Source: Aromatoleum evansii (GTDB lineage Bacteria; Pseudomonadota; Gammaproteobacteria; Burkholderiales; Rhodocyclaceae). Taken from it: 64,000 nucleotides of DNA. The notes below the pieces were generated by a model. The model saw only the letters and a program-made list of their open reading frames with translations. It made no database searches and was not told the DNA's origin. The DNA lies in NCBI RefSeq assembly GCF_012910805.1, contig NZ_WTVK01000028.1, positions 1 through 64,000 of the forward strand, written 5' to 3'. Both the position numbers and the translations under genes were made by a program. Position 1 is the first letter of the stretch, and each line of letters starts with the position of its first letter. Of the stretch, positions 1 to 64,000 are shown one piece after another.

Positions 1-13
1 CCCCCCCCCCCCC
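1..13. repeat. poly-C tract at the window edge
   Basis: Thirteen consecutive C residues open the window, just downstream of the polA stop codon. It could be part of a longer intergenic element cut by the window edge, or a homopolymer whose length is unreliable in the assembly. Nothing more can be said from the sequence given. Confidence 0.6.
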
Positions 14-20
14 GCGGGCC

Positions 21-2747
21 TCAGTGCGCCTCGTCCCAGTTGTCGCCGACGCCAACCTCGACCAGCAGCGGCACCGCCAGATCGGCGACGCCGCACATCT
101 GCGCCGGCAGCTCCGCGCGCACGCGCTCCAGCTCGTCGCGCGGCACCTCCAGCACCAGTTCGTCATGCACCTGCAGGATCAGGCGTGATTTCAGGCCCGC
201 AGCGGGCAGCCATGCGTGCACGGCGATCATCGCCTTCTTGATCAGGTCCGCCGCCGTGCCCTGCATCGGCGCATTGATCGCCGCGCGTTCGGCGGCCTGG
301 CGGCGACCGACCTGCTGGGCGCGGATCTCGGGCAGGTAGAGGCGGCGACCGAACACCGTCTCGACGTAACCGCGCTCCTTCGCCTCGGCCTTCACGCGAT
401 CCATGTAGGCAGCGACCCCGGGATAGCGCGCGAAGTAGCGATCGATCCAGCCCTGCGCGGCGGCGCGGTCGATGCCCAGGTTCTTCGCCAGGCCGTGCGC
501 GCTCATGCCGTAGATGAGGCCGAAATTGATCACCTTGGCGTAGCGGCGCTGCTCGTTCGTGACTTCCGCGGGCGTCGCCCCGAAGACCTCGGCGGCGGTC
601 GCGCGGTGCACATCCTCGCCGTGCGCGAAGGCTTCGAGCAGGCGTGCATCGCCCGACAGGTGGGCCATGATGCGCAGCTCGATCTGCGAATAGTCCGCGG
701 ACACGATCACGTGATCGCGCGGCGCGATGAAGGCCGCGCGGATGCGCCGCCCCTCGGCGGTGCGGATCGGGATGTTCTGCAGGTTGGGATCCGAACTCGC
801 GAGCCGGCCGGTGACCGCGACCGCCTGCGAGAAGCTCGTATGCACGCGGCCGGTCTTCGGATTGACCATGCGCGGCAGCTTGTCCGCGTAGGTGCTCTTC
901 AGTTTCGCGAAACCGCGATGCTCGAGCAGCAGCTTGGGCAGCGGATAGTCCTCGGCGAGCTGCTGCAGCACCTCCTCGTCGGTCGAGGGCTGGCCGGTGG
1001 CGGTCTTCTTCACCACCGGCAGACCGAGCTTGCCGAACAGGATCTCGCCCAGCTGCTTTGGTGACGCGAGGTTGAACGGCTGGCCGGCCAGATCGTGCGC
1101 CTCGCGCTCCAGCTCCATCAGGCGGCGACCCAGCTCCTCGCTCTGCTGCGCGAGCAGGAAGGCGTCGATCAGCACGCCGGTGCGTTCCATGTCGAGCAGC
1201 ACCCGCATCGCCGGCAGCTCGATGTCGCGATACAGCGCCGCCAGCGCCGGCAGCGTTTCGAGTTGCGGCCACAGCTTGCGGTGCAGGCGCAGCGTGATGT
1301 CGGCATCCTCGGCGGCGTACTCGGTGGCGCGGTCGACCGCGACCTCGTCGAAGCCGATCTGCTTCGCGCCCTTGCCGCACACATCGGTGTAGGGGATCGT
1401 CGTCAGGCCGAGGTGGCGCTTCGCCAGCGAGTCCATGTCATGCGACTTGTCGCTTTCCAGCACGTAGGACTGGAGCAGCGTGTCGTGCGCGATGCCGGCG
1501 AGGCGGATGCCGTGGTTCGCCAGGACGTGCGCATCGTACTTGAGGTTCTGCCCGAGCTTGGCATGCGCAGTCGATTCGAACCAGGGCTTGAGGCGCGCCA
1601 GCACCTCGTCGAGCGGCAGCTGGTGCGGCACATCGGGCCCGCGGTGCGCGAGCGGCAGGTAGGCCGCCTCGCCCGCGACGATCGCGAAGGACATGCCGAC
1701 GAGCCGCGCCGCCATCGGATCCAGGCTGGTCGTCTCGGTATCGAAGGCGACGAGCGCGGCGCCGTCGAGCTTTGCCGCCCACGCGTCGAACGTCGCCCAG
1801 TCGAGGATCGTCACATACGCGCCGCGGTGCGCCCCCGGCGCTGCGGGGGGATCGTCGGTGACCGCCGCCTCGCCCGCCGATGCATGCGCGGCCGCAGCGC
1901 CCTGCCCGTCCAGATCCCTGAGCCAGCCGCGGAACTCGAAACGCTCGTAGAGCGCGCGCAGCGCCGCCTTGTCGTCGTCGCGCGCCGGCAGATCGTCGAG
2001 CGCGACCGGCAGCGCGACGTCGGTCGCCACGGTCACGAGCCTCTTCCCCAGCGGCAGGAAGTCGAGGTGCTTCCTCAGGTTCTCGCCCACCTTGCCGCCG
2101 ACCTTGTCGGCGTTCGCGACGAGATTGTCGAGCGTTCCGTATTCGGTGAGCCACTTCACCGCGGTCTTCGGGCCGCACTTCTCCACGCCCGGCACGTTGT
2201 CGACGGTGTCGCCAACCAGCGCCAGGTAATCGACGATGCGCTCGGGCGGCACGCCGAACTTCGCCGCAACCCCCGCCTCGTCGAGCACTTCCTCGCTCAT
2301 CGTGTTCACCCACTTCACGCCGGGACGCACGAGCTGGGTCAGATCCTTGTCGCCGGTCGAGATCACCACCTCCCAGCCGCGCTCGAGCGCCAGGCGCGTC
2401 AGCGTGCCGATCACGTCGTCGGCCTCGACGCCCTCGACCGCCAGCAGCGGCCAGCCTTCGGCCTGCACTGCCTCGTGCAGCGGCTCGATCTGCGCACGCA
2501 GATCGTCCGGCATGGGCGGGCGGTGCGACTTGTATTCGGGATACCAGTCGTCGCGGAAGGTCTTTCCCTTGGCGTCGAACACACAGGCGCGGAATTCGGC
2601 CTTGTAGTCGCTTTCGAGCCGACGTAGCATCGACAACACACCCCGAATCGCCCCCGTCGGCTCGCCCTTCGAATTGCGCAGATCCGGCAGCGCGTGGAAG
2701 GCGCGATACAGATAGCTGGAACCATCGACGAGCAACAGGACGGGCAT
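21..2747 (-). CDS. polA: DNA polymerase I
   Basis: This 908-residue protein has the full three-domain plan of bacterial DNA polymerase I, which fills gaps and removes primers during replication and repair. The N-terminal 5'-3' exonuclease domain begins MPVLLLVDGSSYLYRAFH. The central 3'-5' exonuclease domain keeps its metal-binding FDTETTSLDP motif, so proofreading is probably intact. The polymerase domain shows motif A (SADYSQIELRIMAHLSGD), the O-helix motif (RRYAKVINFGLIYG) and motif C (QVHDELVLEVP). The frame is open a further 46 codons upstream, but the conserved N-terminus fixes the ATG at 2747. It is divergent from the LOG-type gene, with 89 bases between them. Length matches the family. 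Confidence 0.97.
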   Translation of the reverse strand: MPVLLLVDGSSYLYRAFHALPDLRNSKGEPTGAIRGVLSMLRRLESDYKAEFRACVFDAKGKTFRDDWYPEYKSHRPPMPDDLRAQIEPLHEAVQAEGWPLLAVEGVEADDVIGTLTRLALERGWEVVISTGDKDLTQLVRPGVKWVNTMSEEVLDEAGVAAKFGVPPERIVDYLALVGDTVDNVPGVEKCGPKTAVKWLTEYGTLDNLVANADKVGGKVGENLRKHLDFLPLGKRLVTVATDVALPVALDDLPARDDDKAALRALYERFEFRGWLRDLDGQGAAAAHASAGEAAVTDDPPAAPGAHRGAYVTILDWATFDAWAAKLDGAALVAFDTETTSLDPMAARLVGMSFAIVAGEAAYLPLAHRGPDVPHQLPLDEVLARLKPWFESTAHAKLGQNLKYDAHVLANHGIRLAGIAHDTLLQSYVLESDKSHDMDSLAKRHLGLTTIPYTDVCGKGAKQIGFDEVAVDRATEYAAEDADITLRLHRKLWPQLETLPALAALYRDIELPAMRVLLDMERTGVLIDAFLLAQQSEELGRRLMELEREAHDLAGQPFNLASPKQLGEILFGKLGLPVVKKTATGQPSTDEEVLQQLAEDYPLPKLLLEHRGFAKLKSTYADKLPRMVNPKTGRVHTSFSQAVAVTGRLASSDPNLQNIPIRTAEGRRIRAAFIAPRDHVIVSADYSQIELRIMAHLSGDARLLEAFAHGEDVHRATAAEVFGATPAEVTNEQRRYAKVINFGLIYGMSAHGLAKNLGIDRAAAQGWIDRYFARYPGVAAYMDRVKAEAKERGYVETVFGRRLYLPEIRAQQVGRRQAAERAAINAPMQGTAADLIKKAMIAVHAWLPAAGLKSRLILQVHDELVLEVPRDELERVRAELPAQMCGVADLAVPLLVEVGVGDNWDEAH

Positions 2748-2836
2748 CGGACAAATTTCCTTGCGGGGATCCGGGCACAACCCGGAATCAGACGAAGCCG
2801 GCACACGGACCGGCAGGACGACAAGACGAGAACAAC

Positions 2837-3562
2837 ATGACCGCGAAAGAAAAAATCCCGCCGAGCGCGCCCAGCAGCATGGCACCGCGCTTCAACGCCC
2901 GCGAGTCGTGGCGGATCTTCGGAATTATGGCAGAGTTCGTCGAGGCGACCGAACGCCTCAACGCGATCCGCCCGGCGGTGTCGATCTTCGGCAGCGCGCG
3001 CATCCCGCCCGACCACATGTACTACATCCTCGCCGAGAAGATCAGCCGCCTGCTCTCGGATGCGGGCTTCGCGGTGATCTCCGGCGGCGGCCCCGGCATC
3101 ATGGAAGCGGCCAACAAGGGCGCCTATTTCGGCAAGAGCCCCTCGATCGGCCTCAACATCCAGCTGCCGATGGAGCAGAGCTCCAACCCCTACCAGGACA
3201 TCTCGCAGACCTTCCAGCACTTCTTCGCGCGCAAGTTCATGTTCGTGCGCTTCGCCTCCGCCTACGTCGTGATGCCGGGCGGCTTCGGCACGCTGGACGA
3301 GCTGATGGAGGCCCTGACGCTGATCCAGACCGGCAAGAGCCGCAAGATCCCGATCATCCTCGTGCACGGCCCGTTCTGGAAAGGCATGATCGACTGGTTC
3401 CGCGAGCGCCTGGTCGCCGAGCGCATGATCAACCCCGAGGACCTCGACCTCATCCAGGTGATCGACACACCCGAGGAAGTCGTCGAGGCGATCTTCAAGC
3501 ATTACGAACACCGCGGCTTCCTGCCGCTGCCCGAGGAACACGAACTGCTGCTCAACCTGTAG
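2837..3562 (+). CDS. LOG-family (TIGR00730-type) nucleotide 5'-monophosphate hydrolase
   Basis: A 241-residue cytosolic Rossmann-fold protein of the lysine-decarboxylase-like/LOG family. Members cleave the N-glycosidic bond of nucleoside 5'-monophosphates (cytokinin riboside phosphoribohydrolase or PpnN-type activity). The two signature segments are present: GGGPGIMEAANKGA near residues 87-100 and MPGGFGTLDELMEAL near residue 145. This supports the fold and the phosphate/ribose site but not the exact substrate. It lies divergently from polA, a common arrangement in betaproteobacteria, and is followed by the DUF2782 gene. Older annotations call such proteins lysine decarboxylases; nothing in the sequence supports that activity. 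Confidence 0.88.
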   Translation: MTAKEKIPPSAPSSMAPRFNARESWRIFGIMAEFVEATERLNAIRPAVSIFGSARIPPDHMYYILAEKISRLLSDAGFAVISGGGPGIMEAANKGAYFGKSPSIGLNIQLPMEQSSNPYQDISQTFQHFFARKFMFVRFASAYVVMPGGFGTLDELMEALTLIQTGKSRKIPIILVHGPFWKGMIDWFRERLVAERMINPEDLDLIQVIDTPEEVVEAIFKHYEHRGFLPLPEEHELLLNL

Positions 3563-3678
3563 GGATCGCTATTCCCCTGCATGCAACGCCGGACCGGCGA
3601 CGTGCGGGTGAATAGCCCCCGATGACGGACGCACAACGCGGGTCCCTGCTAGAATCCGCGCCATCCAAGGAGAGCACC

Positions 3679-3999
3679 ATGCGCCGCAACCTGATCGTGC
3701 TGCTGATGGCCCTCGCAACCCCGGTTGCGGCCCAGCAGCCCCCCAAACTCGAACCGATCCCCGAACCGCCGCCGATGCCGGCGAGCGATCCTTCGCTGGA
3801 TCCCGAAGTCCGCATCGTCAAGCGCGGCGAGGACACCGTGCAGGAGTACCGCATCCGCGGCAAGCTCTACATGGTCAAGGTCACGCCTCCGCACGGCGTG
3901 CCCTACTACCTGATCGACAACGAAGGCAACGGCGTGATGACGCGGCAGGATGTGCTGCCGACGCTCGCCGTGCCGATGTGGGTGATCAAGTCCTGGTAA
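3679..3999 (+). CDS. DUF2782 family exported protein
   Basis: A 106-residue small protein with an N-terminal signal peptide (MRRNLIVLLMALATPVAAQ), so probably periplasmic. The proline-rich stretch after cleavage is followed by the conserved block EVRIVKRGEDTVQEYRIRGK and the C-terminal LPTLAVPMWVIKSW, typical of DUF2782. Function is unknown. The ATG at 3679 sits seven bases after an AAGGAG ribosome-binding site; an upstream ATG at 3622 in the same frame lacks one and would bury the signal peptide. A TAGAAT sequence at 3651-3656 could be the -10 element. It lies between the LOG gene and thrB, a pairing I recall from other betaproteobacteria near polA. Confidence 0.85.
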   Translation: MRRNLIVLLMALATPVAAQQPPKLEPIPEPPPMPASDPSLDPEVRIVKRGEDTVQEYRIRGKLYMVKVTPPHGVPYYLIDNEGNGVMTRQDVLPTLAVPMWVIKSW

Positions 4000-4044
4000 T
4001 GCAATCCCGGCCCGCGGGCCACTGACCCACCCCCGTACCCTGCC

Positions 4045-4986
4045 ATGTCCGTTTTCACCGCTGTCGCCCCCGAGACGCTGTCGCGCTGGCTCGGCCACTA
4101 TGCCATTGGCCGCCTCGTCGAGCTGCAGGGCATCTCGGCCGGCGTGCAGAACAGCAACTTCTTCGTCACCACCACGCTCGGCCGCTACGTGCTGACGCTG
4201 TTCGAGGCCATCCCGCGCGCCGAACTGCCCTATTTCCTGCACCTCATGGCCCACCTCGCACGCCACGGGCTGCCGGTGCCGGCCCCCATCGCCGACCGCG
4301 ACAACGAATACCTCGGCACGCTGTCCGAGCGCCCCGCGGCGCTGGTCATGCGCCTGTCAGGCAAGTCCGAGATGGCCCCGGGCGAACGCCACTGCGAGCG
4401 CGTCGGCGCGATGCTCGCGGGCCTGCATCTGGCCGGTCTGTCATACGGCCGACGCCAGGAAAACCCGCGTGGCGCGGCATGGCGCACGGCCGCCGCCGCA
4501 CGCGTGCGCCCCTTCCTGCCGGCAGACGAGCAGGCCCTGCTGGATGCGGAACTCGCCTTCCAGACCGCGGCGAACTACGGCCACCTGCCGCGCGGCGTGA
4601 TCCACGCCGACCTCTTCCGCGACAACGTGCTGTGGGATGGCGACTTCATCGGCGGCGTGATCGACTTCTACTTCGCCGGCCACGACGCGCTGCTCTTCGA
4701 CGTCGCGGTGACCGTGAACGACTGGTGCACGACCGAGGGCGGCGAACTCGATGTGCCGCGCACCGCCGCGCTGCTCGCCGCCTATCACGCCGAGCGCCCC
4801 TTCACGGACGCCGAACGCGCGAACTGGCCTGCCATGTTGCGCGCCGCGGCGCTGCGCTTCTGGCTGTCGCGCGCCGAGGATTACCACCTACCCAAGCCGG
4901 GCGAGATGGTGCTGGTAAAGCCGCCCGCAGAATACCGCGACATCCTGCGCCTGCGCATCGCGGCGACGCCACCGCTGCCGCTCTGA
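4045..4986 (+). CDS. thrB: homoserine kinase (ThrB, aminoglycoside-phosphotransferase fold)
   Basis: This 313-residue protein is the protein-kinase-like type of homoserine kinase used by many beta- and gammaproteobacteria, unrelated to the GHMP-type enzyme of E. coli. It phosphorylates homoserine in threonine biosynthesis. The N-terminal lobe contains GISAGVQNSNFFVTT. The catalytic segment is VIHADLFRDNVLWDG (HxDxxxxN, residues about 188-202), followed by the metal-binding GVIDFYFAG. Length is usual for the family. The downstream membrane-protein gene starts three bases after its stop, so they are probably co-transcribed. Other threonine genes are not in the window. Confidence 0.93.
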   Translation: MSVFTAVAPETLSRWLGHYAIGRLVELQGISAGVQNSNFFVTTTLGRYVLTLFEAIPRAELPYFLHLMAHLARHGLPVPAPIADRDNEYLGTLSERPAALVMRLSGKSEMAPGERHCERVGAMLAGLHLAGLSYGRRQENPRGAAWRTAAAARVRPFLPADEQALLDAELAFQTAANYGHLPRGVIHADLFRDNVLWDGDFIGGVIDFYFAGHDALLFDVAVTVNDWCTTEGGELDVPRTAALLAAYHAERPFTDAERANWPAMLRAAALRFWLSRAEDYHLPKPGEMVLVKPPAEYRDILRLRIAATPPLPL

Positions 4987-4989
4987 ACG

Positions 4990-5820
4990 ATGAACGATCC
5001 GCACATGACCGATCACGGCGCATCGCACCGCCGGCACCCCCTCCCCCCGCCCGGGCACGTCACGCCTGCGGACACGCTGCGATGGATCGCCGCGGGCTGG
5101 AAGACCTTCATCGTCAATCCCGGCACCTGGGTCGTCCTGACGCTGGCGCTGATCGCCGTGCTGTTCGCGCTCGCCGCCGCAGTGGGCTTCATCCCGACCT
5201 TCGGCCCGCTGCTCGCCCCGCTGGTCCTGCAGCTCGTGTTCCCGATGCTCGTCGCCGGCATGGTCACCGGCGTGCATGCACAGCACCAGGGCGAGCCGCT
5301 GCGTGTCGCCCACCTGTTCGAAGGCGCGCGCCGCCATTCGGGCAACCTGCTGATGGTCGGTTTCTTCTACGTGCTCGGCGGACTCGTCGCTGCCCTGGTC
5401 GCGGTCCTGGTCGGCAGCAGCGCCGCGGTGACGGGCATGCTGGTGGGCCTGCTCGGCAGCATCGGGCTGGCCAGCGGCGTCGCCCTGCTCTCGGCGGCGC
5501 TGTGGCCCGTCCTGCTGATCCTGCTGCTGATGGCGCTATGGTTCGCCCCGCCGCTGGTGGTGCTGCAGAACGTGTCGCCGCTCGACGCGATGAGGCTCTC
5601 GCTGCGCGCCTGCGTCTCCAATCTCGCCAGCTTCATCGTGCTCGGCTTCGTCCTCTACCTGCTCACCTGGATCGCCATGCTGCCGTTCGCGCTGGGCGTC
5701 CTCGTGCTCGTCCCGGTACTGGCCGGCGCGCTGTATGCGGCCTGGCAGGACACCTTTGCTCCCCACGCCCCGCAGCCGACACCCGCGCTGCCCGGCCCCA
5801 CCGACACCCCTGCCGAGTAA
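4990..5820 (+). CDS. multi-pass membrane protein, BPSS1780-like
   Basis: A 276-residue predicted inner-membrane protein. A hydrophilic start of about 30 residues is followed by a WIAAGWKTFIVNPGTWVVL segment and then five to six hydrophobic helices, ending in a proline-rich cytosolic tail. The pattern (aromatic motif, one helix pair, LxPLxLQLVFPMLVAGM, then FxPPLVVLQNVSPLDAMRLS) resembles the BPSS1780 family of uncharacterised membrane proteins. It is tandem with a diverged paralogue starting six bases after its stop. Three bases separate it from thrB. Function unknown; no transport or enzymatic motif was recognised. Confidence 0.7.
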   Translation: MNDPHMTDHGASHRRHPLPPPGHVTPADTLRWIAAGWKTFIVNPGTWVVLTLALIAVLFALAAAVGFIPTFGPLLAPLVLQLVFPMLVAGMVTGVHAQHQGEPLRVAHLFEGARRHSGNLLMVGFFYVLGGLVAALVAVLVGSSAAVTGMLVGLLGSIGLASGVALLSAALWPVLLILLLMALWFAPPLVVLQNVSPLDAMRLSLRACVSNLASFIVLGFVLYLLTWIAMLPFALGVLVLVPVLAGALYAAWQDTFAPHAPQPTPALPGPTDTPAE

Positions 5821-5825
5821 GCCGC

Positions 5826-6599
5826 ATGCAAGCACGACAACTTCCGGCCGGGCGCGGCTTTGCCTGGCTCGGCGAAGGCCTGCAGCTGTGGCGGCGCAAT
5901 CCCGCGCTGCTCACCTTCGCCTCCTTCGGCTACCTCCTGCTGCTGATCCTCGTCAGCGTCGTACCCTTCATCGGACAGATCATCGCGTCGCTGCTGACGC
6001 CGGTCCTGTCGCTCGGCGTGCTCAACACCTGCCGCGCCATCGACGCCGGGCGCAAGGCGGGCCCGGACGTGCTGTTCTCCGGCTTCCAGCAGAATCTCCC
6101 TGCACTGATCGTCATCGGCGGCATCAACTTCGCCGGCGTCTGGCTCGTGCTGGGGCTGACTGCCATTGCAGACGGCGGCACCCTCTTCGGGCTCATGACC
6201 AGTGGCGGCAAGCTCGAGCCGGAAATTGCCACCAGCACCGGCTTCACCATGGCGCTGATGATCGCGATCGCTCTGTCGACACCGGTGATGATGGCCTACT
6301 GGTTCGCGCCGCTTCTCGCGGGCTGGTGGCAGGTGCCCGCACCGAAGGCGATGTTCTTCAGTTTTTTCGCGTGCCTGCGCAACTGGCGCCCCTTCCTCGC
6401 CTACTCGATCGCGCTGGCGCTGTTCGGTGCGGTCCTGCCGGGCATCGTGCTCGGCATCATCGGTACGATCTCGCCGACGCTGGCGACGCTGCTCTCGGTG
6501 CCGCTGCCGCTGCTGCTGATCCCCATCGTCTTCGCCAGTTTCTACACCAACGCCCGCGACATCTTCGGCGAACCCGGGAATGCCCCCGAAGAAGCCTGA
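5826..6599 (+). CDS. multi-pass membrane protein, paralogue of the preceding gene
   Basis: A 257-residue integral membrane protein with about six hydrophobic segments. Like its upstream neighbour it opens with a gly/aromatic-rich stretch (GFAWLGEGLQLWRRNPALL), a hydrophobic helix pair and LTPVLSLGVLNTCRAIDAG, and it carries MMAYWFAPLLAGWWQVPAPKA at the position of the neighbour's FAPPLVVLQ motif. This suggests an ancient tandem duplication. The start at 5826 is six bases after the previous stop. Its 3' end overlaps nadD by 20 bases, so translation is probably coupled. Function is unknown; BPSS1780-family membership is inferred from the motif pattern only. Confidence 0.7.
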   Translation: MQARQLPAGRGFAWLGEGLQLWRRNPALLTFASFGYLLLLILVSVVPFIGQIIASLLTPVLSLGVLNTCRAIDAGRKAGPDVLFSGFQQNLPALIVIGGINFAGVWLVLGLTAIADGGTLFGLMTSGGKLEPEIATSTGFTMALMIAIALSTPVMMAYWFAPLLAGWWQVPAPKAMFFSFFACLRNWRPFLAYSIALALFGAVLPGIVLGIIGTISPTLATLLSVPLPLLLIPIVFASFYTNARDIFGEPGNAPEEA

Positions 6600-7263
6600 C
6601 GCGGGCACGCTGGGGCTGCTGGGTGGCACCTTCGACCCCATCCATTTCGGCCACCTGCGCCTCGCCGAGGAAGCCCGCGAGGCGCTCGGGCTCGCCCAGG
6701 TCGCCCTGATCCCGGCCGGCCAGCCGCCGCACCGCGACGTGCCGCAGTCCCATGCCGCCGACCGCCTGGCGATGGTGCGGCTGGCGAGCGCCGGCAATCC
6801 CGGCCTCGTCGTCGACGACGGCGAGGTGTTCGCCCCCAGCAAGAGCTACACGATCCTCACCCTCGAGCGTCTGCGCGCCCTGCACGGCGCCGGGCGCCCG
6901 CTGGTGCTGATCCTCGGCGCCGACGCCTTCAACGGCCTGCCGGGCTGGCACCGCTGGCAGGAGCTCTTCGGCCTCGCCCACATCGCGGTCGCCAACCGGC
7001 CGGGCTACGCGCCGCACGGCCGGCGCTGGCCGGGCACGCTGTCGCCGGAACTCGACGCCGCGTGCGCCGGTCGCATCGATACGGACCCCGCCGTCCTGCA
7101 CGGCAGCCCTGCCGGGCGGGTGGTTCCCTTCGACATGACCCCGCTGGCGATCTCCGCGTCGCTGATCCGCGACCTCATCCGCGGCGGGCACAGCGCCCGC
7201 TATTTGCTGCCCGATTCCGTTCTCGACTATATTGGGTTGCACCACCTTTACCGCAGAACCTGA
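6580..7263 (+). CDS. nadD: nicotinate-nucleotide adenylyltransferase
   Basis: A 227-residue enzyme that transfers AMP from ATP to nicotinate mononucleotide, the penultimate step of NAD synthesis. The nucleotidyltransferase signature GGTFDPIHFGHLR lies at residues about 14-26, and the second signature, ISASLIRDLIRGG, is near residue 190. Length is typical. The start overlaps the preceding membrane-protein gene by 20 bases, and the stop overlaps the rsfS start by one base (TGATG). The nadD-rsfS-rlmH order is a widely conserved bacterial operon, so the assignment is firm. Confidence 0.96.
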   Translation: MPPKKPDAGTLGLLGGTFDPIHFGHLRLAEEAREALGLAQVALIPAGQPPHRDVPQSHAADRLAMVRLASAGNPGLVVDDGEVFAPSKSYTILTLERLRALHGAGRPLVLILGADAFNGLPGWHRWQELFGLAHIAVANRPGYAPHGRRWPGTLSPELDAACAGRIDTDPAVLHGSPAGRVVPFDMTPLAISASLIRDLIRGGHSARYLLPDSVLDYIGLHHLYRRT

Positions 7264-7631
7264 TGGACACCCGCACACTCGAAAAAACCGTCGTCGCCGC
7301 CCTGGAAGACATCAAGGCCAAGGACATCGAAGTCATCGACACCACCCGCCTGACCTCGCTGTTCGACCGCGTCGTCATCGCCACCGGCGACTCCAACCGG
7401 CAGACGCGCGCATTGGCGCGCAACGTGCAGGAAAAGGTCCGTGAAGCCGGGGCCCGGGTGGCCAGCGTGGAAGGCGAGGAGACCGGGGAATGGGTGCTCG
7501 TCGACCTCGGCGACATCGTCGTGCACATCATGCAGCCGGCGATCCGCAGCTACTACAACCTCGAAGAATTGTGGGCCGCCCCCTCTACCCTGCGGCGCGG
7601 CCGCGCGGCCACGGGCGTCGCGGCGCAGTGA
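7263..7631 (+). CDS. rsfS: ribosomal silencing factor
   Basis: A 122-residue protein of the Iojap/RsfS family. Members bind ribosomal protein uL14 on the 50S subunit and block joining with the 30S subunit, lowering translation in stationary phase. The conserved core [20 protein letters not shown] and the segment [16 protein letters not shown] are present, as is the C-terminal YYNLEELW motif. The ATG overlaps the nadD stop by one base. A frame extending further upstream exists but lies inside nadD. It sits between nadD and rlmH as in E. coli. Confidence 0.95.
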
Positions 7632-7683
7632 CACGCGCCCTGCGGGCGGCTTCGCACCGGCCGCCGCTCCTGCACACTCACCG

Positions 7684-8154
7684 ATGAAACTGCTGATCGT
7701 CGCCGTCGGCACGCGCATGCCCGCGTGGGTCGAGTCCGGCTTCGACGAGTTCGCGCGCCGCATGCCGCGCGAGCTGCCGCTGCAACTCGTCGAGGTGAAG
7801 GCCGAACCGCGCACGACCGGCAAGACCGTCGACGCGATGATGGCGGCCGAAGCCGCGCGCATCGAAGCGGCCCTGCCGCCGCGTTGCCGCCGCGTGATCC
7901 TCGACGAGCGCGGCAGCGACCTGACCACCATCGCACTCGCCGGCCGGCTGGAAGCGTGGCAGGCAGAAGGGGCGGACGTCGCGCTGATCGTCGGCGGCCC
8001 GGACGGCCTGTCGCCGGCGCTGAAATCGAGCGCGCACGAACGCATCCGGCTGTCGAGCCTGACGCTCCCGCATGCGCTCGTGCGCCCGCTGCTCGCCGAA
8101 GCCCTGTACCGCGCCTGGACGGTGCTGAAGAACCACCCCTATCACCGGGAGTGA
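7684..8154 (+). CDS. rlmH: 23S rRNA (pseudouridine1915-N3)-methyltransferase
   Basis: A 156-residue SPOUT-family methyltransferase that methylates pseudouridine 1915 of 23S rRNA on assembled 70S ribosomes. The N-terminus [16 protein letters not shown], the SAM-binding knot segment [12 protein letters not shown] and the C-terminal [18 protein letters not shown] are all diagnostic. Length equals that of E. coli RlmH. It starts 52 bases after rsfS in the same direction and ends 14 bases before the convergent cupredoxin gene; no terminator hairpin is evident in that gap. Confidence 0.96.
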
Positions 8155-8168
8155 GCACCCGCGCGGGG

Positions 8169-8663
8169 TCAGGGAACGATGCGGACGATGCCTTCCATCC
8201 CGTCCTCGCGATGCCCCGGCAGGCTGCAGAAGAAGGAATAATCGCCCGCCTTGAGCGGCACGAGCCAGAGTTCGATGTCGTTGCGCGAGCGCACGTACAC
8301 CGAATTCACGTAATCGGCGATCACCCGCCCGACGCTGGAATTCACCATGCGCAGCGCAATCACCTTCTCGTCGAAGAGCGAGCCGCCGACCATGTCGTGC
8401 GCCACCGCACCGACGTTGCGCAGCACCAGCTTGTACGGCTGGCCGACCTTGAGGCGGATCTCGTCGGGCTCGTAGCTGTGGTCCTTGAGCGCGACCTCGA
8501 CCACGGTCACTTCGGTCCAGTCGATACCGGCGAGCGCAGGATGCATGCGCACCACCGGTTCTTCCTCGGCCGCTGCAGCGCCTGCGACTCCCGTGCCGAA
8601 CGCGAGAGCAATGGCGATCGGCGCCGCGCGCAGGGCGCCGACCAGAGTCTTCACCGCGCTCAT
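8169..8663 (-). CDS. periplasmic cupredoxin-domain protein (type 1 copper)
   Basis: A 164-residue protein with a signal peptide (about residues 1-31, ending GAAAAEEE) and a plastocyanin-like fold. The likely type 1 copper ligands are His89 (VGAVAHDM), Cys146, His151 and Met156 (within CSLPGHREDGM). It is probably a periplasmic electron carrier or copper protein. A 33-residue insertion between the first His and the Cys (residues about 95-125) is longer than in simple plastocyanins. It is the last gene of a three-gene minus-strand run: its ATG overlaps the stop of the heme-domain gene by four bases (ATGA), so the two are translationally coupled. Partner and exact role are unknown. Confidence 0.82.
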   Translation of the reverse strand: MSAVKTLVGALRAAPIAIALAFGTGVAGAAAAEEEPVVRMHPALAGIDWTEVTVVEVALKDHSYEPDEIRLKVGQPYKLVLRNVGAVAHDMVGGSLFDEKVIALRMVNSSVGRVIADYVNSVYVRSRNDIELWLVPLKAGDYSFFCSLPGHREDGMEGIVRIVP

Positions 8664-9553
8664 TTCACTGCGCCGAAATCGAACACCAGCGGCTCCGATA
8701 CGCTCTTGTGCTCGGCATTGGCCTTGTTGAACACCGCGATCTGGCCGGTGATCCGCGCTCCCGCCTTGAACGCGGCGTCATCCGCATGGCCTGGATCGAG
8801 GGCGCGGGCGAATTCGAGATTCCAGTGCCCTGCCTTCCACACCCCCTTGGCGGCGACGTCCGCGGCGCTGCCCGAGGCGTTCGCGGGGGCGAACGAAGGC
8901 AGGCGATCGCCCTTGTTCTCCTTGGGGCGCGGCAGCATCTCGTAAGACGCCGCGCCCTCGTCGCGACGCTTCGTGATGTAGATCACCGGGCCGTCCTTGA
9001 CCTGATATTCGGCGGCCGACTCCTGCATCTTGGTCGTGACGTGATGCACCATATCCTCGGCGATGCCCGACGGGTTGGTCCGCGCGGCCGACCACAGCCA
9101 GACGTCGACCTTGTAGTCCTTGGTCGACAGCATCGTGCGGTCGAAGTCGCCGGCGAGGTGGAAACGCACCGCGAACATGTCCTCGAGCTGGCTCTCGCGC
9201 TGGTACTTGTCGCCACGCCAGCTCCATTCCTTGTGCACGGCGTCCGCGGCGTCGTCCGGATAGCGCACGGCGAGGTAGAACCGCCCCGCCGCGACGCCCG
9301 CCTTCAGCTCGACCGTCAGGTTGCCGGCGGTGTTGCGCTCGCCGGCCGGATCCAGACCGTACTTCGCCCGCTCCTCGCGCTCCAGCGCCGGTTTCACCGG
9401 CACCTTGATCCAGCCGCTGCCCCCCCACTCGCCCAGGTCGCCGTCCGGCTTCGGTGCGGCAGCGAGGTTGGACACCGGAATCACCTGCGGCGTAGGGGCC
9501 TGCGCATGCGCCACCATGGGCAGCAGCGAAAGGAGCGGAACAAGAAACTTCAT
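8660..9553 (-). CDS. ethylbenzene dehydrogenase gamma-like heme-binding periplasmic protein
   Basis: A 297-residue protein with signal peptide MKFLVPLLSLLPMVAHAQA. Its body resembles the cytochrome b-binding domain of ethylbenzene/DMS dehydrogenase gamma subunits: the start pattern AAPKPDGDLGEWGGSGW, then LAVRYPDDAADAVHKEWSW, MFAVRFHLAGDF, VDVWLWSAARTNPSGIAEDM and the closing WNLEFARAL. There is no CxxCH motif, so any heme would be bound non-covalently. No molybdopterin catalytic subunit lies nearby. It sits between two cupredoxin genes on the same strand, which suggests a heme/copper periplasmic electron-transfer set. A larger relative with c-type motifs lies at 37677-38978. Confidence 0.75.
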   Translation of the reverse strand: MKFLVPLLSLLPMVAHAQAPTPQVIPVSNLAAAPKPDGDLGEWGGSGWIKVPVKPALEREERAKYGLDPAGERNTAGNLTVELKAGVAAGRFYLAVRYPDDAADAVHKEWSWRGDKYQRESQLEDMFAVRFHLAGDFDRTMLSTKDYKVDVWLWSAARTNPSGIAEDMVHHVTTKMQESAAEYQVKDGPVIYITKRRDEGAASYEMLPRPKENKGDRLPSFAPANASGSAADVAAKGVWKAGHWNLEFARALDPGHADDAAFKAGARITGQIAVFNKANAEHKSVSEPLVFDFGAVK

Positions 9554-9583
9554 GGGCGGCTCGGCAGGATGGCGGGAAGGGGC

Positions 9584-10048
9584 TTACTCGACGACGATCG
9601 AGCCGTGCATGCCCTGATCCTTGTGGTCCTCGATCGTGCAGATGACCTCGAACTCGCCCTTATTCACGGTGACGAAGAACAGCTCGACGGCCCCGCCGTT
9701 CTTGTAAGCCTCGACGGCCGTGAAGTACGGCGCCTTGATCTCGCCGCCATTCGGCTTGGGCGTCTGCACCTTGCGCCACGCGACCGACTTGAAGAACTCC
9801 GTCGCCGTGTAATAGTGGTCCTTCTGGCCCACGTTCTTGATCACCAGACGGTAGGGCTGGCCGGCCTTGAGCTTGAGATCCTGCGGCGTGAAGCTGTGCT
9901 CGGTGAGTTCCACGGTGATCGTCTCCATCGCGTCCCAGTTGGCGGCCTTCACGATCGCGGCGGCATCGGCGACGGGCTCGGCGGCTCCGACAACGAGGGG
10001 CGCGGCGAGGATCGCCCCGGCGAGAAGAGAGATGAGGGACATGCGCAT
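9584..10048 (-). CDS. periplasmic cupredoxin-domain protein (type 1 copper)
   Basis: A 154-residue protein with signal peptide (residues 1-23, ending VVGAAEP) and a cupredoxin fold. Likely copper ligands are His78 (VGQKDHYYT), Cys137, His142 and Met147 (ICTIEDHKDQGM). It shares the arrangement of the other cupredoxin at 8169-8663, including the long insert between the first His and the Cys, so they are probably diverged duplicates. A GGAG site nine bases before the ATG at 10048 supports this start over a second ATG six bases later. It is the first gene of the trio. The 245-base gap to divergent maf holds an inverted repeat AATTG-TAT-CAATT at 10141-10153 that may be regulatory; no consensus FNR box was seen. 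Confidence 0.82.
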   Translation of the reverse strand: MRMSLISLLAGAILAAPLVVGAAEPVADAAAIVKAANWDAMETITVELTEHSFTPQDLKLKAGQPYRLVIKNVGQKDHYYTATEFFKSVAWRKVQTPKPNGGEIKAPYFTAVEAYKNGGAVELFFVTVNKGEFEVICTIEDHKDQGMHGSIVVE

Positions 10049-10293
10049 ACGGACTTGCTCCAGAGTAAATTGGCGATGCCGGATCGGCCTGCGTGCCTCG
10101 GCGACGTGATGCACAACACGCGGGCATTTGATGACCGGGGAATTGTATCAATTAAATGCAATGACAAGCACGACGGGCCACCGCGGACGACGCGCCGTCA
10201 TCCGCCCGCAAATCGGCACATGCGCCGGGTCGCAGCGCAGCCAAGAGGGTAGAATCCGCCCCAATAACCGCCGGCATCCCGTACCCGAAAGCC

Positions 10294-10914
10294 ATGAGCA
10301 GCCTCCAAGCCCGAATCTACCTCGCCTCGCGCAGCCCGCGCCGCCGCGAGCTCCTGCGCCAGATCGGCGTGCATTTCGACCTGCTCGTATTCCGGGGCAC
10401 GGAGCGCGGGGCCGACGCCGACGTCGACGAGACGCCGCTGCCGGACGAGAACGTCGAACACTACGTCGAACGCGTCGCGCTCACCAAGGCCGAGGCCGGA
10501 TGCCGGCGCCTGCAGTGGCGCACCCTGCCGCAGCACCCGGTGCTGTCGGCGGACACGACCCTGGAACTCGACGGCGAGATCATCGGCAAGCCGGCCGACG
10601 CCAATGACGCCGCGGCGATCCTGCGCCGCCTGTCGGGGCGGACGCATCGCGTGCTGACCGCGGTGGCGATCAGCGACGGCGCGCGCACGCGCAGCTGCAT
10701 CAACACCAGCGAAGTGCGATTTCGTGCCCTCGCCGATGGCGAGATCCGCCACTACGTCGCGACCGGCGAGCCGATGGACAAGGCCGGCGCCTACGGCATC
10801 CAGGGGCGCGCGGCGATCTTCATCGAGGAGATCCGCGGCAGCTACACGGGGATCATGGGCCTGCCGCTGTTCGAGACGGCGCAGCTCCTCGACGCCTTCG
10901 GCTATCCCCTGTAA
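10294..10914 (+). CDS. maf: Maf-family nucleoside triphosphate pyrophosphatase
   Basis: A 206-residue house-cleaning enzyme that hydrolyses non-canonical nucleoside triphosphates to monophosphates (YhdE-type dTTP/UTP activity is usual for the gene beside rng). The N-terminal signature IYLASRSPRRRELLRQIG and the segments PVLSADTTLELDGEIIGKP and GAYGIQGRAAIFIEEIRGSY are characteristic. It precedes rng by about 106 bases on the same strand, an order conserved in many proteobacteria. A TAGAAT sequence about 40 bases upstream of the ATG may be its -10 element. Confidence 0.94.
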   Translation: MSSLQARIYLASRSPRRRELLRQIGVHFDLLVFRGTERGADADVDETPLPDENVEHYVERVALTKAEAGCRRLQWRTLPQHPVLSADTTLELDGEIIGKPADANDAAAILRRLSGRTHRVLTAVAISDGARTRSCINTSEVRFRALADGEIRHYVATGEPMDKAGAYGIQGRAAIFIEEIRGSYTGIMGLPLFETAQLLDAFGYPL

Positions 10915-11020
10915 GCTCGACCAGTTCCCGCCCGGTGTGCGCCGGGCGGCGTCCTCGATGGGCAATGCGCAATCGGTGCCTCACGTCTGCGCTTGCGCAT
11001 TTCCCATTGGCAGCAATTCC

Positions 11021-12475
11021 ATGAGCATCGAATTTCTCATCAACTTCACGCCGCAGGAGACGCGCGTAGCGATCGTCGAGCAGGGTGTGGTGCAGGAGCT
11101 GCACGTCGAGCGCACCGCCAGCCGAGGCATCGTCGGCAACATCTACCTCGGCAAGGTCGTGCGTGTGCTGCCGGGAATGCAGTCGGCCTTCATCGACATC
11201 GGCCTCGAACGCACCGCCTTCCTGCACGTCGCGGACATCTGGAGCGATCGCCACAACGGCGACACCGGCAAGCCGATCGAGCGCATCCTCGTCGAAGGCC
11301 AGAACCTCACCGTACAGGTGCTGAAGGACCCGATCGGCACGAAGGGCGCACGCCTGTCGACGCAGATCAGCATCGCCGGGCGGCTGCTCGTGTACCTGCC
11401 CCAGGAAAAGCACATCGGCATCTCGCAGCGCATCGAGGACGAGGCCGAGCGCGAAGCGCTGCGCGAACGCCTCACGCGCCTCGTGCCCGCCGATGAGGCC
11501 GGCGGCTTCATCGTGCGCACGATGGCCGAGTCGGCCTCCGACGAGGAGCTCGCCGCCGACATCGCCTACCTGCGCAAGCTGTGGGGCGAGATCCGCAACA
11601 GCTCGACCGGGCGTTTCCCGCCGGCAGTGCTCTACGAAGACCTCGGCCTCGGCCAGCGCGTGCTGCGCGATCTGGTCAACGACGACACGACGCGCATCCT
11701 CGTCGACTCGCGCGAGAACTTCCAGAAGCTCACCGCCTTCGCCTCCGAGTACAGCCCCAAGGTGCTGCCCCTGCTCGAACACTATGGCGGCGAGCGTCCG
11801 CTGTTCGACCTGCACAGCGTCGAGGAGGAGATCCAGAAGGCGCTCGCGCGGCGCGTGAACCTGAAATCCGGCGGCTACCTGATCATCGACCAGACCGAGG
11901 CGATGACCACCGTCGACGTGAACACCGGCGGCTTCGTCGGCGCACGCAACTTCGACGACACGATCTTCAAGACCAACCTCGAGGCGGCGCAGACGATCGC
12001 GCGCCAGCTGCGCCTGCGCAACCTCGGCGGCATCATCATCATCGACTTCATCGACATGGAAAACCCCGAGCACCGCGACATGGTGCTCGACGAGTTCCGC
12101 AAGGCGCTCGCGCGCGACCACACCAAGATGACGGTGAATGGCTTCACCGCACTGGGGCTGGTCGAAATGACGAGGAAGCGCACGCGCGAATCGCTCGCCC
12201 ACCTGCTGTGCGAGCCCTGCCCGACCTGTGGCGGACGCGGCGAGGTCAAGACCGCGCGCACGGTGTGCTACGAGATCCTGCGCGAACTGCTGCGCGAGGC
12301 GCGCCAGTTCAACGCGCGCGAATTCCGCGTGCTCGCCGCGCCCAACGTGATCGACCTCTTCCTCGACGAGGAGTCGCAGTCGCTCGCGATGCTGTCGGAC
12401 TTCATCGGCAAGAAGATCTCGCTGCACCCGGAGGCGAGCTACTCGCAGGAACAGTTCGACATCGTGCTGCTGTGA
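11021..12475 (+). CDS. rng: ribonuclease G
   Basis: A 484-residue endoribonuclease of the RNase E/G family, acting in 16S rRNA 5' maturation and mRNA decay. It starts MSIEFLINFTPQETRVAIVE, contains the S1 domain (GNIYLGKVVRVLPGMQSAFIDIG), the catalytic DNase I-like segment around IIIIDFIDMENPEHR with metal-binding aspartates, and the zinc-link CEPCPTCGGRG. It lacks the long C-terminal scaffold of RNase E, so RNase G is preferred; length matches. An in-frame extension upstream is not conserved. Its stop overlaps a GTG that starts the prenyltransferase gene (GTGA). Confidence 0.95.
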   Translation: MSIEFLINFTPQETRVAIVEQGVVQELHVERTASRGIVGNIYLGKVVRVLPGMQSAFIDIGLERTAFLHVADIWSDRHNGDTGKPIERILVEGQNLTVQVLKDPIGTKGARLSTQISIAGRLLVYLPQEKHIGISQRIEDEAEREALRERLTRLVPADEAGGFIVRTMAESASDEELAADIAYLRKLWGEIRNSSTGRFPPAVLYEDLGLGQRVLRDLVNDDTTRILVDSRENFQKLTAFASEYSPKVLPLLEHYGGERPLFDLHSVEEEIQKALARRVNLKSGGYLIIDQTEAMTTVDVNTGGFVGARNFDDTIFKTNLEAAQTIARQLRLRNLGGIIIIDFIDMENPEHRDMVLDEFRKALARDHTKMTVNGFTALGLVEMTRKRTRESLAHLLCEPCPTCGGRGEVKTARTVCYEILRELLREARQFNAREFRVLAAPNVIDLFLDEESQSLAMLSDFIGKKISLHPEASYSQEQFDIVLL

Positions 12476-13434
12476 CGGCCCCCGCGACGCCCCGAGGCGT
12501 GGAGCCGACGCCACAGCGCTTCGGCAGCGCACCGCTGCGTTACTTCGCCGCAACGCGACCTGCCTTCCTCAGCGTGACGCTGGTCGGCTGCCTGATCGGC
12601 CTGGCTGCGGCGCGCGCCGATGGAGTCCCCCTGGACACCTTGCGGGCAGTCGTCGCCGTGGCGTTCGCCCTACTCGCCCATGCGGGCGCGAACGTGCTCA
12701 ACGACTACCACGACGCCCTGAGCGGCGCCGACGCCGCGAACACCGACCGGCTCTACCCCTTCACCGGCGGCAGCCGTTTCATCCAGAACGGCATCCTGAC
12801 GGCAGGCCAGACCGCAGGCTTCGCCTACGCGCTGCTCGGGCTGGTCGTGCCGGCCGGGCTGTGGCTCGCGTACGGCTCGGGGGGAGGCCTGATCGCGATC
12901 GGGTTCGCGGGACTCGTCCTCGGCTGGGCCTACTCGGCACCGCCGCTCAAGCTCGCGAGCCGCGGGCTAGGCGAGTTAGCCATCGCCGGCGCGTGGTTGC
13001 TGGTCATCGTCGGCACGGACTTCGTTCAGCGCGGGACGTTTGCGTGGACGCCCGTCGCGGCAGGCCTGTCGTTCGCGCTGCTGGTCGCGAACCTGCTCTT
13101 CATCAACCAGTTCCCCGACCGCGCGGGAGACGAGGCCGCCGGCAAGCGCACGCTGGTCGTGCGCCTGGGCGCGGATACGGCGAAATGGGGCTACTTCGCG
13201 ATCGCGCTCGTGGCCTACGGCTGGCTAGTGCTGCAGGTCGGACGCTACAACCTGCCCCAGGCTTGCGCAGCCGCGGCGCTGACGCTGGTGCTGTCGCTCA
13301 ACGCGGCACGGCAACTGCGCGAGCATGCGGCCGACCCGGCCGAACTGCGCCCGGCGATCAAGCTGACGATCGCGGCCACGAACCTCCACGGTCTGGTGCT
13401 CGCCGCCACGCTCGCCTTCGCCCGCCATACCTGA
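12472..13434 (+). CDS. UbiA-family prenyltransferase, MenA-like
   Basis: A 320-residue integral membrane prenyltransferase with about eight hydrophobic helices. The first aspartate-rich motif reads [20 protein letters not shown] (residues about 75-94) and the second [15 protein letters not shown] (near residue 208). The NDYxDxxxGxD form resembles 1,4-dihydroxy-2-naphthoate prenyltransferases (MenA) rather than 4-hydroxybenzoate UbiA, but the substrate cannot be fixed from sequence. The frame opens far upstream inside rng; a GTG overlapping the rng stop by four bases is the likely start. It lies between rng and ruvA. If it makes menaquinone it would connect with the frd and CbcL-like genes at 35-42 kb. 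Confidence 0.78.
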
Positions 13435-13456
13435 ACCAATCTTCGGACCCGAAACC

Positions 13457-14056
13457 ATGATCGGACGCATCGCCGGCATCCTGCTGGAAAAGAATCCTCC
13501 CCAGATCGTCGTCGACGTGCATGGCGTCGGCTACGAGATCGACGTGCCGATGAGCACCTTCTACGGCCTGCCTGCGACCGGCCAGCCGGTGACGCTGTTC
13601 ACCCACCTCGCGGTGCGCGAGGACGGCCACTTCCTGTACGGTTTCGCCAGCGCCGACGAGCGCGCGGCCTTCCGCCAGCTGCTGAAGGTCTCCGGGATCG
13701 GTGCGCGCACGGCACTGGCGGTGCTCTCGGGGCTGTCGGTGACGGACCTCGCGCAGGCGGTCGCCTTGCAGGAGGCTGGGCGTCTCGTGAAGATCCCGGG
13801 CATCGGCAAGAAGACCGCCGAACGTCTGCTACTGGAGCTGCGCGACAAGCTCGGCAAGGCGCTGCCGACCCTCGGCGCGAGCGTGCCCGCAGGCGCGGCG
13901 GCGCAGCCAGCGGACAACCGCAGCGACATCCTCAACGCGCTGCTCGCGCTCGGTTACAACGAGAAGGAAGCGCTCGGCGCGATGAAATCGGTGCCCGAGG
14001 ACAGCGGCGTCTCCGACGGCATCCGCCTCGCACTCAAGAGCCTGTCGAAGGCCTGA
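13457..14056 (+). CDS. ruvA: Holliday junction branch migration protein RuvA
   Basis: A 199-residue protein that binds four-way DNA junctions and loads the RuvB motor. The N-terminal OB-fold begins [35 protein letters not shown]; the helix-hairpin-helix motifs are [19 protein letters not shown] and [19 protein letters not shown]; the C-terminal domain III ([15 protein letters not shown]) contacts RuvB. A flexible linker rich in alanine and proline lies at residues about 137-152. ruvB follows after 32 bases on the same strand. ruvC is not adjacent but lies 33 kb away at 47051. Confidence 0.97.
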
Positions 14057-14088
14057 AGCACCGCCCCGCGCTGCGCTAAACTCCCGCC

Positions 14089-15135
14089 ATGATCGAAACC
14101 GACAAGCTGCACGCCCCGCGCATCATCTCCGCGCAGACCGCCGACCGCCAGGAAGACGCCGTCGAGCGCGCCCTGCGCCCGAAGCGGCTCGCCGAATATG
14201 TCGGCCAGGCGAAGATCCGCGAACAGCTCGAGATCTTCATCGCCGCCGCACGCCAGCGCGGCGACGCGCTCGACCACGTGCTGCTGTTCGGCCCGCCAGG
14301 CCTGGGCAAGACCACGCTCGCGCACATCGTCGCCGCCGAGATGGGCGTAAACCTGCGCCAGACCTCGGGGCCGGTGCTCGAACGCGCCGGCGACCTCGCG
14401 GCGCTGCTGACCAACCTCGAGCCGCACGACGTGCTCTTCATCGACGAGATCCACCGCCTGTCGCCGGTCGTCGAGGAGATCCTGTACCCCGCGCTGGAAG
14501 ACTTCCAGATCGACATCATGATCGGCGAAGGCCCGGCCGCGCGCTCGGTGAAGCTCGACCTGCCGCCCTTCACGCTGGTCGGCGCGACCACCCGGGCGGG
14601 CATGTTGACGAACCCGCTGCGCGACCGGTTCGGCATCGTTTCGCGGCTGGAGTTCTACACGCCCGAGGAGCTCGCCTTCATCGTCAGCCGTTCGGCGCGC
14701 CTACTCGACGTCACCATCGACGACGCCGGCGCCTTCGAGATCGCGCGCCGCTCGCGCGGCACCCCGCGTATCGCCAACCGCCTGCTGCGCCGCGTGCGCG
14801 ACTACGCGCAGGTCAAGGCCGACGGCGACATCACCGCCGCCGTCGCCGACGCGGCGCTGCGCATGCTGGACGTCGATCACCTCGGTCTCGACCTGATGGA
14901 CCGCAAGCTGCTCGGTGCGATGCTGGAAAAGTTCGCCGGCGGCCCGGTCGGGCTCGACAACCTCGCCGCCGCGATCGGCGAGTCGTCCGACACCATCGAG
15001 GACGTGCTCGAACCCTACCTGATCCAGCAGGGCTATCTGCAGCGCACCCCGCGCGGACGCATCGCCACCGCCGCCATCTGGGCACACTTCGGGCTCGCAC
15101 GCCCGTCGCGCGACGGCGACCTCTTCGGCGCCTGA
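14089..15135 (+). CDS. ruvB: Holliday junction branch migration ATPase RuvB
   Basis: A 348-residue AAA+ motor that drives branch migration with RuvA. It shows [18 protein letters not shown], Walker [13 protein letters not shown], Walker [12 protein letters not shown], sensor 1 [11 protein letters not shown], the arginine-finger region [16 protein letters not shown] and the C-terminal winged helix with RTPRGRIAT. Length is typical. Ten bases separate its stop from the next small membrane-protein gene. Confidence 0.97.
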
Positions 15136-15144
15136 AAGCGCGCA

Positions 15145-15495
15145 ATGCGCACCTTCGTCGCCTTCACGATGACGCTGTGCCTGCTCGGCGGCGCATGGCT
15201 GCTGCGGGGCCCGGAGTTCTTCTGGCCCGACCGCCTCGACCCGTCGCAAGGGGTGTTCCTCGGCGGTCTATCCTCACAGCTTCTGGGCGCGGGCCTGCTG
15301 ACGATCGCGGGGCTCGGCGCGATGGTCGTTGGACGCGCGGCCCGTGGCGTCCACGGCGCACCGACGCGCGCGTGGCAGGTCCGCTACTTCCTGCTGATCC
15401 TGATTGCGCTGGGGCTGGTCAGCGCAGCCTTCAGCCTCGGCGAGCGCGGCCCCAACCCGGACTGGCGCACGCCGGGGAGCATTGACCCCTCGTAG
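15145..15495 (+). CDS. hypothetical three-helix membrane protein
   Basis: A 116-residue protein that I do not recognise. It has three hydrophobic segments: residues about 4-20, 38-62 and 81-98. The short loops contain GPEFFWPDRLDPSQG and a basic stretch, and the C-terminal tail (GERGPNPDWRTPGSIDPS) is polar. It begins ten bases after ruvB in the same direction and is probably transcribed with it. GC content and coding pattern match its neighbours, and the ORF does not look like an antisense shadow. No functional prediction is possible. Confidence 0.6.
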   Translation: MRTFVAFTMTLCLLGGAWLLRGPEFFWPDRLDPSQGVFLGGLSSQLLGAGLLTIAGLGAMVVGRAARGVHGAPTRAWQVRYFLLILIALGLVSAAFSLGERGPNPDWRTPGSIDPS

Positions 15496-15504
15496 GAAAG
15501 AGCG

Positions 15505-15549
15505 GTGGGAGCGGCTTCAGCCGCGAATGTGCGCCGATTCGCGGCTGAA
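15505..15549. repeat. REP-like palindrome, copy 1 (degenerate right arm)
   Basis: The left arm GTGGGAGCGGCTTCAGCCGC is intact, followed by a short spacer and TTCGCGGCTGAAA, where the expected right arm breaks off. It lies between the 116-residue membrane-protein gene and the convergent rlmI-like gene. It belongs to the family found at 20195, 28083, 56615 and 60875. Confidence 0.85.
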
Positions 15550-15575
15550 AGGTCGCACGCCCCCCGCCGTCCGTC

Positions 15576-16766
15576 TCACCCGACCTGAACCGCCAGCCCC
15601 TTCAGGTATTCCCCCTCGGGTACGGCCAGTCCAATCGGATGATCCGCTGCGGCAGACAGCCGATGCAGGATGCGCGCATCGACACCCGCGTCGCTCGCCG
15701 CACCGGCGACGATCTTCTGGAAGAGCTCCAGGCCGATGCCGCCCGAGCAGGAGTAGGTCATCAGGATGCCGCCCGGATTGAGCAGGCGGAGGCCGAACAG
15801 GTTGATGTCCTTGTACGCGCGTGCCGCGCGGTCCGCATGCGCGGCCGAGGGCGCGAATTTAGGCGGATCCAGCACGATGAGGTCGAAGGTCCGCCCCTCC
15901 GTCTTCAGCGCGCGCAGCGCTGCGAACACGTCCGCCTCCATCCACTCCGCGCGGGTCGCGTCGAGGTGCGGGTTGAGCGCAACGTTGCGGCGCGCGACCT
16001 CCAGTGCCGGCCCCGACGAGTCGATCGACAGCACCGATGTCGCGCCGCCCGCCAGCGCCTGCAGCGAGAAACCGCCCGTATAGCAGAAGCAGTTCAGCAC
16101 GCTGCGACCGTTTGCGAGCAGCCCGGTGAGGCGGCGGTTGTCGCGCTGGTCGAGATAGAAACCGGTCTTGTGGCCGGCGACGACGTCGACTTCCATGCGC
16201 ACGCCGTTCTCGACGATGGTCAGCGCCCCCTGCGGCAGCTCGCCATACACGCAGCCCGTCATGGGGCCCAGGCCTTCCAGCTTGCGCACGTCCGAGTCGG
16301 AACGCTCATACACCGCCTTGCAGCCTGTCGCCTGCACCAGCCCGGCGACGATCGCATCGCGCCACTTCTCCGCACCGGCGCTGGTGAGCTGGACGACGAC
16401 CACCTCACCAAAGCGGTCGGCGATCACGCCCGGCAGGCCGTCGGACTCGCCGTGGATCAGGCGCACCCCGCTCTCGCCCGCGAGCAGCGGATGGGTCGCA
16501 CGACGGGCAACCGACTCGGCGACGCGGCGCTTGAAGAATGCGTGGTCGATCGAAACGTCCGGCGCGAAACTCCACATGCGCGCGCGGATCTGCGACTCGG
16601 GCGACCAGGCGGCACGACCGAGCACGCGGCCGTCGTCGGCGACGACCTCCACCGTATCGCCTGGCCGCGCGCGCCCTTCGAGACGAGCCACGGAGCCCGC
16701 GAACACCCACGGGTGGCGGCGCAGGAGCGAACGCTCCTTGCCGGGATTGAGAACGAGCTTGGACAT
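15576..16766 (-). CDS. rlmI: RlmI-like 23S rRNA cytosine methyltransferase
   Basis: A 396-residue class I SAM-dependent methyltransferase of the RlmI family (m5C1962 of 23S rRNA in E. coli). The N-terminal PUA domain spans residues about 2-80 (MSKLVLNPGKERSLLRRHPWVF), followed by a linker domain and the Rossmann methyltransferase domain. Motifs include VLNCFCYTGGFSLQALAGGA (SAM site), LIVLDPPKFAPS (catalytic DPPxF) and GILMTYSCSGGI with the likely catalytic cysteine. The ATG at 16766 begins the conserved PUA domain; about 100 upstream in-frame codons are not conserved. Length equals the E. coli protein. Confidence 0.9.
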   Translation of the reverse strand: MSKLVLNPGKERSLLRRHPWVFAGSVARLEGRARPGDTVEVVADDGRVLGRAAWSPESQIRARMWSFAPDVSIDHAFFKRRVAESVARRATHPLLAGESGVRLIHGESDGLPGVIADRFGEVVVVQLTSAGAEKWRDAIVAGLVQATGCKAVYERSDSDVRKLEGLGPMTGCVYGELPQGALTIVENGVRMEVDVVAGHKTGFYLDQRDNRRLTGLLANGRSVLNCFCYTGGFSLQALAGGATSVLSIDSSGPALEVARRNVALNPHLDATRAEWMEADVFAALRALKTEGRTFDLIVLDPPKFAPSAAHADRAARAYKDINLFGLRLLNPGGILMTYSCSGGIGLELFQKIVAGAASDAGVDARILHRLSAAADHPIGLAVPEGEYLKGLAVQVG

Positions 16767-16860
16767 GGCGAAAACCGCAGAAGGATCAGGCGCGTGAGTG
16801 TATAGCCCCGCGCGGGACCTCGCCAGCGATGCATCCGCAACGCCGCAGCCCGAACCGAAG

Positions 16861-17367
16861 TCAGTCCTGCATGCGCTTGCGGATGCGATCGGCGGTATCG
16901 AGCAGTTCCGGCAGGTCGCGCGAACCCAGCAGCGCGCCGAAATGCTCGATCGCCCGTGGCGTGAGGAACAGGTGGCCGTTGCCGCGACGGGTGATCCAGC
17001 CGAGCTCGACAAGGCGCACGATCTTGCGCCGCACCGTCTCGCGCGGCAAACCGGTCGCCGCTGCAATGGAATAGGCGTTGCATGGGCGCATCACCGCGGC
17101 GAACCTGTCGCCATCGATGCTGACGTTTGCTTCGCCACTGTTCTCGAGCGCACCGATGTTATGCAGGGCAATTTCGCCGAGCAGCAGCGGCAGCAGAATG
17201 TCGCGCTCGAATTCCTCGAACAGGCGTCGCAGGCTCTTGATCTGGTAACGGGCCAGCAGGATCGCTGCGGCGCGAATGGGCGAGGGACAGGAGCCCTCCG
17301 CCACTGCATAGTCCCGTTCTCCGGCATTCGGGCTGTTTGCGTCTGGATTGTTTGTATTGCGGCGCAT
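16861..17367 (-). CDS. winged-helix transcriptional regulator, family unassigned
   Basis: A 168-residue probable DNA-binding protein. The C-terminal part (residues about 95-145) reads as a winged helix: AYSIAAATGLPRETVRRKIVRL as helix-turn-helix, then VELGWITRRGNGHLFLTPRA as wing. The N-terminal half is helical (LLARYQIKSLRRLFEEFERDILLPLLLGEIALHN) and may be a dimerisation or sensor region. The HTH resembles the Crp/IclR style but no effector domain is recognised. The ATG at 17367 has an AAAGG site five bases upstream; a GTG at 17391 is an alternative. It lies downstream of xerC on the same strand, with 195 bases between. Confidence 0.7.
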   Translation of the reverse strand: MRRNTNNPDANSPNAGERDYAVAEGSCPSPIRAAAILLARYQIKSLRRLFEEFERDILLPLLLGEIALHNIGALENSGEANVSIDGDRFAAVMRPCNAYSIAAATGLPRETVRRKIVRLVELGWITRRGNGHLFLTPRAIEHFGALLGSRDLPELLDTADRIRKRMQD

Positions 17368-17562
17368 GGCTGCCTTTCTCCCAACGCCCACAGAACAGGG
17401 GCGTAAGGCAGACTTGTCGGGGTCGGACGACGTGATTTTATTGGGGACTTGTTGCCCCCAGCATAGCGCAGACCCGCGACGTGGCCGCGATTTTCTCTAC
17501 CCGATTTGGGCAGGATTTCACAAGCCCCAAGATATAAGCAAATATTTCGGACGAGCAGTCCG

Positions 17563-18489
17563 TCAGCGGCGACGCGCGCGCGGATGCGCTGCGTCATAAA
17601 CCTTGGCGAGGTGCTGAAAATCCAGGTGGGTATAGACCTGCGTGCTGCGGATGCTCGCGTGCCCGAGCAGCTCCTGCACTGCCCTGAGGTCGCCGCTGGA
17701 CTGCAGCACATGACTCGCGAAGCTGTGGCGCAGCATGTGCGGATGCACGTGCACGCCGAGGCCGCGCTGCTGCGCCCAGCGCGCAAGACGCGAGCGGATC
17801 GCCCCCGAACTCATGCGTGTGCCGCTGCGCGTGACGAACAACGCGGCCTCATCGGCCAGCGCCACTTCGCCACGCAGTGCGAGCCATGCCTGCAGGGCCG
17901 CGACCGCCTGTGTGCCGACCGGCACGGTACGCATCTTGTTACGCTTGCCGCGCACCGTGACCATGCGCTCGCCCAGATCGAGCGCCGGTCCGACATCGAG
18001 CGCCGCCAACTCGGCAAGACGCAGGCCCGACGAGTACAGCAGCTCGAACATCGCGTGGTCGCGCACTTCCAGCCCGTCCCCCGCCTCGGCATCGAGCAGC
18101 GCCTGAGCCTGGTCGGGGGAAAGCGCCTTCGGCAAAGGCTGGGGCGACTTCGGCGGGCGCACCCCCTCGGCGGGATTCAGCGCCATTTCGCCACGCTGGC
18201 GGATGAACCAGCGGAACAGCCCGCGCCAGGCCGACAGTGCGCGCGCGATCGAGCGTCCGCCCAGCCCTTCGCCGTGCATGCGCGCGACGAAGCGGCGGAT
18301 GTCGTGGGCAGACAGGGTCTGCGGTGCGCGCCCGTCGGCGAGGCGTTGCAGGCGTTCGAGATCGCGCCGGTAGTTCTCCAGCGTGAGCGCGGCCGCGCGC
18401 CGCTGGGTCGCGAGATAGCCAAGATAGGCCGCCAGCCACTCGGGCGGCGGCAGCTCCGCGACAACGGCCGGGTCGTCGCGGCCCGTCAT
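17563..18489 (-). CDS. xerC: tyrosine recombinase XerC
   Basis: A 308-residue site-specific recombinase that with XerD resolves chromosome dimers at dif. The N-terminal SAM-like domain begins around WLAAYLGYLATQRRAAALTLENYRRDL. Catalytic residues are the Arg in SSGLRLAELAALD, Lys in the beta-hairpin, HPHMLRHSFASH (HxxR), ELLGHASIRSTQVYTHLDF (His and the nucleophilic Tyr). The gap to the upstream DUF484 gene is two bases. The dapF-DUF484-xerC order also occurs in E. coli (dapF-yigA-xerC), which identifies it as housekeeping XerC rather than a phage integrase. Confidence 0.95.
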   Translation of the reverse strand: MTGRDDPAVVAELPPPEWLAAYLGYLATQRRAAALTLENYRRDLERLQRLADGRAPQTLSAHDIRRFVARMHGEGLGGRSIARALSAWRGLFRWFIRQRGEMALNPAEGVRPPKSPQPLPKALSPDQAQALLDAEAGDGLEVRDHAMFELLYSSGLRLAELAALDVGPALDLGERMVTVRGKRNKMRTVPVGTQAVAALQAWLALRGEVALADEAALFVTRSGTRMSSGAIRSRLARWAQQRGLGVHVHPHMLRHSFASHVLQSSGDLRAVQELLGHASIRSTQVYTHLDFQHLAKVYDAAHPRARRR

Positions 18490-18491
18490 GC

Positions 18492-19142
18492 TCAGCCCAG
18501 CTGCCGACGCAGCGCGGAGGCGACGATATCACCGATGCGCGAGACGTAGAGGGTGCCCATCTCGGGGTAGAAGCGCTCGTTCTCCTGGCTGCCGAGGGCA
18601 AGCAGGCCGAAGGTCTGCGCGTCGCGGCGCAGCGGGATCAGCGCGACCGACCGCACGTGCGCGGAGTCGGCGCCAAACCACTCCAGGACCTCGAGATTGA
18701 CGGGTGCGCCGCAATACGGATGGCGCATGTCGCCGGCGAAGAAACGCATCGCCTCGCTGACCGCGGCGAAGTCCTCGCCCTCGCGCGTGAGAACCGAGTT
18801 CCAGATTCGCAGGGCGATGCTGGGCACGGAGAAATCGTCGCGCAAGTTCTCGAACAGCGCGTGACGCAGGGTTTCATAGTCCTCCGCCTCGAGCAGCGCG
18901 AGGGTCAGGCGATGGACCTTCTCGCCGATCTCGTCGTTCTCCTCGCCGAAGCGGATCAGTTCGGAGAGCTTGCCTTCGAGGAGGCGGATCTTGTCGCGCA
19001 GCGCATGCAGCTGGCGCTCGGCAAGGGAAATCGCCTGCCCCCCGTGCGGATGCGGCACGGTCAGCTGGGTGAAGAGTTCCCCGTGCTCGGCGAGGAAGTC
19101 CGGGTGTTCCTTGAGATATCGTGCGACGTCGGCTGCGTTCAT
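18492..19142 (-). CDS. DUF484 family protein
   Basis: A 216-residue cytosolic protein of the YigA/DUF484 family. It starts MNAADVARYLKEHPDFLAEH, which is diagnostic, has a predicted coiled-coil at residues about 38-65 (SLAERQLHALRDKIRLLEGKL) and a GAF-like C-terminal domain (residues about 80-215) ending LYVSRIGDIVASALRRQLG. Function is unknown. It lies two bases upstream of xerC and 91 bases downstream of dapF, matching the conserved dapF-DUF484-xerC operon. The conserved N-terminus fixes the start at 19142. Confidence 0.9.
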   Translation of the reverse strand: MNAADVARYLKEHPDFLAEHGELFTQLTVPHPHGGQAISLAERQLHALRDKIRLLEGKLSELIRFGEENDEIGEKVHRLTLALLEAEDYETLRHALFENLRDDFSVPSIALRIWNSVLTREGEDFAAVSEAMRFFAGDMRHPYCGAPVNLEVLEWFGADSAHVRSVALIPLRRDAQTFGLLALGSQENERFYPEMGTLYVSRIGDIVASALRRQLG

Positions 19143-19233
19143 GCTAGGACCATTCCCTGCGGACGGTTGGCGTCCGCGCGTGTTCGTTGGCAACCGGGGC
19201 GGCGCGCGGGGTGCACGGCGCCGTCCGGCTGGA

Positions 19234-20067
19234 TCATGCGAGTTCGATCTCGCCGGCAAAAACCGTCACGGCCGGGCCGGTCATCAGCACCGGCTCGCCG
19301 ACGCCCGCCCACGCGATCTCCAGCTCGCCGCCGCGAGTCTCCACGCGTACCGGAGACACCAGCAGCTCGCGGCGGATGCCCGCAACCACTGCCGCGCACG
19401 CGCCCGTGCCGCAGGCGAGCGTCTCGCCCGCGCCGCGCTCGTACACGCGCAGGCGGATGCGATGTTCATCCACCACCTGCATGAAGCCGGCGTTGACGCG
19501 GGCGGGGAAGCGCGCATGCTTCTCGATCAGCGGCCCCTGGACGGCCACCGGGGCGGCATCGACGTCGGCGACGACCTGCACCGCGTGCGGATTGCCCATC
19601 GACACCGCAGTGATCGCGACCGGCGTACCGGCGACGTCGAGCGGCTGCACGACGGCGTCGGAATCCGAGACGAAGGGCACGCGCGCCGGCTCGAACACCG
19701 GCACCCCCATGTCTACGGTGACCAGGCCGCTGTCCTCGAGGCGCGGCGCAATCACCCCGGATTTCGTCTCGACGCGGATCTCGCTCTTGGCGGTGAGCCC
19801 CTGCTCATGCACGAAGCGCACGAAGCAGCGCGCACCGTTGCCGCACTGCTCGACCTCGCCGCCGTCGGCGTTGAAGATGCGGTAGCGGAAATCAACGCCC
19901 GGCTGCGACGCCGGCTCGACCACCAGCAGCTGGTCGCAGCCGACGCCGAAATGGCGGTCGGCGAGAAAGCGCACGCGCTCGGGCGTGAGCTCGACGTGCT
20001 GGCGCACGGCGTCGATGACGACGAAGTCGTTGCCGAGGCCGTGCATTTTGGCGAAGCGCAGGTGCAT
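19234..20067 (-). CDS. dapF: diaminopimelate epimerase
   Basis: A 277-residue cofactor-independent epimerase that converts LL- to meso-diaminopimelate for lysine and peptidoglycan synthesis. The N-terminus [19 protein letters not shown] is diagnostic. The two catalytic cysteines lie in [16 protein letters not shown] and [14 protein letters not shown]. The start at 20067 is fixed by this N-terminus; an extension upstream runs into an intergenic palindrome. First of the dapF-DUF484-xerC group; two acyltransferase genes lie upstream on the same strand beyond a repeat-containing gap of 219 bases. Confidence 0.97.
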
Positions 20068-20194
20068 GGAAGGGTTCCGCTCAGTAGGTTCGAATCGGCG
20101 CGGGCCGAACCCCGGAATTCTCGCGCAGCATCCGGGGTGAGTCCAGCGACGCGCGGCAATGCCTTGCCTCTTGCCCCAAAGCACGCCCAATCGC

Positions 20195-20250
20195 GTGGGA
20201 GCGGCTTCAGCCGCGAATGGGCGCCGGTTCGCGGCTGAAGCCGCTCCCAC
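20195..20250. repeat. REP-like palindrome, copy 2
   Basis: An inverted repeat with arms GTGGGAGCGGCTTCAGCCGC and its exact reverse complement, separated by a short spacer (GAATGGGCGCCGGTTC). It lies between dapF and the upstream acyltransferase gene. In RNA it would form a 22-23 bp hairpin, without a following T-tract. Confidence 0.93.
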
Positions 20251-20286
20251 GGGGCAATGCAGGATATGAACAGCGCCGCGACGCGC

Positions 20287-21171
20287 TCAATACGGCCGCT
20301 TCTCCCCCGGCGGACGGGTCTTGAAGCGGCGATGCACCCAGTAGTACTGCTCGGGCATCGTGCGCACGACCGACTCGATCCACTGGTTCATGCGCAGCGT
20401 ATCGGCCTCCACGTCCTCGGTCGGAAAATCCGCCCACGGTTCGCCCAGCCGCGTCACATAGCCCTTGCCTCCCGGCAGCATCTCGGTCACCACCGGCACG
20501 ACGGCCGCTCGCGCGAGGCGCGACAGGCGCGACAGGCCGGTGATCGTCGCCGCCGGCACGCCGAAGAAGGGCACGAAGATCGAGTCTTCGCGCCCGTAGT
20601 CCATGTCCGGCAGGTAGTAGAACGGACGCCCAGCCTTCATCGCCTTCACGGTGCCGCGCACGCCGTCCTGGCGAGACAGCAGCAGCTGGTCGCCAAAGCG
20701 GCTGCGGCCGTGGAACAGCCAGCGGTCGAACACCGGGTTGTTCTGGCGCGCATAGACGCTCACGCTGTCGAACTCCATCGCGAAACGCGCACCGCCCATG
20801 TCGAGACCGAGGAAATGCGGCGCCAGCAGCAGCACCGGCCGCCCCGCGGCGACCAGCGCATCCACGTGCTCGCGCCCTTCGAGCCGGATCATGCCCTTCA
20901 GGCGCGCCTCGCTCGCCCACCACAGCAGCCCGCGCTCAAGCATGCTGCGACCCAGCGCGTGGAAGTGGGCCCCCGCGATGCGCGCCCGCGCAGTCTCGTC
21001 CATTTCGGGAAAGCACAGGCGCAGATTCACATTGACGATGTGGCGGCGCCGGCCCGCGAAGCGGTACAGCAGCTCGCCCACCGCCGTGCCGATGCGCGCC
21101 TGCATACCCAGCGGCAGCCAGTGCAGCAGCCAGAAGAGCGCAACGGCAAGCCAGCTCGCGATGCGCGCCAT
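20287..21171 (-). CDS. LpxL/HtrB-family lipid A acyltransferase (copy 1)
   Basis: A 294-residue inner-membrane lysophospholipid acyltransferase. The N-terminal membrane helix (residues 1-25) is followed by the HxxxxD active-site segment LLLAPHFLGLDMGGARFA (near residue 118) and PFYYLPDMDYGREDSIFVPFFG (near 200), typical of late lipid A acyltransferases that add secondary acyl chains to Kdo2-lipid A. Here the motif is H-F-L-G-L-D. It overlaps its paralogue by one base (TGATG), so the two are coupled. Which chain each enzyme adds cannot be decided from sequence. Confidence 0.88.
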   Translation of the reverse strand: MARIASWLAVALFWLLHWLPLGMQARIGTAVGELLYRFAGRRRHIVNVNLRLCFPEMDETARARIAGAHFHALGRSMLERGLLWWASEARLKGMIRLEGREHVDALVAAGRPVLLLAPHFLGLDMGGARFAMEFDSVSVYARQNNPVFDRWLFHGRSRFGDQLLLSRQDGVRGTVKAMKAGRPFYYLPDMDYGREDSIFVPFFGVPAATITGLSRLSRLARAAVVPVVTEMLPGGKGYVTRLGEPWADFPTEDVEADTLRMNQWIESVVRTMPEQYYWVHRRFKTRPPGEKRPY

Positions 21172-22037
21172 CACCGCTCGCCCTCCGGCGCCGGCACGCC
21201 CGACGGCTTCTTGTAGCGGTTGTAGCCCCACAGGTACTGCGCCGGCCCTGCAAGGATGAGGCGCTCGATCTCGCGATTGATCGCAACGCAACGCTCCTCC
21301 AGCGTGCCGGCGATCGGTTCGACCGGCTCGGAGATGCGCACCACGTAGCCTTCGCCGCGCGGCAGGCGCTCGGTCCAGATCATCAGCGGCTTCACGCCCT
21401 TCACTTCCGACAGGCGCGCCGCCAGCGTCATCGTCCATGCCTGCCGCCCGAAGAACGGTGCCCACACACCCTCGCCCTCGGCCGGCGCCTGGTCCGGCAG
21501 CATGCCGACCATCTCTCCGCTCCTGAGCGCCTTCACGAGGCGCCGAACGCCCGACACGTCGGCCGGCGCGACGCGGATCTCGCCTCGCGCGCGCCCTGCC
21601 TCCATCAGCGGACCGAGCGCCTCCTTGCGCGGCGGGCGGAACAGCACGGTGATCGGGCCGTGCGTCGAGCAGTACTGCGCGCACATCTCGAAGCAGCCCA
21701 GATGCGGCGTGAGGAACAGCACGCTCGCGCCCTCGGCGCGGGCGCGCTCGACCAGTTCGCGCCCTTCGACGCGCACCACGCGCGACAGCACCTCCTCCTG
21801 CGGCCGCAGCCACACGAACGGGAGTTCGAACGCCTGGCGGCCGGCCTCGGCGATGGCGGCCTTCAGCAGGGCCGGATCCGAGCGCCCCAGCGCGTTGTCG
21901 AGGTTTGCCTGGAGCCTGCGCGCGTAGGATGGCGAAAAGCGCCACGTGAGCCAGCCGGCCCAGCCGCCGAGGCGGTGCAGCCAGGCGAGCGGCAGTCGGG
22001 CGAGAATCCGGAAGAGTAGATTGACGATCACGGGCAC
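21171..22037 (-). CDS. LpxL/HtrB-family lipid A acyltransferase (copy 2)
   Basis: A paralogue of the preceding gene, about 288 residues. The HxxxxD motif is FLTPHLGCFEMCAQYC, where the fifth position after His carries Glu (HLGCFE), as in several LpxL proteins. The second conserved segment is MVGMLPDQAPAEGEGVWAPFFG. The C-terminal NRYKKPSGVPAPEGER is polar. The start is uncertain: a GTG at 22037 precedes the first membrane helix (VPVIVNLLFRIL), a second GTG is at 22031, and an unlikely TTG at 22091 would overlap the divergent metK promoter. No good ribosome-binding site marks any of them. Confidence 0.83.
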   Translation of the reverse strand: MPVIVNLLFRILARLPLAWLHRLGGWAGWLTWRFSPSYARRLQANLDNALGRSDPALLKAAIAEAGRQAFELPFVWLRPQEEVLSRVVRVEGRELVERARAEGASVLFLTPHLGCFEMCAQYCSTHGPITVLFRPPRKEALGPLMEAGRARGEIRVAPADVSGVRRLVKALRSGEMVGMLPDQAPAEGEGVWAPFFGRQAWTMTLAARLSEVKGVKPLMIWTERLPRGEGYVVRISEPVEPIAGTLEERCVAINREIERLILAGPAQYLWGYNRYKKPSGVPAPEGER

Positions 22038-22073
22038 TAAGGGGCGGCATGCGCGGAAGAACGATCCGCACGA

Positions 22074-22101
22074 TTGACCGGCCGGGTCCAAAGACTATAA
22101 T
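22074..22101 (+). promoter_or_regulatory. sigma-70 promoter of metK
   Basis: TTGACC at 22074-22079 and TATAAT at 22096-22101 are separated by 16 bases. This is the closest match to the sigma-70 consensus that I saw in the window. Transcription would begin near 22108, leaving a leader of about 160 bases before the metK ATG. Confidence 0.8.
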
Positions 22102-22107
22102 TATCGC

Positions 22108-22269
22108 TTAGCCGCCGAGTTAATACGACAACTTGCAGGGCGGCGCCACGAACGTACCTGAGCGGTCGTGGCAAACAAGTACTGCTAAAGCGTCGGCTGC
22201 TCGACGAAATCCCCCGAGCCGGCCAAGACGCCGGAACACTCTGGGGATTTTTGTTTTCAGGAGCAGTGC
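22108..22269 (+). ncRNA. structured 5' leader of metK (candidate cis-regulatory RNA)
   Basis: The leader contains three hairpins and then a terminator. Hairpin 1 pairs GCCGCC (22111-22116) with GGCGGC (22139-22144), with an inner GAGTT/AACTT helix. Hairpin 2 pairs GCCACGA (22145-22151) with TCGTGGC (22166-22172). Hairpin 3 pairs CGTCG (22191-22195) with CGACG (22202-22206). Between hairpins 2 and 3 is an unpaired AAACAAGTACTGCTAAAG. A terminator follows at 22207-22257, immediately before the ribosome-binding site. I do not recognise it as SAM-I or SAH class; a GCTAAA element recalls the SAM-II core but the rest does not fit. Regulation by S-adenosylmethionine is an inference from the gene it controls. 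Confidence 0.6.
22207..22257 (+). terminator. intrinsic terminator/attenuator before metK
   Basis: AAATCCCC (22207-22214) pairs with GGGGATTT (22243-22250), continued by GAG/CTC and an inner CCGG/CCGG helix. The right arm is followed by TTGTTTT. The hairpin ends directly before the CAGGAG ribosome-binding site of metK, so it must be conditionally bypassed for metK to be expressed from the upstream promoter. Confidence 0.82.
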
Positions 22270-23436
22270 ATGAGCAGGGAATTCCTCTTCACCTCGGAAT
22301 CGGTCTCGGAAGGCCATCCCGACAAGGTCGCCGACCAGGTCTCCGACGGCGTCCTCGACGCGATCCTCGCCGAAGACCCGAAGGCGCGTGTCGCCTGCGA
22401 GACGCTGGTGTCGACCGGCCTCGTCGTGATCTCGGGCGAGATCACCACCTCGGCACACCCGAACTACCGCGAGATCGCGCAGGAAGTGATCCGCCGCATC
22501 GGCTATGACAATTCCGACATCGGTTTCGACTACAAGAGCTGCGCGGTCCTCGCCGCGATCAACCGCCAGTCCGCGGACATTGCGCAGGGCGTCAATGAAG
22601 GCGAAGGTCTCGATCTCGACCAGGGCGCGGGCGACCAGGGCCTGATGTTCGGCTACGCCTGCAGCGAGACGCCGAGTCTGATGCCGCTGCCCATCTACTA
22701 TGCGCACCGCATCATGCAGCGCCAGGCCGAGCTGCGCAAGGACGGCCGCCTGCCGTGGCTGCGCCCGGACGCGAAGAGCCAGCTGACAGTGAAGTACGTC
22801 GACGGCAAGCCTGCGGCGATCGACACCGTGGTCGTGTCGACGCAGCACAGCCCGGAGGTGTCGCACGCACAGATCAGCGAGGCCGTGATCGAGGAGATCA
22901 TCAAGCCGGTGCTGCCGAAGGAGCTGATGAAGGGCGAAGTGCGCTACCTGATCAACCCGACCGGCCGCTTCGTCATCGGCGGCCCGCACGGCGACTGCGG
23001 CCTCACCGGGCGCAAGATCATCGTCGACACCTACGGCGGCGCCGCCCACCACGGCGGCGGCGCGTTCTCGGGCAAGGATCCCTCCAAGGTCGACCGCTCG
23101 GCCGCCTACGCCGGCCGCTGGGTCGCCAAGAACATCGTCGCGGCCGGCCTCGCCGAGCGCTGCGAGGTGCAGGTGGCCTACGCGATTGGCGTCGCCAAGC
23201 CCGTGTCGATGATGGTCGAGACCTTCGGCACCGGCAGGATCGCCGACGAGAAGATCGTCGAACTGGTGCAGCGCCACTTCGACCTGCGCCCCAAGGCGAT
23301 CATCCAGGAGCTCAACCTGCTGCGCCCGATCTACGGCAAGACGGCCGCCTACGGCCATTTCGGCCGCGACGAGCCGGAGTTCAGCTGGGAAAACACCGAC
23401 AAGGCCGCAGCGCTGCGCGCCGACGCCGGGCTGTAA
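22270..23436 (+). CDS. metK: S-adenosylmethionine synthetase
   Basis: A 388-residue enzyme that makes S-adenosylmethionine from methionine and ATP. Signatures include [20 protein letters not shown] at the N-terminus, the flexible-loop [12 protein letters not shown] and the phosphate-binding segment [19 protein letters not shown]. Length is standard. A CAGGAG site lies seven bases before the ATG, directly after the leader terminator. With ahcY and metF a few kilobases downstream it forms part of the activated methyl cycle. Confidence 0.98.
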
Positions 23437-23505
23437 CCGGGCAGCGGGCGGGGCCGCACGGCTCCGCCCCACCGGAACCGCCTTGCGACGCGGGGCGAGC
23501 CGCGC

Positions 23506-24000
23506 TCAAGGCGACTCCGCCGGATGCGTGAACACGAAGTCCCTGTCCTTGACCGGCTGGTGGCAGCCGAAACATTCCTGCACGAAGTTCGCGTCGGCAC
23601 CGTAAGGCTTCTGCGCCTTGCCGAGCCAGCGCGCGAACCCCCAGCCGCCGGTCGCGGCGTACTTGGCGCCGTCCTTGACCATGAACTCCGCATGGACGAA
23701 GTCGCCCGGCGCAAGCGCCGTGTCCCAGCGGTCATGCTTGACCGCCTTCCACACCAGCTTGCCGAGGATCGCGCCGTCGGGCCACGGGTTGGTCCGCCCC
23801 TCGCGCGCCGCCCTGGCGGCCACGTCGTTGCCGAGCACCGCCCGCAGCGTGTTGTTGTCGGAACGCTGATGGACCGAGAGCACCTGCCACTGGCGGTAGC
23901 CTTCCGGCAACTGGATGCCGTTAGGGGCGGGATCGGCCGCGGAAGCGGAGACCGCTGCGCACAGCAGCGCACCGGCCAGCAATGGGAATCGTCTACTCAT
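23506..24000 (-). CDS. cytochrome P460 family protein
   Basis: A 164-residue periplasmic protein with a signal peptide (about residues 1-21, ending SASAAD) and a P460 fold: LPEGYRQWQVLSVHQRSDNN, LRAVLGNDVAARAAREGR and NPWPDGAILGKLVWK. The single heme-binding motif is CFGCH near the C-terminus (residues 143-147). In Nitrosomonas and Methylococcus such proteins oxidise hydroxylamine or bind NO through a lysine-heme cross-link; whether this one carries the cross-link cannot be judged from sequence alone. A GGAGG site lies eight bases before the ATG at 24000. It is a single gene between metK and infA with no hydroxylamine-oxidation partners nearby. Confidence 0.85.
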   Translation of the reverse strand: MSRRFPLLAGALLCAAVSASAADPAPNGIQLPEGYRQWQVLSVHQRSDNNTLRAVLGNDVAARAAREGRTNPWPDGAILGKLVWKAVKHDRWDTALAPGDFVHAEFMVKDGAKYAATGGWGFARWLGKAQKPYGADANFVQECFGCHQPVKDRDFVFTHPAESP

Positions 24001-24103
24001 GGAACATCCTCCGTGTCGGTGGTCGTGCCCGCCGGTTGCGCGAGCCACGTCCTGAACAAACAGCCGACGCGGGGGAAATGTTCCCGGAATTGCGAAAGAA
24101 AGT

Positions 24104-24364
24104 TCAGCGGCGGCGCCGCTGCTGCGGACTCACGGGACCGCGGCCTTCGATGTGGCGGAAGGTGATGCGCCCCTTGCTCAGGTCGTAGGGCGACAGCTCC
24201 AGGGAGACCTTGTCGCCGCACAGGATGCGGATGTGGTGCTTGCGCATCTTGCCGGCCGAATAGGCTACGAGGTCGTGACCATTGTCCAGCGTCACACGGA
24301 ATCGGGCATCGGGCAGGACCTCGGTCACCACGCCACCCATTTCGATCAGTTCTTCCTTGGCGAT
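24104..24364 (-). CDS. infA: translation initiation factor IF-1, apparent AUC start
   Basis: An IF-1 homologue of about 86 residues with the S1-type OB fold: [40 protein letters not shown] and [20 protein letters not shown], plus an arginine-rich tail. Almost all IF-1 proteins begin MAKEExIEM; here the bases read ATC-GCC-AAG-GAA-GAA-CTG-ATC-GAA-ATG. The conserved start position thus holds ATC, eight bases after a strong GAGGAG. The first in-frame ATG (24340) lies eight codons inside the conserved N-terminus and lacks a ribosome-binding site. Initiation at AUC is therefore likely. It lies downstream of cspA on the same strand, with a terminator between them. Confidence 0.85.
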
Positions 24365-24384
24365 GACAGTTTCTCCTCGGGAAG

Positions 24385-24421
24385 CAGAAAAAAGAAAAGG
24401 CCGGGCTTGTGCCAGGCCTTT
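24385..24421 (-). terminator. intrinsic terminator downstream of cspA
   Basis: On the minus strand AAAGGCC pairs with GGCCTTT across a 12-base loop (stem arms 24415-24421 and 24396-24402), followed by a T-rich run (TTTTCTTTTTT). It lies between cspA and infA and ends only about 10 bases before the GAGGAG of infA, so infA depends on read-through or on an unseen promoter. Confidence 0.8.
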
Positions 24422-24504
24422 CGGGGATGCGTACCGGAACGGATTCCGGCTACCGGCCCCGCCAGGGACCGGAGGCGCAGCGCTGCGGCCGCGCCGGCGC
24501 GGGC

Positions 24505-24711
24505 TTAGTCAGCCGCGCGGATGTTCGACGCCTGCTGGCCCTTGGGGCCGGTCGTCACGTCGAACGTGACGCGCTGACCTTCGGCGAGGGTCTTGAAACC
24601 CGAACCCTGGATCGCCGAGAAATGGGCGAACAGATCGTCACCGCCGTTTTCCGGGGTGATGAAACCGAAGCCCTTGGAGTCGTTGAACCACTTCACAGTA
24701 CCGTTTGCCAT
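24505..24711 (-). CDS. cspA: cold-shock-domain protein (CspA family)
   Basis: A 68-residue single cold-shock domain, an RNA/single-stranded DNA chaperone. Both nucleic-acid-binding motifs are present: RNP1 as KGFGFITP and RNP2 as DLFAHFSAI. The protein begins [17 protein letters not shown], which fixes the ATG at 24711. Upstream in-frame codons form a long leader region without a conserved sequence, in keeping with the long 5' untranslated regions usual for csp genes. Which paralogue (cold-induced or constitutive) it is cannot be told. Confidence 0.95.
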
Positions 24712-25080
24712 GTCTTGTATTTCCTGAAAATTAAGGGACTTGCCCCTAGAGTGAGGGCGAAGGTCAAGACGGCAGGGTGAAGAGGAAAGGCATACCGCAG
24801 AAACAGCAGAGACCGGACCAGACAACAACTTTGCTACTTGAAGATCGCTGCCGCGCACTATGGACTGATTTGCTCCGCCCTGCAAACGAAATATTGTTTG
24901 TTACATTTTACGACACTCGCAAAGGGGCCGGATTCCGCCACCACTCCGCAGGCCTCGAACCCGCACGGGCCATGGGCATCGACAGTGGTGGGCGCCGAAC
25001 CCGACCATCGGGCGCACCGAACCGCTAGGCGCCGCGATGTTCTAATATCTGCTTTTGCACCTCCATTCCGGATTTACCCC
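24712..25080. other. intergenic region between cspA and a lipoprotein gene
   Basis: This 369-base gap separates divergent cspA and the lipoprotein gene. The part near 24880-24930 is markedly AT-richer than its surroundings (AAATATTGTTTGTTACATTT), a likely promoter zone for cspA with an untranslated leader of roughly 150 bases. On the plus strand TAATAT at 25043-25048 is a plausible -10 element for the lipoprotein gene. No gene or RNA family was recognised. Confidence 0.5.
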
Positions 25081-25596
25081 ATGTTGCATCTCGCGCGTTG
25101 CGCCCAAACGCTGTCGTTGTCCGGGCTGCTGCTCGCCGGCTGCGCATCGGCGCCGCCTCCCGCCTATCGCAGCGAAACCTTCGCCGCAGAATCGCCCTTC
25201 GTCACGTGGAGCACGCGCGATCCGGACGCGGCCTGCGAAGTCGGCAAGCGCGCCCTGCTGAGCCAGGGCTACCAGGTCGATGCATCGAACACGACGCGCA
25301 TCCGCGGCGAGAAGTTCTTCCTGCCGAAGACCGACTACGGCATGACGCTCCACATCACCCTCGTATGCCTGCCGAGCAATGTCGGCACCGCCGTCTATGC
25401 GAACGCGCTGCAGACGCGCTACGAGCTGAAATCCGCCGCAACAAGCGCGGGGGTCGGCGTTGCGGGCATCGGTTCGATCTCGCTGCCGTGGATGGCGGAC
25501 AAGGAGGCGCTGGTCAAGGTGGGCGAGGAAACGATCTCGGATCCGGACTTCTACAAGCGCCTGTTCGGACTGATCGAATCCCTGCAGGGCGGCTGA
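25081..25596 (+). CDS. DUF2242-like lipoprotein
   Basis: A 171-residue predicted lipoprotein. The signal peptide ends in the lipobox LLAGC, with the acylated cysteine at residue 21. The mature protein contains ACEVGKRALLSQGYQVD, IRGEKFFLPKTDYGMTLHITLVC and a glycine-rich hydrophobic stretch (AGVGVAGIGSISLPW), followed by VGEETISDPDFYKRLFGLIESL. The pattern resembles DUF2242 proteins; I assign this from memory of the family and with moderate confidence. Function unknown, probably anchored to the outer membrane. The ATG at 25081 is preferred because it begins the signal peptide. Confidence 0.72.
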   Translation: MLHLARCAQTLSLSGLLLAGCASAPPPAYRSETFAAESPFVTWSTRDPDAACEVGKRALLSQGYQVDASNTTRIRGEKFFLPKTDYGMTLHITLVCLPSNVGTAVYANALQTRYELKSAATSAGVGVAGIGSISLPWMADKEALVKVGEETISDPDFYKRLFGLIESLQGG

Positions 25597-25651
25597 GCCC
25601 GCTGCGGCGAGCCGGGTCGCTGCGTATTGCGGACGCGGTCGGCACCTGGGC

Positions 25652-25657
25652 TATAAT
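25652..25657 (+). promoter_or_regulatory. -10 element of the ahcY promoter
   Basis: A perfect TATAAT stands ten bases before the SAH riboswitch begins, so the riboswitch would lie at the very 5' end of the transcript. The best -35 candidate, TTGCGG at 25627-25632, is 19 bases away and is weak. Confidence 0.6.
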
Positions 25658-25666
25658 CCAAGCTTG

Positions 25667-25724
25667 CCGAGGAGCGCTGCGAGACGTTCGTCCCAGGCTC
25701 GGCTATCCGGAACTGCGCTCACCT
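25667..25724 (+). ncRNA. S-adenosylhomocysteine (SAH) riboswitch
   Basis: The sequence matches the SAH riboswitch core: CCGAG (25667-25671) pairs with CTCGG (25698-25702), and GAGCGC (25672-25677) forms the pseudoknot with GCGCTC (25715-25720), around the conserved GAGGAGCGCTGCGA. A hairpin CCCGTG/CACGGG (25728-25744) follows. SAH riboswitches turn on ahcY when the toxic by-product S-adenosylhomocysteine accumulates. The ahcY start is about 80 bases downstream; the sequence between it and the hairpin shows no terminator with a T-tract, so control may be at translation or by an anti-structure I cannot resolve by eye. Confidence 0.9.
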
Positions 25725-25802
25725 TAACCCGTGCCGGGCACGGGGTGACGAGGTGAGTCCACCCGCAGCACCCCTTCCCGGCCACACGTTCAAGGAGTTC
25801 AC

Positions 25803-27215
<1,413 letters not shown>

Positions 27216-27227
27216 TCGGAGCGTGCC

Positions 27228-28061
27228 ATGGCGAAAACCGAAATTTCGATCGAGTTCTTCCCTCCGCAGACGCCCGACGGTGACGAGAAGCTGCGCGCGA
27301 CGCGCGACAAGCTCGCGCACCTGAAGCCCGCCTTCTTCTCGGTGACCTACGGTGCCGGGGGATCGACGCGCGAGCGCACCTTCGCCGCGGTCAAGGAGAT
27401 CGCCGCGAAGGGCTTCGAGGCCGCACCGCACCTGTCGTGCATCGGCTCGACCCGCGCCGGTATCCGCGAAATCCTCTCCGACTACGCCGCGGCCGGCATC
27501 CGGCGCATCGTCGCGCTGCGCGGCGACCTGCCTTCCGGCGTCGGCGATCCGGGCGAATTCCGCTATGCGAACGAGCTGGTGGAGTTCATCCGCGCCGAAA
27601 CCGGCGACCGCTTCCGCATCGAGGTCGCGGCCTACCCGGAATGGCACCCGCAGGCGAGAAGCCCGCAGGACGACCTGCAGGCCTTCAAGCGCAAGGTCGA
27701 GGCCGGCGCAAACTCGGCGATCACGCAGTACTTCTACAACGCCGAAGCCTATCTGCACTACGTCGATGCGGTGCGTGCGATGGGTCTGGACACGCCCATC
27801 GTGCCCGGGATCATGCCGATCGTGAGCTTCTACAAGCTCGCGCGCTTCTCCGACGCCTGCGGCGCCGAGATCCCGCGCTGGATGCGGCGCAAGTTCGAGT
27901 CCTACGGCGACGACACCGAGTCCATCCGCGCCTTCGGGCTCGACGTGGTGACCGCGCTGTGCGAGCGCCTGCTGGCGAACGGCGCCCCGGGGCTGCACTT
28001 CTACAGCATGAACCAGGCCAGCCTCACGACGGCCATCTGCGAGCGCCTCAAGCTCGTCTGA
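27228..28061 (+). CDS. metF: methylenetetrahydrofolate reductase
   Basis: A 277-residue flavoprotein that reduces 5,10-methylenetetrahydrofolate to 5-methyl-THF, the methyl donor for methionine synthase. Family segments are ISIEFFPPQTPDGDEKL at the N-terminus, FSVTYGAGGSTRERTF, IVALRGDLPSG, SAITQYFYNAEAY and PIVPGIMPIVSF, and the C-terminus GAPGLHFYSMNQA. Length is slightly shorter than E. coli MetF, as is common. It lies 12 bases after ahcY, so the riboswitch probably controls both and would coordinate SAH removal with remethylation. Confidence 0.97.
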   Translation: MAKTEISIEFFPPQTPDGDEKLRATRDKLAHLKPAFFSVTYGAGGSTRERTFAAVKEIAAKGFEAAPHLSCIGSTRAGIREILSDYAAAGIRRIVALRGDLPSGVGDPGEFRYANELVEFIRAETGDRFRIEVAAYPEWHPQARSPQDDLQAFKRKVEAGANSAITQYFYNAEAYLHYVDAVRAMGLDTPIVPGIMPIVSFYKLARFSDACGAEIPRWMRRKFESYGDDTESIRAFGLDVVTALCERLLANGAPGLHFYSMNQASLTTAICERLKLV

Positions 28062-28082
28062 GCGAGCACGGCGGCCAGCCCT

Positions 28083-28138
28083 GTGGGAGCGGCTTCAGCC
28101 GCGAACGGACGCTGATTCGCGGCTGAAGCCGCTCCCAC
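28083..28138. repeat. REP-like palindrome, copy 3
   Basis: Arms GTGGGAGCGGCTTCAGCCGC and the exact reverse complement, with a short spacer. It lies between metF and the convergent chemoreceptor gene, where it might also serve as a transcript-stabilising or terminating hairpin. Confidence 0.93.
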
Positions 28139-28166
28139 GGCGAGGCACCGACTGCAGCGGCCGGCC

Positions 28167-29270
28167 TCAGCTTGCCGCTGCACTCACGCCGTTCGCAATG
28201 TCCTGCAGGCAGTCCAGCACTTCCATGCTCGCGGCCTCCATCGCCGCGATGTCCTGCAACCCCGACTGGCTATCGCCCGAAAGCAGACGCTCGAGACCGC
28301 GCCGACCGCTCTCATGCACGCGCGCGTGCGGGGCTTCCAGCCTCCGGTACGCCGGCAGGGACGCGAAGCGCTTGCCCGGCCCCTCGTAATACCACTGGCC
28401 GAGCCGGCACTTGTGGTGGCTGGAGAACTCCTCCGGACGCTTCGCGGAATTGCCCGACGCGGCCTTGTACACTTCCATCTTGAAGATCAGGTGGTCGAGC
28501 TTGGCCAGTTCGACGAAGCTGCGCACCGCCGCGCCCTCCATCATGTCCCCCATTTCACGCGACAGGCCGAACAGCTCGGTCATGCTGCCGCGCGCGCTGC
28601 GCCCGTCTTCGGCGGCTTCGGACGCCTTGCCGGCGAGCGTCTGGATCATCGCCTGCGTCTGCCCGGTCTCGCCCTGGATCGCGCCGACCAGTTCGGAGAT
28701 CTCGTTCGTCGCCGCCGCGGTGCGCTCCGCTAGCTTGCGCACCTCGTCGGCCACGACCGCGAAGCCGCGGCCCTGCTCGCCCGCGCGGGCGGCCTCGATG
28801 GCCGCGTTCAGGGCGAGCAGGTTGGTCTGATCGGCGATCTCGCGGATCAGGCGCACGATCCCGTCGATCTGGCTCGCCCGCTGGTTGAGCTGATGCACGG
28901 AGTCGACCGTGCCGCGGGTTTCCTCTGCGAGGCCGTCCAGGCTCGCCGAGATGCGCTCGATGGCCGCCGCGCTGTCGCTCGCAGACTGCGTCGCGCGCTG
29001 GGCGACATCATGCTGCTGCTTCAAGCCGTCGGCGAGCTGGCTGAACGTACCCTGCACCGACACCAGCGATTCGCCGTAGCTCTTCAGGTTGCCGAACAGC
29101 GCGTCCAGCGTTCCGGTGCGCTGCGCACCGGCCTCCATCTCGCCGCGTTGCCGCGCGAGCTCTTCCTCCAGCCGGTTCGAACGCGCCCGCTCGCGCTCCA
29201 GCGCCTCCTTGCTCGCGGCAAGCTCCTGCCTCAGCGCCGCAAGCTCCGCCCCTCTGCCAAACCATCCCAT
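28167..29270 (-). CDS. soluble methyl-accepting chemoreceptor with CZB domain
   Basis: A 367-residue cytosolic chemoreceptor without membrane segments. Residues about 7-50 form a coiled coil ([24 protein letters not shown]). The signalling domain contains the hairpin tip [40 protein letters not shown]. The C-terminal CZB zinc-binding domain has [26 protein letters not shown] and HARVH with the expected His/Cys zinc ligands. CZB receptors can sense zinc or oxidants such as hypochlorous acid; the ligand here is unknown. The ATG at 29270 has GGAAGG just upstream and is preferred over 29291. No chemotaxis genes are adjacent. Confidence 0.9.
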
Positions 29271-29447
29271 GTCCTTCCCCCTTGACTTCATCCATCCGCA
29301 AGCCGGAGCCGTGCCGGCTCCGGAAAAATCCCTTCAACCAGGTTATCGGCAGAAAAGCTATGCCATTTAGTCTAATCGGATTTTCTTATGTAGATCCGGC
29401 TTGGCACGCACGCAGCCCCCCGGGACAGAAGGGAAGGACGGCGATCA

Positions 29448-29475
29448 TTGACGAGGCTCCGACTACGACTATATA
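29448..29475 (+). promoter_or_regulatory. putative sigma-70 promoter for the DUF1326-DUF2182 pair
   Basis: TTGACG (29448-29453) and TATATA (29470-29475) with 16-base spacing, in the 335-base gap between the chemoreceptor gene and the DUF1326 gene. The stretch 29340-29480 is unusually AT-rich for this window. The leader would be about 120 bases. Confidence 0.5.
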
Positions 29476-29605
29476 TGTAGAGTGAGACGCAATCTCACCC
29501 ACCCCGACAGGGCGGTATCCGCATCCTCCGCCGACCGCCTCCCCGGTCGCTACGGCCGCCTGCACACGACCGCCCCCTGGCCAACCCGACTACAAGGAGA
29601 ACATC

Positions 29606-30208
29606 ATGGCCTACCGGATCGAAGGACGACTGCTGGAAGTGTGCACCTGCAAGGCGATCTGCCCGTGCTGGATCGGTGACGACCCCGACGGCGGCACCTG
29701 CGATGGCACGCTCGCCTGGCACATCGACAAGGGCGAGGTCGGCGGCACCGACGTGTCGGGCCTCACCTTCGGCATGCTGGCACACATCCCCGGCAACGTT
29801 CTGAAGGGCAACTGGCGCGCCCTCGCCTTCGTGGATGAACGCGCGAGCCCGGCGCAGGAAGAGGCCCTGCTCTCGGTATTCACCGGCAAACTCGGCGGGC
29901 CGGTCGCGGATCTCGCACAACTGGTCGGCGAAGTGGTCGGGGTGGAACGCGTCGGGATCGAGTTCGACGTCAAGGAAGGCTCGGGGCGCCTGCGCATCGG
30001 CAATGTCGTCGCCGCCGACCTCGAATGCGCACGCGGACCTGGCGAGCGCCCGACGGTGATGAGCGACACGATCTTCTCGACGATTCCCGGCTCGCCGGCC
30101 TACATCGGCCGCGCACCGCTCTATCGTGCACAGTCGGAACCGCTCGGCATCAAGGTCGACCTGAGCGGCTACAACTCGGTGCAAGGCGCCTTCTGCTTCC
30201 AGGCCTGA
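29606..30208 (+). CDS. DUF1326 domain-containing protein
   Basis: A 200-residue cytosolic protein of the DUF1326 family. The N-terminus MAYRIEGRLLEVCTCKAICPCWIGDDPDGGTC contains five cysteines in CTC and CPC type pairs, which suggests metal or thiol chemistry. The remainder is a beta-rich domain (GTLAWHIDKGEVGG, GRLRIGNVVAADLECARGPG, LSGYNSVQGAFCFQA). Function is unknown. An AAGGAG site lies seven bases before the ATG. The DUF2182 membrane-protein gene follows after 29 bases; the two families are commonly adjacent, which implies a shared function that remains undetermined. Confidence 0.85.
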   Translation: MAYRIEGRLLEVCTCKAICPCWIGDDPDGGTCDGTLAWHIDKGEVGGTDVSGLTFGMLAHIPGNVLKGNWRALAFVDERASPAQEEALLSVFTGKLGGPVADLAQLVGEVVGVERVGIEFDVKEGSGRLRIGNVVAADLECARGPGERPTVMSDTIFSTIPGSPAYIGRAPLYRAQSEPLGIKVDLSGYNSVQGAFCFQA

Positions 30209-30237
30209 CCCCCGTAACCGCCCGATTTTCCGAGTCC

Positions 30238-31035
30238 ATGGCCGCGGCGCAAGCTCCGCTGCGCGCGATCTCCCGGCGCGACACCTTCACCGTCGCGCTG
30301 GGAGCGCTTGTGCTCGCCGCGTGGGCGGCCCTGTGGCTGTGGGAGCGCTCGCCCTACGGACGCTACCTCAACCATGCCGAACTCGGCGGCCTCGCGCATG
30401 CCGCGTCGGCCGATGCGGTGCTGGCGCAGTCGGCCCTGTACGTCGGCGGCTGGCTGTTGATGACGATCGCGATGATGCTGCCGACGACGCTGCCGCTGCT
30501 CGACGCCTTCCGCCGCATGACCGCGTTGCGCGACGACCGCCGCCGGTTGCTCGCCCTGGTGATCGCGAGCTACCTCGGCGTATGGCTCGCGGCGGGCGCC
30601 GCGATGCATCTGTTCGATTTCGGCCTGCACGAAGCCTTCGAGCACTTCGCCTGGCTGCAGGCCAATGCATGGGTATTCGGCGCCGCGCCGCTGTTGCTGG
30701 CCGGCGCCTTCCAGTTCTCGGACCTCAAGCACCGTTGCCTCGAGCGTTGTCGTGCGCCGGTCGGCTTCGTCATCCAGCACTGGCGCGGTGGCAGCCCCGC
30801 GCTCCAGTCGCTGGCGATCGGCGCACACCATGGCCTCTTCTGCGTCGGCTGCTGCTGGGCGCTGATGCTGCTGATGTTCGCAGTCGGCACCGGCAGCATC
30901 GGCTGGATGCTCGCGCTCGGCGCCGTGATGGCGATCGAGAAGAACCTGAGCTGGGGTCGCCGCCTCAGCGCGCCGCTGGGCATCGCGCTGCTGCTGTGGG
31001 GCGGCGCGATCGCCTTGTCGCAGTTGCTTGCCTGA
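30238..31035 (+). CDS. DUF2182 integral membrane protein
   Basis: A 265-residue membrane protein with six to seven helices. The core segment LMTIAMMLPTTLPLLDAFRRM is typical of DUF2182 (annotated elsewhere as predicted metal-binding integral membrane protein). It also contains SDLKHRCLERCRAP and GAHHGLFCVGCCWALMLLMFAVG, with conserved His/Cys residues that could bind a metal near the membrane surface. It ends GIALLLWGGAIALSQLLA. The ATG at 30238 follows 29 bases after the DUF1326 stop. Role unknown. Confidence 0.83.
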   Translation: MAAAQAPLRAISRRDTFTVALGALVLAAWAALWLWERSPYGRYLNHAELGGLAHAASADAVLAQSALYVGGWLLMTIAMMLPTTLPLLDAFRRMTALRDDRRRLLALVIASYLGVWLAAGAAMHLFDFGLHEAFEHFAWLQANAWVFGAAPLLLAGAFQFSDLKHRCLERCRAPVGFVIQHWRGGSPALQSLAIGAHHGLFCVGCCWALMLLMFAVGTGSIGWMLALGAVMAIEKNLSWGRRLSAPLGIALLLWGGAIALSQLLA

Positions 31036-31051
31036 CCCCGCGAGCGGCCGC

Positions 31052-31348
31052 TCACCCCATGCCGTGACGGCGCATCCAGGCGTGGAAGTCGCGCTTCGCC
31101 ACCGCACCACGCAGGCGCCCCAGATGCAGCACGAGGTTCTCGACCATGGTGTGCGCCGCGATCGCGGCCATGACCTCCAGCCGGTCCTCGGCGCTCATGC
31201 CGTGCTCGGCGAGCCGGTGGTCGATGTCGCAAAAATGGCGCGCCATCAGGCTGCGCGCCTCCTGCTCGCCGATGGCGAGGTCGCCGAAATCGATATGATC
31301 CTCGGCTTCGATCTCGGCGATCAGTGACTCGACGGATTCTGGCGTCAT
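31052..31348 (-). CDS. hypothetical protein, four-helix type
   Basis: A 98-residue acidic, helical protein with no recognised domain: MTPESVESLIAEIEAEDHID, then LAIGEQEARSLMARHFCDID and a C-terminus of RDFHAWMRRHGMG. Conserved-looking histidines (HID, RHFC, HRLAEH, HTMVEN, HLGRL) may be metal ligands, but this is speculation. The ATG at 31348 has AGGTCC about eight bases upstream. It lies convergent to the DUF2182 gene and 67 bases downstream of a DMT transporter gene on the same strand. Confidence 0.62.
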   Translation of the reverse strand: MTPESVESLIAEIEAEDHIDFGDLAIGEQEARSLMARHFCDIDHRLAEHGMSAEDRLEVMAAIAAHTMVENLVLHLGRLRGAVAKRDFHAWMRRHGMG

Positions 31349-31415
31349 GGCAGGACCTCGCACGGACGGTGACACCCCGTTGGACAGCCGCAGCTCGCCA
31401 CGAGTTGCGCCCCCG

Positions 31416-32306
31416 TCAGCGCCGCGCCATCACCAGCACACCGGCGATCACCAGCGCCGCCCCGGCGAGTTGGGACAGGCCCAGCACCTCGTCGAGCAGC
31501 AGCCAGCCGAGGAAGATCGTCACAACCGGGCCCAGCGTCCCCATCAGCGACACCGGCCCGGCACCGAGGCGACGGATCGCCTCCGACACGAGCCACACCG
31601 GCGCCACCGTCGACATGAGCGCCATCGCCACGCCCAACGCATACACCTGCCACGGCTGATCAAGCGCCGAGACGGGCCGCAGAGCGAAGAACTGGCCGAT
31701 GCACAGCACGCACGCGACGCTCGTCGCGAAAGCGGTCACGCGCATCGCGCCGAGCCGGCCGACGACCTGGCCGTTGCCCATCAGGTACAGCGCGTAGGAC
31801 AGGGCGCTCGCGAACACCAGCGCGCCGCCGATTGCCACATCCCGCGCATCGCCGGCGACGTGCAGGTCGTGCCCCACCGCCAGCCCGATGCCGCAGTAGC
31901 ACAGTGCCAGCGCCGCCAGCGTACGCCGGCCGATCGGCTTGGCCAGGAAGAGCGCCGACAGGACGATCACCAGCGTCGGATACAGGAACAGGATCAGGCG
32001 CTCGAGCGCAGCGGTGATGTAGCGCAGGCCGAGAAAGTCGAGATAGCTCGACAGGTAGTAGCCGGAAAATCCCAACGCGGCCATCCACAGCCAGTCGCGC
32101 CCGTCCATGCGGTGCGTGGCGCGCGCGTCGGCGACCAGCCCCATCACGACGAAGAAGGGCAAGGACAGTCCCATGCGCAGCGCGAGCAGGGTCTCCGCGT
32201 CCACGCCATGGCGGTACGCGAGCTTGACGAAGATCGCCTTGAACGAGAATCCGATCGCACCGAGCGTCGCGAACAGCAGCCCGGCACGATTCGAGGCGAG
32301 GCTCAT
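31416..32306 (-). CDS. DMT-family (EamA) transporter
   Basis: A 296-residue inner-membrane protein with ten predicted helices arranged as two EamA repeats. It starts MSLASNRAGLLFATLGAIGFSFKAIFVKLAYRHG. The second repeat ends LLLDEVLGLSQLAGAALVIAGVLVMARR, the usual family C-terminus. Members export or import metabolites such as amino acids or nucleotides; no substrate can be inferred. It lies 18 bases from the HerA-like ATPase gene on the same strand. Confidence 0.85.
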   Translation of the reverse strand: MSLASNRAGLLFATLGAIGFSFKAIFVKLAYRHGVDAETLLALRMGLSLPFFVVMGLVADARATHRMDGRDWLWMAALGFSGYYLSSYLDFLGLRYITAALERLILFLYPTLVIVLSALFLAKPIGRRTLAALALCYCGIGLAVGHDLHVAGDARDVAIGGALVFASALSYALYLMGNGQVVGRLGAMRVTAFATSVACVLCIGQFFALRPVSALDQPWQVYALGVAMALMSTVAPVWLVSEAIRRLGAGPVSLMGTLGPVVTIFLGWLLLDEVLGLSQLAGAALVIAGVLVMARR

Positions 32307-32324
32307 CCGCTCAGTTTCGACGCC

Positions 32325-33863
32325 TCATCGGCGGCGTCCGCCCAACAGCGAGCCCAGCAGCCCGCGAACGATCTCGCGGCCGACGGAGCTGCCGATCGTG
32401 CGCACGACGGTCTTCGCAGCGATCTCGACCAGCCCCTCGCGCTTGCCGCCGCGCGGCCCGGTCGAGCCGAACAGGATGTCGCCCATGCCGCCCAGCGCGC
32501 CGCCGCCCGTCATGCCGCCGCCCTCCTGCGCCCCGGCAGGCGCCTGACCCGCGGGCGCTCCGGCGGACGCTCCACCCGCGCCGGCGCCAGCCTGTGCGCG
32601 CAGCATCTCGTAGGCCGATTCGCGGTCGAGCAGCTTCTCGTAATGACCGTACAGCACCGAGCCCTCGATCGCGGCACGGCGCTCGTCCGCCGTCATCGGA
32701 CCGAGACGTGACGCCGGCGCGATCACGAAGGCGCGTTCGACCACCTCGGGGCGGCCCTTGTCGTCGAGGAAAGACACCAGCGCCTCGCCGACGCCCAGTT
32801 CGGTGATTGCGGTCGCCGCGTCGAAGGCCGGATTCGCGCGCATCGTCTCCGCGGCGGTCTTCACCGCCTTCTGGTCGCGCGGCGTGAAGGCGCGTAGCGC
32901 ATGCTGCACGCGGTTGCCGAGCTGGCCGAGCACGGTCTCGGGCACGTCGAGCGGGTTCTGCGTCACGAAATACACGCCCACGCCCTTCGAGCGGATCAGA
33001 CGCACGACCTGCTCGACCTTCTCGACCAGCGCCTTGGGCGCGTCGTTGAACAGCAGGTGCGCCTCGTCGAAGAAGAACACCAGCTTGGGCTTGTCCATGT
33101 CGCCGACTTCGGGCAACTGCTCGAACAGCTCCGCCAGCATCCACAGCAGGAAGGTCGAATACAGCTTTGGCGAGTGGTAGAGCTTTTCCGCGGCGAGGAT
33201 GTTGATCACGCCGCGCCCCTCGCCGTCCGTCTGGATCAGGTCGGCGAGGTCCAGCATCGGCTCGCCGAAAAAGCTGTCGCCGCCTTCCTGCTCGAGCGCG
33301 AGCAGGCCGCGCTGGATCGCGCCGATCGAAGCCGCCGACACGTTGCCGTACTCGGTCGTGAAGGACTTCGCGTTGTCGCCCACATGCTGGATCATCGCGC
33401 GCAGGTCCTTGAGGTCGAGCAGCAGCATGCCGTTGTCATCGGCGATCTTGAACACCAGCTGCAGCACGCCAGCCTGCGTGTCGTTGAGGTTCAGCAGGCG
33501 CGCAATGAGCAGCGGCCCCATGTCGGAGATCGTCGCCCGCACGGGATGGCCGAGATCGCCGAAGACGTCCCAGAACACCACCGGATTCGCACGCGGCGTG
33601 TATTCGGTGATGCCCAGCGCGGCGAGGCGCTGCATGAGCTTGTCGGACGCGACGCCGGCCGCGCCGGCCCCCGACAGGTCGCCCTTCACGTCGGCCATGA
33701 ACACCGGCACGCCGATGGACGAAAAAGCCTCGGCCATCTTCTGCAGCGTCACGGTCTTGCCGGTACCGGTCGCCCCGGTGATCAGGCCGTGGCGGTTGGC
33801 CAGGCGGGGCAACAGGGTGATGTCCTTGTTGGTGTTCTTTGCGATCAGCAGCGGCTCGGCCAT
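32325..33863 (-). CDS. HerA/YjgR-like ATPase (DUF853)
   Basis: A 512-residue P-loop ATPase of the FtsK/HerA superfamily, like E. coli YjgR. Walker A is [11 protein letters not shown] near residue 30 and Walker B is [15 protein letters not shown] near residue 260. Further conserved blocks are [52 protein letters not shown] and [22 protein letters not shown] low-complexity Gly/Ala/Pro stretch occupies residues about 425-460. Function is uncertain (proposed DNA-related motor). No NurA-like nuclease is adjacent. Confidence 0.88.
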
Positions 33864-33931
33864 TTCGGTTGCCTCTCTTGTCTTGTTCGGTCAGTGCGAA
33901 TTGAGTGTAACAGCGGCACGACGCGCACCGC

Positions 33932-34567
33932 TCAGGGCGGCGAGCGGAAATCGCACAGGGCGACGCAGCGCTCGTAGGCGTCGTCGCAGGCGGCGTTGCG
34001 CGGGGCACAGGCCCGCAGCCGCTCGCCGCAGCCGCGCACACAGGCATTCCATTCGGGCTGAGCCGGGGTCGGCCGCGTGAGCAGGCGCCGGGCTGCGCCT
34101 TCGGCGGTGCAGCTGCGCAGCGCGAAGGTCCGCGGCGGCCCCGGGATGAGCGCCCATTCGTCGGTGGAAAACTGCAATTCGCGTTCGAGTGCGTCGATGC
34201 GCGCCGCATCGAGCAGGCCGGAACGCAGCAGCGACTCCAGACCGTGACAGTCGGCGCGCCGCACATCGGCCTCCGTGCGTGCGCCATCGACCGCCTGACT
34301 GAGGTTGTGGCGGGCGCATTCATGCGCGAACAGGAACAGGCGCGACTCCGGCGTCAGCCGCGGAAGCAGCGTCTCGTTGTAACGGATCTCGGGCGCAGCC
34401 CCGGAGCGGCTCACGACCACCCCCTCGAGCGCAGGATCGCTCACCGCGGCCACTGCGCGGCCGGCGGCATCGGTGCAGCCGTGGTAGCTCGTGTGTTCCT
34501 GGGCAAACGCCCCTCCCCCCGCGCACAGCTGCGCGATTACCGCGCCCAGCATGAGCTTCCGCCGCAT
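33932..34567 (-). CDS. exported hypothetical protein with HExxxH motif
   Basis: A 211-residue protein with a signal peptide (MRRKLMLGAVIAQLCAGGGAFAQ). Its most notable segment is SRLFLFAHECARHNLSQAVD (residues about 75-94). Related exported proteins that I recall have HECGHH, a zinc-protease HExxH; here the second histidine is displaced by one (HECARH), so catalysis is doubtful. The C-terminal third has six cysteines in a CxxxC pattern (CVRGCGERLRACAPRNAAC, CDDAYERCVALC), consistent with disulfides. A GGGAGGGA site precedes the ATG at 34567. It is transcribed away from yebC and ends 68 bases before the HerA-like gene. Confidence 0.68.
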   Translation of the reverse strand: MRRKLMLGAVIAQLCAGGGAFAQEHTSYHGCTDAAGRAVAAVSDPALEGVVVSRSGAAPEIRYNETLLPRLTPESRLFLFAHECARHNLSQAVDGARTEADVRRADCHGLESLLRSGLLDAARIDALERELQFSTDEWALIPGPPRTFALRSCTAEGAARRLLTRPTPAQPEWNACVRGCGERLRACAPRNAACDDAYERCVALCDFRSPP

Positions 34568-34749
34568 CGTCCCTCCCGTTCCCGCCAAGCCGGCCTTCCG
34601 GCAAGGGCAGTCGAAAAATAATGACAGGAATCTACCAGAGGCGGCCGGCTTCGGCACGGATCGCCGCCGGTGAAGATGGGTGCGGCACGCGGGTATAATG
34701 CGCGCGGTTCAGTTCATTCAACGCCACCCGGCAGGATTCGAGGTTTTTT

Positions 34750-35478
34750 ATGGCTGGTCATTCCAAATGGGCCAACATCCAGCACCGCAAGGGCCGTCAG
34801 GACGCGAAGCGGGGCAAGGTCTTCACCAAGCTGATCAAGGAAATCACCGTCGCCGCGCGCATGGGCGGGGGCGATCCGAACTTCAACCCGCGCCTGCGCC
34901 TCGCCGTCGATAACGCGAAGACGCAGAACATGCCGGGCGAGAACATCGACCGCGCGATCAAGCGCGGCACCGGCGAACTCGAGGGCGTGAGCTACGAGGA
35001 AGTGCGCTATGAAGGCTACGGCATCGCCGGCGCCGCGGTGATGGTCGACTGCCTCACCGACAACAAGACGCGCACCGTCGCCGACGTGCGCCACGCCTTC
35101 TCCAAGTACGGCGGCAACATGGGCACCGACGGCTGCGTGGCGTTCCAGTTCAAGCACTGCGGCCAGCTGATGTTCGCCCCGGGCACGAGCGAGGATGCGC
35201 TGATGGAAGCCGCGCTGGAAGCCGGCGCCGAGGACGTCATCCCCAACGATGACGGCTCGATCGAAGTCGTCACCGCCCCGTACGAGTTCTCCGCCGTGAA
35301 GGAAGCGCTCGAGAAGGCCGGTTTCAAGGCCGAGTTCGGTGAAGTCACGATGAAGCCGCTCAACGAGACCGAACTCGAAGGCGACGACGCGCTGCGCATG
35401 CAGAAGCTGCTCGACGCACTCGACGCGCTCGACGACGTGCAGAACGTGTACACCTCGGCGGTGATCGACGAGGAATAA
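34750..35478 (+). CDS. yebC: YebC/PmpR-family regulatory protein
   Basis: A 242-residue protein of the YebC family: [32 protein letters not shown] at the N-terminus, [40 protein letters not shown] and [11 protein letters not shown] near the end. Members have been described as transcriptional regulators and, more recently, as factors that relieve ribosome stalling. A TATAAT at 34694-34699 is a likely -10 box. In many betaproteobacteria yebC precedes ruvC; here ruvC is 11.5 kb away. A strong bidirectional terminator follows. Confidence 0.95.
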
Positions 35479-35519
35479 GCCCCTCATCTCGCTCCGCGCG
35501 CGACGCGGAGCACCCAAAG

Positions 35520-35547
35520 AAACAGGGCCGGATATCCGGCCCTGTTT
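35520..35547. terminator. bidirectional intrinsic terminator, perfect palindrome
   Basis: AAACAGGGCCGG at 35520-35531 is mirrored exactly by CCGGCCCTGTTT at 35536-35547 around ATAT. A-rich and T-rich flanks on both sides make it functional in both directions. It ends yebC (plus) and the cytochrome/frd run (minus). Confidence 0.9.
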
Positions 35548-35568
35548 GCTTTCAGGCTGCCAGCGGCG

Positions 35569-37581
35569 TCAGTGCGAGCCGAAGAAGCCGATCGCGACCA
35601 GGGTCAGCAGCGTCAGGCCGGCCACGATCAGAGTGAAGCCGAGGATCTTCGAGCCCAGCGCCATCGGGCGTGAGGGCGCATCCACGATGTACTTCTCCAG
35701 TTCCCCGCTCTTCTGCAGGCGCTCGTACTCGAGCGCGTGCTCGCGGCGGTACTCCTCGACCGACATCGAACCCGTGAACATCACGACCTCCAGTGGGAAC
35801 TTGTCCGGGCGGAAGTGGTTGTTGAAGAAATGCACGGTGAACAGGAATACCACCGCCAGGAAGGCTTCCTCGCTGTGGAAGATCGCCGCGACGTTGAACA
35901 CCCAGCCCGGCAGGAAGGTGGCCGTGATCGTCGAGGCCCACATCAGCAATCCGCTCACGCCGATGATGGTCACCCCCCAGAACGGCGCCCAGTAGTCGAA
36001 CTTCTCCCAGTAGGTCCAGCGGTCGAACACGGGGCGCTCGCCCTTGCCGAAGAACCACTTCAGCATCGCGATGAAGTCCTTGCCGTCCTGCAAACCCGGA
36101 ACCAGCGAGGTGGGGCCGAAGATGCGGAATTCCTTCCAGTTGCGTGCGAGCTTCAGCGCGACGTAGCCGAGGTGCCAGAAGAACACGGCCGCGAAGATCA
36201 CCGCATTGACGCGGTGGATCAGCCCCGCGACCTGTGGTCCGCCCAGCGCCTTCATCAACGGTGCGGCCCAGGGGGCGTCCGGATAGAACAGTGGGATGCC
36301 CGTAAGCGTCAGGATCATCAGGCTCAGCGCGAACGTGAGGTGAGCGATGCGCCAGGTCGCGGAGAAGCGACGGAAGTGCTTGCCCGCGTGCTTGTCGCCC
36401 TGGAGGCCCGGTGCGTCGGTGCGCATGTGCGGGGGCACCTTGCCCTGCTGGCGGTCACGCAGTTCGCGCCAGAACCACAGCAGCGTGTGCAGCCAGAAGA
36501 AGCCGAAGGTGCCGAGCAGCAACTGGATCATCAACTGGTTGGCGAGCCACATCTGCGGGTAGCGCTCGAAATCGCCCGTGTGGCCGTGCGGCTGGAAGCT
36601 GGCGAATCCGGGCGGCGCCTCAGGCAGGTCCTTCTTGCCGTTGTGGCATTCCTTGCAAGTCTTCATCCGGTTGTCCGGATGCACCTTGGAGTCCGGGTTC
36701 TTGACCGCCAGCACGTCGTGGCTGCCGTGGCAGTCGAAGCACTTGGCGGTATAGGCGTAGCCCAGCGTGTTGATCTGGCCGTGGTAGGTCGCCTTGTAGG
36801 ACTTGAAGTTTTCCTCGTGGCAGTTGCCGCACTCGGCCGTCACCGCGAGCTTGAACGGCGCGAGCGAGGTGTTGCCGACCGCATGGGCGCTATGGCAATC
36901 GCTGCACACGGCGGCCTTCGCGTCCTTCTTCTGGAAGATCGCCTCGCCGTGGATCGATTCGGTGAAGGTCTCGAGCGATTCCTCGTGGCAGCTCTTGCCG
37001 CAGGTTTCGGGCACGCCCAGGCGCCACTCCGCGTACTGAGGCGAATCCTTGGGCGGGACATTGAAACTATGGCTACTGTGACATTCGTCACAGCTTGCGT
37101 TCGGCCGTGTGGGATCGTCGGCGTTCTTGCGCGCGTGGAACGACTCCTTGTACGCGGCGATGTTCTCGGCGACCACGCCGAGGCGCGGCCTGTCCTTCGC
37201 GGTCCCGTCCTGCCTGGCGCGCTCCCACAGCTCTTCGTGACAGGACGCGCAGTCCTTGGCCTTCAACGCCGGATCCTTCTTGTGCGTATCGTCCGGTTCG
37301 GCGTTGTCGGTGATTTCGGTGTGGCACGCGACGCAATCCATCTTCGCATGCACGCCCTTGGCGAACGCATCGGGCGGAATGGAATGCAGTTCGCGCGACT
37401 CGCCGTCGGTGCCGGGCACCTCGATGGCATCCTTGCTGCCGTCGTGGCAGCTCAGACACTTCGCATTCTCCAGTCCGGCAGGAGCCGCCGCGGCTGGCCC
37501 GGCGACGGCAATACACAGGGATGCCAGCAGGGCGGCGGCGGCAGCGCGAAAGTCGACGATTCTCAGGCTCGGGCTCTTCAT
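35569..37581 (-). CDS. nine-heme-motif cytochrome c fused to a cytochrome b membrane domain (CbcL-like)
   Basis: A 670-residue inner-membrane protein. The signal or anchor sequence spans residues about 1-33. The periplasmic half has eight CxxCH motifs, with first cysteines at 42, 83, 111, 164, 226, 251, 281 and 309, plus one CxxxCH at 194 (CGKSCH): nine predicted c hemes. The second half (residues about 345-665) has five to six helices with histidines placed for b hemes (WLHTLLWFW, RIAHLTFALSLM, LIHRVNAVIFAAVFFWHLGY, FTVHFFNNHF), resembling the FdnI/HydC cytochrome b. The same architecture and length describe Geobacter CbcL, an inner-membrane quinol oxidase for low-potential extracellular acceptors. 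Orthology is inferred from architecture only. It is the last gene of the minus-strand run headed by frdA, 95 bases from the heme-domain gene. Confidence 0.85.
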   Translation of the reverse strand: MKSPSLRIVDFRAAAAALLASLCIAVAGPAAAAPAGLENAKCLSCHDGSKDAIEVPGTDGESRELHSIPPDAFAKGVHAKMDCVACHTEITDNAEPDDTHKKDPALKAKDCASCHEELWERARQDGTAKDRPRLGVVAENIAAYKESFHARKNADDPTRPNASCDECHSSHSFNVPPKDSPQYAEWRLGVPETCGKSCHEESLETFTESIHGEAIFQKKDAKAAVCSDCHSAHAVGNTSLAPFKLAVTAECGNCHEENFKSYKATYHGQINTLGYAYTAKCFDCHGSHDVLAVKNPDSKVHPDNRMKTCKECHNGKKDLPEAPPGFASFQPHGHTGDFERYPQMWLANQLMIQLLLGTFGFFWLHTLLWFWRELRDRQQGKVPPHMRTDAPGLQGDKHAGKHFRRFSATWRIAHLTFALSLMILTLTGIPLFYPDAPWAAPLMKALGGPQVAGLIHRVNAVIFAAVFFWHLGYVALKLARNWKEFRIFGPTSLVPGLQDGKDFIAMLKWFFGKGERPVFDRWTYWEKFDYWAPFWGVTIIGVSGLLMWASTITATFLPGWVFNVAAIFHSEEAFLAVVFLFTVHFFNNHFRPDKFPLEVVMFTGSMSVEEYRREHALEYERLQKSGELEKYIVDAPSRPMALGSKILGFTLIVAGLTLLTLVAIGFFGSH

Positions 37582-37676
37582 CGGCAGGTGTCCATGAAAA
37601 CGCCGCGGCGAGCGCGGCGCAATCCGTTGCGACCGGCCGACGCCCCATACTGCAGGCATCGGCCCTCGGTGCTGCG

Positions 37677-38978
37677 TTACGGCAACTTCACCGCCTTGAT
37701 GTCGGCCTTGGCCCCGAACCCGATCGTCTTCACGAACGAAACCTGGTGGCCGCGCGTGGTGATGTTGTCATCATGCACAGCAAAGCCGACATTGTATACA
37801 CCTCCCGCCTTCAGGGTCTTGTCGTCGTCGTTCGTGAGCCCCAGCGGACGGATCATGACGACCGTCCATACCCCGTCCTTCCAGCTCGCGATCGCCTTGT
37901 TGTCGGCGGCCGAGCCCTTGGCGTCCTCACGGCTGACGACGTAGTCGGGGATCATGTCGCCTTCCTTCCAGCCCGCGTTCGGGTCGAAGGGCACCGCGTT
38001 CTTCTCGCGGATCAGGTGGTGCTCCCCCTGACGCAGTTGGTCGACGGTGATCGACTTGTAGCCGACCTTGCTCACGTCCCACATGAACTTCGGCTGGTGT
38101 GTCTTGGCGTCGGCGTTGCTGCCGAACATGTCCTTGCCGGCGTCGCTGTTGCGGAACTCGAGCACGTAGCCGTCGTCGGTCATGCCGACGGGGTTGCTGC
38201 GATGCGCGCGCCACTGGATGAGGTCGACGAAGCCACCGGCGGCCTTGAGCTTCGCAATCTCCTCGATGCTCTTGCCGGTCTTCCAGTCGGACGGGTCGGT
38301 GCGCGTGTCGGGCAGGTACTTGCGCACGTCGCGCTTCTTGATCGCCTGCAGCAGCGCGTTGTTGGCCACCTCGTCCTTGGTGAACTGCTTGCCCATGTCG
38401 CGCTGGCCGTCATGGCAGGTGAGCCAGCAGCCCTGGTTCGCGAAGCCGGGCACCTTGCCGTCGTCGATCATGACCGACATGCGGTCCTCGTAGATGCCCA
38501 TCTCGGTGCCATCCTGCACCGGCTTGTCGAGCCTGGGATAGCCGAAGACCTTCCACTCCTTGCCGTCGAAGCGCAGGTACTGGTGTTCGTTGCCCGGATA
38601 GGCGTTGTCCGTGTGCCACTGGAAGCGCAGATAGGCGTTCTTGCTGTCATAGGCCGCCTGCACCTTGAGCGCCTTGTAGCCGGACTTGCCCTTCACCGGG
38701 CGCGGCTCGAGCCGGCCGCCCTTGACGATTTCCTCGCCGATGTCCTTTTCGGCGTCCTCCTCGTCGTGGCACGAGGTACAGGAATCGCCGCGCTTGACCT
38801 CCTTCACCGCCCCCTCGTGCGCCTCGGTGCGCAGCCATTCGTAGGACGACTGCCCGGGGAAGAACAGCGGCACGGTCACCGTCGGAATCTTGCCCCAATT
38901 GATCTTCGCCGGATCGGCGGCCTGCGCCGCCCCCATGCCGAGAACCGCCAGGCCGACCAGCAGTACCGATTTTTTCAT
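37677..38978 (-). CDS. ethylbenzene dehydrogenase-domain cytochrome with two c-type heme motifs
   Basis: A 433-residue periplasmic protein with signal peptide (residues 1-20, ending GAAQA). Two covalent heme motifs are seen: CTSCH at 67-71 and CWLTCH at 184-189, the latter a rare CxxxCH. The body matches the ethylbenzene/DMS dehydrogenase gamma-type heme domain: LKVQAAYDSKNAYLRFQWHT, GFVDLIQWRAHRSNPVG, DGYVLEFRNSD and GVWTVVMIRPL, with NVGFAVHDDN near the C-terminus. Such proteins act as electron carriers. It is placed between frdD and the CbcL-like gene on the same strand, so it probably exchanges electrons with the multiheme protein. No molybdenum catalytic subunit is nearby. Confidence 0.83.
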   Translation of the reverse strand: MKKSVLLVGLAVLGMGAAQAADPAKINWGKIPTVTVPLFFPGQSSYEWLRTEAHEGAVKEVKRGDSCTSCHDEEDAEKDIGEEIVKGGRLEPRPVKGKSGYKALKVQAAYDSKNAYLRFQWHTDNAYPGNEHQYLRFDGKEWKVFGYPRLDKPVQDGTEMGIYEDRMSVMIDDGKVPGFANQGCWLTCHDGQRDMGKQFTKDEVANNALLQAIKKRDVRKYLPDTRTDPSDWKTGKSIEEIAKLKAAGGFVDLIQWRAHRSNPVGMTDDGYVLEFRNSDAGKDMFGSNADAKTHQPKFMWDVSKVGYKSITVDQLRQGEHHLIREKNAVPFDPNAGWKEGDMIPDYVVSREDAKGSAADNKAIASWKDGVWTVVMIRPLGLTNDDDKTLKAGGVYNVGFAVHDDNITTRGHQVSFVKTIGFGAKADIKAVKLP

Positions 38979-39088
38979 TTGAGTTCCCCTACTTGTTTAG
39001 AGTTATGAGCGCCCGACGGATCGGGCGTGCAGATTCCGCGGATCGACGCCCGCTTCATGGGAAGGACAGCTCGCACTGCGAGTTGCTC

Positions 39089-39457
39089 TCAGAATCCGAC
39101 TGCCAGCAACGCCCCTGCGGCGAGCAGCGTGGCGAGCACGGCCAGGCCGTAGCACGCGAAACGGGTCGCGCTAGCCGCATGCACGCCGAGGTCGTGCAGG
39201 CTGTGGTAGATGCGGTGCATGGCGTGCCACATGAACAGGGCGACGACGACGAACAGCAGGCCCTTGCCGGCCCAGTGCTGCGCGAAGGCATGCATGTGCG
39301 ACCAGCTCATCGCATCCGCGGGAAGGATGATCCCGAGCGGCACCGCAATGCCGGTGACGAACACGAGCACCGGACCGAAGAGCGCCGCGAGCATGCCGCC
39401 GGCGCCGAAAAGGCCCCAGAAGATGGGCGCATTGGAGCGTTTCATCGCCGGTTTCAT
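39089..39457 (-). CDS. frdD: fumarate reductase membrane subunit D
   Basis: A 122-residue membrane anchor with three hydrophobic helices (WGLFGAGGMLAALFGPVLVFVTG, WAGKGLLFVVVALFMWHAMHRIYHSLHDLG, CYGLAVLATLLAAGALLAVGF). It aligns in pattern with E. coli FrdD: the N-terminal PIFWGLFGAGGM and the second-helix HRxxHxLHDLG. With FrdC it anchors FrdAB and forms the quinone site. The ATG at 39457 overlaps the frdC stop by four bases (ATGA). A 110-base gap with a 7-bp hairpin (39010-39027) separates it from the heme-domain gene. Confidence 0.88.
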   Translation of the reverse strand: MKPAMKRSNAPIFWGLFGAGGMLAALFGPVLVFVTGIAVPLGIILPADAMSWSHMHAFAQHWAGKGLLFVVVALFMWHAMHRIYHSLHDLGVHAASATRFACYGLAVLATLLAAGALLAVGF

Positions 39458-39861
39458 CGCGTCGCCCCCCACACCGCGGCCAGCACGGCGACACTGCAGA
39501 CCGCCGCGACAGCCACGCCGCAGGCCGTGATCACCCCCGGCGCCAAGCGCTTTCCGCCGACAACGAGCGGCGGCATGGTCTTGGGCATGATGCGGAACCA
39601 GGTCCAGCAGTGGTACGAGATCGCCGCGAGCAGGACGAGGTGGAAGATGACGGACAAGGGGCTACGCAGCGCCTCCAGCCAGCCGTTCCATGCCGATTCG
39701 CCCTGCGCCAGCCGCAGCAGACCGACGAGCAGGATGAGGGCGTAGGCAGCGACGAAGAGCGCCGTCGCCTCGTGCACCATGTACTCGACGAAGTACGGAT
39801 TGCGGCGCCACCAGCCGGCCATCGGCCGCACATAGGGGCGGCGCGGATCGGACGTATTCAC
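39454..39861 (-). CDS. frdC: fumarate reductase membrane subunit C
   Basis: A 135-residue membrane anchor with three helices. The N-terminus VNTSDPRRPYVRPMAGWWRRNPYFVEYMVHEATALFV resembles E. coli FrdC ([31 protein letters not shown]). The second-helix segment AAISYHCWTWFRIMPKTMPPLVVG is likewise characteristic. The start is a GTG at 39861 that overlaps the frdB stop (GTGA); an internal ATG would lose the conserved N-terminus. Both overlaps in this operon argue for coupled translation of the four subunits. Confidence 0.9.
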   Translation of the reverse strand: MNTSDPRRPYVRPMAGWWRRNPYFVEYMVHEATALFVAAYALILLVGLLRLAQGESAWNGWLEALRSPLSVIFHLVLLAAISYHCWTWFRIMPKTMPPLVVGGKRLAPGVITACGVAVAAVCSVAVLAAVWGATR

Positions 39862-40622
39862 TTTGCACCTCCCTTCGGGCGGGCAAGCCGCAGGAAGTAG
39901 TCGCCCGCCGCGCGCGTCTTGTTCTGGTTCACGGCATTGGCCGGATCGACGTGCTTCGGGCACACCTCGGAGCAGTAACCGACCGCAGTGCAGTTGAAGA
40001 CGCCTGCTTCCGACCCGGCGATCTCCATGCGCTCGGCGGCGGCGCCGTCGCGCGAATCTGCGTTGTAGCGGTGCAGCAGGGCCATGATGCCCGGCCCGAC
40101 GAAGTCCGGATTGAGGCCGTACTGGGGACATGCGGCGTAGCACAGCAGGCAGTTGATACAGGAACTGAACTGCTCGTACACGTCGAGCTGCGCGGGCGTC
40201 TGCAGGTACTCGCCCTGCGCGATGGACCGTTGTTCCTTCGGGATGATCCACGGCTTGATGCTTTCGAGCTTGGCGAGGAAGTCGTCCATGCGGATCACCA
40301 GATCGCGCTCGACCGGGAAGTGGGCGAGCGCCTCGACGCGCACGGCTCCGGCAGGGAAATCGCGCAGGAAGGTCTTGCACGCGAGGCGCGGCTCGCCGTC
40401 TATCATCATCCCGCAGCTGCCGCAGATCGCCATGCGGCAGGACCAGCGGAAGCTCAGGGTGCCGTCGAGCCAGTCCTTGATGTACTGCAGGCCCTGCAGC
40501 ACCGACATGTCGTCGCTGAAGGGAACCTCGTAAGCTTGCAGGAAGGGCTCCTCGTCCTGCTCGGGACGATAGCGCAGGACCTCGATGCGGATGACCTTCC
40601 CGTTCCTGTGCGATTCAGACAC
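39858..40622 (-). CDS. frdB: fumarate reductase iron-sulfur subunit
   Basis: A 254-residue subunit that relays electrons from quinol to FrdA. The [2Fe-2S] ligands are in SCRMAICGSCGMMIDGEPRLACK (Cys62, 67, 70, 82). The C-terminal domain holds CINCLLCYAACP (Cys155, 158, 161, 165) and CTAVGYCSEVCPKHVDP for the 4Fe and 3Fe clusters. The C-terminal sequence is very close to E. coli FrdB and unlike SdhB. It overlaps frdA by eight bases and frdC by four. Confidence 0.94.
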   Translation of the reverse strand: MSESHRNGKVIRIEVLRYRPEQDEEPFLQAYEVPFSDDMSVLQGLQYIKDWLDGTLSFRWSCRMAICGSCGMMIDGEPRLACKTFLRDFPAGAVRVEALAHFPVERDLVIRMDDFLAKLESIKPWIIPKEQRSIAQGEYLQTPAQLDVYEQFSSCINCLLCYAACPQYGLNPDFVGPGIMALLHRYNADSRDGAAAERMEIAGSEAGVFNCTAVGYCSEVCPKHVDPANAVNQNKTRAAGDYFLRLARPKGGAK

Positions 40623-42417
40623 GGTTCGCCCCTCCCTGCTGTGCCGCCTGCTCCTGCTCCGCTTTCTCGCCCGCGGCGCCGTAGGCGCGGGTGCCCGGGG
40701 GCAGGCGCGTGATCTTCACGTCGCCATAGCCGATGCGCGGGGCGTCGGCGCCGGCGTGATGAGCGAGCGAGTGCCTGAGGAAATTGACGTCGTCGCGCTC
40801 GCCGAAACCGTCCAGCCGCTGGTGCGCGCCGCGCGACTCGCGCCGCTCGAGCGCCGACCACGCCATCGCCTGCGCGACCTCGAGCTGATACCCGAGCTCG
40901 ATGGCGAGCAGCCAGTCGGTGTTCCACACGCTCGAGCGGTCCTCGACCTTGACCTTGCGGTAGCGCTCGCGCAGCTCCGCCAGCTTGTCGCAGGTCGCCT
41001 GCATGGTGTCGGCCTGACGGTAGATGCCGCAACCGTCCTCCATGCTCTGTGCCATCTCCTTGCGCAGCGTGGCGATGCGCTCGGTGCCGGAAGTGTTTGT
41101 CACGAGATCGAGCGCACGCTGCTGCGACGCCTCGGCCTGTTTCAGCAACACATCCGTCGGACCGGACGCGACCGAACGGGCGAACGCGGCGGCCTCGACC
41201 CCCGCGGTCTTGCCGAACACGCACAGTTCGGCGAGCGAGTTCGAGCCGAGGCGGTTGGCGCCGTGAATGCCGACGCTGGAACATTCGCCGGCCGCGTACA
41301 GCCCCGGCAGCGGCGCGGCACACCGGCCGTCGACGAGGATGCCGCCCATCGTGTAATGCACGGCGGGCCGCACCGGGATCGGCGTCTTCGCCGGATCGAC
41401 GCCGAGGAATTCCTCGGCCAGTTCGTAGATCTGCGGCAGGCGCTCGCGCAGCTTGGCTTCGCCGAGGTGGCGCAGGTCCAGATGCACGACCGCCCCGTGC
41501 GGGCCGTCTATCGTGCGGCCTTTCTGCTGCTCGTACCAGAAGGCCTGGCTGAGGCGGTCGCGGGGCCCCAGTTCCATCGCCTTGTTGCGCGGCGTCGGCT
41601 CGGCCGGCCCAAGGCCGTAGTCCTGCAGGTAGCGGTAACCGTCGCGATTCAGCAGGAAGCCGCCCTCGCCGCGGCACGCCTCGGTGAACAGCAGGCCCGT
41701 GCCCGGCATGCAGGTGGGGTGGTACTGGACGAATTCCATGTCGCGCAGCGGCACGCCGTGGCGGTACGCGAGCGCCATGCCGTCGCCGGTGACGATGCCG
41801 CCGTTGGTGTTCTCGCGGAACACGCGCCCGGCGCCGCCGGTGGCGAGAATCACCGCGTTGGCCTGGATCAGCGTGAAGCGGCGCGACGCGATGTCGACGA
41901 CGACGACGCCCTGCACCCGCCCGTCCTCGACGACTAGGTCGAGGCAGAAATGCTCGTCGAAGCGACGGATCGAGGGGTACTTGAGCGAGGTCTGGAACAG
42001 CGTGTGCAGCATGTGGAAGCCGGTCTTGTCGGCGGCGAACCACGTGCGCTCGATCTTCATGCCGCCGAAGGCGCGCACGTTGATGTGGCCATCCGGCTTG
42101 CGGCTCCACGGACAGCCCCAGTGCTCGAGCTGCACCATCTCCTCGGTGCAGCGGGCGACGAAGTCCTCGACGACGTCCTGCTCGCACAGCCAGTCGCCGC
42201 CGGCAACGGTATCGTGGAAATGGTGTTCGAGGCTGTCGTGGGCCTGCACGACGCCGGCCGATCCACCCTCGGCCGCCACGGTGTGGCTGCGCATCGGGTA
42301 GACCTTGGAGACCAGCGCGATCTTCAGCGACGGGTCGGTCTCGGCAGCCGCGATCGCGGCACGCAGGCCCGCTCCGCCCGCACCGACGATGGCGACGTCT
42401 GCCTTCCAGGCATCCAT
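40615..42417 (-). CDS. frdA: fumarate reductase flavoprotein subunit
   Basis: A 600-residue flavoprotein that reduces fumarate to succinate in anaerobic respiration. FAD binding is shown by VGAGGAGLRAAIAAAE at the N-terminus and the covalent attachment site RSHTVAAEGGSAG (His45). ERTWFAADKTGFHMLHTLFQTS, VQYHPTCMPGTGLL and YTMGGILVD match E. coli FrdA closely, and the length (602 in E. coli) agrees; succinate dehydrogenase A is therefore less likely. The ATG at 42417 has a GGGGGAA site eight bases upstream. First gene of frdABCD; the upstream region has inverted repeats of possible regulatory use. dctA lies 1.3 kb beyond on the other strand. Confidence 0.95.
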   Translation of the reverse strand: MDAWKADVAIVGAGGAGLRAAIAAAETDPSLKIALVSKVYPMRSHTVAAEGGSAGVVQAHDSLEHHFHDTVAGGDWLCEQDVVEDFVARCTEEMVQLEHWGCPWSRKPDGHINVRAFGGMKIERTWFAADKTGFHMLHTLFQTSLKYPSIRRFDEHFCLDLVVEDGRVQGVVVVDIASRRFTLIQANAVILATGGAGRVFRENTNGGIVTGDGMALAYRHGVPLRDMEFVQYHPTCMPGTGLLFTEACRGEGGFLLNRDGYRYLQDYGLGPAEPTPRNKAMELGPRDRLSQAFWYEQQKGRTIDGPHGAVVHLDLRHLGEAKLRERLPQIYELAEEFLGVDPAKTPIPVRPAVHYTMGGILVDGRCAAPLPGLYAAGECSSVGIHGANRLGSNSLAELCVFGKTAGVEAAAFARSVASGPTDVLLKQAEASQQRALDLVTNTSGTERIATLRKEMAQSMEDGCGIYRQADTMQATCDKLAELRERYRKVKVEDRSSVWNTDWLLAIELGYQLEVAQAMAWSALERRESRGAHQRLDGFGERDDVNFLRHSLAHHAGADAPRIGYGDVKITRLPPGTRAYGAAGEKAEQEQAAQQGGANRV

Positions 42418-42480
42418 GACGCATTCCCCCCTTGTGGGTGGGCCCGGCAATGGCGCGGGCACCGAAGAATCGCTGCTGTG

Positions 42481-42565
42481 CCCGAAAGGGAATCGACACG
42501 CCTTTCGGGTGCGAAAACGACCATGTTCTTCTTATATACCGACGTCACGAAACGTACTATGACGT
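42481..42565. promoter_or_regulatory. inverted repeats in the frdA upstream region
   Basis: The 329-base gap between divergent frdA and a transporter gene contains two inverted repeats. CCCGAAAGG (42481-42489) pairs with CCTTTCGGG (42501-42509), and ACGTCA (42542-42547) mirrors TGACGT (42560-42565). TATATA at 42534-42539 could be the -10 box for frdA on the minus strand, which would place the first repeat in the leader RNA. No TTGAT-N4-ATCAA FNR/ANR site was found, which is odd for an anaerobic gene set. Confidence 0.45.
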
Positions 42566-42746
42566 TGTTGCGATCCAGTGTAACTCCCGCCTTGCATACC
42601 CACAATGCAGCGGTGGTTGAAAAATGCCCGGCATGCGAGAAAATTCATCGAGCAGCCGGTCAGCAAAGGCACGCAGGCATCAACGTGCATGTAAGATCGG
42701 ACAATTCCGCCCCGCCGGGCCCGCCCACGCACGTTCCCGACACCTC

Positions 42747-43628
42747 ATGGCCGCCCTCCATCCCCGCCTGACCGCCGCAGCCCCGCTCCTCTTCGTCCTG
42801 CTGTGGAGCACCGGCTTCATCGGCGCCAAGTTCGGCCTGCCCTTCGCGGAGCCGCTGACCTTCCTGAGCACCCGCTACGTACTGGTGATCACGCTGATGG
42901 GCGCGCTGGCATTCGCGATGCGCGCCCCCTGGCCCCGCGACTGGCGTCAGGTGGTGCACATCGGCGTGGCCGGCCTGCTGGTGCAGGCGACCTATCTCGG
43001 CGGGGTGTTCATGTCGATCGATCGCGGCCTGCCCGCGGGCGTCTCGTCCCTGGTCGTCGGCATGCAGCCGCTGCTGACCGCGCTCGGCGCCGGCTGGCTG
43101 CTGGGCGAGCGGGTCACCCCGCGCCAGTGGGCGGGGCTGGTGCTGGGCTTCGTCGGTGTCACGCTGGTGGTGAGCAACAAGGTCGCGGTCGGCGCATCGG
43201 CGGCGGAACTGGGGTGGATGCTGACGCCGGCCCTGACGGCGCTGGCCGGCATCACCGTCGGCACGCTCTACCAGAAGCGCTTCTGCCCGAGCTTCGACCT
43301 GCGCACCGGCTCGGTCGTGCAATTCATCCCCAGCCTGGTCGTCACCAGCCTCCTCGCGCGTGGCACCGAGACGATGCACATCGACTGGAGCGGCCAGTTC
43401 GCGTTCGCGCTGCTGTGGCTGGTGCTGGTGCTCTCGCTCGGCGCGATCAGCCTGCTCAACCTGCTGATCCGCAGCGGCAGCGCCGTGAACGTGGCCAGCC
43501 TGTTCTACCTTACGCCGCCGACCACCGCGCTGATGGCCTGGCTGCTGTTCGGCGAGACCCTCACCGGCCTCGCGCTCGCCGGCATGGCCGTCGCCGTGCT
43601 GGGCGTGTGGCTCGCACGCAAGGTGTGA
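42747..43628 (+). CDS. DMT-family (EamA) transporter
   Basis: A 293-residue inner-membrane protein with ten helices as two EamA repeats: AAPLLFVLLWSTGFIGAKFGLP at the start, VSSLVVGMQPLLTALGAGWLLGERVTPRQW in the first repeat and FYLTPPTTALMAWLLFGETLTGLALAGMAVAVLGVWLARKV at the end. Substrate unknown. The ATG at 42747 opens the first helix; an in-frame extension from 42624 is not conserved in character. It is unrelated in sequence detail to the DMT gene at 31416. It sits between frdA and dctA. Confidence 0.87.
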   Translation: MAALHPRLTAAAPLLFVLLWSTGFIGAKFGLPFAEPLTFLSTRYVLVITLMGALAFAMRAPWPRDWRQVVHIGVAGLLVQATYLGGVFMSIDRGLPAGVSSLVVGMQPLLTALGAGWLLGERVTPRQWAGLVLGFVGVTLVVSNKVAVGASAAELGWMLTPALTALAGITVGTLYQKRFCPSFDLRTGSVVQFIPSLVVTSLLARGTETMHIDWSGQFAFALLWLVLVLSLGAISLLNLLIRSGSAVNVASLFYLTPPTTALMAWLLFGETLTGLALAGMAVAVLGVWLARKV

Positions 43629-43663
43629 ACGGCCCCGGCCCGCGCCGGAAAACATCCGTGCTT

Positions 43664-43690
43664 TCCGCAATGCGGCTATCCGCAATGCGG
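43664..43690 (+). repeat. direct repeat upstream of dctA
   Basis: TCCGCAATGCGG occurs at 43664-43675 and again at 43679-43690, in 15-base register. Each unit is itself nearly palindromic (CCGCA/TGCGG). It lies about 75-100 bases before the dctA start, where a transcription factor could bind. No sigma-54 -24/-12 motif was found between it and the gene. Confidence 0.6.
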
Positions 43691-43763
43691 ATGTTCACAC
43701 TGCCCACCTTCCCTCCCGGCCGAAATAATCGCGCCCACACGCAGTACATAACAGGAGAGGGAA

Positions 43764-45149
43764 TTGGCAAAGAAACCGTTTTACACGTCGCTGTACTTCC
43801 AGGTCATCGTCGCCATCGTGATCGGCGTGCTGCTGGGGCACTTCTACCCGCAGACCGGCGCCGCGATGAAACCGCTGGGTGACGGCTTCATCAAGCTGAT
43901 CAAGATGATCATCGCCCCGATCATCTTCTGTACCGTCGTCGTCGGCATCGCCGGCATGGAGGACATGAAGAAGGTCGGCAAGACCGGCGGCTTCGCGCTG
44001 CTGTATTTCGAGATCGTCAGCACCATCGCACTGATCGTCGGACTCGTGATCGTCAACGTGGTCAAGCCGGGCGCCGGCATGAACATCGACGTGACGACGC
44101 TGGACACGAAGGCGATCGCCGCCTATACCGACCCGTCGAAGATGCAGAGCACGACGGACTTCCTGCTGCACGTGATCCCGACCACCGTGGTCGACGCCTT
44201 CGCGAAGGGCGAGATCCTGCAGGTGCTGCTGTTCTCCGTGCTGTTCGGCTTCGCGCTGCACAAGTTCGGCGGCCGCGGCACGCTGGTGTTCGACTTCATC
44301 GAGAAGTTCTCGCACGTGCTGTTCGGCATCGTCGGCTACATCATGAAGGTCGCCCCGATCGGCGCCTTCGGCGCGATGGCCTTCACCATCGGCAAGCACG
44401 GCGTCGGCGCGCTGGCGCAGCTGGGCATGCTGATGGCGACCTTCTACCTGACCTGCATCGTCTTCATCTTCGGCGTGCTGGGGGCGATCGCCAAGGCGCA
44501 CGGCTTCTCGGTCGTGAAGCTGATCCGCTATATCAAGGAAGAGCTGCTGATCGTGCTGGGCACCTCGTCGTCGGAATCGGCGCTGCCGCGCCTGATGGCG
44601 AAGATGGAGAACCTCGGCTGCAAGAAGTCGACGGTCGGCCTGGTGGTCCCGACGGGCTACTCGTTCAACCTCGACGGCACCTCGATCTACCTGACGATGG
44701 CGGCCGTGTTCATCGCCCAGGCGACCAACACCCCGCTCGACATCACGCAGCAGCTGACCCTGCTCGCGGTGCTGCTGCTGACCTCGAAGGGCGCGGCCGG
44801 CATCACCGGCAGCGGCTTCATCGTGCTCGCGGCGACGCTGTCGGCCGTCGGCGGCGTACCGGTCGCGGGCCTCGCGCTGATCCTCGGCATCGACCGCTTC
44901 ATGTCGGAAGCTCGTGCGCTGACCAACCTGATCGGCAACAGCGTGGCGACCGTGGTCGTCGCCAAGTGGTGCAAGGACGTCGACATGAAGGTGCTCAACA
45001 GCCACCTGAACAACGAGACCGTCGAGGAAGCCGACGATCCCGAAGCCGTGCTCGACCTGCAGGACGCGCACATGGACGTTCGCCCGGCCGTGGCCAGGGT
45101 GGAAGAAGCCACCGAAATGCCGCCGCTCGCCGTGCCCGCCCGCGCGTAA
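43764..45149 (+). CDS. dctA: C4-dicarboxylate transport protein DctA
   Basis: A 461-residue secondary transporter of the DAACS family that imports succinate, fumarate and malate with protons or sodium. Signatures: [84 protein letters not shown] and the long re-entrant region near [13 protein letters not shown]. The start codon is TTG at 43764, preceded by AGGAGAGG. It neighbours frdABCD across one transporter gene, so the pair could supply and reduce fumarate. A strong terminator follows. Confidence 0.95.
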
Positions 45150-45175
45150 GCACGCCGCCTGCGGCAGCGGGAAGC

Positions 45176-45211
45176 AAATCGGCCCGCCGGCACATGCCGG
45201 CGGGCCGATTT
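45176..45211. terminator. bidirectional intrinsic terminator between dctA and a convergent gene
   Basis: AAATCGGCCCGCCGGCA is mirrored exactly by TGCCGGCGGGCCGATTT, 36 bases in all, followed by TATTTACC on the plus strand. It ends dctA and can also end the convergent gene at 45251. Confidence 0.88.
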
Positions 45212-45250
45212 ATTTACCATACGGGGCCGGGACTCCCGCCCGGCTCCGCG

Positions 45251-46171
45251 TCAGCCCGGCAGCAGCACGCCGGCGTTGCGGATGGCCTTCTGGTACTCGG
45301 CGGTCGATTCGTCGATCGTCTTCAGCGCATTGTCGAATTCGCTGCGCTTGGCTTGCGCATCGGCGTCGGCACGCAGCTTGGCGGCACGGTCGAGCGTTCC
45401 CTTGAGCTGCGCCTCGCGGGCACTGCCGTTGGGCACCAGCATCGGAATCAGCAGGCGGTAGGTCTCGTTGCGATCCTGCTCGTAGCGGTATTCGTCGCCC
45501 TTGCTGTCGAACTGCAGCGTGCGCACGAGCGTTTCGCCGCCGCGCAGACGTTCGATCTGCACCTTGGTGCGCAGGTAGGCGTGGTCGAGGATCGCGCGAC
45601 CGCGGCGCGTATTGTCGGCGTGCTCGGCATCGGCGTCGGCCATCAGCTTGTCGACGACCTTCACCTCGGCCCGGCCCTTGTCGTCGTTCTTTTCCTCGGC
45701 GATGCGCACCAGCGCATCACGCAGGGCCTTGGTGGAGTCCTTGCGTGCGGCGTATTCCTTCTGCTCGCGCGGATCCGCTGCGGCGGCCGGCGCCGCCGGC
45801 TTGGCGCCGTTCGCCGCGGGTTTAGTGAGTTCGGCGATGGAGAGCGCCGCACCGAGGTAGGCGTCCTCGAGGAGCAGGCGCGCATCGAGGGTCTTCCCTT
45901 CTGCCGCAGCCGCCTCGGCCTGCTTGATCTTGGCCTCGTTGTCCTGCACGGCGCGCGCATTGTCCACCTTGCGTTGCTCGCCGACACGCTTGAGCGCCTT
46001 GTTCAGTTCCTTGGTGCTTTCGAGCTTGCGTGCGAACTCGCTCTTCATCCGCGCCTCCTCGGCGGCCACGACGCGGGCCGACTGCACGTCGGCGAGCGCA
46101 TCGGCCGTCATCAGGAAGCCCGCGCTTGCGACCAGTGCGGCGCCGAGGGCGTGTTTCGATCCTTTCATCAT
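45251..46171 (-). CDS. exported coiled-coil protein, unassigned
   Basis: A 306-residue protein with a signal peptide (MMKGSKHALGAALVASAGFLMTADALA). The mature part is almost entirely charged helix and probably coiled coil: EEARMKSEFARKLESTKELNKALKRVGE, then an Ala/Pro/Lys-rich hinge near residues 145-160 and a second helical stretch repeating the motif (ARKDSTKALRDALVRIAEEKND). The two halves look like an internal repeat. No domain is recognised. AAGGGG lies eight bases before the ATG at 46171; a second ATG follows directly. Divergent from the exported protein gene at 46445. Confidence 0.65.
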   Translation of the reverse strand: MMKGSKHALGAALVASAGFLMTADALADVQSARVVAAEEARMKSEFARKLESTKELNKALKRVGEQRKVDNARAVQDNEAKIKQAEAAAAEGKTLDARLLLEDAYLGAALSIAELTKPAANGAKPAAPAAAADPREQKEYAARKDSTKALRDALVRIAEEKNDDKGRAEVKVVDKLMADADAEHADNTRRGRAILDHAYLRTKVQIERLRGGETLVRTLQFDSKGDEYRYEQDRNETYRLLIPMLVPNGSAREAQLKGTLDRAAKLRADADAQAKRSEFDNALKTIDESTAEYQKAIRNAGVLLPG

Positions 46172-46444
46172 GCGTATCCCCTTGTTTTGCGTATTCCGGT
46201 GCATCAGCCTCCCCCGCTTCCTGCCTCCCGTGGCTTCAATCCGGAAGCGGGACGGGACGGTCTCGCCGCCCATGACGAAAGTCTAGCCTATTGGCCATGG
46301 CGCGATCATGGGTTTGGTCAAATTGCCCGCAGTTTCCGACGATTCGGGCGCCTGCGGAATATTGCGCGGGGTCGTCGCGTTCACCATTTGCCCGCAGACA
46401 AGCTTCGCCTGACGCGGCGCCCTACCCCCAACAAGGAGACGAAA

Positions 46445-46963
46445 ATGAAACGACTCGCACTGACGGGCATCTGCATGCTGGCCGCAACCGGACTGATGAG
46501 TTCTGCGGCGATGGCCGCGGGCGGCCAGGACAAGATCCTCGAGTTCGACACGATGGTCGGGGTGTCGCGCCCCTATACCGGAACAGCGAACCCGATCCGC
46601 GGCGTGAACGGCGGAGGGCTTCCGTGGGTGATCGGCCCCGTCGAGGGCGAACTCACCATCGACGGAAAGCTGGAGATCCGCGTCACAGGGTTGGTGTTCG
46701 CCGACGATCCGGCCGTACCGATTCAGAACCGGGGCAGGAATACGGTCCCCAATTTCCGTGCCATCGTGAGCTGCCAGACCGTGAATATGCAGACGGATCC
46801 GCCCAGCCCGCAGGTGCTGAACGTCACGACCGGACTCTTCCCCGCCACCGAGGCGGGCAACGCCTATATCGAAGCGCAAGTGGACCTGCCCCAGCCCTGC
46901 ATCGCGCCGATCATCTTCGTGACGAATCCGAACGGCGCGTGGTTCGCGGCGACGGGCATGTGA
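46445..46963 (+). CDS. exported protein of unknown function
   Basis: A 172-residue protein with a clear signal peptide (MKRLALTGICMLAATGLMSSAAMA). The mature part is beta-rich and contains FDTMVGVSRPYTG, IRGVNGGGLPWVIGPVEGEL and two cysteines (SCQTVN and PQPCIAPI) that may pair. It has no recognised domain and is probably periplasmic or secreted. AAGGAG lies eight bases upstream of the ATG. Divergent from the coiled-coil exported protein, with a 273-base gap that shows no identifiable feature. Confidence 0.68.
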   Translation: MKRLALTGICMLAATGLMSSAAMAAGGQDKILEFDTMVGVSRPYTGTANPIRGVNGGGLPWVIGPVEGELTIDGKLEIRVTGLVFADDPAVPIQNRGRNTVPNFRAIVSCQTVNMQTDPPSPQVLNVTTGLFPATEAGNAYIEAQVDLPQPCIAPIIFVTNPNGAWFAATGM

Positions 46964-47050
46964 GCTTGCCACGCCGCCCACAGGACCTCCGAAGCCGAGG
47001 CTGAGCAGCGGGTGCGGGGGGGACACGCGGCCTTCCTTTAGAATGCGCGG

Positions 47051-47605
47051 ATGAAGGAAATCTCCGCATCGCGCATCGTCGCCACCCGCATCCTCGGCCT
47101 GGACCCGGGGCTGCGCATCACGGGTTTCGGCGTCATCGACAAGCTCGGCAGCCAACTGCGCTACGTCGCGAGCGGCTGCATCCGGACGCGCGACGGGGAA
47201 CTACCGGGGCGGCTGAAGACGCTGCTCGACGGCGTGCGGGAAGTCGTCGCGACCTACACGCCGGACCAGGCCGCAGTGGAGAAGGTGTTCGTGAACGTGA
47301 ACCCCCAATCCACGCTGCTGCTCGGGCAGGCGCGCGGCGCGGTGATCTGCGGTGCCGTGTCCTGCGACCTGCCGGTGCATGAGTACACCGCGCTGCAGGT
47401 CAAGCAGGCGGTGGTCGGCTACGGCAAGGCGAACAAGGAACAGGTGCAGCACATGGTGCAGCGCCTGCTCGCGCTCGACGGCAGCCCCAGCCCGGACGCC
47501 GCAGACGCGCTCGCGTGCGCGATCTGCCACGCGCATGGCGGCGAAGGGCTTGCGGGCGGAATCGGCGGGCGCCGGCGCGCCGGACGCATCCTCGTCATGC
47601 CGTGA
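47051..47605 (+). CDS. ruvC: Holliday junction resolvase RuvC
   Basis: A 184-residue endonuclease that cleaves junctions bound by RuvAB. The catalytic acidic residues are in [17 protein letters not shown] (first Asp), [14 protein letters not shown] (Glu) and [16 protein letters not shown] (two Asp). The C-terminal extension [21 protein letters not shown] is short and basic. Length is as usual. ruvAB lie separately at 13.4-15.1 kb. A Gx-transporter gene is convergent and adjoins the stop. Confidence 0.95.
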
Positions 47606-48133
47606 TCAGTTCGTCCCCGAGACCGGACCCTGCATCAGCTTCGCGGCCACCAGTCCATTGACCAGGCCGAACACCGTCGCGGCGAGGGCGAATACCGGCA
47701 CGAGGTAGAACACGCCGTCGTGGGGCACGAGCCACAAGCGCGCGAGCACGAGCTGCCCGCCGATATGCGCGAAGGCGGCGAACACGCTGAGGCTGACGGG
47801 GCCGAACCAGCGGCGCGGCAGGTGCATCGCAAGGCCGAGCGTGGCGAGGCTGGCGAGCGAACCGGCGAGGCTGAGGAAAAAGCCCGGCGCGAAGAGCTGG
47901 CCGAGCAACAGGCTGCCGGCGAACACGCGCAGCAGCGCCACCCATACGGCGTCGCGCCAGCCCCAGCGCGCCAGCACGATCAGCGTCACGATGTTGGCCA
48001 GGCCCGGCTTCACGCCCGGCAGCGGCAGCGGAATCGCGGCCTCGGCGACGGTGAGCACGATCGCGGCGGCGGCCAGGCGCGCGATGCGCCGGTCGTCCGC
48101 GGTCGGGACGATCTCAATAGTTGAGGGAGTCAT
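47606..48133 (-). CDS. Gx transporter family membrane protein
   Basis: A 175-residue integral membrane protein with about five helices. The motif IPLPLPGVKPGLANIVTLIVL (GxKPGLAN) is the signature of the family formerly annotated as heptaprenyl diphosphate synthase component I; it is now viewed as an ECF-type S-component or membrane partner. The ATG at 48133 overlaps the NusG-domain gene by 20 bases; a GTG at 48145 is an alternative start. It is the last of the run rapZ, NusG-II and Gx on the minus strand. Confidence 0.82.
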   Translation of the reverse strand: MTPSTIEIVPTADDRRIARLAAAAIVLTVAEAAIPLPLPGVKPGLANIVTLIVLARWGWRDAVWVALLRVFAGSLLLGQLFAPGFFLSLAGSLASLATLGLAMHLPRRWFGPVSLSVFAAFAHIGGQLVLARLWLVPHDGVFYLVPVFALAATVFGLVNGLVAAKLMQGPVSGTN

Positions 48134-48503
48134 AGTCCGCGGCACCGCCGGCGAGGCTCAGGGACACCTGGTTGGGGGCGCAGATCGCCACCGCCCCCGA
48201 GCGCGTCAGCCAGCCCTGGCGCACGCAGTACTGGCGCGGCCCGGGATCGGATGCGACGCGTGCGCGGCCCGGCTCGATCTCGATGCGGGTGATGCCGAGC
48301 GGGCCGGGCACCTCGACCACCTGCGCGCGCGCGAGCCCCGTTTCCGCGAAGACCTTGCCGCCCGCGCGCACGACCACCCTGTCCGGCGCCCCGCCACGCC
48401 ACAGCGCCAGCGCCGACAATACGCACAGCGACAACGCACCGGCGAGCACGAGCCAGTCGCCCGGCCGCAGCAGGACGACCCACTCGGACAGACGCGCCCT
48501 CAC
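48114..48503 (-). CDS. NusG domain II-containing membrane-anchored protein
   Basis: A 129-residue protein with an N-terminal membrane helix (residues about 15-36, [19 protein letters not shown]) followed by a small beta domain typical of NusG domain II proteins: [33 protein letters not shown] and [24 protein letters not shown]. The CVRQGW and AICAPN cysteines are conserved in this family, which commonly neighbours Gx transporters. It starts with a GTG that overlaps the rapZ stop by four bases. Function is not established. Confidence 0.82.
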
Positions 48504-49378
48504 TGGTCCGCCGGTCGCGCCGCGTGGTCCAGCGCACGCCGCACGGCCGAGCGATGGCGCACCAGCACGCGCACGGACCCGGCAAAGTGCTGCCCCAGCT
48601 TCTCGGCGAGGTACACCGAGCGGTGCTGTCCCCCGGTGCAGCCGATGGCGACGGTGAGATAGCTGCGGTTGTCGCGCGCGTAGCTGGGCAGCCAGTTGGC
48701 GACGAAGCTGCGGATGTCCTCGTACATGCGCGCGACTTCGGGCATGTTCTCGAGGAAGTCGATCACCGGCTTGTCCTTGCCGGTGAAGGGTCGCAGCAGC
48801 GGGTCGTAATGGGGATTGGGCAGGCAGCGCACGTCGAACACGTTGTCGGCGTCCAGCGGAATGCCGTACTTGAAGCCGAAGGACTGGAACATCAGCGTGA
48901 GCCCCGCGGTCGCCTCGATCTGCATGAAGTCCTTGATCCACGCGCGCAGGGTATTCGCCTGCAAGTCGCTGGTGTCGATGCGGTGGCCCAGCGCGGCGAC
49001 CGATTCGAGTGCGTCGCGCTCCTTCTGGATCGCCTCTTCGAGCGAGACCTCGTCACTTGCAAGCGGATGGCGCCGGCGCGTTTCCGAGAAGCGCGCGATC
49101 AACGCATCGTCACGCGCTTCGAGGAAAAGCACGCGCAGGTCGCCGACCGTCCGGCGCAGGTCTTCCACCTTCTGCGGCAAGGCCGCGATGTTGGCGCCGG
49201 AGCGCACGTCGACCGCGACCGCGACACGCCCGTGGCCCAGCCGCCGCAATTCCGCAACGAGCTTGGGCAGCAGGCTCGCCGGCAGATTGTCTACCGCGTA
49301 ATAGCCAGCGTCTTCGAGCACCTTGAGTGCGACGCTCTTCCCGGAACCCGACAAGCCGCTGATAAGGACGATCTGCAT
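48500..49378 (-). CDS. rapZ: RNase adapter protein RapZ
   Basis: A 292-residue P-loop protein of the RapZ/YvcJ family. In E. coli it directs RNase E to the small RNA GlmZ and so tunes glucosamine-6-phosphate synthesis. Walker A is [15 protein letters not shown] at residues 5-19. Further segments are [60 protein letters not shown] and the C-terminal [19 protein letters not shown]. No rpoN or PTS genes are near, unlike in enterics. Which RNA it serves here cannot be inferred. Confidence 0.94.
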
Positions 49379-49467
49379 GACCCTGAACTCCGCGTGGATC
49401 AGCGATTATCGCCAAAGCGCGCCTCCCCGGCCAGCGCGGAACGCCCCTTTCTACGACTAAAGTCAGA

Positions 49468-50388
49468 TCAGGCCGCGACCAGCAGCTCGCCCTCGCGCCG
49501 CGCCACCCCGGCCCGCGTGAGCTCGGCGACCAGCCAGTCGGCGAGGGTTTCGGGCGCGAGTCCGAGGAAGCGCGCGTTGGCTTCGCGGTACAGCGGCACG
49601 CCGTCCAGATGTTCCGCGAGCGCGTCGATCCGCATGCTGCGCGCATCGAGCAGCGAGAAGGTCATGCAGGCGCGGATCGCGTTGCGCGCCATGCGCGCAC
49701 CATCCTCCTCGAACGCCCGCAGGCGGGCGAAGGCGCGCGCGAGGGCGTCGTCGAACTCGACGAAGGGTGCGCCATGGCCGGGGATGACGACATCCACCGC
49801 CAGGCGTGCGATGGCCTCCAGCGTGCGCCGCGTCGCGCCGATGCCGTCGCCGGTCCCCAGCACCTCGGCGAACAGGATGCCGAAGCCGTCGCGCCACAGC
49901 GCGTCGCCGGAGATCAGGATGCGCCGATCCGCGTTGTGGAAGACCAGCGCGTCCATGTCGTGACCGGGTGCGGCGATCGCCTGCCACGCGAGGCCGCCCA
50001 TCTGCAGCATGTCGCCCGGATGGAGCGCGCGATCGGCGTGGAAGCGCTCGGCGCTCTGCGCCGCGGTGGTCAGCAGCAGTGCGTCCTCGTCCCACGCCGC
50101 GACCGAGGGCAGCATGCCCGCGGGGACGCTGATCGAGCAGCCGAAGGTGCGCTGCAGTAGGGCATTGCCGCCGATGTGGTCGGAATGCGAGTGCGTGTTT
50201 ACGAGCTCGGCGAGCCGCCGTCCCGCCAGCACCTCGCGCAGCAGCGCGACGGTCTGCTCGCCGTGGCTGACGTAGCCGCTGTCCACCACGGTCGCCCGGT
50301 CGCCGTCGATCAGGACGATGTTGTTGGCCGACAGCCAGCCGCGTTCGAGCACGCGGATGGTGTCGGGCAACGCGGCTGCGGCGCTCAT
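49468..50388 (-). CDS. MBL-fold metallo-hydrolase
   Basis: A 306-residue metallo-beta-lactamase-fold protein. Metal ligands are in NTHSHSDHIGG (HxHxDH, residues about 64-74), APGHDMDAL and ILISGDALW, with VIPGHGAPF near residue 218. The substrate is unknown; the fold includes glyoxalase II, lactonases and other hydrolases. The ATG overlaps the upstream DUF1289 stop by four bases (ATGA). It heads no pathway that can be recognised and ends 89 bases before rapZ. Confidence 0.85.
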   Translation of the reverse strand: MSAAAALPDTIRVLERGWLSANNIVLIDGDRATVVDSGYVSHGEQTVALLREVLAGRRLAELVNTHSHSDHIGGNALLQRTFGCSISVPAGMLPSVAAWDEDALLLTTAAQSAERFHADRALHPGDMLQMGGLAWQAIAAPGHDMDALVFHNADRRILISGDALWRDGFGILFAEVLGTGDGIGATRRTLEAIARLAVDVVIPGHGAPFVEFDDALARAFARLRAFEEDGARMARNAIRACMTFSLLDARSMRIDALAEHLDGVPLYREANARFLGLAPETLADWLVAELTRAGVARREGELLVAA

Positions 50389-50567
50389 TCGGAACCCTCG
50401 CCGACCTGCGCGGCGACGTTGGCGGGCAGCGGCGCGGGTTTCGGCGCTTCGGCCGGGGCCGGCGGCACCGGCACACCGTTGATCTCCTCGGGGGTGCGAC
50501 CGCAGCCGAGGCACACGCCGGAGTCCCAGTCGATCATGCACACGCCGACACACAAGGGCTCGCTCAT
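50385..50567 (-). CDS. small DUF1289-type zinc-binding protein (copy 1)
   Basis: A 60-residue protein with the DUF1289 cysteine pattern: PLCVGVCMIDWDSGVCLGCGRTPEEI. Four cysteines in CxxxC and CxxC arrangement may bind a metal. The C-terminal half is a Pro/Ala-rich tail. It overlaps the second DUF1289 gene (50564) and the MBL gene (50388) by four bases each, so three genes form a tight translationally coupled set. Function is unknown. Confidence 0.8.
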   Translation of the reverse strand: MSEPLCVGVCMIDWDSGVCLGCGRTPEEINGVPVPPAPAEAPKPAPLPANVAAQVGEGSE

Positions 50568-50773
50568 GCGCCCTCCTTCAGTGTCGCGGTCGGCGCCGCA
50601 GCGCCGCCCAGGGTCACCCGACGCCGGGCGATGAGTTCGAGGATGCGCTGCTTGTCGGAGTCGTCGCTGCGGCTCCAGCGCGCTATCTCGTCAAGGCTGC
50701 GGAAACAGCCTTCGCACAGGCCGGTCGTCGCGCTCATGCGACAGAGGTTGATGCAGGGCGATGCGATGCTCAT
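50564..50773 (-). CDS. small DUF1289-type zinc-binding protein (copy 2)
   Basis: A 69-residue DUF1289 protein: SPCINLCRMSATTGLCEGCFRSLDEIARW, the standard pattern of this family, followed by a charged helix DSDKQRILELIARRRV. It is the first gene of the tandem pair with the copy at 50385, and the four-base overlap supports a coupled operon. The 181-base upstream gap includes a known type of intergenic repeat. Confidence 0.82.
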   Translation of the reverse strand: MSIASPCINLCRMSATTGLCEGCFRSLDEIARWSRSDDSDKQRILELIARRRVTLGGAAAPTATLKEGA

Positions 50774-50876
50774 GTCGGGGTCGGGGGTCTTATTGAGGTA
50801 GCGGGTGCGGCTCGTTGTCGTATTTGGTCTGCCGCGACCCGATCGAGTTCATTATCAGGGAGAAATCGGATACTCC

Positions 50877-50936
50877 GTTCGCCCTGAGGGCTTCGACCGG
50901 CCTGTCCTGAGCGAAGTCGAAGGGTTCAGCCCGAAC
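50877..50936. repeat. intergenic imperfect palindrome
   Basis: GTTCGCCCTGAGGGCTTCGA on the left is answered imperfectly by TCGAAGGGTTCAGCCCGAAC on the right, with TCCTGAGCGAAGTCGAAGGG in between. Short elements with the words CCTGAGC and GTCGAAGGG are frequent in beta- and gammaproteobacterial genomes. It lies between HMG-CoA lyase and the DUF1289 pair. Confidence 0.65.
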
Positions 50937-50954
50937 GGTATTCAGTTCCCGTGT

Positions 50955-51878
50955 TCAAGCGGCGCAGGCCGCCTTCCCCCGCTTCGCGAGCACGGCGCGG
51001 GCCACGCGCGAGGCCGGTTCGCGACCGAGCACACCGCTGATCCATGCGGCGATGTCGACCAGGCGGTCGAGGTCGATGCCGGTGTCGATGCCCAGCCCGT
51101 TCAGCAGCCACACGACATCCTCGGTGGCGACGTTGCCGGACGCGCCCGCCGCATAGGGGCAGCCGCCTAGCCCGCCGACCGAGGCGTCGAACACCGCCAC
51201 GCCCATCTCGAGCGACGCGTAGACGTTCGCGGCCGCCATGCCGTAGGTGTCGTGATAGTGGCCGGCGAGGCGCTCGACCGGCACGCGCCTGATCACCGCT
51301 TCGAGCATGCGCGAGATGTTCGCCGGGTTGCCGCTGCCGATGGTGTCGCCCAGCGACACCTCGTAGCAGCCCATCTCCATCAGCGTCGCGGCGACCTCGG
51401 CGACCTTCTCCGGCACAACCGGTCCCTCATAGGGACAACCTGCAACGCAGGAGACGTAGCCGCGCACCTTCACCCCCGCCGCGCGCGCGGCCTCGGTGAC
51501 GGGACGGAAGCGCTCCAGCGACTCGGCGATCGAGCAGTTGATGTTCTTCTGGCTGAAGGACTCGGACGCCGCGCCGAACACCGCGACCTCGTCGGCGCCC
51601 GCCGCGAGCGCGGCCTCGAAGCCTTTCAGGTTGGGCGTCAGCACCGGGTAGGCGACACCGGGACGGCGCGCGATGCGCGCCATCACCTCTGCATTGTCGC
51701 CCATCTGCGGCACCCACTTGGGCGACACGAAGGAAGTCGCCTCGATCGCGGTCAGGCCGGCATCGGCCAGCCGCGCGATCAGTTCGACCTTGGTTTCGGT
51801 CGTGACGATCTGCTTCTCGTTCTGCAGCCCGTCGCGCGGGCCGACGTCGACGATGCGTACGCTTTGCGGCAGTTGCAT
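50955..51878 (-). CDS. mvaB: hydroxymethylglutaryl-CoA lyase
   Basis: A 307-residue TIM-barrel lyase that splits HMG-CoA into acetoacetate and acetyl-CoA, the last step of leucine degradation. Motifs: [16 protein letters not shown] at the N-terminus, [14 protein letters not shown], the metal-binding [10 protein letters not shown] and the catalytic-loop cysteine in [28 protein letters not shown] lies just before the ATG at 51878. It follows the enoyl-CoA hydratase gene after 16 bases, fitting a branched-chain amino acid operon (symbol liuE in some species). Confidence 0.95.
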
Positions 51879-51894
51879 GATGTCCCCCTCGCCC

Positions 51895-52686
51895 CTACTG
51901 CACCGGCACCCACGCCGCCGGACGCTTCGACAGGAAGGCGTCGAGCCCCTCCTTCGCTTCCGGCGTCGCGCGCAGGCTGGAGATGCGGCGCGCGGTGTCC
52001 TCGACGAGCTCATCCGACACCGGCCGGTTCGCGACCGCGCGGATCAGGTCCTTCGCCGCGGCCTGCGATTTCGGGCCGCCCTGCAGCAGGGCCGTCACGA
52101 TCTCGCTGACCTTTGCATCCAGTTCCTCGGCCGCGACGACCTCGTGCGCGAGGCCGATCTCGCCGGCGCGCCGGGCGGAGATGCGCTCGGCGGTCTGGAA
52201 GTAGCGATACGACTGCCGCTCGCCGATGGCGCGGAGCACGTAGGGGCTGATCGCCGAGGGGATGATGCCGAACTTGACCTCGGAGGTCGCGAACACCGCC
52301 TTGTCGGAGGCGACGCAGATGTCGCACGCCGACGCGAGCCCCATGCCGCCGCCCAGCGCCGCGCCCTGCACCCGCGCGATCGTCGGCTTGTCCATCTCCG
52401 ACAGCGTGCGCAGCATGCCGGCGAGCTTGCGCGCGTCGGCGAGGTTCTCCTCGACGCTCGCCTCGCCGGCGGCCTTCATCCAGTTGAGATCGGCGCCGGC
52501 CGAGAAACTCTTGCCGCGGCCGGCGAGCACGACGACACGCACCGCATCGTCGGCGTCGAGCTGGCGGCAGGCTGAGGTGATGTCCGCGATGAGCTGCGCG
52601 TTGAACGCGTTGTGCACGTCCGGACGGTTCATCCACACGGTCGCGACGCCTTGTTCGACGACGATTTCGAGGGTTTCGTAGTTCAA
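51895..52686 (-). CDS. enoyl-CoA hydratase/methylglutaconyl-CoA hydratase-like protein
   Basis: A 263-residue crotonase-fold enzyme. Motifs: [35 protein letters not shown] (oxyanion hole) and [24 protein letters not shown] with the ALGGGxGL loop. Given its position upstream of HMG-CoA lyase, 3-methylglutaconyl-CoA hydratase (LiuC) is the likely role; other crotonases remain possible. The start codon is TTG at 52686, preceded by AGGAG (seven bases). The 293-base gap to the acyl-CoA dehydrogenase gene contains a palindrome, so this gene and mvaB may have their own promoter. Confidence 0.88.
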
Positions 52687-52885
52687 TTTCGTCTCCTGCC
52701 TTCCATCGCCGGGGCTCTTGGCGGCCCCGGTCGGGTGTGAATAAAAGGATCCCGCGGGACACCGGAGGCATCTAGAGGGAGGCTGCAGGGAGAACACCCC
52801 CGGCGCCTGCACCCGCAGGATCGGGAAACACCTGTTGCTTGACGGTGCCGGCGACCAGAGCGGTTTACCGACCCGTGTCCCCATC

Positions 52886-52966
52886 GTAGGGCGGGAGGAG
52901 CGGAGCGCATCCCGCCACCCGGAACAATGGCATGGCGGGATTCGCCTTCTGCTGCTCCCGCCCTAC
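52886..52966. repeat. 81-base inverted repeat
   Basis: GTAGGGCGGGAG (52886-52897) is exactly mirrored by CTCCCGCCCTAC (52955-52966), with a second nested pair ATCCCGCCA/TGGCGGGAT inside. It lies between the acyl-CoA dehydrogenase gene and the enoyl-CoA hydratase gene, both minus strand. No T-tract is present, so a REP-like element is more likely than a terminator, although it could stabilise or attenuate the transcript. Confidence 0.85.
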
Positions 52967-52979
52967 AGCAACTTGCTGC

Positions 52980-54113
52980 TCAAACCGCGAGCGAGCGCCC
53001 GATCACCAGGCGCTGGATGTCGCTCGCGCCTTCGTAGATCTGGCACACGCGCACGTCGCGGTAGATGCGCTCGACCGGGAAATCGCTGACGTAGCCGTAG
53101 CCGCCGTGGATCTGGATCGCGTCGGAGCACACCTTCTCGGCCATCTCCGAGGCGAAGAGCTTCGCCATCGAGGCTTCCTTGAGGCAGGGGCGGCCGGCAT
53201 CCTTGAGCGTCGCGGCGTGCCACACGAGCTGGCGCGCGGCTTCGAGCTGGGTCGCCATGTCGGCGAGGCGGAAGTTCACCGCCTGGTGCTCGAAGATCGG
53301 CTTGCCGAAAGTCTCGCGCTCGTGTGCGTACTTCACCGCCGCTTCCAGCGCCGCACGCGCCATGCCGAGGCACTGCGCGGCGATGCCGATGCGGCCCGCC
53401 TCGAGGTTCGACAGCGCGATCTTGTAGCCCTCGCCTTCGGCGCCGAGCAGCGCGCCGGCCGGCACGCGGCAGTTCTCGAACAGGATCTGCGCGGTGTCGG
53501 AGGCCTTCTGGCCCATCTTCTCCTCGATGCGCGCGACGATGTAGCCCGGCGTGTTCGTGGGCATGAGGAAGCACGAAATGCCCTTCTTGCCGGCGGTCTT
53601 GTCGGTCACCGCGAACACGATCGCCACGTCCGCCTCGCGGCCCGTCGTGATGAACTGCTTGACGCCGTTGATGACCCACGAGTCGCCGTCCTTCACGGCA
53701 GTGGTCTTCAGTGCGGAAGCGTCCGAGCCGACGTGCGGCTCGGTCAGGCAGAAGCAGCCGAGCTTCTCGCCGCGCGCGAGCGGCTTCAGCCACTCTTCCT
53801 TCTGCGCGTCGTTGCCGTAGCGGTTCGGGATGCCGCAGGCGAGCGAGTTCTGCACGCTGACGATGGTCGAGGTTGCGCCGTCGCCGGCCGCGATCTCCTC
53901 CAGCGCCAGCACCAGGCTCACGTAGTCCATCCCCGCGCCACCCCACTGCTCGGGCACGACCATGCCCAGCGCGCCGAGCTCGGCGAGCTCGTTCAAGGCC
54001 TCGCGCGGGAAGGTGTGGTTGCGGTCCCACTCGGCGGCGAAGGGGGCCAGGCGCTCCTGCGCGAAGGCGCGCAGGGAGTCGCGGATCATTTCCTGTTCTT
54101 GCGTGAGGATCAT
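52980..54113 (-). CDS. acyl-CoA dehydrogenase
   Basis: A 377-residue FAD enzyme that oxidises acyl-CoA to enoyl-CoA and passes electrons to ETF. Motifs: [18 protein letters not shown] (FAD), [53 protein letters not shown]-like [20 protein letters not shown], and the catalytic Glu361 in [17 protein letters not shown]. The Glu position is that of short/medium-chain and butyryl-type enzymes; isovaleryl-CoA dehydrogenases place it elsewhere, so a short-chain acyl-CoA substrate is favoured. Its ATG directly abuts the thiolase stop. Confidence 0.9.
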
Positions 54114-55304
54114 TTACGCGAGCTCCACCGCAACTGCCGTCGCTTCGCCGCCACCAATGCACAGGCTCGCGACACCGCGCTTCTTGCCGTACTTCTGCAG
54201 CGCGCCGAGCAGCGTGACGAGGATGCGCGCGCCCGAGGCGCCGATCGGATGGCCCAGCGCGCAGGCGCCGCCATGCACGTTCACCTTGTCGTGCGGCAGG
54301 TCCAGTTCCTTCATCGCCGCCATCGTGACGACCGCGAAGGCTTCATTGATCTCCCACAGGTCGACCTGGTCCTTCGTCCAGCCGGCCTTCGCCAGCACCT
54401 TCTGCATCGCGCCCACCGGGGCGGTCGTGAACCAGGCCGGTTCCTGCGCGTGCGTCGCGTGCCCGACGATGGTCGCGAGCGGCTTCAGGCCCAGCTTGTC
54501 GGCGGTCGAGCGGCGCATCATCAGGAGTGCCGCGGCGCCATCCGAGATCGAGCTGGAGTTTGCGGCAGTCACGGTGCCGTCCTTGGCGAACGCGGGCTTG
54601 AGGCCCGCGATCTTGTCGATCTGCGCCTTGGGCGGCTGCTCGTCCTTGTCGATGACGACATCGCCCTTGCGGCCCGACACGGTCACCGGCGCGATTTCCC
54701 ACGCGAAGCTGCCGTCCTTGATCGCATTCTGCGCGCGCGTCGTGGACGCGATCGCAAACTCGTCCTGGGCGCTGCGCGTGAAGCTGAAGTGGCTCGCGCA
54801 GTCCTCGGCGAAGGTCCCCATCAGGCGGCCCTTGGTCTCCTTCTTGTAGCTGTCCTCGAGGCCGTCGTAGAACATGTGGTCGAGCAGCTGGCCGTGGCCA
54901 AGGCGATAGCCGGCGCGCGCCTTGGGCAGCATATAGGGGGCGTTCGACATCGACTCCATGCCGCCCGCGACCATCACGTCGTTGGAGCCGGCAACGAGCA
55001 GGTCGTGCGCGAGCATGACGGACTTCATGCCCGAGCCGCACACCTTGCTCACCGTCGTGCAGCCGGCGGCCAACGGCAGACCCGCGCCGAGCGCCGCCTG
55101 GCGGGCCGGCGCCTGGCCGACGCCGGCGGGCAGCACGCACCCCATCAGCACTTCCTGCACCTGCTCTGGAGAGATCCCGGCGCGCTCGACGGCGGCCTTG
55201 ATCGCGACGGCGCCGAGCTGGGGACCGGTCAGGCCGGACAGCTCGCCCTGGAAGCCGCCCATGGGGGTGCGCGCGGCGGAAACGATAACGACGGGATCAC
55301 TCAT
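54114..55304 (-). CDS. acetyl-CoA C-acyltransferase (thiolase)
   Basis: A 396-residue thiolase, catalysing thiolytic cleavage or condensation of acyl-CoAs. The acyl-accepting Cys89 lies in TTVSKVCGSGMKSVMLA. The other active-site elements are GGACALGHPIGASGAR (His) and CIGGGEATAVAVE (Cys382). It resembles acetoacetyl-CoA thiolases (AtoB/PhaA type), which would process the acetoacetate made by HMG-CoA lyase or feed PHB synthesis; which direction dominates cannot be said. It abuts the acyl-CoA dehydrogenase gene and follows the GNAT-carbonic anhydrase gene by 32 bases. Confidence 0.92.
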   Translation of the reverse strand: MSDPVVIVSAARTPMGGFQGELSGLTGPQLGAVAIKAAVERAGISPEQVQEVLMGCVLPAGVGQAPARQAALGAGLPLAAGCTTVSKVCGSGMKSVMLAHDLLVAGSNDVMVAGGMESMSNAPYMLPKARAGYRLGHGQLLDHMFYDGLEDSYKKETKGRLMGTFAEDCASHFSFTRSAQDEFAIASTTRAQNAIKDGSFAWEIAPVTVSGRKGDVVIDKDEQPPKAQIDKIAGLKPAFAKDGTVTAANSSSISDGAAALLMMRRSTADKLGLKPLATIVGHATHAQEPAWFTTAPVGAMQKVLAKAGWTKDQVDLWEINEAFAVVTMAAMKELDLPHDKVNVHGGACALGHPIGASGARILVTLLGALQKYGKKRGVASLCIGGGEATAVAVELA

Positions 55305-55336
55305 GCTTCTCTCCTAACTATCGACAAATCCGGCTC

Positions 55337-56476
55337 TCAGGCCAGTGAATCAAGCGCCGCGACGTAGCGCGGCATCAGGTCTTCCGGACGATGCACGTTG
55401 AGACCGAGATCCCGCATCAACCCGTCCTTCAGTCCGTAAATCCAGGCATGCACGGTCAACGGCTGCCCGCGCCGCCAGGCGTCCTGCACGACCACGCTCT
55501 GGCACACGTTGACGACCTGTTCCAGCGCGTTCAATTCACACAGGCGGTCGTGAGCCTGCTCGAGCGGCAGGTCGTCGACGCGTTTGCGGTGCTTCACGCG
55601 CACGTCCTGCACATGGCGCAGCCACAGGTCGACCAGGCCGACGCGCGAGCGCTCGAGCGCGGCCTTCACGCCGCCGCAGCCGTAGTGCCCGACCACCATG
55701 ATGTGCTTCACCTTCAGCACGTCGACGGCGTACTGCATCACCGACAGGCAGTTGAGATCGGTATGCACGACGACGTTCGCGACGTTGCGATGCACGAACA
55801 CCTCGCCCGGCAGCAGGCCGATGATCTGGTTCGCCGGCACGCGCGAATCCGAGCAGCCGATCCACAGGTATTCGGGCGCCTGCAGCGTCGACAGCTTCTC
55901 GAAGAAGGTGGCATCGACCTGACGCATCTGCTGCGCCCAGGCGCGGTTGTAGTCGAAGAGGTGAAACAGGTTGTCGCTCGCGACCTCCTCCTCCGACCAG
56001 TTTTCGAGGTCCAGCGAAAGGAAGATCGTGCCTTCGAGCGGCGTCGGGTAATACGCGGGTGCTTCCTTGAAGCCCATTTCGCGGTACAGCTTCACGGCGA
56101 TGCGCATCGCCGGCAGCGTGTCGAGCAGGATGCGGCGGTAGCCGAGATCCTTCGCGGCGCGGATCGCCGCGAGCACCAGATCGCGACCGATGCCCAGGCC
56201 TCGGACGGCCGGCTCGACATACAGCCGCTTCATCTCGCACACGCCTTCCGAGAACCGCCGCAGCCCCACGCAACCGGCCGGCTGACCTTCGTGCTCGGCG
56301 TAGAACAGTCGCCCCTCGGGCGGCGAATACGTGCCAGGCAGCGAGGCCATCTCGTCGCCGAACCCCTGAAAGCACAGGTCCACGCCCAGCCATGCCGCGT
56401 AGTTGCGGAAGAACTGGCGCACGTGGTCCAGTTCGACCTTGTCGTCAGCACTCAGTATGCGAAGCTTCGCTGCCAT
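55337..56476 (-). CDS. bifunctional GNAT acetyltransferase-beta carbonic anhydrase fusion
   Basis: A 379-residue fusion of two domains. Residues about 6-158 form a GNAT acyltransferase domain, with GVCEMKRLYVEPAVRGLGIGRDLVLAAI (acetyl-CoA loop R-G-L-G-I-G) and DTLPAMRIAVKLYREMGF. Residues about 165-379 form a beta-class carbonic anhydrase: zinc ligands Cys208, His264 and Cys267 (IGCSDSRVP, VVGHYGCGG), with the Asp210/Arg212 dyad and VFVHRNVANVVVHTDLN. All catalytic positions are retained, so carbonic anhydrase activity is likely. The acyltransferase substrate is unknown. It is the first gene of the acyl-CoA run behind the MerR-type operator; the ATG at 56476 has GGGAG just upstream. Confidence 0.9.
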   Translation of the reverse strand: MAAKLRILSADDKVELDHVRQFFRNYAAWLGVDLCFQGFGDEMASLPGTYSPPEGRLFYAEHEGQPAGCVGLRRFSEGVCEMKRLYVEPAVRGLGIGRDLVLAAIRAAKDLGYRRILLDTLPAMRIAVKLYREMGFKEAPAYYPTPLEGTIFLSLDLENWSEEEVASDNLFHLFDYNRAWAQQMRQVDATFFEKLSTLQAPEYLWIGCSDSRVPANQIIGLLPGEVFVHRNVANVVVHTDLNCLSVMQYAVDVLKVKHIMVVGHYGCGGVKAALERSRVGLVDLWLRHVQDVRVKHRKRVDDLPLEQAHDRLCELNALEQVVNVCQSVVVQDAWRRGQPLTVHAWIYGLKDGLMRDLGLNVHRPEDLMPRYVAALDSLA

Positions 56477-56614
56477 CCTCACTCCCAGGAACAGTCGCAG
56501 GCGGAAGCCCTTGCGAGCCGCCGCGGGTTATCGTCGCACGACGGGGCCATGCCCCGTCACTAACCCGCCATGCTGCCACAGTCCGCCCCCCGCCACCCGT
56601 ACGGCGCTTTTCTT

Positions 56615-56689
56615 GTGGGAGCGGCTTCAGCCGCGAATTTGCGCCTGACCAACCCGGGCCGGTCGATTCGCGGCTGAAGCCGCTCCCAC
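56615..56689. repeat. REP-like palindrome, copy 4
   Basis: Arms GTGGGAGCGGCTTCAGCCGC and its reverse complement with a spacer of about 30 bases, longer than in the other copies. It lies in the 324-base gap between the GNAT-carbonic anhydrase gene and the MerR regulator, and therefore in the presumed leader of the acyl-CoA operon. Confidence 0.92.
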
Positions 56690-56767
56690 AGTCTCATCCC
56701 GCCAGCCTCATGCTCTGGCGGACGTCAACCGTCCTCTCACCCGCCCAGCCGTTCCTGCCACCATTAC

Positions 56768-56785
56768 GTTTACGTCAACGTAAAC
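56768..56785. promoter_or_regulatory. palindromic operator, candidate LiuR site
   Basis: GTTTACGTCAACGTAAAC is a near-perfect 18-base palindrome (GTTTACGT mirrored by ACGTAAAC around CA), the kind of site bound by MerR-type dimers. It lies 15 bases downstream of the stop of the MerR regulator gene and about 290 bases before the GNAT-carbonic anhydrase gene, in the direction of the acyl-CoA operon. The role as a LiuR operator is inferred from position and symmetry. Confidence 0.7.
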
Positions 56786-56800
56786 TAACCGTCAAAAAAA

Positions 56801-57238
56801 TCAAGTCCCGGCGCGCATGCGGCGAACGACTGCGGCGCGCTCCTCGGCCGCACGGGAGGTATCGTGGCCGAGCAGTTCGGAGCACTGCTGCTCCAGCGAC
56901 TCGATCTCGCCCAGCACCGCCTCGATGTCCTCGCGCTGCTGTTCGAGCGCCGCCCGCCGGTCGGCGAGCACGACGAGGAAGCGCAGCAGCTGGGGCGCCG
57001 CGTTGCGCACGCCGCCGTGCATCTCGATCAGCTCCTTGATCTCGGCGAGCGACAGGCCCAGGCGCTTGCCGCGCAGCGTGAGCTTGAGGCGGGTGCGGTC
57101 GGACTTCGAGTAAACCCGGGTGCGGCCGACACGCGACGGCTTCAGCAGGCCCTGGTCCTCGTAGAAGCGGATCGCGCGCGGAGTCACGTCGAATTCCCGC
57201 GCGAGTTCCGTGATTGTGTAGGTTTGTTCGCTTGCCAT
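56801..57238 (-). CDS. liuR: MerR-family regulator, LiuR-like
   Basis: A 145-residue MerR-type regulator. The N-terminal HTH is YTITELAREFDVTPRAIRFYEDQGLLKPSRVGRTRVYSKSD, followed by the second DNA-binding part LKLTLRGKRLGLSLAEIKELIEM and a long coiled-coil dimer helix (LADRRAALEQQREDIEAVLGEIESLEQQC). There is no metal-binding cysteine pattern, which fits regulators of acyl-CoA or leucine catabolism such as LiuR. Its gene adjoins an acyl-CoA operon on the same strand and a palindromic operator lies directly downstream. The effector is probably an acyl-CoA, as for other LiuR proteins, but this is inference. Confidence 0.85.
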   Translation of the reverse strand: MASEQTYTITELAREFDVTPRAIRFYEDQGLLKPSRVGRTRVYSKSDRTRLKLTLRGKRLGLSLAEIKELIEMHGGVRNAAPQLLRFLVVLADRRAALEQQREDIEAVLGEIESLEQQCSELLGHDTSRAAEERAAVVRRMRAGT

Positions 57239-57375
57239 TGGCCGACCGATCGAAGTAAAACCGGTCCGAAGCGGGCGCGTTGCGTGGCCACCAGCCCGGA
57301 CAGGGCGAAAAAGTTAATCAGAATTCAGGGGTTTGGGCAATGCTCGATTGCTCCCCCGCCAACGGAGACGGTCAG

Positions 57376-58404
57376 ATGACGACAAGCGGAGAACTGCAGT
57401 ACCCCTTCGACGACACCCCTGGAGCGGGCGAAGTGAAGCAGGTCGCACCCGGCGTGGGCTGGGTGCGCATGCCGCTGCCCTTCGCGCTCAACCACATCAA
57501 CCTGTGGACGCTGGACGACGGCGAGGCACTCGCCGTCGTCGACACCGGCTTCGGCCTCGACGCGGTGCGCGACAGCTGGAACGCCATCCTCGACCACGAC
57601 CGGCGCCCGCTGTCGCGCGTCCTCGTCACCCACAGCCATCCCGACCACCTCGGCCTCGCCGCCTGGCTCGCCGAGCGCGACGGCGCGCCGGTGCAGATGA
57701 CGCAGGGCGAGTTCTTCAACGGCCACGCGATCTGGAACCAGATCGCCGGCAACGCCGTCGACGAGATGGTCGCGCACTTCGCCGCCCACGGCCTCGACCC
57801 CGAGCGCCAGGGTGCGCTGCGCGAACGCGGCAATTCCTACCGCAAGGGGGTCCCGGCCCTGCCGAAGTCCTACCAGCGCATCTTCGACGGCGACGTGCTG
57901 CGCATCGGCGCGCACGACTGGCGGGTGATCGTCGGCTTCGGCCATTCCCCCGAGCACGCGAGCCTGTATTGCGAGTCGCTCGGAGTGCTCATTTCGGGCG
58001 ATATGCTGCTACCGCGCATCTCGACAAACATCAGCGTTTACGCCCTCACTCCGGAAGACGACCTGCTCGGCTGGTTTCTCGAATCATTAAACCGCTTCAA
58101 GGACTTGCCCGACGATACGCTCGTGCTACCATCACACGGGCATCCGTTCCGCGGTATCCGTGCGCGCATCGAACAACTCAATGTGCACCACCGTGAACGC
58201 TGCGATGCACTATTGGACGTGATCAAGACCCCCCGCAGCGCAGGGGAACTGCTATCGACGCTGTTCCCCCGTGAGTTGGACACCCATCAGGTCATGTTCG
58301 CCATGGGAGAGGCGATTGCACACCTCAACTACCTCGTCGCGCGCGGCGAGGTGCGCAAGGTGGGCGACCGGACAGGCATCATCCGATTCGAAAAAACAGC
58401 TTGA
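57376..58404 (+). CDS. MBL-fold metallo-hydrolase
   Basis: A 342-residue metallo-beta-lactamase-fold protein with the metal motif VTHSHPDHLGLAAWL (residues about 89-103), HSPEHASLYCESLGVLISGDMLLP and a C-terminal winged-helix-like stretch (RSAGELLSTLFP, HLNYLVARGEVRKV) as found in LACTB2-type hydrolases. Substrate unknown. The ATG at 57376 has a GGAG site; upstream in-frame starts exist but would lengthen the protein by a non-conserved stretch. It is divergent from liuR and ends 20 bases before phaC, suggesting co-transcription with polyhydroxyalkanoate synthesis. Confidence 0.83.
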   Translation: MTTSGELQYPFDDTPGAGEVKQVAPGVGWVRMPLPFALNHINLWTLDDGEALAVVDTGFGLDAVRDSWNAILDHDRRPLSRVLVTHSHPDHLGLAAWLAERDGAPVQMTQGEFFNGHAIWNQIAGNAVDEMVAHFAAHGLDPERQGALRERGNSYRKGVPALPKSYQRIFDGDVLRIGAHDWRVIVGFGHSPEHASLYCESLGVLISGDMLLPRISTNISVYALTPEDDLLGWFLESLNRFKDLPDDTLVLPSHGHPFRGIRARIEQLNVHHRERCDALLDVIKTPRSAGELLSTLFPRELDTHQVMFAMGEAIAHLNYLVARGEVRKVGDRTGIIRFEKTA

Positions 58405-58424
58405 AAACAGGAGCAAGACAAGAA

Positions 58425-60248
58425 ATGGCCGCACCAACACCCGAGACCGTGTTCGCCGACCTGCCCGACCCCAAGGAAGTCGCGAAAACCTATGCCGAGG
58501 TCGCCCAGCGCGCCTCGCACCTCATCAGCGAACACGTCCAGCGCCAGCTTAAGCGGGGCGTCTCGACCCCCAGCGACGAACTCGGCATCGCGCAGGCCTT
58601 CATGGACATGATGGCCAAGCTGCTGGCCAACCCGTACAAGCTGGCGCAGTCGCAGATGAACCTGGTGTGGGACTACTTCTCGCTGTGGCAGCACTCCATG
58701 CTGCGCGTGATGGGCATGCACGGCGCACCGATCGCCGAGCCGGAAAAGACCGACAAGCGCTTCAAGGACGAGCAGTGGGAAGAGCATTTCCTGTTCGACT
58801 TCATCAAGCAGTCCTACCTGATCGCCGCGCGCCACGTGCATGACACCGTGTGCTGCGTCGACGGCCTCGACGAGCAGACGCAGAAGAAGGTCAACTTCTA
58901 CACGCGCCAGTACATCGACGCGCTGTCGCCGTCGAACTTCGCGCTGACCAACCCGGAAGTGTTCCGCGAGACGGTCAAGAACAACGGCCAGAACCTGATC
59001 AAGGGCCTCAACAACCTGCTGCGCGACATGGAAGACGGCGGCGGCCAGCTGCGCGTGCGCATGACCGACACCAGCGCCTTCGAGCTGGGCAAGAATGTCG
59101 GCACGACGCCGGGCAAGGTCGTGTTCCAGACGGACATGATGCAGCTGATCCAGTACACGCCGACGACGCAGAAGGCCTACAAGCGGCCGCTGCTGATCGT
59201 GCCGCCGTGGATCAACAAGTTCTACATCCTCGACCTGCGCGAGAAGAACTCCTACGTGAAGTGGTGCGTGGACCAGGGCCACACGGTGTTCGTGATCTCG
59301 TGGGTGAACCCGGACGAGCGCCTCGCCGACAAGACCTTCGAGTCCTACGTGCTGGAAGGCATCGTCGCGGCGCTGGACGCGATCGAGAAGCAGACCGGCG
59401 AGAAGGAAGTGAACGCCTGCGGCTACTGCCTGGGCGGCACCCTGCTGGCGACCACGCTCGCCTACCTCGCGGGCAAGAAGCAGAAGCGCATCGCCGCGGC
59501 GACCTTCTTCACGACCATGACCGACTTCGCCGAGCCGGGCGAACTGGGCGTGTTCATCGACGAGCAGCAGGTCTCCAGCCTCGAGAAGAAGATGTTCGAG
59601 CGCGGCTACCTCGAAGGCGCCGAGATGGCGGGCACCTTCAACATGATGCGTGCCAACGACCTGATCTGGTCCTTCGTCGTCAATAACTACCTGATGGGCA
59701 AGGATCCCTTCCCGTTCGACCTGCTGTACTGGAACTCCGACTCCACGCGCATGCCGGCGAAGATGCACAGCTTCTACCTGCGCGCGATGTACATGGAGAA
59801 CCGCCTCGTGCAGCCGGGCGGCATCGAGATCGACGGCGTGCCGATCGACCTCGGCAAGATCAAGGTCCCCTGCTACTTCATCTCGACGCTGGAAGACCAC
59901 ATCGCACCGTGGAAGAGCACCTACGTCGGCGCGACGAACTTCGGCGGTCCCGTGCGCTTCGTGCTGGGCGGCTCCGGCCACATCGCCGGCATCGTCAACC
60001 CGCCGGTTGCGAACAAGTACGGCTACTGGCTGAACCCGGCCGCGAAGCTGGCCGACACCGCAGACAAGTGGTTCGAAGGCGCCGAACACCAGCAGGGCTC
60101 GTGGTGGACCGACTGGCAGGCGTGGGTCACCGCCCACGATTCGGAGCAGGTCGATGCCCGCGATCCGGCCAAGGGCAAGCTGAAGGCGATCGAGGACGCC
60201 CCGGGCTCCTACGTCAAGATCCGTCTCGACGCCAAGGAAGCTGCCTGA
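58425..60248 (+). CDS. phaC: class I polyhydroxyalkanoate synthase
   Basis: A 607-residue enzyme that polymerises (R)-3-hydroxyacyl-CoA into storage polyester. The catalytic Cys335 lies in NACGYCLGGTLL, the modified lipase box. The catalytic His is in GGSGHIAGIVNPP and the Asp in ISTLEDHIAPWKS. Typical conserved blocks are PPWINKFYILDLR, VISWVNPDERLADKTFESYV and FPFDLLYWNSDSTRMP. Length is as for class I synthases. phaA/phaB are not adjacent, although the thiolase at 54114 could supply acetoacetyl-CoA. A GGAG site lies upstream of the ATG, and a terminator-like hairpin follows the gene. Confidence 0.95.
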   Translation: MAAPTPETVFADLPDPKEVAKTYAEVAQRASHLISEHVQRQLKRGVSTPSDELGIAQAFMDMMAKLLANPYKLAQSQMNLVWDYFSLWQHSMLRVMGMHGAPIAEPEKTDKRFKDEQWEEHFLFDFIKQSYLIAARHVHDTVCCVDGLDEQTQKKVNFYTRQYIDALSPSNFALTNPEVFRETVKNNGQNLIKGLNNLLRDMEDGGGQLRVRMTDTSAFELGKNVGTTPGKVVFQTDMMQLIQYTPTTQKAYKRPLLIVPPWINKFYILDLREKNSYVKWCVDQGHTVFVISWVNPDERLADKTFESYVLEGIVAALDAIEKQTGEKEVNACGYCLGGTLLATTLAYLAGKKQKRIAAATFFTTMTDFAEPGELGVFIDEQQVSSLEKKMFERGYLEGAEMAGTFNMMRANDLIWSFVVNNYLMGKDPFPFDLLYWNSDSTRMPAKMHSFYLRAMYMENRLVQPGGIEIDGVPIDLGKIKVPCYFISTLEDHIAPWKSTYVGATNFGGPVRFVLGGSGHIAGIVNPPVANKYGYWLNPAAKLADTADKWFEGAEHQQGSWWTDWQAWVTAHDSEQVDARDPAKGKLKAIEDAPGSYVKIRLDAKEAA

Positions 60249-60281
60249 TCCCCGCCTGATTCGCATCCGGTGGCAATGAAC

Positions 60282-60304
60282 GCGAGGGGGCCCGGCCCCC
60301 TCGC
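60282..60304 (+). terminator. terminator-like hairpin after phaC
   Basis: GCGAGGGGGC pairs with GCCCCCTCGC around a 3-base loop, 34 bases after the phaC stop, followed by TGTCGTTT. The stem is strong but the T-tract is short. Confidence 0.68.
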
Positions 60305-60346
60305 TGTCGTTTACACCCGGCCAACCGCTCCCATCGCCCGCGCCCA

Positions 60347-60838
60347 ATGATCTTCACGCTGCCCCATCCGTCCGCCTTGCGCCTCGTGCTCGACACCAAC
60401 ACCGTGATGGCGCTGTGGGCGTTCGAGGATCCGAAGCTCGCATCCTTGCGTGCGCTGATCGAAGGCGGCGCGCCGCGGCTGCTCGCCAATGCGCTGACGC
60501 TGGAAGAGCTGCGGCGGGTGCTGGCCTATCGCCAGTTCGCAATTGCGCCGGAGCGCCAGGACGCCATCCTCGCCGCCTACCGGTCCCGCGTCGCCGTGAT
60601 GTCCGCCCCCGAAGCTGCGGATGTCCCCGCCCTGCCCGCATGCCGCGACGCCGACGACCAGAAATTCCTCGAGCTCGCGCGCGACAGCGGCGCGACGCAT
60701 CTCGTCAGCCGCGACAAGCTGCTGCTGAAGCTCAACCGCCACCGGCTCGTGCGTCCACTTTTTGCAATACTGACGCCGGAAGCTCTCGACTCCAGCCTGA
60801 CTGCCGCCGCCGATTCCGCCTCGCCGTCGGGAGGGTAA
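60347..60838 (+). CDS. PIN-domain protein (putative toxin-antitoxin toxin family)
   Basis: A 163-residue PIN-domain ribonuclease-like protein. The active-site aspartates are recognisable in LRLVLDTNTVMALWAF (first Asp), the mid-domain acidic residue in LTLEELRRVLAY, and CRDADDQKFLELARDSGATHLVSRDKLL (last two), the arrangement of the COG1569-type putative toxins. No antitoxin-like gene is visible upstream or downstream. It could act as a housekeeping RNase or be an orphan toxin. It begins 98 bases after phaC. Confidence 0.8.
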   Translation: MIFTLPHPSALRLVLDTNTVMALWAFEDPKLASLRALIEGGAPRLLANALTLEELRRVLAYRQFAIAPERQDAILAAYRSRVAVMSAPEAADVPALPACRDADDQKFLELARDSGATHLVSRDKLLLKLNRHRLVRPLFAILTPEALDSSLTAAADSASPSGG

Positions 60839-60874
60839 GCGGAAGACGCTTCACCGTTCCGCCCGGCGCGAACG

Positions 60875-60948
60875 GGGGGAGCGGCTTCAGCCGCGAAGAT
60901 GCGGTGTCGCTGGCTGCACGGCCCATTCGCGGCTGAAGCCGCTCCCAC
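60875..60948. repeat. REP-like palindrome, copy 5
   Basis: Left arm GGGGGAGCGGCTTCAGCCGC (one base changed from the usual) and right arm GCGGCTGAAGCCGCTCCCAC, with a 30-base spacer. It lies just downstream of the PIN gene; its right end merges with a 14-base tandem array. Confidence 0.9.
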
Positions 60949-61009
60949 ATCACCGCTCCCACATCACCGCTCCCACATCGCTGCTCCCACATCGCTGGTC
61001 TCACATGGC
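60940..61009. repeat. five-unit 14-base tandem array grown from the repeat end
   Basis: Five consecutive 14-base units: two of CGCTCCCACATCAC, then CGCTCCCACATCGC, TGCTCCCACATCGC and TGGTCTCACATGGC. The first unit is the terminal CGCTCCCAC of the palindrome plus five more bases. It ends at the 3' edge of the BtuF-like gene (convergent). The gradual divergence outward suggests slippage at the palindrome boundary. Confidence 0.88.
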
Positions 61010-61010
61010 G

Positions 61011-61844
61011 TCAAGCCACGCCGGCCAAGGCGCGCCGCAGCGCTGCAAGGTAACGCAAGCCCGCCGCGGCACGGCTGCCGTACCACGACGCCATCTCGCC
61101 GTCGATCATCGCCACCGCTCGCCGCGACAGCGCAGCGACTTCGGCGAGGTGCCGCTCGCGGAAACGGTAGGGCTCGCTCGACAGGAACACGCGCGCGACG
61201 CCCGCCATCCATGGCACCTGCCAGTCGATCTCCGGATAGCGCTGGCCGGCATCAGCGGGCAGCGTGTCCCAGCCCACCTCGGCCAGGGTCGCGGAGATGT
61301 AGGTGTCGCGCGCGACGCTCATCCACGGCTCGCGCCAGATGAGATACAGGACCTCCTCGCGCGGCAGCTCCCGTGCGACGCCCTGCGCCTCGGCCAGCGC
61401 CGTCCCGAGTTCGGCCGCGAGCCGCGCGGCGCGGTCGGCACAATGGAAGATTCCGCCGAAGAGGCGATACAGGTCGAGATTGTCCGCCGGCGCGCAGGGA
61501 TGCGTGACGATCACGTTGGGCACGAAGGCCGCCAGTTCCTCCACCGTCTCGCGCCGGTTTTCGTCTACATTGACGATCAGATGGGTCGGCGCGAGCGCCC
61601 GCACGACATCCATCTTCACGTCCTTCGTGCCGCCGACCTTGGGGATGGGCTTCAGGACGTCCCGCGGATGCACGCAGAAGCCCGTGCGCCCCACCAGGCG
61701 ATCGGCGAGCCCGAGATCGCACACGAGCTCGGTCAGCGAGGGCACGAGCGACACGATGCGCAGCTCGCCGGCGGCCGGCCGGTGCTCGGTACCGAGGGCG
61801 TCGCGCAGGGGCGCGGCGGCAGCAGGCGAGAGGGAAGTTTTCAT
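61011..61844 (-). CDS. BtuF-like cobalamin/metal-chelate binding protein without signal peptide
   Basis: A 277-residue protein of the helical-backbone metal receptor (type III periplasmic binding protein) superfamily, in the BtuF-like branch: RIVSLVPSLTELVCDLGLADRLVGRTGFCVHP near residue 30, VGGTKDVKMDVVRALAPTHLIVNVDENR and VLYLIWREPWMSVARDTYIS. Substrate-binding proteins of this kind normally have a signal sequence. Here the start at 61844 gives MKTSLSPAAAAPLRDALG with no hydrophobic core, and the in-frame codons upstream do not form one. It may be cytosolic. No btuCD or TonB genes are adjacent. Confidence 0.8.
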   Translation of the reverse strand: MKTSLSPAAAAPLRDALGTEHRPAAGELRIVSLVPSLTELVCDLGLADRLVGRTGFCVHPRDVLKPIPKVGGTKDVKMDVVRALAPTHLIVNVDENRRETVEELAAFVPNVIVTHPCAPADNLDLYRLFGGIFHCADRAARLAAELGTALAEAQGVARELPREEVLYLIWREPWMSVARDTYISATLAEVGWDTLPADAGQRYPEIDWQVPWMAGVARVFLSSEPYRFRERHLAEVAALSRRAVAMIDGEMASWYGSRAAAGLRYLAALRRALAGVA

Positions 61845-62026
61845 CGACACGGTGACTGAACGGAAATCGCTCGCAATTGTAGGACAGGCGCGGCAAACAC
61901 GGAGCGCGCGGTCGATGCGCACGTCCTAGCGGGGATTTTCCGCGCGGAATGTGACGCATTTTTCCCTGTTTCGGGATGTTGCATTGCAGTATGCTTTGCC
62001 CCCCAACAGAACATCCAGGGGTCGTC

Positions 62027-63943
62027 GTGCACTCCTCAGACCGTGCGGAACACCCGACCGATGCACCCGTCGCCCACGCCCCGCAGCACGCCGGGCTGGC
62101 CGGGCTCGCCGTTGCCGCGATCGGCGTCGTCTATGGCGACATCGGCACCAGCCCGCTCTATACGCTGAAGGAAGTGTTCAACGGCCCGCATGCCGTGCCG
62201 GTGACCCCGGCGAACGTGTACGGGATCCTGTCGCTGGTGTTCTGGGCGCTGATGCTGGTGGTGTCGGCGAAATACGTGGTCTTCATCACGCGGGCCGACA
62301 ACCGCGGCGAGGGCGGCATCATGGCCCTGACCTCGCTGGCGCTGCGCGTCGTCCCCGAAGGCCGCAAGGCCTGGGTGCTGTCGTCGCTGGGCGTATTCGG
62401 CGCGGCGCTGTTCTACGGCGACGGCATGATCACGCCGGCGATCTCGGTGCTGTCCGCGGTCGAAGGCCTGGAAGTCGCGACACCGGCCTTCGCCCCCTAC
62501 GTGCTGCCGATCGCACTGGTGGTGCTGGTGGGCCTGTTCATGATGCAGCGCCACGGCACCCACAAGGTCGGCGCGATCTTCGGGCCGGTGATGGTGTGCT
62601 GGTTCCTCCTCCTTGCGGTACTCGGCATCTCCGGGATCCGCCTGCACCCGGAAATCCTCGGTGCGATCAATCCGGCGTGGGCGCTGGGATTCCTCGCCGA
62701 AAACCCGCTGCTGGGCTGGCTCGGCCTGGGCGCGGTGGTGCTGGCGATCACCGGCGGCGAGGCGCTGTACGCAGACATGGGCCACTTCGGCCGCCGTCCG
62801 ATCAAGCTCGCGTGGTTCACGGTGGTGTTCCCGGCGCTGTACCTGAACTACCTCGGCCAGGGCGCGCTGATCCTCGACCATCCGGACAACGTGCGCAACC
62901 CCTTCTACCTGCTGGTGCCCGACGAGCTGGTGTATCCCATGGTCGGCATGGCGACGCTGGCGACCATCATCGCCAGCCAGGCGGTGATCTCGGGCGCCTA
63001 CTCGCTGACCCGCCAGGCCATGCAGCTCGGCTACGCGCCGCGGATGCGCACGATCTTCACGTCCGCGCGCGAAATGGGCCAGATCTACGTGCCGAGCATC
63101 AACTGGATGCTGCTCGGCGCGGTGATCGCGCTGGTCGTCGGCTTCCGCTCGTCGAGCGCGCTGGCCTCGGCCTACGGCATCGCCGTGACGATGACGATGA
63201 TGATCGACACGGTGCTCGCTTTCGTCGTCGTGCGCGCGCTGTGGGGCTGGGGCCCGCTCAAGGCCGGCCTCTTCCTCGCCGTGTTCCTCGCCGTCGATAT
63301 CGCGTTCTTCTCCGCGACCACGGTGAAGATCCTCGCCGGCGGCTGGTTCCCGCTGCTGATCGGGGCGGTGATCTTCACCTTCCTGACGACCTGGAAGCGC
63401 GGCCGCGCGATGCTCAACAACCGCATCCGCACGGACACGATCCCGCTCGACCTCTTCATCCATTCGATGTTCACCAGCCCGCCGCCGCGCGTCGCGGGTA
63501 CCGCGGTGTTCCTGACCACCTGGCTCGACGCCGTGCCGCGCGCGCTGCTGCACAACATCCTGCACAACAAGGTGCTGCACGAACGTGTGGTGCTGCTGAA
63601 GGTGCACACCGCGGACGTGTCCCACGTGGCGGAAAAGGACCGCATCGAGCTCGAGGAGGTCGACTACGGCTTCTACCGCCTGCGCCTGACCTTCGGCTTC
63701 ATGGACGACCCCGACATCCCGGCGGAACTGGCACGCTGCGCCGGGCACGGACTGGCCTTCGAGACCATGGAGACCTCGTTCTTCCTCGGCCGCGAGACCA
63801 TCGTCCGGCGCATGGGTTCGGGTATGGCACGGTGGCGCGAGCGGCTCTTCATCGTCATGTTCCGCAATGCCGGCAGCGCAGCCGACTACTTCCACCTGCC
63901 GCCCAACCGCGTGGTGGAACTGGGTACCCAGGTCGAGCTATGA
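62027..63943 (+). CDS. kup: Kup-family potassium transporter
   Basis: A 638-residue potassium uptake protein of the Kup/HAK family with about twelve membrane helices. Signatures: AIGVVYGDIGTSPLYTLKEVFNG near the N-terminus, NRGEGGIMALTSLALR, FYGDGMITPAISVLSAVEGL, GGEALYADMGHFGRRPIKLAW and LNYLGQGALILDHP. The C-terminal cytosolic domain is intact. Likely start: GTG at 62027 (AGGGG five bases upstream, then HSSDRAEHP); an ATG at 61991 lacks a ribosome-binding site. Divergent from the BtuF-like gene. Confidence 0.93.
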   Translation: MHSSDRAEHPTDAPVAHAPQHAGLAGLAVAAIGVVYGDIGTSPLYTLKEVFNGPHAVPVTPANVYGILSLVFWALMLVVSAKYVVFITRADNRGEGGIMALTSLALRVVPEGRKAWVLSSLGVFGAALFYGDGMITPAISVLSAVEGLEVATPAFAPYVLPIALVVLVGLFMMQRHGTHKVGAIFGPVMVCWFLLLAVLGISGIRLHPEILGAINPAWALGFLAENPLLGWLGLGAVVLAITGGEALYADMGHFGRRPIKLAWFTVVFPALYLNYLGQGALILDHPDNVRNPFYLLVPDELVYPMVGMATLATIIASQAVISGAYSLTRQAMQLGYAPRMRTIFTSAREMGQIYVPSINWMLLGAVIALVVGFRSSSALASAYGIAVTMTMMIDTVLAFVVVRALWGWGPLKAGLFLAVFLAVDIAFFSATTVKILAGGWFPLLIGAVIFTFLTTWKRGRAMLNNRIRTDTIPLDLFIHSMFTSPPPRVAGTAVFLTTWLDAVPRALLHNILHNKVLHERVVLLKVHTADVSHVAEKDRIELEEVDYGFYRLRLTFGFMDDPDIPAELARCAGHGLAFETMETSFFLGRETIVRRMGSGMARWRERLFIVMFRNAGSAADYFHLPPNRVVELGTQVEL

Positions 63944-63982
63944 TGCGGAATATCGGACATCCAGCAATGAGGGCGCGCCAGC

Positions 63983-64000
63983 ATGAACCGCATCGCCTCG
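63983..64000 (+). CDS. start of a further gene, cut by the window end
   Basis: An ATG at 63983 opens a frame reading MNRIAS before the sequence ends; GAGGG lies about eight bases upstream. It is in the same direction as kup, 39 bases after its stop. Too short to identify. Confidence 0.3.

Follow-up and report, generated by a model that had tools for sequence, protein, structure and literature searches.

The window – the 64,000-nucleotide stretch of Aromatoleum evansii DNA analysed here – contains a one-strand cluster in which frdABCD is followed by the gene for an EB_dh-type cytochrome and, last, by a gene (cbcL) for a CbcL/MtrH/MtoC-type cytochrome. Intergenic gaps in the cluster are about -19 to 110 bases, and a transporter gene lies divergently beyond frdA:

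43764..45149, plus strand, divergent: Na+/dicarboxylate symporter of the SDF family (PF00375, E 4.2e-115)
40615..42417, minus strand: frdA, predicted flavoprotein subunit of an E. coli-type quinol:fumarate reductase (NF006686, 1057 bits against a cut-off of 854; ATG at 42417)
39858..40622, minus strand: frdB, iron-sulfur subunit (PF13085, E 7.4e-33)
39454..39843, putative start, minus strand: frdC, fumarate reductase membrane subunit (PF02300, E 5.5e-45, at residues 180-303 of the ORF 39454-40380)
39089..39472, minus strand: frdD, fumarate reductase membrane subunit (PF02313, E 1.4e-44; ends 110 bases before the EB_dh gene)
37677..38978, minus strand: EB_dh-domain cytochrome, 433 aa (PF09459, E 2.3e-64; ends 95 bases before cbcL)
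35569..37581, minus strand: CbcL/MtrH/MtoC-type cytochrome, 670 aa (ATG at 37581, stop at 35569)

A second in-frame ATG of the cbcL reading frame, at 37659, would lengthen the product by 26 aa. Judged by eye, the protein begins with a signal-like N-terminus, behind which lie a nine-heme c domain (residues ~40-315) and an FdnI-like diheme b domain (398-630). An earlier note on this DNA had counted nine c-type heme motifs, eight CxxCH and one CxxxCH, in the first 315 residues, and all nine are indeed found by residue 313: the eight CxxCH motifs at 42, 83, 111, 164, 226, 251, 281 and 309, and the ninth, a CxxxCH (CGKSCH), at 194. Chance would supply a mean of 0.12 and a maximum of 2 (2,000 shuffles of residues 1-330). 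In an alignment of 48 cbcL products, selected from 82 copies, the motifs are invariant in every row, and so are nine other c-domain histidines (78, 100, 149, 171, 211, 233, 267, 288 and 332) – a pattern to be expected if the hemes are bis-His ligated.

The membrane half is a b-type cytochrome, and the FdnI/HydC-like domain claimed by the same note is borne out. Matches to TIGR01583, the NCBIfam model of formate dehydrogenase gamma (E 1.9e-8; 34.6 bits, below the cut-off of 115.85), and to Pfam Ni_hydr_CYTB (E 3.7e-4; 20.8 bits, below the gathering score of 30.1) are joined by a predicted structure (mean pLDDT 78.5) with six long helices in the C-terminal half. This model superposes on FdnI (1kqf_C) with Z 14.4 and rmsd 2.8 over 202 aligned residues (VIA-align 2); a Foldseek search of it against the PDB returned no match at E <= 0.001. 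Residues H414, H456, H569 and H584, invariant in 48/48 aligned rows, pair with H18, H57, H155 and H169 of FdnI (positions counted on the printed alignment), which we take to be the heme ligands of that protein.

Members of the CbcL/MtrH/MtoC family carry 3-23 heme motifs (nine in CbcL) in a c domain that lies in the N-terminal half, and about six HydC/FdnI-like transmembrane helices with conserved histidines in the C-terminal half. Both features are present in the window protein, which belongs to this family; the CbcL-like architecture that had been proposed for a betaproteobacterium was thus rightly recognised. Copies found in Aromatoleum, Rhodoferax, Ramlibacter, Gallionella and other hosts, among the best 80 of 584 places, are 53-91% identical to the window protein. 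In the tree the window copy is sister (support 84) to a mostly Comamonadaceae clade with other frd- and rquA-linked copies. The window genome holds a second cbcL copy, in a monoheme-mtrA-mtrB-cbcL cluster (L083), whose clade, with copies from Gallionella, Sideroxyarcus and Sulfuricella, excludes the window copy.

The genes directly upstream of cbcL, frdABCD and the EB_dh gene, were missed by the earlier note and carry most of the functional information. FrdABCD is predicted to be an E. coli-type quinol:fumarate reductase, with FrdA above the curated cut-off and the FrdC and FrdD anchors present. The EB_dh cytochrome, taken as periplasmic from a signal-like N-terminus (by eye), carries a CxxCH at 67 and a CxxxCH at 184, both invariant in 8/8 aligned sequences; its structure model (mean pLDDT 39.8) was discarded as evidence. 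We rejected its identification as a plain EbdC-type gamma subunit (EbdC, 24.6 against 400 bits; TIGR03477, 44.4 against 169.85), and genes for type II DMSO reductase alpha or beta subunits are absent among the neighbouring window ORFs scanned. The symporter, a plausible C4-dicarboxylate importer, keeps its position in other Aromatoleum genomes. No mtrA/mtoA, mtrB/mtoB or other outer-membrane conduit gene was found beside cbcL among 32 window ORFs scanned. The window has no FNR-box-like site, one mismatch allowed, and its promoters and terminators are about as numerous as chance predicts.

The order frdABCD-EB_dh-cbcL is kept in L003 and six further Aromatoleum genomes; seven other genomes of the genus carry a window-type cbcL copy, and the six examined are all but G462. 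Relatives in the Comamonadaceae have instead the order cbcL-frdABCD-rquA. In one locus (L134, genome G264) the row reads mono-cbcL-mtrC-mtrA-mtrB-rquA-frdABCD, all on one strand, "mono" being our label for a small monoheme cytochrome family; a second (L150, from G588, of a different genus) shows the same order up to frdA, where the examined stretch ends. The window FrdA and its counterparts in the Rhodoferax-type clusters, about 58-60% identical (63.5% in one partial row), form two well separated clades, each linked to cbcL. Among relatives' loci, rquA adjoins cbcL or cbcL-frd in 11/80 and lies downstream of frd in 7 of the 13 cbcL-frd loci; RquA scoring covered 49 of the 80, L033 being left out, and the gene at the rquA position in L005 is an RquA homolog below the cut-off (112 bits). 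In L148 a frd remnant sits between cbcL and rquA, and such remnants may be the origin of cbcL-rquA pairs without frd; none was detected at E 1e-4 in L015, L017, L018 or L019. Named neighbours in these loci comprise fumarate reductase, Mtr/Mto conduit genes, NapC/CymA-type proteins, EB_dh cytochromes, monoheme cytochromes and RquA. Genes outside annotated records were called with a simple ORF picker, which overlooked some frd genes and covered one rquA with a spurious call; labelled genes were checked by tblastn.

RquA makes rhodoquinone, a rare quinone, the potential of which is given as -63 mV in the text of PMC11707229. The window genome encodes RquA (G000:C11:62133-62783; 285.9 bits against the NCBIfam cut-off of 175) on a different contig from the cbcL cluster, with the motif LLQAACVYG where locus-linked RquA has LQVACVYG; an rquA above this cut-off marks the genome as that of a predicted rhodoquinone producer. 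Searched for menaquinone genes, the same genome gave neither MenD (best MenD-like score 84.6 against 244 bits) nor MqnC (best 295.8 against 428 bits, in a 1029-aa frame) above cut-off. These searches covered 29 genomes, two of which, G248 and G418, are apparently one organism, since their matches coincide in position.

RquA status differs between the two halves of the cbcL tree (30/36 versus 4/13, p 0.001), a contrast confounded by taxonomy, and the association was therefore tested within a single family. In the family of G264, that genome set aside, rquA is present in 6/7 genomes with full-length cbcL, in 0/1 with a partial match and in 0/56 sampled genomes without cbcL, the 56 being every second (odd-numbered) of 129 in the family (Fisher p 1e-7 to 4e-7, a value that ignores kinship). 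Across 399 order-level genomes, FrdA occurs in 14, long cbcL matches in 21 and both in 6 (p 2.3e-5, or 1.9e-4 minus the window genome; kinship again ignored); the 21 exclude the b-domain-only matches of G309, G338 and G387, and G002 and G201 are without the N-terminal part. A close, uncut EB_dh homolog is present in five order-level genomes, all five with cbcL, while genomes lacking a cbcL match hold the homolog of G266 (80% identical), truncated by the end of its contig, and three remote ones. At the level of the order, no significant association links cbcL to rquA (4/21 versus 32/378, p 0.11); two of the four positives barely reach the RquA cut-off (G103, 175.0 bits in two pieces; G381, 176.9 bits), and dropping them leaves 2/21. 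In Aromatoleum rquA is present in 15/16 other genomes, including cbcL-less ones, and so does not track cbcL there. Moreover, G248 and G322, each with FrdA and cbcL, have no RquA, MenD or MqnC above cut-off, which means that rhodoquinone is not a universal requirement.

A central issue is what the window protein does. Leaving direction aside, it is probably a rhodoquinone-linked inner-membrane quinone:periplasmic-cytochrome oxidoreductase with fumarate reductase as its partner on the same pool, and the quinone-linked periplasmic wire suggested by the earlier note was a fair inference. That such an oxidoreductase, partnered by FrdABCD, carries electrons inward is a narrower proposal, which we regard as quite possible and put forward tentatively. 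In the periplasm the EB_dh cytochrome would exchange electrons with the nine c hemes, and from there they would travel heme by heme to the two membrane-embedded b hemes; these would reduce rhodoquinone near the cytoplasmic side, and FrdABCD would reoxidise the rhodoquinol, reducing fumarate. Domain anatomy, the conserved histidines, gene linkage and the genome's possession of rquA without MenD or MqnC above cut-off are observed; that rhodoquinone is the quinone used, that the EB_dh cytochrome makes contact, that Frd gives or receives the electrons, and which way they flow, we infer. Inward flow appears somewhat more likely than outward: formate-to-fumarate respiration likewise pairs a b subunit of the FdnI type with FrdABCD, and here a heme wire would take the place of the catalytic donor enzyme.

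It is also possible that the cluster provides two outlets of one low-potential pool: rhodoquinol would be oxidised either by FrdABCD, with fumarate, or outward through the CbcL-like protein and periplasmic cytochromes, the genes being adjacent because cells would need both outlets in anoxic, low-potential settings. Passages of the literature propose that CbcL oxidises quinol in Geobacter (PMC6295460) and describe respiration of Fe(III) as well as fumarate by Rhodoferax ferrireducens (PMC2755013); moreover, mtrCAB is present in L134 and L150. Yet two outlets alone leave unexplained the one-strand row of conduit, quinone enzyme and fumarate reductase in these very loci, and the window cbcL, among the ORFs scanned, is without an adjacent outer-membrane conduit.

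In an improbable reading, the main task of FrdABCD is anaerobic succinate oxidation, or the provision of succinate for making heme, in support of a cytochrome-rich metabolism, with CbcL working on ubiquinone. The succinate-for-heme role was proposed for mtr-linked frd in the text of PMC8805035, with two-way extracellular electron transfer as the alternative option, and G248 and G322, which have frd, EB_dh and cbcL and lack the quinone genes sought, would accord with it; but the presence of rquA in the L134/L150 row and after frd in over half of the cbcL-frd loci points to a low-potential quinone and fumarate reduction, and FrdA scores as a quinol:fumarate reductase. Very improbable is an MtoC-type quinone reductase that passes electrons from a donor outside the cell or in the periplasm, Fe(II) for instance, to ubiquinone and stands beside frd in Aromatoleum by accident: the protein is of the same family as MtoC and the L083 copy sits among conduit genes in a clade with Gallionella, Sideroxyarcus and Sulfuricella, but the window copy falls outside that clade, as sister to the one with frd- and rquA-linked copies, and two distant frd lineages linked to cbcL, together with co-occurrence in separate genera, are hard to call accidental.

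Returning to a rhodoquinone-linked oxidoreductase with inward flow, its broadest extension – which we consider rather unlikely, though worth stating – is a rhodoquinone-based electron-uptake respiration, in which outside or periplasmic electrons would pass via CbcL-type proteins and rhodoquinone to fumarate, encoded by a single transferable gene set (conduit or EB_dh cytochrome, cbcL, rquA, frdABCD) in Betaproteobacteria unable to make menaquinone. If true, rhodoquinone would become part of extracellular electron transfer, and would replace menaquinone in the low-potential extracellular electron transfer of this lineage. According to passages of PMC8805035, a transferred mtrCAB/pdsA/cymA cluster can work only where menaquinone genes are present. 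Among titles, abstract openings and passages we found no paper on rhodoquinone in extracellular electron transfer, and our literature search found none joining "ethylbenzene dehydrogenase" and mtoC. Linkage to rquA and frdABCD makes the quinone identity and direction of betaproteobacterial CbcL/MtrH/MtoC proteins testable by simple mutant and quinone assays.

What is new is the genomic setting of cbcL, beside frdABCD and EB_dh and, in relatives, beside rquA; the gene itself is of a known kind. The CbcL homologs MtrH and MtoC are described, in passages of PMC6295460, in Rhodoferax ferrireducens, Dechloromonas aromatica and Gallionella, so the family was already known from Betaproteobacteria and the window gene is not new; the mtrCAB-frdABCD neighbourhood in this group was reported in 2022 (PMC8805035). 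To speak of an undescribed system in the lineage, as the earlier note did, was thus too strong. It had also named, as grounds for refutation, close relatives that serve a known, different enzyme such as a tetrathionate or nitrite reductase system; we rejected such a system, since no such gene lies among the nameable neighbours, many neighbouring genes being unnamed; weak PDB matches to NrfA and NrfB concern heme stretches only.

Compared by description, CbcL of Geobacter sulfurreducens shares with the window protein an N-terminal nine-heme c domain and a six-helix HydC/FdnI-like b domain, and is ~35% identical to betaproteobacterial homologs (passages of PMC6295460). The window protein, unlike it, has one CxxxCH among its nine motifs, and its gene stands with frdABCD and EB_dh in a host without MenD or MqnC above cut-off. 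Copies in Rhodoferax and Gallionella genomes are 55-68% identical to the window protein (among the best 80 of 584), although the named MtrH and MtoC are possibly not among them. The described MtrH and MtoC genes adjoin mtr/mto conduit genes or other cytochromes (PMC6295460), whereas the window gene adjoins frdABCD and EB_dh; the MtoC layout belongs in this genome to the paralog L083, with its mtrA and mtrB. Group 4 mtrCAB clusters likewise have frdABCD beside the extracellular electron transfer cluster, often with mtoC, but the window cluster is without mtrCAB, and a term search of the main text of PMC8805035 gave no mention of rhodoquinone/rqu, ethylbenzene or Aromatoleum. A proposed operon of rquA near bacterial complex II genes was described in eLife in 2018 (PMC5953543), section 8 of which draws no link to CbcL-type proteins or multiheme conduits. 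With FdnI, the gamma subunit of formate dehydrogenase-N, the window protein has in common the fold and four histidines; the two differ in electron donor, which for FdnI is formate dehydrogenase and for the window protein a nine-heme chain on the same polypeptide.

The open reading frame reported for this locus is real – it runs on the minus strand from 37581 to 35569 and encodes 670 aa – and both halves of the protein that an earlier note described were borne out. Nine heme motifs (eight CxxCH and one CxxxCH) lie between residues 42 and 313, as against an average of 0.12 in shuffled sequence. Because all nine, together with nine further histidines in this domain, are invariant among 48 aligned sequences, the c domain is likely to hold nine bis-His hemes. 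The C-terminal half, six long helices in the predicted model (mean pLDDT 78.5), is the FdnI-like multi-helix b domain that had been claimed: residues 398-630 superpose on 1kqf_C, that is FdnI, the membrane subunit of formate dehydrogenase-N, with a Z of 14.4 (rmsd 2.8, 202 residues), compared with 10.5 for the runner-up structural match. Residues 414, 456, 569 and 584, invariant in 48 of 48 rows, align with H18, H57, H155 and H169 of FdnI, which we take to be its heme b ligands. Family scores for the b domain fell under curated cut-offs, and Foldseek alone gave no significant match for the CbcL-like protein. A 275-aa frame in another genome (G452:C66:61937-62743) is matched by the b domain alone at 63% identity, and is possibly a stand-alone b subunit.

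The gene belongs to a cluster lying on one strand, of which the last two members are:
37677-38978, minus strand: EB_dh-domain cytochrome gene, directly upstream of cbcL, 433 aa
35569-37581, minus strand: cbcL-like gene

Genes for an E. coli-type fumarate reductase – frdD, frdC, frdB and frdA – precede the EB_dh gene on the same strand, the intergenic gaps from frdA to cbcL being -8, about 17, about -19, 110 and 95 bases; a dicarboxylate symporter (SDF) and an EamA transporter are the divergent neighbours. The EB_dh cytochrome bears one CxxCH and one CxxxCH motif, both invariant in 8/8 aligned sequences. By sequence, the genome resembles those of Aromatoleum; the best-matching named relative, Aromatoleum toluolicum (91%), has identical gene order. 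A window-type copy at 75% identity or more is present in eight of the 17 genomes of the genus, this one included, and the order SDF-EamA-frd-EB_dh-cbcL is kept in all six genomes examined among the seven others with such a copy (in some of the six, frdB or frdD has no separate listing, being overlapped by labelled reference ORFs). The gene is thus patchy in Aromatoleum, but its setting is stable. Three adjacent ORFs in locus L133 (G132:C61) match the EB_dh cytochrome at 47-51%, and are either tandem genes or fragments of a single broken one.

Elsewhere in the window, a Hpre_diP_synt_I gene (47606-48145, minus strand) adjoins a NusG_II-domain gene (about 48114-48480, minus strand); in Firmicutes, pairs of this kind are EetA/EetB-like and serve flavin-based extracellular electron transfer, and we found no literature joining EetA, EetB and NusG. 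At 29606-31035 on the plus strand, a DUF1326 gene precedes one for PpoB2 ('copper chaperone').

Linkage to frd recurs among relatives: frdA adjoins cbcL in 13 of 80 related loci, every one of which falls into the same half of the tree as the window's gene, four of the 13 (L006, L013, L026 and L037) ending at a contig edge. In L003, frdB-D and an EB_dh gene stand between frdA and cbcL. A methyltransferase gene then follows in seven of the 13, with a genome match above the threshold that NCBIfam sets for RquA, which forms rhodoquinone (a representative locus-linked RquA scores 315 bits against a cut-off of 175), and in four more loci (L015, L017, L018 and L019) cbcL leads directly to rquA. The fullest form, in genome G264 (locus L134), reads mono-cbcL-mtrC-mtrA-mtrB-rquA-frdABCD on one strand, mono being a small monoheme cytochrome; L150, from another genus (G588), has the same order as far as frdA, the end of the stretch examined. 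In L148 just short frdA and frdD remnants (12387-12696) lie between cbcL and rquA – seemingly the relic of an frd operon whose decay brought the two genes to stand side by side. The FrdA of the window and G264 is about 58-60% identical to that of Rhodoferax-type loci (63.5% in one partial row). Long, fully supported branches split these two kinds, and each is linked to cbcL: the pairing therefore either came about on two or more occasions or exchanged one frd for another.

In L005 the gene standing where rquA lies in other cbcL-frd clusters (13277-14077) is a sub-cut-off homolog of only 112 bits, and was discounted as RquA. Many of the genomes with the closest cbcL relatives have such a homolog, at about 110-125 bits and under the cut-off, as a second copy.

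Co-occurrence was analysed across 399 order-level genomes. FrdA was found in 14 and long cbcL matches in 21, with both in six (p 2.3e-5; 1.9e-4 without the window's own genome), and FrdA and RquA occur together in eight, of 14 and 36 respectively (p 4e-6). The order-wide association of cbcL with RquA is not significant (both in four, of 21 and 36; p 0.11), and in two of those four genomes RquA barely reaches its cut-off (G381 with 176.9, and G103 with 175.0 split over two pieces). All five genomes with close, uncut EB_dh homologs contain cbcL, and four contain FrdA; a sixth match (80% identity), cut by a contig end, is in G266 (70% complete), with no cbcL match, and three at 36-46% identity are likewise in genomes without one. 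RquA exceeds the cut-off in 34 of the 49 genomes carrying the closest relatives of cbcL, a share that could be taxonomy; it is found in 15 of 16 other Aromatoleum genomes irrespective of cbcL status. Within the family of G264 – sampled at nearly one genome per genus, and G264 excluded – RquA is present in six of the seven genomes with full-length cbcL, absent from the one with a partial match, and absent from all 56 examined of the 129 cbcL-negative genomes.

As far as markers show, the low-potential quinone of the window's own genome can only be rhodoquinone: RquA scores 285.9 bits, and neither MenD nor MqnC, the menaquinone markers, is above cut-off. An MqnC-like stretch under that cut-off (G000:C315:10925-11968, own genome), inside a 1029-aa frame, is possibly a cofactor F420-type fusion. 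In the 29 genome entries checked, MqnC never exceeds its cut-off, and MenD does so twice, in G243 and G419. The combination of frd, EB_dh and cbcL occurs in G248 and G322 with RquA, MenD and MqnC all under cut-off, which counts against a general need for rhodoquinone.

Beyond anatomy and gene linkage, the mechanism is one that we infer. A CbcL-type protein would connect hemes in the periplasm with a quinone site that receives electrons from FdnI-like b hemes; periplasmic electrons would then pass through the EB_dh cytochrome, the nine c hemes and two b hemes to rhodoquinone, and thence via FrdABCD to fumarate. Formate-to-fumarate respiration is built from FdnI paired with FrdABCD, and inward flow is for this reason somewhat favoured. 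A single rhodoquinol pool with two outlets is nearly as likely as this inward path. Rhodoquinol is classically used by fumarate reductase (PMC5953543); the same paper reports rquA close to complex II genes.

The earlier note's observation of a CbcL-type c/b fusion is confirmed and its interpretation partly supported, but an undescribed system in the lineage is too strong a claim: the window's gene belongs to a family already known, and sections of PMC6295460 already describe CbcL/MtrH/MtoC homologs in Betaproteobacteria, in both Fe(III) reducers and Fe(II) oxidisers. 'Rhodoquin' and 'frd' are absent from the main text of that paper. Sections of PMC8805035 report betaproteobacterial mtrCAB clusters as 'often neighbored' by frdABCD, which is missing in related genomes without mtrCAB, and suggest for mtr-linked frd either a supply of succinate to heme synthesis or bidirectional EET; its main text lacks rhodoquin, rqu, methyltransferase, ethylbenzene and aromatoleum. 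We found no literature joining rhodoquinone with 'multiheme cytochrome', CbcL with Aromatoleum, or rhodoquinone with Rhodoferax and 'iron reduc'; papers on rhodoquinone and 'extracellular electron transfer' were, from titles and abstract starts, irrelevant here. Neither the joining of cbcL, rquA and frd nor, in Aromatoleum, that of frd, EB_dh cytochrome and cbcL was found in print within the main texts covered. What makes the present analysis worthwhile is a proposal, open to testing, as to which quinone and which partner the CbcL-type proteins of Betaproteobacteria work with.

More than one CbcL-like gene can share a genome. One stretch of G103 (L138, contig C82) has two (65%) and a third, distant ORF (27%), along with genes bearing several heme motifs. 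The window's own genome has a paralog, 57% identical, on contig C16. In a tree built from 81 copies, the window's gene together with L003 forms the sister group (SH-aLRT 84) of a clade of 34 rows, most of them Comamonadaceae; the paralog groups with Gallionella, Sideroxyarcus, Sulfuricella and Rhodocyclaceae copies. Judging from these separate clades and from their layouts, the organism seems to have two specialised versions: one set beside frd and the EB_dh cytochrome, the other in a monoheme-mtrA-mtrB-cbcL cluster, which resembles the arrangement described for MtoC.
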